Shown: positions 1 through 39,350 of the stretch, piece after piece
Layout of the letters: every line of letters begins with the position of its first letter
Numbering within the stretch: the stretch's first letter is position 1
Assembly (NCBI GenBank): GCA_028823885.1
Contig: JAPPFK010000013.1
Coordinates: forward strand, 1 to 39,350
Source of the DNA: Rhodospirillales bacterium
Lineage (GTDB): Bacteria; Pseudomonadota; Alphaproteobacteria; Rhodospirillales; UBA2165
Direction of reading: 5' to 3'
Length of the DNA: 39,350 nucleotides
Notes under the pieces: model-generated
Told to the model about the DNA's origin: nothing
Database searches by the model: none
The model's input: the letters and a program-made list of their open reading frames with translations, nothing else
Program-made: the position numbers and the translations under genes

Positions 1-1
1 G

Positions 2-370
2 CGGTTCCGGGCACTGCGGCTCGCTATCGGCGGTACAGCCGGCGGTGGCTCGCCGCGTATCGGCCGCGAACTGTTCCAGGGCGAGCCCGGATCCCTGAGC
101 CAGCCGGGGGCGGGCGGGTGGCCGCCCTTTCTGGCCGCGCTGTGCGAGGACGGGCTGTGCCTGCCCGGCAAGATGGACGGGCTGCTGGCCTGGCCCGGAC
201 GCGAATTGGTGTTCCGTGGACGGGATACGTTCGGCGTGTCGACGGGAATCGCCCACGTGAAGGTTTCTTTTGAGGCACGGGACGGCGGAGCCGCGATCAT
301 GGCCAAGGCCTATCCGGCCGCCGTGTATCTCCCGTTCGAGGAGATCGAGTCGCGGTTCGCCTTGCGATGA
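2..370 (+). CDS. C-terminal part of an unidentified protein truncated by the window edge
   Basis: Frame 2 is open from base 2 to the stop at 368-370 (RFRALRLAIGGTAGGG...EEIESRFALR*); converges on the ABC gene. Confidence 0.45.
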   Translation, partial: RFRALRLAIGGTAGGGSPRIGRELFQGEPGSLSQPGAGGWPPFLAALCEDGLCLPGKMDGLLAWPGRELVFRGRDTFGVSTGIAHVKVSFEARDGGAAIMAKAYPAAVYLPFEEIESRFALR

Positions 371-380
371 CCTTTCGGGG

Positions 381-3308
381 TCAAGTCAGCTGCCGGCGTA
401 CCAGGTCGCGAAACGGCCCGTCGGCGTCGGCCAGCTCGTCGAACCGGCCGACCTGAACGACTTTCCCGGCTTCGAGCACATAGATGCGGTCGGCCCCGCG
501 TATCGTCGACATCCGGTGGGCGACGACGATTCGCGTCGCGGTCGAATTGCGTATTCCGTCCATCAGGGCCGCCTGGTTTCTGTGATCCAGCCAATTGGTG
601 GCCTCGTCAAGGATGACGATGCGCGGGTTGCGCACCAGCGCCCGGGCGATCCGGATGCGCTGGCTCTGCCCGCCCGAGACGACGGCCGCGCGTTCTCCCA
701 TGCTGGTATACATTTGCATCGGCATCGCCGCGATATCGCGGTCGACCGCGGCTTGGCGGGCGGCGCGCCAAGCGTCGTCCACCGTCAGGCTCTGGTCCTG
801 GCCGACGATGTTGTTGAGAACGGTGCCGATCTGAACGCCCCCGTCCTGGAGCACCGCGCCGACCTGCCGGCGCACCGAGACCGGATCGAGATGGGCAAGG
901 TCGCGATCGTCGTAGTAGACGGCGCCTCCGGCGGGCGTCTCGAGGCCGAGCGCGAGACGCACCAGCGTGCTCTTGCCGGCGCCCGACTCGCCGACGATGG
1001 CAATGAATTCGCCGGGGTTCGCGTGGATGTCGACGCCATCCAGTACAGGCGGTCCCGTGTCGTCGTATCGGAAGCTCACGGACTCGAAACGAAGCGCGCC
1101 GCCCAACACGGCCGGAGGACCGGGCCGGGATCCGGCCTCGGGGCGAGCGCCGAGAATGGGCAGAACCTGTTCGCAGGCGGGCCCGACCGACGCGATGGAC
1201 TCGAATGCCGCGCCAAGCGCCACGATGGACGCGTAGAAGATCATCGAGGCGACATAGGCAACCAGGAATTCGCCGACCCCGAGCGCGCCGTCTTCCCGCC
1301 AGTAGGCGGCGGCGAACAGGACGGCTGCCGCCAGCAGCGGCACCGCCGCGCCGAACGCCGTCAGGTGCTCGTTCAGGATGCCGATGCGGATCTCCGCCAG
1401 CTTGTGCTCGCGGTAGCGCCGCGCCCAGGACGCCCGGGCCGATGCTTCCGCTCCCGCCGCCTGCAGCTTCCGGACGCCGTCGATGAGTTGCGACAGGTGA
1501 CCGGCGAGGAGGCGTTCCTCGCGGAACCGGCGCCGCTGCGCGGCCATCTGCGCCGCGCCGAAAGCGAGGATGACCGCCAACGCGCCGAGGCCGATACCCA
1601 TGCTCAGCCAGCCGAGCACGGCATCGTAGAGGAACACGAGCGCGATTGACGGCACGAGAAACAGAACGGACAGGAGCGCGGCCCCCGTCGCGCCGGAGAG
1701 CCGGTCGCGCACCGTCTGGAAGGCCAGCGCCCTCATGGATATCTCGCCCGAGTTGTATCCGCGATAGAACCGTGTATGGAGCCTCAGCAGGCGATCCCAA
1801 AGCGCGGCGGTGGCCCGCGCCGCAAGCCGGCCCTCGATGCGCATGACCGTCGTACCGCGCAGCACATGGGCCAGCGCGGCGGCGGCAGCGAGCAGCACCA
1901 GCATCAGCGCGAGCCGCAGAAGCGCGCCGCCGTCGCCCGACGGGATCACGCGGTCGACCAGCACGCCGATGCCCGCCGCCGGCGCCAGGGCAAGGATACC
2001 CGCCGCAAGACCGGCGCCGATAACGCGCACAAGATCCGCGCCGGATCTTCCCGCGGCGGCCGCAAGCAACTCCCCCGCGCCGACGGGCCGGTCGGCGGGC
2101 AGAGGCCGGTAGAGGACGTAGGCGTCGGGTGCGAGCGTCACGGCTTCCGCCCGCCCCACCGGCGAGGACCCGCCGGTCTCCGGATCGTGCAGCCGGTACC
2201 GGCCCATCGTCCCCGGAACGTGGGCGACGGGGGTGCCGCCCTCGTTCGGGAAGGCCAGCATGGCTCCGCTGTCCGCGCGCCACCAGCGGTCTTCGGGCGA
2301 CAGGCGCACCTGCCGGGCGCGTACACCCGATGCATGCAGCAGTTCCGGTAAGTCCGGCGGCTCGTCCGCAGGGCCGCCCGGGGTCCGGATGGCGACACCC
2401 TCGTGCTGCCCCACGGCGCGGAGCGCGGCAATCAGCTGCCCGCCGGCGGAAGCCTCCGGCTGGGACGAACCGAGAAATCCGAACAGGCGCCGCCGCGCCT
2501 CGTCCTCGTCGTGGCGGCGCCACGCCGATCGGGCGACCTGGAGATTGACCTGGTCGGCCAGCAGCATCCGGCGATTGATGACCTCCGCCCCGAATGCGAG
2601 CCGGTGAAACCCGGGCAAAGCGCGAGACAGGAGCGTCTCGGCGCCCAGCGCCCGCGAAGACAGAACGTCCACGACGGCGGGGTCGCGAAGCGTGGCCCAG
2701 TTGTCCCGCGTAAGCGGCACGAGATCGTCGGCCTCCGGCTCCTCGGTGCCGAAGAATTGCGCCGCGCCTCCCTTGACCCACACGACGCCGCCGGCGCTCG
2801 TCAACACGCCGCGGGCCTCGGCACCCGCTCCTTCGCCGAGCTGCATGTCGGGGCGCGGATGAACCTCGATTTGCGCGGCGATCGCGGAAGCGATGCCGGC
2901 TATCCAGTCATCGGCGTCCTCGGCAAGAACCCCGTGTATCCCATCAACGCCGGCCTGGGTTCCGGCAAAGACGCGTTCAGCCGGTATTCGGCGCAGGATT
3001 GTGTCCGGCACTCCCTTGGCGAGGAGCCGCAACTCCTCGGCGTCGGGCGCGCCAAAGGCGAGCCGGCCGGCTTCCAGCCGCAGCACATGGCGAAACGGCG
3101 CCTCCGCCATGCCGTCCCGGACCCAGATAAGAAAGACGTCGAGGGCGCCGCGCTCGACGAACCACAGGCTTTCGGGATCGTCGAACCGCACGGGCCGGTT
3201 GCCGGCCGCCGGCACCGCCTCGCCGTGGGATACCGCGAATTCAGCCAGAACGCGGCGATCCGGATTGGTGGCCTGCGGGCCGGTGCCGTCTGCGCGATCA
3301 GGAGGCAT
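381..3308 (-). CDS. NHLM-type bacteriocin/microcin ABC transporter, fused permease/ATP-binding protein (ABC2 type)
   Basis: About 975 aa with long N-terminal region, TM region, Walker A GESGAGKST, signature VSGGQSQRIRIARAL, Walker B IVILDEATNWLD. ATG at 3308 overlaps the stop of the upstream ABC gene (3298-3300). Confidence 0.85.
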   Translation of the reverse strand: MPPDRADGTGPQATNPDRRVLAEFAVSHGEAVPAAGNRPVRFDDPESLWFVERGALDVFLIWVRDGMAEAPFRHVLRLEAGRLAFGAPDAEELRLLAKGVPDTILRRIPAERVFAGTQAGVDGIHGVLAEDADDWIAGIASAIAAQIEVHPRPDMQLGEGAGAEARGVLTSAGGVVWVKGGAAQFFGTEEPEADDLVPLTRDNWATLRDPAVVDVLSSRALGAETLLSRALPGFHRLAFGAEVINRRMLLADQVNLQVARSAWRRHDEDEARRRLFGFLGSSQPEASAGGQLIAALRAVGQHEGVAIRTPGGPADEPPDLPELLHASGVRARQVRLSPEDRWWRADSGAMLAFPNEGGTPVAHVPGTMGRYRLHDPETGGSSPVGRAEAVTLAPDAYVLYRPLPADRPVGAGELLAAAAGRSGADLVRVIGAGLAAGILALAPAAGIGVLVDRVIPSGDGGALLRLALMLVLLAAAAALAHVLRGTTVMRIEGRLAARATAALWDRLLRLHTRFYRGYNSGEISMRALAFQTVRDRLSGATGAALLSVLFLVPSIALVFLYDAVLGWLSMGIGLGALAVILAFGAAQMAAQRRRFREERLLAGHLSQLIDGVRKLQAAGAEASARASWARRYREHKLAEIRIGILNEHLTAFGAAVPLLAAAVLFAAAYWREDGALGVGEFLVAYVASMIFYASIVALGAAFESIASVGPACEQVLPILGARPEAGSRPGPPAVLGGALRFESVSFRYDDTGPPVLDGVDIHANPGEFIAIVGESGAGKSTLVRLALGLETPAGGAVYYDDRDLAHLDPVSVRRQVGAVLQDGGVQIGTVLNNIVGQDQSLTVDDAWRAARQAAVDRDIAAMPMQMYTSMGERAAVVSGGQSQRIRIARALVRNPRIVILDEATNWLDHRNQAALMDGIRNSTATRIVVAHRMSTIRGADRIYVLEAGKVVQVGRFDELADADGPFRDLVRRQLT

Positions 3309-3813
3309 GAACGAGCTCCCTGTAGAGGCCGTCTTCAACCGCCACCAGCCGGTCATGCACGCCGTCCTGGACCGCACGCCCGCCATCGAGCACGACGATC
3401 CGGTCGCAGTCGCGGATCGTGCTTAGGCGATGGGCGACGATCAGGCAGGAGCAGCCGCGGCGGCGCAGGGCATCGTCGATGCGGCTCTCGGTGATCGCAT
3501 CGAGCGCCCCCGTCGCCTCGTCAAGAATCAGCAGCGAGGGACCCGGCACCAGGGCGCGGGCGATTTCCACACGCTGGCGCTGGCCGCCGCTGAAGTTGCG
3601 CCCCCACTCTTCCACTTCGGCGTCGTAGCCGTGGGCGCGGGCCATGATCTCTTCGTGGATCGCCGCATCCCGGGCCGCGGCGATCAACTGCGGGTCCGGA
3701 ACGGTGGGATTCCAAAGCGTGAGGTTGTCGCGCACCGTGCCCGCGATGAGCGCCGTGTCCTGGCTCACGAACGATATGGAATCGTTCAGGACGTCGCGCG
3801 GAATATCCTCGCG
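3298..3813 (-). pseudogene. C-terminal remnant of a second NHLM-type ABC transporter (ABC1/peptidase-containing type), 5' part missing
   Basis: REDIPRDVLNDSISFVSQDTALIAGTVRDNLTLWNP...NFSGGQRQRVEIARAL...RRRGCSCLIVAHRLSTIRDCDRIVVLD. Homology stops near 3813; the upstream ORF extension is antisense to a P450 fragment. Confidence 0.75.
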
Positions 3814-3814
3814 G

Positions 3815-4072
3815 CCCAACCGCGACGAAACCGTGTTTCCCGACGGCGGCATCCTGGACATCGACCGCCGCAACGCCCGGGACCATCTCTCGTTCGGACA
3901 CGGCGCCCACTTCTGCCTCGGCGCGCCGCTCGCCCGGCTCGAAATGAAAATCATTTTGGAGGAGTTGACGCGCCGCCTGCCCCACATCCGGCTTGCGGGC
4001 AACGGACCGCCCGACGTCTTCCGGACCTTCACCTTCAGGGGGCTGAAGCACCTCACCGTCGAGTGGGGATGA
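3815..4072 (+). pseudogene. C-terminal fragment of a bacterial cytochrome P450
   Basis: NRDETVFPDGGILDIDRRNARDHLSFGHGAHFCLGAPLARLEMKIILEELTRRLPHIRL...: heme-Cys motif FGHGAHFCLG and the preceding NRDE/DIDRR region. The N-terminal ~300 aa expected for a P450 are absent. Confidence 0.85.
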
Positions 4073-4144
4073 CGTCCTCGAGCCGTCCGCCGGGCGCCAG
4101 GGAAGCCGGCTTTGATACCCGCATCCCGATTGCGGCCGATATGG

Positions 4145-5023
4145 CTACCGCGGTAGCGGCCGAGTTGCGGAAATGAACCGGTATGTGAATAGGCCTTCCG
4201 ACAATCCCTCGGCGTAGGCGACCGATGCGTCCATGAACTCCTGGAAGGCGGGATGGGTCTCGCGGAGCTGCGGATTCAGGAACGAAACCGACAAAAAGCC
4301 CCGCCGGATCCGGTCCGTCGACGGCAGCGCTTCGCTGGTGAGATCCTGCTCCTCGATCGCGGTGAAGCCCGCTTCCTCGACCATCGCGAACACATCGGGC
4401 CACGACTCCATGGCGGGCAGGCGCCAGTTGCGCTCCACCGCGGCGATGAGAGCGGCATGCCGTTCCGAACTCGGCCCATTTTCCTTCAGCAGCTCCGCTT
4501 CGAGGACCTGCCAGCGCCCTCCCGGCTTGAGAACCCGGTAGACGCCCCGCAGATAAGCGGGCTTGTCGGCGGCGTAACAGAAGGATTCGTGGTTCAGGAC
4601 CGCATCGAAACCGGCGTCCGGGAACGGCAGGTCCATGAAGTCCCCGTGCCGGAATTCCACCAGATGGCCGACGCCGCGCTCCTGCGCCTTCCGCGCCGCC
4701 ACGGCAACATGCGGCTCGCAGTTCGTCAAACCGGTGACCCTCACGCCATGGGTTTCGGCCAGGAAGATCGCCGTGCCGCCCACGCCGCAGCCGGCGTCGA
4801 GCACATGCTCGCCCGGTCCGAGGCGGCACCCTTGAACCAGGGTGCGGTTGGCGCGGTCGAGGCCTTCGGCGTTGGTCCGGGTTTCCGGCCCCCAAAGTCC
4901 CCGGTGAATCGACAGATGCTCCGGGTTCTTGGTCAACACGAGCTCGGTCAGGCCCGCATAGAGATCGGATACCGGCCTCTCAGCTTCCGTTCGACCGGAC
5001 GAAGGCGTTCCGCCGGGCCCCAT
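4145..5023 (-). CDS. Class I SAM-dependent methyltransferase (copy 1)
   Basis: Motif I [17 protein letters not shown], motif [20 protein letters not shown]; highly similar to copy 2 at 5183-6055. Confidence 0.85.
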   Translation of the reverse strand: [292 protein letters not shown]

Positions 5024-5182
5024 TCATCCTCTCCTCATGGAGGTCCGGCGAGATATCGACAAGCTCGGCCAAACCGGATAACAGTCGCGAGACCGTCGAA
5101 TACAGTCATGAAACCGGCTTGGCAACAACGACATGAGACATGCGGCGCCGCTTGATAATTCGAGGCCGCCGGGAGAATACGA

Positions 5183-6055
5183 ATGAGCCACGGCCAAGGA
5201 GATTGGTCCGAAGGAACGGAAGAGGAGAGGCCGGTCTCCGATCTTTACGCCGCGCTGACGGATCTCATGTCGATGGAGGGGTCCGAACGGCTGTCCATAC
5301 ATCGCGGCCTTTGGGGGCCGGATACCACGACGGACGAAGAAGCCCTGGACCGCGCCAAGCGCACCCTGGTTCAAGGGTGCCGCCTCGGCCCGGGCAAGCA
5401 TGTGCTCGACGCCGGCTGCGGCGTGGGCGGCACGGCGATCTTCCTGGCCGAAACCCATGGCGTACGGGTCACCGGCCTGACGAACTGTGAGCCGCAAGTC
5501 GCCGTGGCGGCGCGGAAGGCGCGCGAGCGCGGCGTCGGCCATCTGGTGGAGTTCAAGTTCGGAGACTTCATGGACCTGCCGTTCCCGGACGCCGCTTTCG
5601 ATATCGTGCTGAACCACGAGTCCCTCTGTTATGCCGTCGACAAGCCCGCTTATCTGCGGGGCGTCTACCGCGTTCTCAAGCCGGGAGGGCGCTGGCGGTC
5701 CCTCGACGCGGACCTGGCGAACCGGACCGAGCCTCTGACGGAACGGCTGGACGCGCTGCTCGCCGCCCTGGAGTGGAACTGGCGCCTGCCTCCCTACCGG
5801 GCGTGGCGCGATGTGCTGTCCATGGCCGAGGAAGCGGGCTTCACCGGGGTCGAGGCGCAGGATCTCACCAGCGAAGCGCTGCCGTCGACCGACCGGATCC
5901 GGCGGCGGTACTCGTTGTTTTCGTTTCTGAATCCGCGAATTCGCGACATGAATCCCGCTTTCCAGGAAGCCATGGATGGATCGGTCTGCTTCGCCCAGGG
6001 ATTGTCGGAAGGCCTGTTCAAGTACCGGCTCATTTCCGCCACGCGCCCCATATGA
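5183..6055 (+). CDS. Class I SAM-dependent methyltransferase (copy 2)
   Basis: [48 protein letters not shown]; diverges from copy 1 across a ~160 bp spacer. Confidence 0.85.
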   Translation: [290 protein letters not shown]

Positions 6056-6104
6056 CAGCGGACCGGGCGGCGGTGGATTGGCGGCGGGAACGGCCGAAAA
6101 AGAG

Positions 6105-6181
6105 TGGTGGGCCTGGCAGGACTCGAACCTGCAACCAGACCGTTATGAGCGGCCGGCTCTAACCAATTGAGCTACAGGCCC
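6105..6181 (-). tRNA. tRNA with CAU anticodon (tRNA-Ile2(CAU) favoured over elongator tRNA-Met)
   Basis: Minus strand GGGCCTGTAGCTCAATTGGTTAGAGCCGGCCGCTCATAACGGTCTGGTTGCAGGTTCGAGTCCTGCCAGGCCCACCA: 7-bp acceptor stem, CTCATAA anticodon loop, GGTTCGAGTCC T arm, encoded CCA. Confidence 0.93.
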
Positions 6182-6267
6182 CACCGAGGTGGCAGAGCTT
6201 ATACCAAGCGCGCCCGGCCGAATACAGATGTGGAATTGCCTGCATTATCGGCAACTCGGCGGCGCCG

Positions 6268-7572
6268 TCACCGGATCATCGTCTCCGGCAAGAGCAGCGC
6301 AATCTTGGGAAAGAGAACAAGCAGCGCCGTGCACACCAGCATGGCCCCCCAGAAGGGGATGACGCCCCTGAAGATTTCGCCCATGGGCACGCCCTCGGCG
6401 ATCCCCTTGACGACGAAGACGTTCAGGCCCAGGGGCGGGCTGATCAGGCTCATCTCCAGCACGACCACGAGGAGCACCCCGAACCAGATGGGATCGAAGC
6501 CCATATCGACGATCATCGGGAAAACGATGGGGATGGTCAGCACCATGATGGCGAACCCTTCGAGGAAGGTGCCGAGCACGATGTAGCCGAGGATGATCAT
6601 GATCAGCACGGTGGTCGGCGCGAGGTTCAGTCCTCCCACCATCTGCGCGAGATCGGCGGGCAGCTGGGTGACGGCGAGGAACGGGTTGAAAATGAAGGCG
6701 CCGATCAGGATCAGGTAGACCATGGCGAAGGTCTTGATGGTCTCCAGCACACAGAACTTGATCGTCTCCAGATTGACCCGGCCGCGCACCACCATCAGCA
6801 TGAAGGTGAAGAACGCGCCGACGGCCGCCGCCTCCACCGGCGTAAATACGCCGAGATAGATTCCGCCGAGCACGACGATGACGATGACCATCAGCGCCGA
6901 GGCGCTGCCGACCGAAGCCATCCGTTCCCGCCAGTCGTGGCGGCCGGCCCGCGGCCCGATGGCCGGATTGAAGCGGGTGAGTATGTAGATGGTCAGCATG
7001 AACAAACCGGTGAGCAGAATGCCCGGCAGCACGCCCGCCAGGAACAACTGCCCGATGGATTCCTCCGTCAGCAGGGCGTAGATGATGAACCCGGTGCTGG
7101 GCGGGATGAGGATGCCGAGGGTGCCGCCCGCCGCCACACAGCCGGTGGCCAGCCTCGGGTGATACTCATAGCGCTTCATTTCGGGCAGCGAGACCCGTCC
7201 CATGGTGACGGCGGAGGCGAGGCTGGAGCCCGACACCGCCGCGAAGCCCGCGCAGCCGACGATGGTCGCGGACGCCAGGCCGCCCGGCCAATGGCCGACC
7301 AGCGAGCGGGCCATGTCGTAAAGCTCGCGGCTCATGCCGGACACCATGGCGAAATTCCCCATCAGCACGAACAGCGCGATGATACTGAGATCGTAATTGT
7401 AGGAAATCTCGAACGGGATGGTGCCGAGGAGCGCCAGGGTGGCGTCGACCCCGTTGAGCCAAAAATAGCCGAAGGTGCCGGCGAGCCCCAGCGCGATGCC
7501 GATGGGGAACCGCATGAAGATGAGGACGAACAGGACCCCGAGGGTATAGAGGCCGATAGCGGTGGCGCTCAC
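6268..7572 (-). CDS. dctM: TRAP transporter large permease (DctM family)
   Basis: 434 aa, multi-TM; FPIGIALGLAG, GSSLASAVTMGRVSLPEM, GGTLGILIPPS, SPPLGLNVFVVKGIA. Confidence 0.93.
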   Translation of the reverse strand: MSATAIGLYTLGVLFVLIFMRFPIGIALGLAGTFGYFWLNGVDATLALLGTIPFEISYNYDLSIIALFVLMGNFAMVSGMSRELYDMARSLVGHWPGGLASATIVGCAGFAAVSGSSLASAVTMGRVSLPEMKRYEYHPRLATGCVAAGGTLGILIPPSTGFIIYALLTEESIGQLFLAGVLPGILLTGLFMLTIYILTRFNPAIGPRAGRHDWRERMASVGSASALMVIVIVVLGGIYLGVFTPVEAAAVGAFFTFMLMVVRGRVNLETIKFCVLETIKTFAMVYLILIGAFIFNPFLAVTQLPADLAQMVGGLNLAPTTVLIMIILGYIVLGTFLEGFAIMVLTIPIVFPMIVDMGFDPIWFGVLLVVVLEMSLISPPLGLNVFVVKGIAEGVPMGEIFRGVIPFWGAMLVCTALLVLFPKIALLLPETMIR

Positions 7573-7573
7573 G

Positions 7574-8068
7574 TCACTCTCCGCCGGGCGTGTCGGGCTT
7601 CTCCTCGGCCGGGAAGAATATCCGCAGGATCATGACGAAGGCGAACAGCGCCGCGCCGAAAGCGAGGATGTAATAGAACGGATAGAACGGGATCAGCACC
7701 AGTTGGGAGGCTTCGTTGAACTCCCGCACATCGACGGACTGCACCAGGGTTCGCCAGGCGATGACCAGAAAGAACAGGCCGCCCGCCAGGCTGATGAAGC
7801 GGTTGAGGAGGCCCTGAACGCCCCGCCCCATCTTGTTGTAGAAGATGTCGATGGCGACATGCCCGTTGTGAAAGCCGCAATAGGCAAGGCCCAGAAACAC
7901 CATCACCAGCACGGCGAAGTGGGTGATGTCGAAGACGCCGGTGATGGGACTATTGAAAAAATATCGTCCGGCCACGTCGGCTGTGGTCAGCAGCATCAAG
8001 GCGACGAGAATGATTCCCGCGATGAATGCCGCCGCCGTAACGACCAGCCGAGTGGCGCGGACGAGCAT
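7574..8068 (-). CDS. dctQ: TRAP transporter small permease (DctQ family)
   Basis: Four-TM small protein between dctM and dctP; TADVAGRYFFNSPITGVFDITHFAVLVMVFLGLAY. Start taken at MLVRATRLV. Confidence 0.88.
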   Translation of the reverse strand: MLVRATRLVVTAAAFIAGIILVALMLLTTADVAGRYFFNSPITGVFDITHFAVLVMVFLGLAYCGFHNGHVAIDIFYNKMGRGVQGLLNRFISLAGGLFFLVIAWRTLVQSVDVREFNEASQLVLIPFYPFYYILAFGAALFAFVMILRIFFPAEEKPDTPGGE

Positions 8069-8082
8069 GGCGCTATGATCGC

Positions 8083-9123
8083 CTATGACGATTTGCCGGT
8101 GTAGTCGGCGACCATCTGGCCGTAGGGCAGGCCCTGGCCCTCGAAGTCCTTGATCCACTGGGTCTTGGCGGCCTGGAGCCGTTCAACCCATTTCGCCTTC
8201 TCGGCGTCGGTCAACTTGGTGATCGAGGTGTCGGGCCGGTCGGTAATGGTCTTGATGCCGCCGGCGCGGGCGCGTTCATAGGACCGGGCGCCGATCAGGC
8301 TGAACTCGGGACCGCTGTTCTTGTCGATCACCGCCTTCTGCGCCGGGCTGAGCTTGTCGTAGGCGGCCCGGTTCATGGCGATGATCTGCGGCGAGTAGCC
8401 CATGGGCAGATCGACGATGTAGTGTTTCACCACCTCGGCGAGCTTGAAGCTCCTGACCGTGGAAATGCCGACGATGGCGCCGTCGACCACGCCCTTTTCG
8501 AGCGCGCCGTAGGTCTGCGGCATGGGCATGGCGACCGGGATCGCGCCCAGCGCCTTGATGATCGCGGCCTGGTTGCGGGACGGGGTGCGCAGCTTGAGGC
8601 CCTTCAGGTCATCGGGCGTGCGGACAACCTTGTTGGTCATGACCACCGGCACGTCGGTGCCCCAGAGACCCAGCAGCTTCACCCGCTTGTAATCCTCGGC
8701 GATGTGCTTGTCGTAAATCCGCCACATGGCCTTGGTGGCTTCGACGGAATCCGCGTACTGAAGCGGAATTTCCATCACCAGGGTGCGCGGGAACAAAGTC
8801 GAGGTGTAGCCCGGAAGATGGAACTCGATGTCGGCGATGCCGTTGACCACCCGCTTGAAGGCGCCGGGGGGCTTGCCGCCGATCTGCCCGCCGGGGAAGC
8901 CGACGATGTTGAGGCCGGCGCCGGCACCCGACAGGGTCTTGCCCCAGGGCACCATCATCCCCGCCCATATGGGATGTTTGGGGCTGGAGAAGAACGCCAT
9001 CTTGAGATCCTTGTCGGCGGCCTGCGCCGAACCGGCGAACAGGCCGGCGCCGAACGCGATGACGCCGGCCGCCGAAACGGCCAGGGCCGTCCGGCGGGAG
9101 AACTTGGGTAACGACTTGATCAT
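8083..9123 (-). CDS. dctP: TRAP transporter substrate-binding protein (DctP family)
   Basis: Signal peptide with twin Arg (SRRTALAVSAAGVIAFGAGLFAGSAQA); KGLKLRTPSRNQAAIIKALGAIPVAMPMPQTYGALEKGVVDGAI. Confidence 0.92.
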   Translation of the reverse strand: MIKSLPKFSRRTALAVSAAGVIAFGAGLFAGSAQAADKDLKMAFFSSPKHPIWAGMMVPWGKTLSGAGAGLNIVGFPGGQIGGKPPGAFKRVVNGIADIEFHLPGYTSTLFPRTLVMEIPLQYADSVEATKAMWRIYDKHIAEDYKRVKLLGLWGTDVPVVMTNKVVRTPDDLKGLKLRTPSRNQAAIIKALGAIPVAMPMPQTYGALEKGVVDGAIVGISTVRSFKLAEVVKHYIVDLPMGYSPQIIAMNRAAYDKLSPAQKAVIDKNSGPEFSLIGARSYERARAGGIKTITDRPDTSITKLTDAEKAKWVERLQAAKTQWIKDFEGQGLPYGQMVADYTGKSS

Positions 9124-9252
9124 TTGAACCTCCGTGTTGCGATGTGTTGCCGACCCTCGGGGGTCTTGTTTTCGCTTATTTTAAGGGGGTAATCGGCGGG
9201 CCGCCAAGCCACTTGGGTGGGCGGAATCCCATGTGGAATGGGACATCGCGCA

Positions 9253-9645
9253 TCAGCCGGCGGGCGCGGGCGCCTCGCCCAGCATGAATCCCTTGGCGGC
9301 CTTGCCGGTGACGCCGGGTCCCTTGGTGAACATGAGCACCAGATTGTCGGGTCCGGGAGCATCGACGCCGTGCACGACGCCCGCCGGGACGAAGACGATG
9401 CTGCTCCGTTTCACCGGAATGTCGTCCTGGTCCTCGAAGGTGATCGTCCCGGAGCCGTCGATGACGTAGAAAATTTCGTCCTGCATGGGGTGCTGGTGGA
9501 GCACGGTGCTCTGGCCGGGGAGATAACAGACGATTTCACAAATCGCGCCCTTCGACTGGAGCACCTTCTTGCGGATCTGCTTGTCGCCGTTGAACTCGAT
9601 CATGTCCGAGATTTCGTGGCGTTCGACGGTTTCAGCGAGTGCCAT
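9253..9645 (-). CDS. Cupin domain protein
   Basis: MALAETVERHEIS...STVLHQHPMQDEIFYVIDGSGTITFEDQ...FVPAGVVHGVDAPG: cupin motifs 1 and 2. Confidence 0.85.
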   Translation of the reverse strand: MALAETVERHEISDMIEFNGDKQIRKKVLQSKGAICEIVCYLPGQSTVLHQHPMQDEIFYVIDGSGTITFEDQDDIPVKRSSIVFVPAGVVHGVDAPGPDNLVLMFTKGPGVTGKAAKGFMLGEAPAPAG

Positions 9646-10324
9646 TTTGGTTCTCCGCGGCTGATACGGTTTGCCCATTGCCAACCCGCAATGCGGCCTG
9701 AATGTCGGATGCCGGCGAGACCTTGCCCAGCAGCGCCCGGGTATTCTGCAACGTCGCCTCGTGCAGGGCCGGGGTATGGGAGGCGACGCAGTCCTCGGCG
9801 ACGACCACATGGAAGCCCCGGTTATAGGCTTCACGCAGCGTGGCCTCGACGCAGACGTTGGTCTGGACGCCGGCGAATATCAAGGTCTCGATGCCCCGGG
9901 ACCGGAGGTGCGCCTCGAAGTCCGGGTTGGTGAACGCCGAATAGCTGTGCTTGACGAATTGAGGCTCGCCGTCGGCCGGCTCGACCCCGAAGGGCTCATG
10001 GCCTCGGGTCCCCGGAACGCAGCAGCTCCGCTCGATCCCCGCTTCCCGCTTTCGCCGAAGGAACGTCGGCGGCACCAGCGCATCGTCGTAGTTGGCGTAG
10101 ATCCACAGCACCTCTATGCCGCCCGCCCGGGCGCCGTCGATGAGGCCCTGCAATGCCGGGACGATGGCCCGGCACGGCGCCGGGTCCAGGCCCAGGCCGG
10201 CCACGAAGCCGTCGGCGGCGCAAAAATCCACCTGCATGTCGACCACCGCCAGCGCCGCCCGGGTCTCGGAGAGCAGCCCGAGCACCGGGTTGCCGGAGGC
10301 CGAATCCCGTACCTTCGCATCCAT
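9632..10324 (-). CDS. Isochorismatase-like cysteine hydrolase (amidohydrolase of the N-carbamoylsarcosine/maleamate amidase superfamily)
   Basis: ALAVVDMQVDFCAADGF (catalytic Asp), FVKHSYSAFTNPDFEAHLRSRGIETLIFAGVQTNVCVEATLREAYNRGFHVVVAEDCVAS (catalytic Cys). Confidence 0.88.
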   Translation of the reverse strand: MDAKVRDSASGNPVLGLLSETRAALAVVDMQVDFCAADGFVAGLGLDPAPCRAIVPALQGLIDGARAGGIEVLWIYANYDDALVPPTFLRRKREAGIERSCCVPGTRGHEPFGVEPADGEPQFVKHSYSAFTNPDFEAHLRSRGIETLIFAGVQTNVCVEATLREAYNRGFHVVVAEDCVASHTPALHEATLQNTRALLGKVSPASDIQAALRVGNGQTVSAAENQNGTR

Positions 10325-11169
10325 CAGTGAATGGTGTCCCACACCGTGCCGCCGATGCCGCAGCGCATCTCGGCGGAGGGAACGTAGAAGATGGACCGGG
10401 CCCTGGTCCCGCCGGCCGCCGCCATGGCGACCATCCAGGCCAGCAATTCCGTGGTGCCGCCGCCGCCCGCCGCGTTCATCTTCTCCACCGTCGCCTCGCG
10501 GCACACCTTGCCGAGATCGCCCTCCTCGAGCAGCGCCATGAACCAGCGGTCGAAATCCTCGTCGAGGGTGAAGTAGCGGGGGCCGCCCGGCTCGTGGGAC
10601 AGGCCGCCGGTCCCCATGACCGCAACCCGCATGCCGCCGGGCAGGTCGTCCCGGATCGTCCTGGCGATCACCTCGCCCGCGTGGACGCTGATTTCCGGGG
10701 TCGGCACCGGCGGGCTGATGCAGTTCATGTGGATCGGCACCAGGGGCACCGAATAGTCGGGCGTCAGGTAGTAAAGCGGCACCGAAAAATTGTCGTCGAA
10801 CAGCAGGTCGTCCCGGCTGTCGAGGCTCAGGCCGGCCGCCTCCCCCGCCTTCACCAGGGCCTCCGCCACATCGGGATGGCCGTCGACCTCGTAGCCGTCG
10901 AGGGCCAGCCAGGACTTGAAGAACTCGGCCGGGCCCCGCCAGCGGGCCGCCGTGCCGACGCAGAAATCGGGCGGGTCGTGGAGCGGCTGGTTGAGCATGT
11001 GGTCGTTGGCCACGCCGACGATCACGTCGGGCCTGGAGGCCTGGAGATGTTCCCGCATCCTCGCGTAACCGCCGACGATCTCGGCCTGCTCGTCGTCGGG
11101 CGCCGAGCCGAGCCAGCCGGTGCAGCCCGGCGCATGGGCCAGCGCGATCACCGATACGATTTCCGCCAT
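10324..11169 (-). CDS. Class III extradiol ring-cleavage dioxygenase, beta (LigB-like) subunit
   Basis: ALAHAPGCTGWLG, VGVANDHMLNQ, PLVPIHMN, VAVMGTGGLSHEPGGPRYF; paired with a small LigA-like ORF. Confidence 0.85.
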   Translation of the reverse strand: MAEIVSVIALAHAPGCTGWLGSAPDDEQAEIVGGYARMREHLQASRPDVIVGVANDHMLNQPLHDPPDFCVGTAARWRGPAEFFKSWLALDGYEVDGHPDVAEALVKAGEAAGLSLDSRDDLLFDDNFSVPLYYLTPDYSVPLVPIHMNCISPPVPTPEISVHAGEVIARTIRDDLPGGMRVAVMGTGGLSHEPGGPRYFTLDEDFDRWFMALLEEGDLGKVCREATVEKMNAAGGGGTTELLAWMVAMAAAGGTRARSIFYVPSAEMRCGIGGTVWDTIH

Positions 11170-11180
11170 CTCTCCCTCCT

Positions 11181-11498
11181 CTACGACCGCTTCCTGTGCT
11201 CGACGATCTGGTCGCCGAAGGACCGCCTGTAGGCCTGGGCGGCGTCGCTCTTGCTGTCGTTGTCGGCCGAGCCGTGCACCAGGCGGGTCACCTGGGGCAG
11301 GAAATAGGAATGCACCCCCATCTCGCCCAGCGTCACCACGTCGACCGCGCGCCAGGCGGCCCGCTCGGCGTCGCTCAATCCGTACTGTTCCATGACGTCT
11401 TCCATGCGGCCGGCGAAGCCGGTGTAGAGCGCCGGGTCGCGCCTGATCTCGAAAATCAGCCTGTTCGATGGAAGATCGGGATCATATTCGTTTGCCAT
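11181..11498 (-). CDS. LigA-like alpha subunit of extradiol dioxygenase
   Basis: ~105 aa: NRLIFEIRRDPALYTGFAGRMEDVMEQYGLSDAERAAWRAVDVVTLGEMGVHSYFLPQVTRL, helical LigA/LigAB alpha pattern. Confidence 0.78.
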   Translation of the reverse strand: MANEYDPDLPSNRLIFEIRRDPALYTGFAGRMEDVMEQYGLSDAERAAWRAVDVVTLGEMGVHSYFLPQVTRLVHGSADNDSKSDAAQAYRRSFGDQIVEHRKRS

Positions 11499-11648
11499 AT
11501 CGCCAGCCTCCCCTATTGGCCTCCCCCGCCAGTTTGGCACAGACCTTGCCCGAATGAAATTCCATACGGCATCGCCGAAATTGACGATGGTTTGCGAACG
11601 AAGAACCGGGTCGAGACCCGCGCCCGGCGATGGATGAACCGGCCGCGA

Positions 11649-11669
11649 GCCATGCATTTTTTGCATAGC
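11649..11669. promoter_or_regulatory. Imperfect 21-bp palindrome, candidate operator upstream of the ligAB-like/TRAP cluster
   Basis: GCCATGCATTTTTTGCATAGC; matches 18 of 21 positions of the perfect palindrome at 29223-29243. Confidence 0.45.
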
Positions 11670-11970
11670 TGTAAGGTGTTGAAATTCCATGATTTATAAA
11701 TATTTTCCAATTCGGCGCTTTTCGCCGGTATAGTCATTCATGGACATTAATAGACATTTATTGTCACCCGTTCGGGAGGTAACGCACCAAGAAGGTCGTA
11801 CAAAAACGCATAGCTCGCCTCCGGACGCAAAACGCCGCCCCGGTAATGGAGCGGCAGTGGTCTATTCATTTAGCTCGGGAGCGTGCCGGGGCAAGGGGGA
11901 GAAGGATGCCGAGCTGGGCGAAGTCGTGGCGCGGCAGAGTCGTGCGGGACGCAGTTCGGATGCGAGACAG

Positions 11971-13275
11971 TTATCCATGTCCCCTTATCTCCGCGAACTT
12001 TCTGGCCGAGTCGATCCAGCGACGCAGGGGTTGTTCCATTTCCTCCGGTGCGGCTTCCTCGACCATGTGGAAGATATCGTAATCGTCGTTCCGTTTTTGC
12101 CACATCGAGAGCAGGGGCTTGACGGTCCCGGCGTCCTCTGCCTGGACCTGAAGTGTGCGGAACCAGCCCTCCCGATCTGCCGGCCCGTTGAAAGCGCGGT
12201 TTTCGAGCACGCGGCAGCCGCATTCCCGGGCTACGGTCCAGAGAGTGTGTAGTGGCGTTCCCCGGGGAACGGGGTCGGCAATCGGGATCGCTTCGGAAGG
12301 TAATACGTCGACAAAGCGGTCTTCGAGGGACCAGGGAACGGCCTTGAAGCGCTCGGCTTGCGGGTTCCAGCGAATGCTTGCGCCGTCCGGGGTGTGGCCT
12401 TGGGCGCGGTTCAAGAAGGCCCGGAGCGAGGTTCGAGCCGAGGCGGCCGGGCTCGCGAGGATATCCCTCGCCCATTGCGTGAGTGCTTCAGAGAGCCAGT
12501 CCGACTCGCCATCTGCTCCATGAGATCCGTACCTGGAGAAATTCCAGAGGACCTCGGCGAAGGCGTTGAGCGGATGGCCTTCGCTCCTTAGCCAGTCCCG
12601 CATTTCGCCGTAGATGTCACGAAACGGTTCGCCGGCGTTATGCTGGTCGAGCAACACGTTCTTCATCAGCTTGTCGAGTTGTTCCCAGAGTTGCTGCGTC
12701 AGTTGCGTTTCGGGCATGTCCACCCGCCGGTTCTCAGAGAGATTCTGCTCCGCTATCTGGAAGCACACCCCCCAGATGGCGGCGAGGGTTTCGGGACTGT
12801 TGCTCGGCAGGGTGTTGTCCTCGATCAGCGTATATCGCCACCGTTCATAGCCGACTCCTCCCTGACCGGAAATCTCGTTGAGGAAATCCTCCACGTCGGC
12901 AATGGGCACGTATGAGTGAAGCGACTGGAATCGTCCGTAGAAGTCCCGCACGATGTCTCGTGCACGCGGTTCGAGCTCGGAGAAGAGCCGCGCTAGGTCG
13001 TGGGTACGGTAGCGTTTATTGTTCGCGGCATTCTGTGGAACGGGCCGTCCGATCAGTTCCTCGATGGTCAAGTTGGCGTTCTCCGCGATGAGGTACTTGA
13101 GGGTTTGTTCCAATCCGCTGTAGGCGGTGGTGATCACCATCCAGTTGCGTGCGATGTCGGTGCCCGGATGCAGTTCGTGCGTGACGGGCTCGCTTTCCAG
13201 GGTCTGGCTGGTCTTTCTGTGCGCGGTTCGGAGCCGCTGCACTATTTCCAACTTGTCGTCCCTGGACATCGGCAT
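11971..13275 (-). CDS. Uncharacterised protein, possible HEPN-like N-terminal domain
   Basis: 434 aa open frame in lower-GC DNA; helical pattern (ARNWMVITTAYSGLEQTLKYLIAE...YRTHDLARLFSEL) followed by RFQSLH (R-x4-H). Confidence 0.7.
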   Translation of the reverse strand: MPMSRDDKLEIVQRLRTAHRKTSQTLESEPVTHELHPGTDIARNWMVITTAYSGLEQTLKYLIAENANLTIEELIGRPVPQNAANNKRYRTHDLARLFSELEPRARDIVRDFYGRFQSLHSYVPIADVEDFLNEISGQGGVGYERWRYTLIEDNTLPSNSPETLAAIWGVCFQIAEQNLSENRRVDMPETQLTQQLWEQLDKLMKNVLLDQHNAGEPFRDIYGEMRDWLRSEGHPLNAFAEVLWNFSRYGSHGADGESDWLSEALTQWARDILASPAASARTSLRAFLNRAQGHTPDGASIRWNPQAERFKAVPWSLEDRFVDVLPSEAIPIADPVPRGTPLHTLWTVARECGCRVLENRAFNGPADREGWFRTLQVQAEDAGTVKPLLSMWQKRNDDYDIFHMVEEAAPEEMEQPLRRWIDSARKFAEIRGHG

Positions 13276-13508
13276 TTTTTGTCCTTCCCTTCCGGAATGA
13301 GTAGTGTTGCCGTGCTTGGTTCGGAGGATGCGTGCTCCCGGTACATGAAGAACAGGTTAGGCGCGAATTTGATCATGACGTCCCTTTGTCGGGCTTTCGG
13401 CGGGGACGCACAAGTCCTGGACGGCCCGCGCACAATCGGCGGGCCAGTCCGCCGACCAAAAACGGCGCCTTTTCGCGAGGGCGCTGTTTTTCTTGGCATG
13501 TTCTGCAA

Positions 13509-14012
13509 TCAGACGATCGATGAGATTCCCGCCTTACACATGAGACGTACCGTACCCCAGGGCATCTCCCGGAGGCCCATATCGTCGAACCCGGCGGCAG
13601 CGAAAGCGCCAATGGAGGCGTCATTGGCGGGATCGGGATCACTCCAGACCGATAAGACTCCCGCCCGCGAGAGCAAACTGTCCGAAAACGAACGCAGCAT
13701 CGCGGTTCCATGTCCTAGGCCGATTAGCGCTGCTTCACCGATGAAGAGATCGAGCCCACGAGCACCTTGGGGGAGCTCTTTCCACTCCCGCTCCGGATCG
13801 GAATCCAGATCGTAGGTTTGGATATATGCGAACGGCTCGCCCGACAACTCAACAATGACGCATTCCATCCAGGAACGGGTGAGGTGCCCCTTGATCTGTT
13901 CAAACTCGCGTCCCGGATCGCCCCACCACTTTCGAACGTGCGGCGCGTTAAGCCACTTCTCTATAAGCGAGAGATGACTGGTATCGAAGGGCCGAAAGAC
14001 GTAGCCGGTCAT
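13509..14012 (-). CDS. GNAT acetyltransferase resembling the AAC(6')-I / Acetyltransf_8 family
   Basis: IEKWLNAPHVRKWWGDPG, GEPFAYIQTYDL, GARGLDLFIGEAALIGLGHGTAMLRSF, SDPDPANDASIGAFAAAGFDDMG. Confidence 0.85.
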   Translation of the reverse strand: MTGYVFRPFDTSHLSLIEKWLNAPHVRKWWGDPGREFEQIKGHLTRSWMECVIVELSGEPFAYIQTYDLDSDPEREWKELPQGARGLDLFIGEAALIGLGHGTAMLRSFSDSLLSRAGVLSVWSDPDPANDASIGAFAAAGFDDMGLREMPWGTVRLMCKAGISSIV

Positions 14013-14030
14013 TCGGCCCTCACGACAAAC

Positions 14031-16049
<2,019 letters not shown>

Positions 16050-16156
16050 GAGTTCCCCGCTTGCTTCCTGATCCTCTCGCCCCGGGTGTCCCGGAGCGCG
16101 TTCCCCTGCCGGTCCCCGCGGGCCCGGCCCTCGATGAATGACGATACCGCTTGGGA

Positions 16157-18016
16157 CTATGCCGCCGTGCCGGAATCCGTTTCGGCCGGACCGGCGTCCA
16201 ACTGATCGGTCTCCTGGACCTGCTGCTGCTTCTTCAATTCCACGAGGCGCCGGAAGTCCGCGTCATTCGGCTCTTTGCCAAGACGTTCTTCCACTGCCTT
16301 GATCTCGGCCAGCAGCCGATCCCGCTGGTAAAGCCTGAGCACTTGGTCCCAGCCTCTACGGGCAATGTCCAATGGTTCGTCCGGCCGGGCGAATGTCGCG
16401 TGGTCCAATACCTGTCGGCTCAAAAGGCCGCCCAATAGCGTCGAAAACCCGGTTTGACATAAGTGGTCATGCAGACCCTGAAAATCAAGGTCGGACCGCT
16501 GTTCGAGGGTCTTTAAGACCTCTTGGCGCAATTTGTCAAGTTCCGGGCTGGTAAAGTCGAGGACTCCCAACCGTTCGCCGATGTCGTCCATCATCTCCGG
16601 ATGGGTGATCAGAACCACCAGAAGAATGCGTTCGCGCAGCGAAATCCGGTCGATTTTGGCGCCCGCGCCCGCCGCTTCGTCGATCTGCACCGAGCTTGAC
16701 GCGGGCCTCGTCCCGCCCGCCGCCCCGCCCGCCCGGGCTTTGCGCATTTCCTGCCACAAACGGTCCTTGAACGTGCTGAGATAGTGCCCGCGCACCGTTT
16801 CGTCGGCGATCTTGAACGCCTGGTCCTTGAGCTTCTTCTCGATCCACGCCCGGTCGTCCGGGTCGTTCAACGGCTTGCCCGCCCGCTCCATGCGCCAGAT
16901 GACCTCCGACAAGGGCACCGCCCCGTTCAGCAGGTCCCCCATGGCGTCGGGGCCCCGGGTCCGGATCAGGCTGTCCGGGTCCTGGCCGGCGGGCAGGAAG
17001 GCGAACCGCAGCGTGTGTCCGGCGTTGAGAATGGGCAGCGCCCGCTCCGCCGCCCGGGACGCCGCCCGCTCGCCCGCATTGTCGCCGTCGAAGCACAGGA
17101 TGGGCTCGCGGGAGAACCGCCACACCAGCCTGATCTGGTCCTCGGTGAGCGCCGTGCCGAGGGGCGCGACGGCGGTCCGGAACCCGGCCTGCTGCAGCGC
17201 CAGCACGTCGGTGTAGCCCTCGACGATGACCATGGGATAGTCCCGGGCGTGCGCCCGGGCCTGATAGAGGCCGTAGAGCAGCCGGCCTTTCTGGAACACC
17301 GGGGTCTCGGGCGAGTTCAAATATTTGGGCGCGTTGGAGCCGGGGTCGGCATCGAGGATGCGCCCGCCGAAGGCGACGACCCGGCCGCGGCCGTCCAGGA
17401 TCGGGAACATCACCCGGCCCCGGAACCGGTCGTATGGCGGGCGGTCCTGGTCTTCCGGCTGCACCACCAGCCCGGCCTCCAGGAGCTTCTCGTCGGGGGC
17501 GCCGTCCTTGGTCAGCGCCGCCTTCAGGGCCCCCCGTCCGTCGGGGGCGAAGCCCAGCCGGTAGGCCTTGACGGTCTCCTCGGTCAGACCCCGCTCCAGC
17601 AAATATTGCAGCGCCCGCTTGCCCTCGGGCATGCGAAGCTGCTTCTCGAAATAGAGCGCGGCGGCCTCCAGCACGCCGTAGAGGCCCTTGGCGCGCTCGT
17701 TCCGGGCCCGTTCCTCCGGCGAATCCTGGGGCACCTCCATGCCGGCTTCCGCCGCCAGCCGCTCGACCGCTTCGGGGAACGACAGGTTCTCGGTCTCCAT
17801 GACGAAGTCGAAGACGCTGCCGTGGGCACCGCAGCCGAAGCAGTGATAGAAGCCCTTCTCCTCGTTGACCGTGAAGGACGGCGTCTTTTCGTTGTGGAAC
17901 GGACACAGGCCCGAATGCTCGCGGCCCGCGCGCTTCAGGGCGACGCGCTTGCCGATCACCGAGACCAGGCCGACCCGCGCCTTGAGCTCGTCCAGAAAGT
18001 GAGGAGAAAACGCCAT
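16157..18016 (-). CDS. dnaG: DNA primase
   Basis: Zinc-binding [51 protein letters not shown]; directly upstream of rpoD. Confidence 0.99.
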
Positions 18017-18176
18017 GGCGGTTTTATAGCAGGCGCGGTTTCCCGCGTACGCGCGAGTTACGAGTTATCCCCGTGTTCCTTGCGATTCACAGGGGGTGCG
18101 GTTTCGGCCGCCGCTCCAAAATTACCCGAATCGTCATGCCCCGCCGATAGCGCGGGGCATCCAGGACAAAAAAATC

Positions 18177-18263
18177 TCACCACAGAGACACAGAGGACAC
18201 AGAGTTCACAGAGAAGGAATGGTTAACTCCTCACTGCCTCACCGTCTCTGTGGTTCAAGAATT
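18177..18263. repeat. Short non-coding member of the ACCACAGAG inverted-repeat family (solo, right end truncated)
   Basis: TCACCACAGAGACACAGAGGACACAGAGTTCACAGAGAAGGAATGGTTAACTCCTCACTGCCTCACCGTCTCTGTGGTTCAAGAATTG: both halves match the flanks of the GxxExxY gene at 21044-21546 with the coding part missing. Confidence 0.75.
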
Positions 18264-18298
18264 GAAAATCCGGCCCCCCGGACCTGCGCCGGGGTATA

Positions 18299-18447
18299 AC
18301 GCACTCCTTTTAGGGCACACTCCAGCCGTCATGCCCGTGCTTGACACGGGCATCCACGCCTTGCGGGACAGCGGCACACGTGGATGGCCGGGTCTAGCGC
18401 CCGGCCATGACGCACTCCTTTTAGGGCACACTCCAGCCGTCATGCCC
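18299..18447 (+). repeat. Direct repeat pair, period 111 bp, ACGCACTCCTTTTAGGGCACACTCCAGCCGTCATGCCC
   Basis: Identical ~38-bp units at 18299-18336 and 18410-18447. Confidence 0.9.
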
Positions 18448-18472
18448 CGCCTCCGTGCGGGGCATCCAGGAT

Positions 18473-18552
18473 ATTCACCACAGAGAACACCGAGGACACG
18501 GAGTATCTACACTCGAATCCGCTCCGTGGTCTCTGTGTACTCTGTGGTAAAT
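18473..18552. repeat. Second short non-coding member of the ACCACAGAG inverted-repeat family
   Basis: ATTCACCACAGAGAACACCGAGGACACGGAG versus reverse complement of right arm ATTTACCACAGAGTACACAGAGACCACGGAG. Confidence 0.8.
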
Positions 18553-18593
18553 TTGCAGCCTCTCCCCCCCTGACGGGGGCCACGGGATAGCAG

Positions 18594-19064
18594 TTAAATC
18601 GGTGTCGTCCACCATTCCGAGGCGATTGAAAGATCGCGGGCCTCCAAGAAGCTGCGCTTCGCCGCGTCGTGGTGACCGCAAACGACGACAATTTGAACTG
18701 CTCCCCGGTCCTTCAGTTCAGTTTGCAAATGATCCAACAGGGCCGCGCCCGCCTCCGCCCAGAGCTCCGGTGCCCGCACGACGAAATCGTCGATCGTACA
18801 GGTCAGCCCACCCGGATCGTAGACGGCGGGCGCTGACGCCACGGTTCCAATCAGCATTCCCTCCAGCTCGCCGTCATTTTCAAGAACCAAACAAATCGCC
18901 GAGGGATCATCCAGCAATGCGGCAAACCAGTCCCGTTGGCGTTCCTTCGAATCCAACGCCTTGCGCCAAAACACGGGTTGATGAGGTTCGTATTCGGTCC
19001 GCCGCGCTTCCGCCAGTCGGACCATCTCTTCGAGATCTCCGATGTCGGCGAATCGGGCGCTCAA
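18594..19064 (-). CDS. GNAT family N-acetyltransferase-like protein
   Basis: RFADIGDLEEMVRLAEARR...AICLVLENDGELEGMLIGTV...TIDDFVVRAPELWAEAGAALLDHLQTELKDRGAVQIVVVCGHHDAAKRSFLEARDL. Confidence 0.65.
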   Translation of the reverse strand: MSARFADIGDLEEMVRLAEARRTEYEPHQPVFWRKALDSKERQRDWFAALLDDPSAICLVLENDGELEGMLIGTVASAPAVYDPGGLTCTIDDFVVRAPELWAEAGAALLDHLQTELKDRGAVQIVVVCGHHDAAKRSFLEARDLSIASEWWTTPI

Positions 19065-19073
19065 GCGACCTGC

Positions 19074-19529
19074 CTATCCCAGCTTCTCTTTGACGATGCC
19101 GCTGGCTTTGGCGAAGTCCATCCGGCCGGCGTATTTCTCCTTCAGCGCGCCCATCACCCGGCCCATCTCCTTGATGGAGCCGGCGCCCAATTCGTCGATG
19201 ACGCCCTGGACGGCCTTGGCCATGTCCGCATCGGAAAGCTGCGCGGGGAGGAACCGTTCGATGATGTCGATTTCCGCCTGCTCCTTCTCGGCCAGTTCGG
19301 TGCGGTTGCCGTCCCGGTAGAGCTGGATGGCTTCCCGGCGCTGCTTGATCATGCTCTGCAGCAGGCCGAGGATGGCGTCGTCGCCGATCCCCTCCTGGTT
19401 GCCCTTGGACCGGTCGGCGATGTCCCGGTCCTTGAGCGCCGCCAGGATCAGGCGGCAGGTCGAGGTCGCCACCCCGTCCTTCGATTTCATGGATTCCTTG
19501 AGGGTGTCGCTGATCTGATCCCTGAGCAT
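19074..19529 (-). CDS. GatB/YqeY domain-containing protein
   Basis: MLRDQISDTLKESMKSKDGVATSTCRLILAALKDRDI...MIKQRREAIQLYRDGNRTELAEKEQAEIDIIERFLPAQLSD. Confidence 0.93.
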   Translation of the reverse strand: MLRDQISDTLKESMKSKDGVATSTCRLILAALKDRDIADRSKGNQEGIGDDAILGLLQSMIKQRREAIQLYRDGNRTELAEKEQAEIDIIERFLPAQLSDADMAKAVQGVIDELGAGSIKEMGRVMGALKEKYAGRMDFAKASGIVKEKLG

Positions 19530-19849
19530 GGGGGCCGTCTTCTCGCCGTTGCGGAAGGGCGAGACACTAGCCAAAAAGCGGAACCGGAGTCAAATCCCGC
19601 GCAAAATATAAGTAATTGATATTAAACGTTTTTTTCGGCGTTTTTTTCTTGACGCCAATGGCTTCAATGCTTTAAGCAACGCTTCCAGCCGTGATGTGAC
19701 GGCGGGGGCGCCCAATATCCCGTTTCCGGCAAGCCGGCGCCGGGCCCGGTCCGCCAGACCGCCCGATCCACAGCCATGGATAGACCGCTGATTCCGTTGC
19801 CGTTTCCGGCACCGGACCAGCCCGAAGACGCGAAAGAGACCGCCCGAGA

Positions 19850-21043
19850 ATGCCGCCTGCCGACGGCCAGGCCGCGCCCCAAGGAAGCGGCGCGCCCACC
19901 AGCACAAGTCCGCCCGAAGGGGCCGATGCGGCATTGGTTCTTTCCGACGGCACGGTGTTCTGGGGAACCGGCCTGGGGGCCGAAACCTCCAACGTCGGCG
20001 AGGTGTGCTTCAACACCTCGATCACCGGCTATCAGGAAATCCTCACCGATCCCTCCTACGCCGGGCAGATCATCACCTTCACCTTCCCCCACATCGGCAA
20101 CGTGGGCGCCAACCCGGAAGACATCGAGACGGCGACCCCGGCGGCCCGGGGCTGCGTGCTCCGCGCCGGCATCACCGAACCCGCCAACTTCCGGGCGACC
20201 CGTCATCTGGACGAGTGGCTCAGGTCCCACGGCCTCCCCGGCATCGCCGGGATCGACACGCGGGCGCTGACCCGCAAAATCCGGGGCTCGGGCTTCATCA
20301 ACGGCACGGTGGTGAACGGCGGAAATATCGACGTGGCGGCGGCGCTTGCCGAAGCGCAGGCCTGGCCCGGCCTCGACGGCATGGACCTCGCCAGGACCGT
20401 CACCTGCGGCCAGACCTACCGGTGGGAGGAGAGCACCTGGGCGCTGGGCCGGGGCTACGGCGTGCTCGACAAGCCCAGGCATCACGTGGTCGCCGTCGAT
20501 TTCGGCGCCAAGCGCAACATCCTCCGCTGTCTCGCCGCCGCCGGGTGCCGCGTCACCGTGGTGCCGGCGACGGCCACCGCCGAGGATGTATTGGGCCACG
20601 AGCCGGACGGGGTGTTCCTCTCCAACGGCCCGGGCGATCCGGCGGCCACCGGCGAATACGCCGTGCCGATGATCCGGCAGGTGGTCGCGAGCGGCACGCC
20701 GGTGTTCGGCATCTGCCTCGGCCACCAGATGCTGGCGCTTTCATTGGGATGCCGAACGGAGAAAATGCATCACGGCCACCGGGGCGCCAATCACCCGGTG
20801 AAGGATTTGGAGACCGGGAGCGTCGAGATCACCAGCCAGAACCACGGCTTCGTGGTGGTGCGGGACTCCCTCCCGGCGGGCGTGGTCGAGACCCACACGT
20901 CCCTGTTCGACGGCACCCTCGAAGGCATCCGCCTCGACGGCAGGCCCGTGTTCAGCGTCCAGCATCACCCGGAAGCCTCGCCGGGCCCCCAGGACAGCCA
21001 CCACCTCTTCGCCCGCTTCGTGAAGTTCATGGAGGGTGACTAG
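19850..21043 (+). CDS. carA: Carbamoyl-phosphate synthase small subunit
   Basis: LVLSDGTVFWGTGLGA, GIDTRALTRKIR, LSNGPGDPAA, GTPVFGICLGHQMLALSLG, SQNHGFVV, VQHHPEASPGPQD. Confidence 0.98.
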   Translation: MPPADGQAAPQGSGAPTSTSPPEGADAALVLSDGTVFWGTGLGAETSNVGEVCFNTSITGYQEILTDPSYAGQIITFTFPHIGNVGANPEDIETATPAARGCVLRAGITEPANFRATRHLDEWLRSHGLPGIAGIDTRALTRKIRGSGFINGTVVNGGNIDVAAALAEAQAWPGLDGMDLARTVTCGQTYRWEESTWALGRGYGVLDKPRHHVVAVDFGAKRNILRCLAAAGCRVTVVPATATAEDVLGHEPDGVFLSNGPGDPAATGEYAVPMIRQVVASGTPVFGICLGHQMLALSLGCRTEKMHHGHRGANHPVKDLETGSVEITSQNHGFVVVRDSLPAGVVETHTSLFDGTLEGIRLDGRPVFSVQHHPEASPGPQDSHHLFARFVKFMEGD

Positions 21044-21546
21044 TTCACCACGGAGCACACAGAGATCACAAAATTGAACCACAGAGGCAGTGAGACACAG
21101 AGAAATGGTTGAGGAGAATGACCCTCTCACCCAAACGGTCATTGGCCTTGCGATTGAGGTCCACAAACAGTTGGGGCCTGGTCTTCTGGAATCCGCTTAT
21201 GAAGCATGTCTGTGCTACGAATTGAGTGAAAAAGGGATTTCCTTCGACCGGCAGGTCGACCTGCCGGTTAGTTATAAGTCGATCAAAATCGGAGCCGGTT
21301 ACCGATTGGATATCGTTGTCGAGAACAAGTTGATCATTGAACTGAAAACTGTCGAAAGGATTCTGCCGGTCCACGAATCTCAGCTTTTGACGTATTTGAA
21401 GCTTAGCGGAATCCGGACCGGCCTTATCTTGAATTTCAACTCAGCCGTCCTGAAGGATGGTATTCGGCGGTTGGTGAATTAATGAACCCTTCTCATTGCC
21501 TCATTGCCTCTGTGGTTCAAAAATCCTCTGTGTTCTCGGTGGTGAA
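21044..21546. mobile_element. Inverted-repeat-bounded element carrying a GxxExxY gene, inserted between carA and carB (mobility inferred)
   Basis: Left arm TTCACCACGGAGCACACAGAG...TTGAACCACAGAGGCAGTGAG...GAGAA begins right after the carA stop. Reverse complement of right arm is TTCACCACCGAGAACACAGAG...TTGAACCACAGAGGCAATGAG...GAGAA. Arms of ~60 bp bracket one ORF. Confidence 0.65.
21105..21482 (+). CDS. GxxExxY protein, PD-(D/E)XK nuclease-like fold
   Basis: AIEVHKQLGPGLLESAYEACLCYEL (GxxExxY motif), YRLDIVVENKLIIELKTVE (D-x8-ELK), HESQLLTYLKLSG (Q-x3-YL), TGLILNFN. Confidence 0.93.
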   Translation: MVEENDPLTQTVIGLAIEVHKQLGPGLLESAYEACLCYELSEKGISFDRQVDLPVSYKSIKIGAGYRLDIVVENKLIIELKTVERILPVHESQLLTYLKLSGIRTGLILNFNSAVLKDGIRRLVN

Positions 21547-21644
21547 CAATCAATCCCGGGCTATATCAATCGATGTCCGTTTTTTGCCTATCGCCCGGAA
21601 TCGCCGGGAATCGCCGGGTTGGAATCCGGTTCTAGTGGAATCTG

Positions 21645-24899
<3,255 letters not shown>

Positions 24900-24999
24900 T
24901 GGTTGCTTCTTCCCGACATTCATCATGTCCGCCCGTGGCGAGGGGCCGCGGGGAGAGAGGCGTTTTGACTCCTCGATGCGTTGAGACGGAAGACGAAAG

Positions 25000-25473
25000 A
25001 TGGAAAAGATACCGATGACCAAGGACGGCCTGGAGGCGCTGGAAGGCGAACTCAGGCGGCTTCGGTCCGAGGAGCGCCCGGCGATCATCAAGGCGATCGA
25101 GGCGGCGCGGGAACACGGCGATCTGTCGGAGAACGCGGAATATCACGCGGCCCGCGAGCGCCAGAGCTTCGTCGAGGGCCGGCTGGCCGAACTGGAAGAC
25201 GTCATTGCGCGGGCCGACGTCATCGACCCGTCGACCCTCTCCGGCGATACAGTGCGCTTCGGCGCCACGGTGCATATCGTCGACGAGGATACCGACGAGG
25301 AGCAGACCTTTCAGATCGTCGGCACCCATGAGGCGGATGCGTCCGCCGGCCGGCTGTCGGTCACCTCGCCATTGGCGCGCGGCCTGATCGGCAAGAGCCT
25401 GGGCGATTCGGCGGAAGTCACCGCGCCCGGCGGCTCCAGGTCCTACGAAATTCTCGAGGTCAAATATAAGTAG
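25000..25473 (+). CDS. greA: Transcription elongation factor GreA
   Basis: [67 protein letters not shown]. Confidence 0.98.
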
Positions 25474-25476
25474 CGC

Positions 25477-25974
25477 CTAGCTGGCGGTCCCGGCCGCGTC
25501 GGCTTCGTCCTCAACCGGCACCCCCGGCAGGTCCTTCGAGGTGCGGATGGTCTCGAAGGTGGAGACCGTCGAGACGTGGTCGGCGGAAGTGAGCCGCATG
25601 GTCAGGTCGTCCCGGTGCTCCTTGTCCCGGGCGACGATCTTCAGCAGGAAATCGCCGCCGCCCCGGATCATGTGGGTCTCCCGGATTTCGGGCCAGCCGG
25701 CGGTCATTTCCTCGAACGCCCGCAGCACGTCCTGGGACTGGCTGTCGAGACCGACGAGGGCGAAGAACATTTCCTTCAGGCCGAGCAGCGCCGGCTCCAA
25801 CTCCGCGTGATAACCCCGGATGTAGCCCGCTTCCTCCAGGGCCCGGACGCGGCGTAGGCACGGCGGCGCCGAAATCCCGACCCGCTTGGCCAACTCGACG
25901 TTGGTCATGCGGCCGTCGGCCTGTAGATCGCCGAGTATTTTGCGGTCGACCTGGTCGAGCTTGACCCGCGACAT
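25477..25974 (-). CDS. Lrp/AsnC family transcriptional regulator
   Basis: LDQVDRKILGDLQADGRMTNVELAKRVGISAPPCLRRVRALEEAGYIRGYHAELEPALLG. Confidence 0.96.
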   Translation of the reverse strand: MSRVKLDQVDRKILGDLQADGRMTNVELAKRVGISAPPCLRRVRALEEAGYIRGYHAELEPALLGLKEMFFALVGLDSQSQDVLRAFEEMTAGWPEIRETHMIRGGGDFLLKIVARDKEHRDDLTMRLTSADHVSTVSTFETIRTSKDLPGVPVEDEADAAGTAS

Positions 25975-26260
25975 CTACTGCAGCTCCCTGGTCACCGTCG
26001 AGGAATTCATTGGAAATCTTGGCTCGGTGACGTGAGAGTAATTTTATTACCCACACGGCTCCGGCGCAATAATATTTCAAAAATGTCGGCGCACCGGTTC
26101 GAGCGGCCGCATACCGGCCACACACCGGACAGTGCGCCGGCGGCCGCTATTTTACCGGCGCGCTCCCTTGCGGACGGGTGGGGCGCTTTCTATTTTAGGG
26201 CCGGAATTCAGGTCCGCGGGGAACCTCGCCGCCGGACAACCCTGCTTGATTGGAACCGCC

Positions 26261-27232
26261 ATGTCCGAACACATCCACAACAAAGTCATGATCCTGGGCT
26301 CCGGCGCCGCCGGCCTGACCGCGGCCATCTATACCGCCCGGGCCAGTCTGGAGCCGGTGCTGATCCACGGCATGCAGCCCGGCGGTCAGATGACCATCAC
26401 CACCGATGTGGAGAACTATCCCGGCTTCGCCGATGTCGTCCAGGGCCCGTGGCTGATGGAACAGATGCAGGCCCAGGCGGAGAATGTCGGCACCCGGATG
26501 ATCACCGATACGATCGTCGAGGCCGATCTCGGCCGGCGGCCGTTCCGCATGATCGGCGATTCCGGCACCGTCTATACGTGCGACGCGCTGATCGTCTCCA
26601 CCGGGGCCCAGGCCAAATGGCTCGGGCTCGACAGCGAGCAGTCGTTCATGGGATTCGGCGTCTCGGCCTGCGCGACCTGCGACGGCTTTTTCTTCAGGGA
26701 AAAGGAAGTCCTGGTGGTCGGCGGCGGCAATACCGCGGTCGAGGAAGCGCTGTATCTCGCCAACCTGGCGGGCAAGGTGACCCTGATCCACCGCCGCGAC
26801 GAGCTTCGCGCCGAGAAAATCCTCCAGGCCCGGCTGCTCAACCACGACAAGATCGAGGTCGTCTGGGATACGGTACTGGACGAGATCACCGGCAACACCG
26901 ACGGCATAGCGCCCGAAGTCACCGGGGTGAAGGTCAAGAACGTCAAGACCGAGGAGGTGAGCGAGCTTTCCCTCGACGGCGTCTTCATCGCCATCGGCCA
27001 CAAGCCGAACACCGACCTGTTCGGCGGCCAGTTGGACATGGACGACGAGGGCTACCTGATTACGGCGGCCGATTCGACCGCGACCAACGTCCCCGGCGTG
27101 TTCGCCGCCGGCGACGTGCAGGACAACACCTATCGCCAGGCGGTCACCGCGGCCGGGACGGGCTGCATGGCCGCCCTCGAGGCGGAGAAATTCCTCGCCG
27201 AACAAGAAGCGGTTGCCGACGCCGCCGAATAA
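26261..27232 (+). CDS. trxB: Thioredoxin-disulfide reductase
   Basis: VMILGSGAAGLTAAIYTARA, redox CATC (SACATCDGFFF), VVGGGNTAVEEALYLANLAGKVTLIHRRDELRAEKI, GVFAAGDVQDNTYRQAVTAAGTGCMAALEAEKFL. Confidence 0.98.
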   Translation: MSEHIHNKVMILGSGAAGLTAAIYTARASLEPVLIHGMQPGGQMTITTDVENYPGFADVVQGPWLMEQMQAQAENVGTRMITDTIVEADLGRRPFRMIGDSGTVYTCDALIVSTGAQAKWLGLDSEQSFMGFGVSACATCDGFFFREKEVLVVGGGNTAVEEALYLANLAGKVTLIHRRDELRAEKILQARLLNHDKIEVVWDTVLDEITGNTDGIAPEVTGVKVKNVKTEEVSELSLDGVFIAIGHKPNTDLFGGQLDMDDEGYLITAADSTATNVPGVFAAGDVQDNTYRQAVTAAGTGCMAALEAEKFLAEQEAVADAAE

Positions 27233-27283
27233 GCGCTATTCCTGAGCGTCAATTCTCAACCGTTCGGGACGGGGCCCAACGCC

Positions 27284-28186
27284 ATGTCGATGGACTGGGA
27301 CAAGCTGCGGATATTTCATGCGGTGGCCGAAGCCGGCAGCTTCACCAATGCCGCCGAAACGCTCAATCTCAGTCAATCGGCGATCAGCCGCCACATCAGC
27401 ACCCTCGAACGCGGCCTCAACGTGCCGCTGTTCCACCGTCACGCCCGGGGGCTGATCCTTACCGAGCAGGGGGAGGATCTCTATCTGACCGCCCACGACG
27501 TGTTCCACAAGCTGGCCATGTCGGAAGCCCGGCTGACCGACTCCCAGGAGCGGCCCGCGGGCACGCTCAAAATCGCCACGACCATCGGCTTCGGCTCCGT
27601 ATGGCTGACCCCGCGGATCCGGGAATTCGTCGATCTCTACCCGGACATCGAGGTCAGCATCGTCCTGACCTACTCGGAATTCGATCTTTCCATGCGCGAA
27701 GCGGACGTGGCCATCGAGCTCACGCCGCCGACCCACACCGAGCTCATCCAGCGCCATCTGATGACCATCAACTACTACGTTTACGCGACGCCCGACTACC
27801 TCAAGGCCCACGGGATGCCGCAGACGCCGGAGGATCTCGACGGCCACAAGCTCATCACCTTCGGCCAGGAGGTCGGCGATCAGCGGGAGCTGCTGCCGGC
27901 CCTCAATTTCCTCCTCGATGCCGGCGCAAACCCCAAAAAGCCGCGCCGCCCGGTGCTGCAGGTGAACAATATCTACGGAATCTACCGGGCGGTCCTGTCG
28001 GGCCTCGGCATGGGCGCCCTGCCCAACTATTTCGATGAAGGCTCGGCCAACCTGGTCCGGGTGCTGCCGGAATTGCAAAGCCCGGCGACCGAGGCCTATT
28101 TCGTCTATCCCGAGGAACTGCGCCAGTCGGCCAGAATCGCGGTATTCCGCGATTTCCTGATCCGGAAGGTCATGGAATCCCGCTGA
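27284..28186 (+). CDS. LysR family transcriptional regulator
   Basis: WDKLRIFHAVAEAGSFTNAAETLNLSQSAISRHISTLERGLNVPLFHRHARGLILTEQGE. Confidence 0.96.
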   Translation: MSMDWDKLRIFHAVAEAGSFTNAAETLNLSQSAISRHISTLERGLNVPLFHRHARGLILTEQGEDLYLTAHDVFHKLAMSEARLTDSQERPAGTLKIATTIGFGSVWLTPRIREFVDLYPDIEVSIVLTYSEFDLSMREADVAIELTPPTHTELIQRHLMTINYYVYATPDYLKAHGMPQTPEDLDGHKLITFGQEVGDQRELLPALNFLLDAGANPKKPRRPVLQVNNIYGIYRAVLSGLGMGALPNYFDEGSANLVRVLPELQSPATEAYFVYPEELRQSARIAVFRDFLIRKVMESR

Positions 28187-28463
28187 CTGAAATCCCAGTT
28201 CAGGGAAATTTTGGATAGTGGGTCACTATGAATTTCGCTTCTTGTAAGTCTTCTGGCGATTTCTGACCGCCGCTTAGCGCTAAGGCTATTCGCCCGTGCG
28301 CGACCACCCCTCATTCCACACAGCCGACCAAGCCTTGCCCTGTCGCTGGCAGGAGCGCCAGTTTCCCGCCAATCGCCAGGTCAGCGATGTGCTTGGCAAG
28401 CTGGTCAGTGCCGCAAGGGCTATGTAGCTTGCCCATGAACGCAATATTTGAACGGGATTTCTT

Positions 28464-29192
28464 ATGATCAAGACAATCTTGAGGCTGTTCCGCATCGCCA
28501 AAAACACTTTCTTTCTAGGGATGTTGTGCGTCACGCTGTTAGTGACGGTGGCAGGACTTGCCATTCACAGCATCCAGCTCACTACGAAACTTACACTCGC
28601 GGCAACGAACGCGGCGGCAGCAGCGGCGAACCACCGAAAGGCCATGGCTGTCGCCGCTTCAGCGCATCGCAAGGACAAGGCGAAGGCCGTCGCGAAGACG
28701 AAGGCAAGGGAAAAGGCGAAGGCACGGATCAGGCGGTTTGCCGTTGCCGGCGCGGCCGCAGTTCCCATGGCCGGGATGTTGGCAGGGCCGGCAATTGCCG
28801 GTTCCTTCGAAGTGGCGGATTTCAATAATTGGAAGACAAACAACCCGGAAGGAGGGTTCGCAGACTATGCCTGCGAAACAGGCGAGGCAGGCGCGGAACT
28901 GGTTGATGAAGTCCTTCGAGAGCTCCCGGAACCGATGAGGCCGCATCCCGACGCAGTTCGTGAATGGATACCCCAATGTGGCGATCAATTGGAAGATCAG
29001 CCATGGGAAGTTCTGCCGACTTGGGACGAAATCATCGGGTGGGTGCCATCTTTTGACGGCCTCGGGCGATGGCTGCCGTCACCCGAGGACGTGAATGACT
29101 CGATACCGAACGGCGAAGCACTCAAGGAATTACTTCCCACTGAAGAAATGCAGGAGTTAATTTCGCGATTCAAGCGTCAAATTTCAAAATGA
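28464..29192 (+). CDS. Orphan membrane-anchored protein with two TM segments and an Ala/Lys-rich helix
   Basis: TM1 FFLGMLCVTLLVTVAGLAI; AAAAAANHRKAMAVAASAHRKDKAKAVAKTKAREKAKARIRR; TM2 FAVAGAAAVPMAGMLAGPAIAG; acidic Trp-rich tail. Confidence 0.65.
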   Translation: MIKTILRLFRIAKNTFFLGMLCVTLLVTVAGLAIHSIQLTTKLTLAATNAAAAAANHRKAMAVAASAHRKDKAKAVAKTKAREKAKARIRRFAVAGAAAVPMAGMLAGPAIAGSFEVADFNNWKTNNPEGGFADYACETGEAGAELVDEVLRELPEPMRPHPDAVREWIPQCGDQLEDQPWEVLPTWDEIIGWVPSFDGLGRWLPSPEDVNDSIPNGEALKELLPTEEMQELISRFKRQISK

Positions 29193-29222
29193 GACACTAC
29201 CAACCTTGCAGGAATTCGACGA

Positions 29223-29243
29223 GCTATGCAAATTTTGCATAGC
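29223..29243. promoter_or_regulatory. Perfect 21-bp palindrome, operator-like
   Basis: GCTATGCAAA-T-TTTGCATAGC: 10-bp arms, one central base. Confidence 0.55.
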
Positions 29244-29292
29244 AAACGTGTGGTAATCACACTGGCGATTTTGCACTGCAACAACTACATAT

Positions 29293-29432
29293 CTTGACAG
29301 CGACGGCGTCAGCTGGCGCTCTCCGGGCCCCCCCGGCCCGGATTTCCAAGGGTCTTCGGACCCTACGTCTCCCAGACGTGAAGCCTCCCTGTTAAACTCA
29401 CCGGGAAAGTTTTACTTTCCCGGTCTTTTTTT
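29293..29432 (+). ncRNA. Candidate structured small RNA with intrinsic terminator
   Basis: Serial hairpins CCGGGCC/GGCCCGG (29323-29341), AGGGTC-TTCG-GACCCT (29349-29364), ACGTCT-CCC-AGACGT (29365-29379), CCTCCCT single-strand segment, then terminator ACCGGGAAAG..CTTTCCCGGT plus T tract; no convincing ORF. Confidence 0.5.
29400..29432 (+). terminator. Rho-independent terminator
   Basis: ACCGGGAAAGTTTTACTTTCCCGGTCTTTTTTT. Confidence 0.88.
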
Positions 29433-29462
29433 GCTCCTAGATCGGGTCGTGTTTTGACGCCC

Positions 29463-31502
29463 TTATTCGGCGGCGATGCCGAGCTCCGATTGCCGGGCCT
29501 TCACCACCTGATCGGCTTCCTTGCCGGTTATTTCCTGCAGCCGGTCGAACTCGAATTCAAAGGTGCCCACGCCCTGGGTCGACGAGCGCAACTCGTTGAT
29601 CAGGTCGAGAATTTCCGATTCCGGCATGTGGGCGTTCACCTCGTCCCAGCCCTTCCAGCCTTCCTTCGGCTCGAACCCGAGGATTTGGCCGCGGCGCCCG
29701 GAAACCAGGCTTTGAACCCGCGACAAGAATTCCGACGGAACGGAAATGGTGACCGAGAAAATCGGCTCCAGCAGGACCGGGCCGCATTTCGGCATCCCTT
29801 CCCGCATGGCCAGGCTGCCGGCCGTCTTGAACGCCTGGTCCGAACTGTCGACGGCGTGGAACTGTCCGTCGGTCAATTCGACCGAGACATCGACCACGGG
29901 AAATCCGAGCGGCCCCTGGGAGAGATACTCCTTCACCCCGTTTTCGACCGCCGGGATGTACTGCTTGGGCACCACGCCGCCGGTGATCGAGTCGGTAAAC
30001 TGGAACCCCGAACCTCTCGGCAGCGGTTTGATTTCGATATGAACGTCGCCGAACTGGCCGTGCCCTCCCGACTGCTTTTTGTGCCGCGCATGTTGCGAGA
30101 TGGGCTTCTTGATGGATTCCTTGTACGCCACCTGAGGCAGGCCGCCATCGACCTCGAGCTTGTTTCGGTTGTGCATCCGCTCAAGCGCGATTCGGAGATG
30201 GGTTTCGCCCTGGCCGCGCAGCACGAACTCGCCGGTATCCGGATTCGGGCCGTAGGTCAGCGACGGATCCTCTTCGATGAGCCGCGCCAGCGCGCCGGCC
30301 ATCTTCACCTCGTCGTCCCGCCTGCCCGCATGGATGGCCAGCGCGTAGACGGGCTTCGGCGGCGCCGGCCACGCCGGACCTTCGGCGTTGCCCGACGGCG
30401 ACAGCAGGTCTCCCGAGCGCACTTCCTCCATCCGGCCGAGCGCGCCCACCTCGCCCTCGGCGAGTTTGGCGACCTTGTCCTGGTCGGCGCCCCTCAGCTT
30501 GACGATACCGCTCACCCGGGAGCCGCCGAGCGTCGCGCCGTCCTCGACGTCGCCACGCAGAATCCGGGCGATGGACCGCTTGCCGGTCTGCGAACCGTGA
30601 GAGGTCTTGAAGACCCGGGCAACCGCCTCGCCGTCGGCATCGATGCCGATCCGCTCGCGGGTCGCCGCGATGCCGGGCGCCTCGTGGCGCAGCACCTTCA
30701 ACAACCGCGTAATGCCGTGATCGGATTCGGCCGAGCCGAAAAACACCGGGACGAGATTCCCCGCCCTGGTCGCCGCCGCGAGGTGGTCGTAGGTCTCGCC
30801 GACCTCGGGCACCTCGTCTTCCAGCAGCTTCTCCAGCAGGCCGTCATCGAAATCGGAGAGCGCCTCCAGCATTACCGTCCGTTCGATTTCCAGACGGTCG
30901 CTGAGGTCGGCGGGTACGTCCGCGATCTCCTTGGGATCGCCCTCGGTGTACTCGAAGGCCCGCTTGCTCGCGAGATCGACATATCCGGTGATCTCATCGC
31001 CTGTCCTGATGGGAATTTCGCGCAGGACCAGCGGCTGGTCTATGACCCCGCGCAGCGCGTCCACGCTCTCGGCGACGCTCGCCGCGGCGCCGTGGATTTT
31101 GTTGATGAAGATGATATGCGGCACGCCTTGCTCGTGGAGCCCGCGCAACAGCCGCGCGGCGCCGAGGGCCTTGTCCGCGCCGGGCTCGATCACCACCACG
31201 GCGATATCACATACGGCCAAGGCGCTGAGCGTGTCCTGGATGAGTTCGACCGAACCCGGACAGTCCAAGAGAGTCCACGAATCGCCGAGATAGTCGAAGC
31301 TGGCGACATTCATTTCGACGCTCATGGTCCGGGAGCGCGCCTCGGGAGATGAATCGCCGACCGTATTGCCTTCGGTGATCCTGCCCAGGCGATTTGTCGC
31401 ACCGGCCTTGAACAGCATGGCTTCGAGTAACGAGGTCTTGCCGCTCAGGTACGGACCCACAAGGGCCGCGCAACGGGGACCGAATTCAGATGTGTCTGCC
31501 AC
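29463..31502 (-). CDS. Elongation factor G-like translational GTPase (divergent EF-G paralog)
   Basis: GPYLSGKTSLLEAML, LLDCPGSVELIQDTLSAL, IIFINKIHGAA, EF-G domain IV-V pattern; GTG start at 31502. Confidence 0.92.
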   Translation of the reverse strand: MADTSEFGPRCAALVGPYLSGKTSLLEAMLFKAGATNRLGRITEGNTVGDSSPEARSRTMSVEMNVASFDYLGDSWTLLDCPGSVELIQDTLSALAVCDIAVVVIEPGADKALGAARLLRGLHEQGVPHIIFINKIHGAAASVAESVDALRGVIDQPLVLREIPIRTGDEITGYVDLASKRAFEYTEGDPKEIADVPADLSDRLEIERTVMLEALSDFDDGLLEKLLEDEVPEVGETYDHLAAATRAGNLVPVFFGSAESDHGITRLLKVLRHEAPGIAATRERIGIDADGEAVARVFKTSHGSQTGKRSIARILRGDVEDGATLGGSRVSGIVKLRGADQDKVAKLAEGEVGALGRMEEVRSGDLLSPSGNAEGPAWPAPPKPVYALAIHAGRRDDEVKMAGALARLIEEDPSLTYGPNPDTGEFVLRGQGETHLRIALERMHNRNKLEVDGGLPQVAYKESIKKPISQHARHKKQSGGHGQFGDVHIEIKPLPRGSGFQFTDSITGGVVPKQYIPAVENGVKEYLSQGPLGFPVVDVSVELTDGQFHAVDSSDQAFKTAGSLAMREGMPKCGPVLLEPIFSVTISVPSEFLSRVQSLVSGRRGQILGFEPKEGWKGWDEVNAHMPESEILDLINELRSSTQGVGTFEFEFDRLQEITGKEADQVVKARQSELGIAAE

Positions 31503-31663
31503 GGGTAGTTCCTCCCAGCCGTCTAGGCGTTTTGAAGCTCCAGGCGGACGCTTTTCGCCGCGACCCGAGTGGAGGCGCCGCGGCACGCCCTTGGGGGAAA
31601 GGTTAGCGGCCCGGAACCGGAGTCTTCAAGGAGAATCCGGTCTCCAAACGATACGGATCGAGC

Positions 31664-32914
<1,251 letters not shown>

Positions 32915-33006
32915 TCAAAAAAACCGGCGGCAAACTACGCCCGCCGCCGCGCCGCTGCAATAACAGATTGTGCGCCTCTGAAAGTGCTTGGATAGTAGGC
33001 CCCGCC

Positions 33007-34365
33007 ATGTCCCCGCTTCTCAATCCGCGCCTTTGGATCATCGGCCTCGGCATCGTCATCCTGCCCCTCGATTCTTCGGTGAACGTGGCGTTTCCGTTTA
33101 TCGCGCAGGCGTTCGATCTGCCTGCATCGGCTCTGCGGTTGGTCGTGGTCACCTATATTTTGAGCGCAATGACCCTGCTGCTGATCGCCGGGCGCATGGG
33201 CGACATATGGGGATACCGGCGTATCTTCAGGCTGGGTCTCGCCATCAGCGTGGCCGCGCTGCTTCTGAATGCGGCGGCGCCGAGCTACGAATTTCTGCTG
33301 GCGGCCCGCATCGGGCAGGGTATCGGCGTGGCGCTTACGCTGTCCTGTGCACCGGCACTCGTCATCGGACTGTTCCCCGACGCCGATCGCGGCAAGGCCA
33401 TCGGGGCCTATGCCATGATATTCGCCGGTTCCATGGCCGTGGGCCCGATCATCGGCGGGTGGGTCATCGAGACATGGGATTGGCGGGCGGTATTCTGGTA
33501 CCGGGCGCCCTTGGCCGCCGCGGCGCTCATCGGATCGGTCTTCATCGCCGAACGGCCGGCCGGGAAAAGCCGCAGGTTCGATGTCGCCGGGGCCATCCTG
33601 CTGGGCTCCGCCATGGCGCTGATCTTCACCTCATTGAACAGCATTGCCGCATCGGGCGCGACGGCGGCGATCGCCGGTGCCGCGGGGGCCGGGACATTCG
33701 TCTATTTCATCCGGCACCAACTCAAAAGCGAGGCGCCGCTCATCGACCTCGGCTACTTCGCATCCTGGCGGTTTTCCGGACTGACCGTCTCCAACGTTCT
33801 CCTGAACCTCGCGGCCTTCTCGGTCATGATGGTGGTGCCGTTCTATCTGGGCCGGGCCGCCGGCATGGACGGCGGAACCATCGGTTACGTTCTCGCCGCC
33901 TATGCGGGCGGCGTCGCCATTACGGCCTGGACCGCAGGTCAATTGCTGGGGGCGCCGGGCGGCGAAGACGACGTTGCGCCCCGGCTCATGCGGCTCAGCG
34001 CCTTGATGATCGGCGGGGGTCTGTGGCTGGTTTCGCAACTGGGCTCCGGTAACAGCCTTTGGGCCGTCGCGGGCTGCATCGGAATTGTCGGCGCCGGGCT
34101 CGGCCTGTATCAGGCGACGTTTCTCTACATGGTCACGGGCACCCTGCCGCCCGAGGACAGGGGCGTCGCGGGCAGTCTCGCGGAAATGACCCGCACCATG
34201 GGCAACGTCAGCGCCGCGACCCTGATGTTCGAGGTGTTCCGGACAAGGCGGGCGGCGGACGGCTTCGACGCCGGATTTGCCTCGACCTATACTCTGGCCG
34301 CGGGCATCGCCTTCGTCGTGCTTGCGGTGATGCTGCTGGCGCCCATATTCCATCGGCGCAAGTGA
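33007..34365 (+). CDS. MFS transporter, DHA2/EmrB-QacA-like
   Basis: [61 protein letters not shown]; ~13 hydrophobic segments. Confidence 0.9.
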
Positions 34366-34408
34366 TCTGCCAATCGGGCGTGATATAATCGGCCCCGAAG
34401 GAAAATTC

Positions 34409-36613
34409 ATGCCGCTGCTTGACCATACCGGGATCGATTTCATCCCCGAAAAACGCCCCCTCATCGAGGGCGGCGAGGCGCTGCGCGTGGTCTCGGAGTT
34501 CGAGCCGGCCGGCGACCAGCCCGAGGCCATCGGCGAATTGACGGCCAGCATCCGCGGCGGCGACAAGGATCAGGTGCTGCTGGGGGTTACCGGATCGGGC
34601 AAGACCTTCACCATGGCCCACGTCATTCAGGCGCTGAACCGGCCGACCCTGGTGCTGGCCCCGAACAAGACGTTGGCGGCGCAGCTCTACGGCGAAATGA
34701 AGGAGTTCTTCCCCGACAACGCGGTCGAGTATTTCGTCTCCTACTACGACTACTACCAGCCCGAAGCCTACGTGCCTCGCTCGGACACCTATATCGAGAA
34801 GGACGCGTCGATCAACGAGCAGATCGACCGGATGCGGCATTCGGCGACCCGCGCGCTGCTGGAGCGCAACGATGTGGTGATCGTCGCCTCGGTGTCCTGC
34901 ATCTACGGTATCGGCGCGGTGGAGACCTACGCCCAGATGACGGTCAGGCTGACCGCCGGCGGGGCCATGGACCGCAAGGCGCTGCTCAGGGAGCTGGTGG
35001 AGCTTCAATACACGAGAAACGACTCGGCGTTCTTCCGCGGCACCTTCCGGGTGCGCGGCGACGTGGTCGAGATCTTTCCCTCCCACCTGGAGGACCGGGC
35101 CTGGCGGGTCAGCCTGTTCGGCGACGAGATCGAGGGAATCTGGGAAATCGATCCCCTGACCGGCGAGAAAACGGCGCGGCTCGAAGAGGTCACCGTCTAT
35201 CCGTCCAGCCACTACGTCACGCCCCGCCCGACCCTCCAGCAGGCCATCCCCAAGATCAAGGAGGAGCTCAAGGAGCGGGTGGCCTGGTTCGAGAGGAACG
35301 GCAAGCTGCTGGAGGCCCAGCGGCTGGAGGAACGGACCGCCTTCGATCTCGAAATGCTGGAGACCACCGGGCATTGTGCGGGGATCGAGAACTACTCCCG
35401 CTACCTGACCGGCCGGGCGCCGGGCGAGCCGCCGCCGACCCTGTTCGAATATCTGCCCGAAAACGCGCTTCTGGTGGTCGACGAAAGCCATGTCACGGTG
35501 CCCCAGCTGGGCGGCATGTACCGGGGCGATTTCAACCGCAAATCGACCCTCGCCGAATACGGATTCCGGCTGCCGTCCTGCATCGACAACCGGCCGCTGA
35601 AATTCGAGGAATGGGAGGCCATGCGGCCGCAGACCGTGTTCGTCTCGGCGACCCCGGGCCCGTGGGAGCTCGAAGCCACCGGCGGCGTGTTCGTCGAACA
35701 GGTGGTCCGCCCGACCGGTCTGGTGGACCCGGAGTGCAGCGTCCGGCCGGTGGAGGCCCAGGTCGACGATCTGCTGGCCGAGTGCCGCGCCTCCGCCGCC
35801 AACGGGGAACGGGTGCTGGTCACCACCCTGACCAAGCGCATGGCCGAGGACCTGACGGAGTACATGCACGAGGCGGGCCTCCGGGTCCGCTACCTGCATT
35901 CGGACATCGACACGCTGGAGCGGATCGAGATCATCCGCGACCTGCGCCTGGGCGCGTTCGACGTGCTGGTGGGCATCAACCTGCTCCGCGAGGGTCTCGA
36001 CATTCCCGAATGCGCGCTGGTCGCGATCCTGGATGCCGACAAGGAGGGCTTCCTGCGCTCCAAGACGTCCCTCGTCCAGACCATCGGCCGGGCGGCGCGA
36101 AACGTCGATGGGCGGGTGCTGCTCTACGCCGACAACAAGACCGAGTCGCTGGACTACGCCATCGGCGAGACCAACCGGCGGCGCGCCAAGCAGCAGGCCT
36201 ACAACGAGGCCCGCGGCATCACTCCGGCAAGCGTCAAGAAGGGGATCTCGGACGTCTTGCAGTCGGTCTACGAGGCCGACTACGTGACCGTCGATCTGGG
36301 GGTGAGCGAAGGCAGCCACAAGGTGGGCGGCAATTTGCAGGCCCACCTGAAGGACATGAACAAGCGCATGCTGGATGCGGCGGCCAACCTGGAATTCGAG
36401 GAGGCGGCCCGGCTCCGGGACGAAATCCGCCGCCTTGAAGCCATCGACCTGGGGCTGGACAAGGCCGGCGTCTCACCCGCCGCGGCGGCCGAGGCGGGGG
36501 TCCGGCCATCTCCGTTCAGGCCCGACAGGGCGGGCGTCCAGCCCCGCACCGCCGGCAAACGGAAATCCAAGGCTCACGGCAAGAAGAAGCGCCGCGACGG
36601 GCGGGTGCGGTAA
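34409..36613 (+). CDS. uvrB: Excinuclease ABC subunit B
   Basis: [73 protein letters not shown] motif [20 protein letters not shown]. Confidence 0.99.
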
Positions 36614-36682
36614 TTCTTCGCCGGCTCCCGGCCCCGCAATTCATCTGTTATCCTTCCCCCTCGATTTCAGGGAGGTTCCGCC

Positions 36683-37936
36683 ATGGATTGGTCCGTCAGC
36701 CGCCGGCCGGCATTCTGGCAAGGCACGAAACTCGCCTATCCGGACGTGCCAAGGGAACACCCGAAGTTCTCCGAGAGCGTTACCGTCGGCAATCTCGTCC
36801 TGGTGTCCGGGTGCGGCGGCAAGGATACCGTGACCGGCGCACCGGCGCCGCCGGACGTCGCCGGCCAGGTCACGACGGCGCTGGACAAGACGAGGGCGGC
36901 GCTGGAGGCAGCCGGCAGCTCCATGGAGAACATCATCAAGACGTTCTTCCTGATCCGCAGCCTGGACGACTATGGCGAGGTGAGAAAGACCGAAACCGAA
37001 TATTACGAGCGTCACGCGCCGTCCCTGATCGAGACGCCGCCGTCCGCGACCCTGATGGTGGTGCCCGGCCTCGCCAACCCCGCCTACCGGCTCGAATACG
37101 AGGTGATCGCGGCGAAGGACCGGACCGCCCCCGAATGGGGCGTCACCTATTACCCGGAGTTCTGGGGCGGCAGGGAGCTGGCGTTCCCGCACGTGCCGAA
37201 GGAGCACGCCAAGTTCGCCCGCACCCAGGTCATCGGCGGCCTGGTCGCCGTCTCCGGCTGTCAGGCCCTGGACCACGGCACGGTTCGGGTCGAGACCATG
37301 GACTTCGCCGAACAAACCCGCATCTGCCTCGACAAGGTGCGGACCGGCATGGAGGAAACCGGCGGATCCCTCGAAACCACCGCCAAGACGGTGGTGTTCA
37401 TCAAGGACCCGGCGCGGATTTCCGAGTACCGGGACATCGAGCGCGCCTATTTCGCCGAACACGCGCCCGCCCTGGCGGACAACCCGCCGGCCAGCACCCT
37501 GATGGTGGTCGAGGAACTGCCCCGGCCCGAATTCCTCGTCGAGGTGGAGGCCTTCGGGGTCGCCGGCGGCGCGCTCCCCGGCTGGCCGGTCGCCTTCTAT
37601 CCGGGCGCCGTCCGGGCCGGGCAGTTGCTGTTCTCCGCCGCCATCGGCGCCGGCGGCGGCATCGAGGCCCAGATCGAGTCACAGATCGAGGCGGCGTTCA
37701 CCGGCCTCAAGGCCTCCCTAGAAAATGCCGGCGGACGCCTCGACGGTCTGGTCAAGACGACCATGATGCTGACCCGGCTCGAGGACTACCCCGTAATGCG
37801 GCGGGTCGAGACGGAGTTCTACGAAGCTCACGCCCCGGCGCTGCTCGACAATCCGCCCGCCAGCACGTTCATCCAACTCCAGGCCTGCGAAGGCGAGGAC
37901 AGCCTGTTCCAGGTCGACGGCACGGCGGTTCTGTAG
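36683..37936 (+). CDS. Triple tandem Rid/YjgF/YER057c domain protein
   Basis: Three repeats of the Rid pattern in one 417 aa chain, each ending HAP-x-L-x3-PP-x-x-T (ERHAPSLIETPPSATLMVV, AEHAPALADNPPASTLMVV, EAHAPALLDNPPASTFIQL). Confidence 0.88.
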   Translation: MDWSVSRRPAFWQGTKLAYPDVPREHPKFSESVTVGNLVLVSGCGGKDTVTGAPAPPDVAGQVTTALDKTRAALEAAGSSMENIIKTFFLIRSLDDYGEVRKTETEYYERHAPSLIETPPSATLMVVPGLANPAYRLEYEVIAAKDRTAPEWGVTYYPEFWGGRELAFPHVPKEHAKFARTQVIGGLVAVSGCQALDHGTVRVETMDFAEQTRICLDKVRTGMEETGGSLETTAKTVVFIKDPARISEYRDIERAYFAEHAPALADNPPASTLMVVEELPRPEFLVEVEAFGVAGGALPGWPVAFYPGAVRAGQLLFSAAIGAGGGIEAQIESQIEAAFTGLKASLENAGGRLDGLVKTTMMLTRLEDYPVMRRVETEFYEAHAPALLDNPPASTFIQLQACEGEDSLFQVDGTAVL

Positions 37937-38074
37937 GGGCCCTCCCCTCGCTCATCCGCCCTCGGGCGCGAGAACTACGAAAACCGGTGTGATCCCCCCT
38001 GAGATGTGGCACGCTTTCGGCGGGGCGATACCGCGCGGCCCGTCGAGAAGCCTGGATCAATCGGGGAGAAGATC

Positions 38075-39250
38075 ATGCGCACACAAGTGGCGATTATCGG
38101 CGGCGGCCCGGCGGGGCTGATGCTCTCGCACCTGCTGCACCTGGACGGCATCGACAGCATCGTCGTCGAGAAACACCCGAGGGAGCACGTGCTGCAGCGC
38201 ATCCGGGCGGGCGTCCTCGAAGCGGGCTCGGTGCAGCTGTTGCGCGATGTCGGCCTCGGCGAGCGCATGGACGCCGAAGGCCACCCCCATGACGGCGCCT
38301 ATATCGTCTGGAAGGGCGAGCAGAAGGTCCTCATCGACACCGCCAAATACACCGGCAAGCAGATGATGGCCTACGGCCAGACCGCCATCACCGAGGACCT
38401 GTACGCCGCCCGCGACCGGGACGGCGGCCAAATCATCGATGAGGCCCAAAGCGTGGCGCTCCACGACCTCACCACCGAGGAGCCCTTCGTCACCTTCGAG
38501 AAGGACCGCAAGGTGGAGCGCATCGAGTGTGATTTCGTCGCCGGCTGCGACGGCTTTCACGGGGTCAGCCGGCGCTGCATCCCGTCGTCCACGCTGGTGA
38601 ACTACGACAAGAGCTACCCCTTCGGCTGGCTCGGCATTCTCGCGGAAACCCGGCCGCTGCCGGATATCGTCTACGCCAACCACGAGCGGGGGTTCGCCCT
38701 CGCCTCCCAACGCTCGGAGCGGATGAGCCGCTACTACATTCAGTGCCCGCTCGACAATTCCGTCGAGGAGTGGCCGGACGACCGGTTCTGGGAGGAATTG
38801 AAGGCGCGCTTCCCGGCGGACATGGCGGACGCCATCGAGACCGGCCCGTCGATCGAGAAGTCCATCGCGCCGCTGCGCAGCTTCGTCTCCGAGCCCATGC
38901 GCTACGGGCGCCTGTTCACCGCCGGCGACGCCGCGCATATCGTGCCGCCCACCGGCGACAATGGGCTCAATCTCGCCTTTTGTGATGTCTGGTACCTGTC
39001 GCGGGGCCTGATCCGCCACTACAAGGACAATGCGGACGATCTGCTCGACAAATATTCGGAAACCGCGCTCAGGCGCGTGTGGGGGGCCGAACGGATGTCC
39101 TGGTACCTGACCCGGCTGCTGCACCTGTTCCCGGACGACAATCCGTTCGATCAGCGGACCCGCGAGGATGAACTGGATTACGTGGCGCGCTCGGAAAACG
39201 CCATGGCGGCGCTCGCCGAACAATATGTCGGACTGCCCTACGAGATGTAG
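38075..39250 (+). CDS. pobA: 4-hydroxybenzoate 3-monooxygenase
   Basis: MRTQVAIIGGGPAGLMLSHLLHLDGIDSIVVEKHPREHVLQRIRAGVLEAGSVQLL, CDGFHGVSRRCIP, LFTAGDAAHIVPPTGDNGLNLAFCDVWYLSRGL. Confidence 0.97.
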   Translation: MRTQVAIIGGGPAGLMLSHLLHLDGIDSIVVEKHPREHVLQRIRAGVLEAGSVQLLRDVGLGERMDAEGHPHDGAYIVWKGEQKVLIDTAKYTGKQMMAYGQTAITEDLYAARDRDGGQIIDEAQSVALHDLTTEEPFVTFEKDRKVERIECDFVAGCDGFHGVSRRCIPSSTLVNYDKSYPFGWLGILAETRPLPDIVYANHERGFALASQRSERMSRYYIQCPLDNSVEEWPDDRFWEELKARFPADMADAIETGPSIEKSIAPLRSFVSEPMRYGRLFTAGDAAHIVPPTGDNGLNLAFCDVWYLSRGLIRHYKDNADDLLDKYSETALRRVWGAERMSWYLTRLLHLFPDDNPFDQRTREDELDYVARSENAMAALAEQYVGLPYEM

Positions 39251-39314
39251 GTCCTATCCCCCCCACCCTCGACGCCCTCACCGTCACGCATTTCCTATGA
39301 CCCCCTCACCCTGA

Positions 39315-39343
39315 CCCTCTCCCCCTGAAGAAGGGGGAGAGGG
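39315..39343. repeat. Perfect 12-bp-arm palindrome CCCTCTCCCCCT-gaaga-AGGGGGAGAGGG, REP-like
   Basis: Direct reading. Confidence 0.8.
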
Positions 39344-39350
39344 GACTCGA

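Follow-up and report, generated by a model that had tools for sequence, protein, structure and literature searches.

Why should two short hairpins without a gene, lying between dnaG and an acetyltransferase-like open reading frame (ORF), resemble the flanks of a small gene at the carA-carB junction? The window (the whole stretch of DNA analysed, 39,350 nucleotides) carries rpoD, dnaG, the GNAT acetyltransferase-like ORF, a YqeY gene, carA and carB. A reading made from the sequence only had placed the hairpins, here called A and B, near dnaG, and both are found where it put them (Table 1). The carA-carB junction holds a cassette (21043-21547) in which a GxxExxY gene sits within two nested inverted repeats.

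Table 1. Hairpins, cassette parts and neighbouring repeats in the window
Feature	Position	Strand	Description	Basis
ORF-less element A	18177..18263	.	imperfect hairpin: left arm four CACAGAG words, tip AAGGAATGGTTAACTCC, right arm CTCACTGCCTCACCGTCTCTGTGGTTCAAGAA	at least 40 genomic copies, 34-copy alignment, right arm homologous to cassette right arm
ORF-less element B	18473..18552	.	80-bp near-palindrome, second family, ends like cassette outer arms	about 22 copies, folding z -7.0/-6.2
Cassette outer left arm (B-like)	21043..21064	+		91% complementary to 21526-21547
Cassette inner left arm	21074..21104	+		87% complementary to 21490-21520
GxxExxY gene	21105..21482	+	125 aa, PDDEXK_3 / TIGR04256, between carA and carB	profile matches, AlphaFold pLDDT 93.3, Foldseek to PD-(D/E)XK proteins
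Cassette inner right arm	21490..21520	-	specific relative of A's right arm	complementarity and alignment
Cassette outer right arm (B-like)	21526..21547	-		complementarity and alignment
CGTC-tagged REP-like hairpin	18132..18166	.	separate repeat family, directly left of A	fits CGTC REP description in PMC3733652
CGTC-tagged REP-like hairpin	18438..18471	.	directly left of B	fits CGTC REP description in PMC3733652

Hairpins A and B and the carA-carB cassette

A and B are two dispersed hairpin families. In the genome of the window (3.63 Mb in 208 contigs), 79 candidates gave 40 scored full-length or near full-length matches to A, and B has about 22 copies, both numbers being lower bounds (at least 40 and at least about 22). 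The concern that no further copies exist is thus removed, and at least 60 gene-less copies accompany one gene-bearing copy, the GxxExxY gene of the cassette being single-copy in this genome. The pattern ACCACAGAGN{0,30}CACAGAG matches the genome 83 times and its reversal not at all, and ACCACNRAGN{1,2}CACNRAG occurs 112 times against once for the reversed pattern. Within the window, exact CACAGAG is present 13 times where 2.9 are expected, a number reached in none of 100 shuffles.

Folding bears out the description of B as an inverted repeat, since this near-palindrome folds far better than shuffled sequences (z -7.0 and -6.2 for the two strands); the folding of A is moderate (z -2.9 and -3.5). 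Among 34 aligned copies of A the number of words per arm varies and the tip GGAATGRTTAACTC is kept in nearly all, and in the alignments of both families the elements end in TTCACCAC or TTGAACCAC. Of the 22 B copies, ten have an A copy within about 400 bp, far above random placement (examples are C46, C36, C8, C199 and C208), and this clustering suggests a composite unit or nested insertion.

The idea that A is the cassette minus its coding sequence stands for the right half and fails for the left. The right half of A shares 29 of 36 positions with the cassette's inner right arm, derived CAGTGAG-like words included, for a score of 42; the highest score is 30 among the other 98 GxxExxY cassettes and 23 among 1000 shuffles, which rules out low-complexity CACAGAG periodicity as the sole cause of the likeness. 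The left arm of A scores 33 against the inner left arm, but other loci reach 56, so there is no specificity on this side. B had been said to share the terminal words of the cassette, and it does match the cassette, but in the outer arms, through two 21-bp stretches with three mismatches each. Since the right half of A resembles the inner right arm and the ends of B resemble the outer arms, these alignments raise the possibility that in the cassette a B-like palindrome surrounds a unit related to A.

The protein of the window matches TIGR04256 with 152.8 bits (cut-off 35) and PDDEXK_3 (PF13366) with 147.8 bits (cut-off 22). The G, E and Y of the motif are conserved in 99 of 99 sequences, as is D69, with E79 in 98 and K81 in 97 of the 99. 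On its structural model the protein has a PD-(D/E)XK nuclease fold and is a predicted nuclease. The best Foldseek matches in the PDB, which are weak (best E 1.2e-3) and of modest score, all belong to this fold: the Cas4-like SSO0001, lambda exonuclease, Hjc, the homing nuclease I-Bth0305I and the R2 endonuclease domain. One informative pair of genes, from G379 and G747, gives a dN/dS of 0.10.

Arrays and states of GxxExxY loci in other genomes

To place the cassette among its relatives, 80 named loci were fetched together with a protein alignment from proteobacteria, planctomycetes, chloroflexi, bacteroidetes, acidobacteria, cyanobacteria and methanogens; they were picked by a conserved peptide and are thus biased to proteins like that of the window, and the genomes are at species level, many of them metagenome assemblies. 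Inverted arrays of 8-9 nt words (C[AG]CNNAG) enclose the gene in 58 of 77 GxxExxY loci, which come from many phyla. When the upstream flank is aligned with the reverse complement of the downstream flank, these 58 exceed the 99th percentile of the scores from 487 shifted controls, a threshold exceeded by 0.4% of the controls (median 40 against 18). The density of C[AG]CNNAG within 50 bp of the gene is 27 per kb on the upstream plus strand and 32 per kb on the downstream minus strand, compared with a background of about 2 per kb beyond 300 bp. Where an array mixes several words, the mixture is mirrored in the opposite arm, for example in L137, L138 and L146.

In the Alphaproteobacteria an array adjoins nearly all strong GxxExxY genes, with words other than those of the window: CACGAAG, CACGGAG (as in L065), CACCAAG, CGCCAAG, CGCAAAG (as in L068) and CACGGATG. 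In a sample of 385 genomes of the class, which includes four of the window's order and no close relatives, 16 have at least five arrays, 16 have a strong GxxExxY gene and nine have both (odds ratio 66, Fisher p 2.5e-10, uncorrected for relatedness). Some of the GxxExxY genomes are missed by the array count because their words are of the CGC or CACAGATG type. No strong GxxExxY turned up in seven array-rich genomes of the sample. G186 (16 array matches) and G306 (49) are array-rich with no GxxExxY match at all, and there either the gene has been lost or another driver is at work. The possibility that the gene is phage or plasmid cargo was rejected, as it is found in none of 50,697 phage records, in only eight of 72,556 plasmid records and on one viral contig.

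The words differ between loci and agree within a locus, and their type tracks the protein. Word-profile similarity rises from 0.10 at 35-45% protein identity to 0.73 above 70% (Mantel r 0.25, 0/2000 permutations, unchanged after GC correction), and the same test gives no signal at 0.8-2.5 kb from the gene. The relation holds for cross-phylum pairs alone (r 0.21, 0/2000 permutations), pairs matched for protein identity have, in most bins, words about as similar between phyla as within them, and the dominant word is common to the nearest protein neighbour in 45 of 94 loci, where 18.4 +/- 4.2 are expected. Since word similarity follows protein identity across phyla, word and gene travel together, although this may reflect joint descent rather than recognition.

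Comparison of congeners at orthologous sites shows the gene-bearing and gene-less forms to be alternative states of a single element that is mobile or exchangeable. In genus g85, an ORF lies between CACCACAAAGGCACGAAGGCACAAAG and its mirror copy in G367; G385 has, in the corresponding place, a 62-bp hairpin that lacks the ORF, with almost identical arms around a 9-nt tip; and the site in G081 is almost array-free, with at most a decayed right arm. This upholds the proposal that full and ORF-less forms make up one family. The cassette of genus g109 is present in G379, G747, G105 and G746 and there is a clean empty site in G749; in genus g91 a palindrome and gene lie between trpF and trpB in G087 and neither is present in G200 or G370. 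Insertion polymorphism, which the sequence-only reading had thought worth looking for, is thus seen among congeners at species level in three genera, in members other than A and B. Within G105 the two arms of the insertion are alike at 38 of 40 positions, whereas the arms of G105 and G379 are alike at 32-35 of 41 (6-9 of 41 differ), as would follow from re-copying of one arm from the other or from selection that keeps the two together.

At trpE-trpG, a junction that is often tight in the Burkholderiales examined, the cassette is present in L170 and L091. In L170 (Ramlibacter) a 25-bp imperfect direct repeat (21/25) surrounds it at 4900-4940 and 5410-5445, duplicating the trpE end and the trpG start. 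A target-site duplication of constant length was rejected as a general property: three of 72 loci exceed the 95% control level, duplications of a few bp being below the resolution of the comparison.

CACAGAG-type cassettes are found at carA-carB in several alphaproteobacterial families (L001, L076, L087 and L093), which could be either a single old insertion or a repeated target. Flavobacterium seoulense and Gelidibacter pelagius (L142 and L152) share one position of the GxxExxY gene, following the gene for methionine aminopeptidase. In G727 (L230) a GxxExxY gene without words is in the trpE-trpG junction with its start at the trpE end, and is possibly a domesticated copy.

In the open-licence PMC literature, no description of an array link was found for GxxExxY or four-helix-bundle genes, no mention of GxxExxY, PF13366 or TIGR04256 was found to concern repeats, and the six 15-mer sequences searched matched in an unrelated context only. 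GxxExxY genes and their mirror-image word arrays look like small mobile elements of an undescribed class.

What might move the arrays

We lean towards the view that a small mobile hairpin element, which in its full form carries the GxxExxY nuclease gene, is represented in A and B by copies without the gene, and that the nuclease cuts the cognate arrays, which are then copied by repair. The full form, about 500 bp long, would consist of the small PD-(D/E)XK nuclease gene flanked by a pair of inverted arrays with words of 8-9 nt. The nuclease would recognise the cognate array in duplex, cruciform or single-strand hairpin form and make a cut or nick there, and repair would copy the element into a new intergenic site or, alternatively, interconvert ORF-less hairpins and full cassettes through their shared arms. 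The arms would be kept alike by copying one from the other. A and B would then rely on the cassette at carA-carB or on a relative since lost. That the nuclease drives mobility is what we infer, and the main rival is that the arrays spread without it.

This rival gains from the genes for the four-helix-bundle protein (S23/IVP, PF05635), which were first searched as a control. PF05635 was not found in the window's genome, and C[AG]CNNAG words are absent around the PF05635 genes examined, but these genes have inverted repeats of their own. They are present at all 17 alphaproteobacterial genes (median score 44 against 18), where the overall period is 7 nt (77% match at lag 7 against 30% in shuffled sequence), and at eight plasmid copies, mostly cyanobacterial, that have inverted arrays of GGGAACA, GGGTRTA or AAAAGCT, one with a period of 8. 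Altogether, inverted repeats flank 25 of 25 PF05635 genes examined (L273-L292 and L296-L303), nearly all with a 7-nt period, and the words vary by locus (GGCTTAR, GGCGAAT, GTATAGG, GGGAACA, AAAAGCT). On the cyanobacterial plasmids, two of these genes with arrays (L299 and L300) are next to cas4, and L300 is also near cas6. Inverted arrays of this type therefore also enclose genes that do not encode nucleases, and an array is not necessarily a nuclease product; array-making may be independent of the nuclease, and a broader class of element is suggested.

The array would then be the element and the gene a passenger, the arrays owing their origin and spread to the host (through slippage, hairpin-primed synthesis or some trans-acting enzyme) and small ORFs having settled between the arms. 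Although the architecture common to two unrelated proteins and the array-rich genomes without GxxExxY both point this way, we think it rather unlikely, because word type follows the GxxExxY protein and not the host phylum, and because the difference between the 8-9 nt words of GxxExxY and the 7-nt words of PF05635 implies that the protein matters to the word.

A role of the arms in RNA is less probable again. The insert would resemble an intervening sequence in operon messages, its stem being excised or insulated by an enzyme such as RNase III, with A and B as remnants. The GxxExxY ORF is oriented with both its neighbours in 54 cases and against both in two (sign test p 4e-14), which makes its expression from operon messages probable; the stem formed by B is strong; and there is a precedent in the S23 intervening sequence of Coxiella, the complementary ends of which are cut by RNase III (PMC4990558). 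However, such a role accounts for tolerance of insertion and not for spread. Compensatory changes are almost absent among the 34 A copies, with two-sided change in only one of 16 pairs and thus no support for selection on pairing, and a known RNA family was rejected when an Rfam search with the element gave no match.

It is very improbable that the arrays are immobile and simply serve the GxxExxY protein as binding sites in gene control or self-recognition: word and protein do co-vary, as this would require, but presence and absence at orthologous sites among congeners speaks against it, and similarity to defence proteins is marginal, the best match in PADLOC being only Cas4 with an E of 0.005, short of an anti-phage assignment. 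Chance sharing of words by periodic, low-complexity sequence is hardly credible, short and periodic though the words are, and was rejected on the reversed-pattern counts, the 58 of 77 loci above shifted controls, the word density, the copies of B, and the right-arm score of 42 with its shuffle comparison.

Comparison with known systems

The CGTC-tagged REPs, for which no transposase is known (PMC3733652), adjoin A, B and many A copies elsewhere in the genome, yet form a separate family of different sequence and structure; a further such hairpin lies in the window at about 18327-18354. Like the MITEs NEMIS/CREE and ERIC, the elements described here include gene-less hairpins of 60-130 bp dispersed between genes. 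They are MITE-like in having many gene-less copies with terminal inverted repeats akin to those of a gene-bearing form, a same-site pair with and without the ORF and, for members other than A and B, presence/absence polymorphism at species level within genera. They differ in that no insertion-sequence parent or consistent target-site duplication was found, the candidate parent having a nuclease fold and not that of a DDE transposase. The PD-(D/E)XK homing endonucleases also place a small nuclease fold inside a mobile element, but here there is no intron or intein and the copies are multiple and non-allelic.

A similar layout is found in the intervening sequences of 23S rRNA, such as the 428-nt S23 element of Coxiella, in which an insert of about 430 nt holds a small ORF between complementary ends and is called selfish (PMC4990558). 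PF05635 genes outside rRNA also have inverted word arrays. The window's cassette is not a member of this group, since its protein is unrelated, its word length is different and its site is between protein genes (carA-carB). Intergenic heptamer repeats of unknown origin, partly in inverted pairs in Xanthomonas, have been described there and in Nostoc and Beggiatoaceae (PMC4692102, PMC4679880). These were published as simple repeats without a linked gene, whereas the 7-nt arrays seen here flank PF05635 genes, and we conjecture that the heptamers are gene-less forms of the PF05635 kind.

More broadly, and tentatively, since we place it a little short of probable, inverted short-word arrays could constitute a class of selfish hairpin general to prokaryotes, in which two or more unrelated proteins reside: the GxxExxY PD-(D/E)XK nuclease with 8-9 nt words and the S23/IVP four-helix bundle with 7-nt words. 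The words would drift freely but be re-copied between arms, so that recognition would be of period and structure with a co-evolving sequence, and the orphan heptamers of cyanobacteria and xanthomonads would be the second kind without its gene. Two unexplained sets of repeats, the CACAGAG-like words and the heptamers, would then be tied to specific small genes, and a very widespread protein family known only by its motif would gain a functional context.

A further comparable system is REPIN/RAYT, in which REP doublets are associated with an IS200-like tyrosine transposase and form REPtrons (PMC3116915). Both systems have many short intergenic palindromes and a rare gene flanked by the same palindromes, with sequence classes that go with the protein and gene-less copies that are non-autonomous (PMC3116915). 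In contrast to REPIN/RAYT, the protein here has the PD-(D/E)XK fold (PDDEXK_3) and not that of an HUH Y1 tyrosine transposase. The arms are arrays of 8-9 nt words and not one GTAG-tagged hairpin, neither a GTAG nor a GGAG tag being seen at the hairpin foot in the alignments of A and B, and the word varies widely between loci. If the preferred reading is correct, the GxxExxY elements would be a nuclease-linked counterpart to the REP/RAYT systems, and the variation of word with protein would supply many natural matched pairs of protein and site in which recognition is directly testable.
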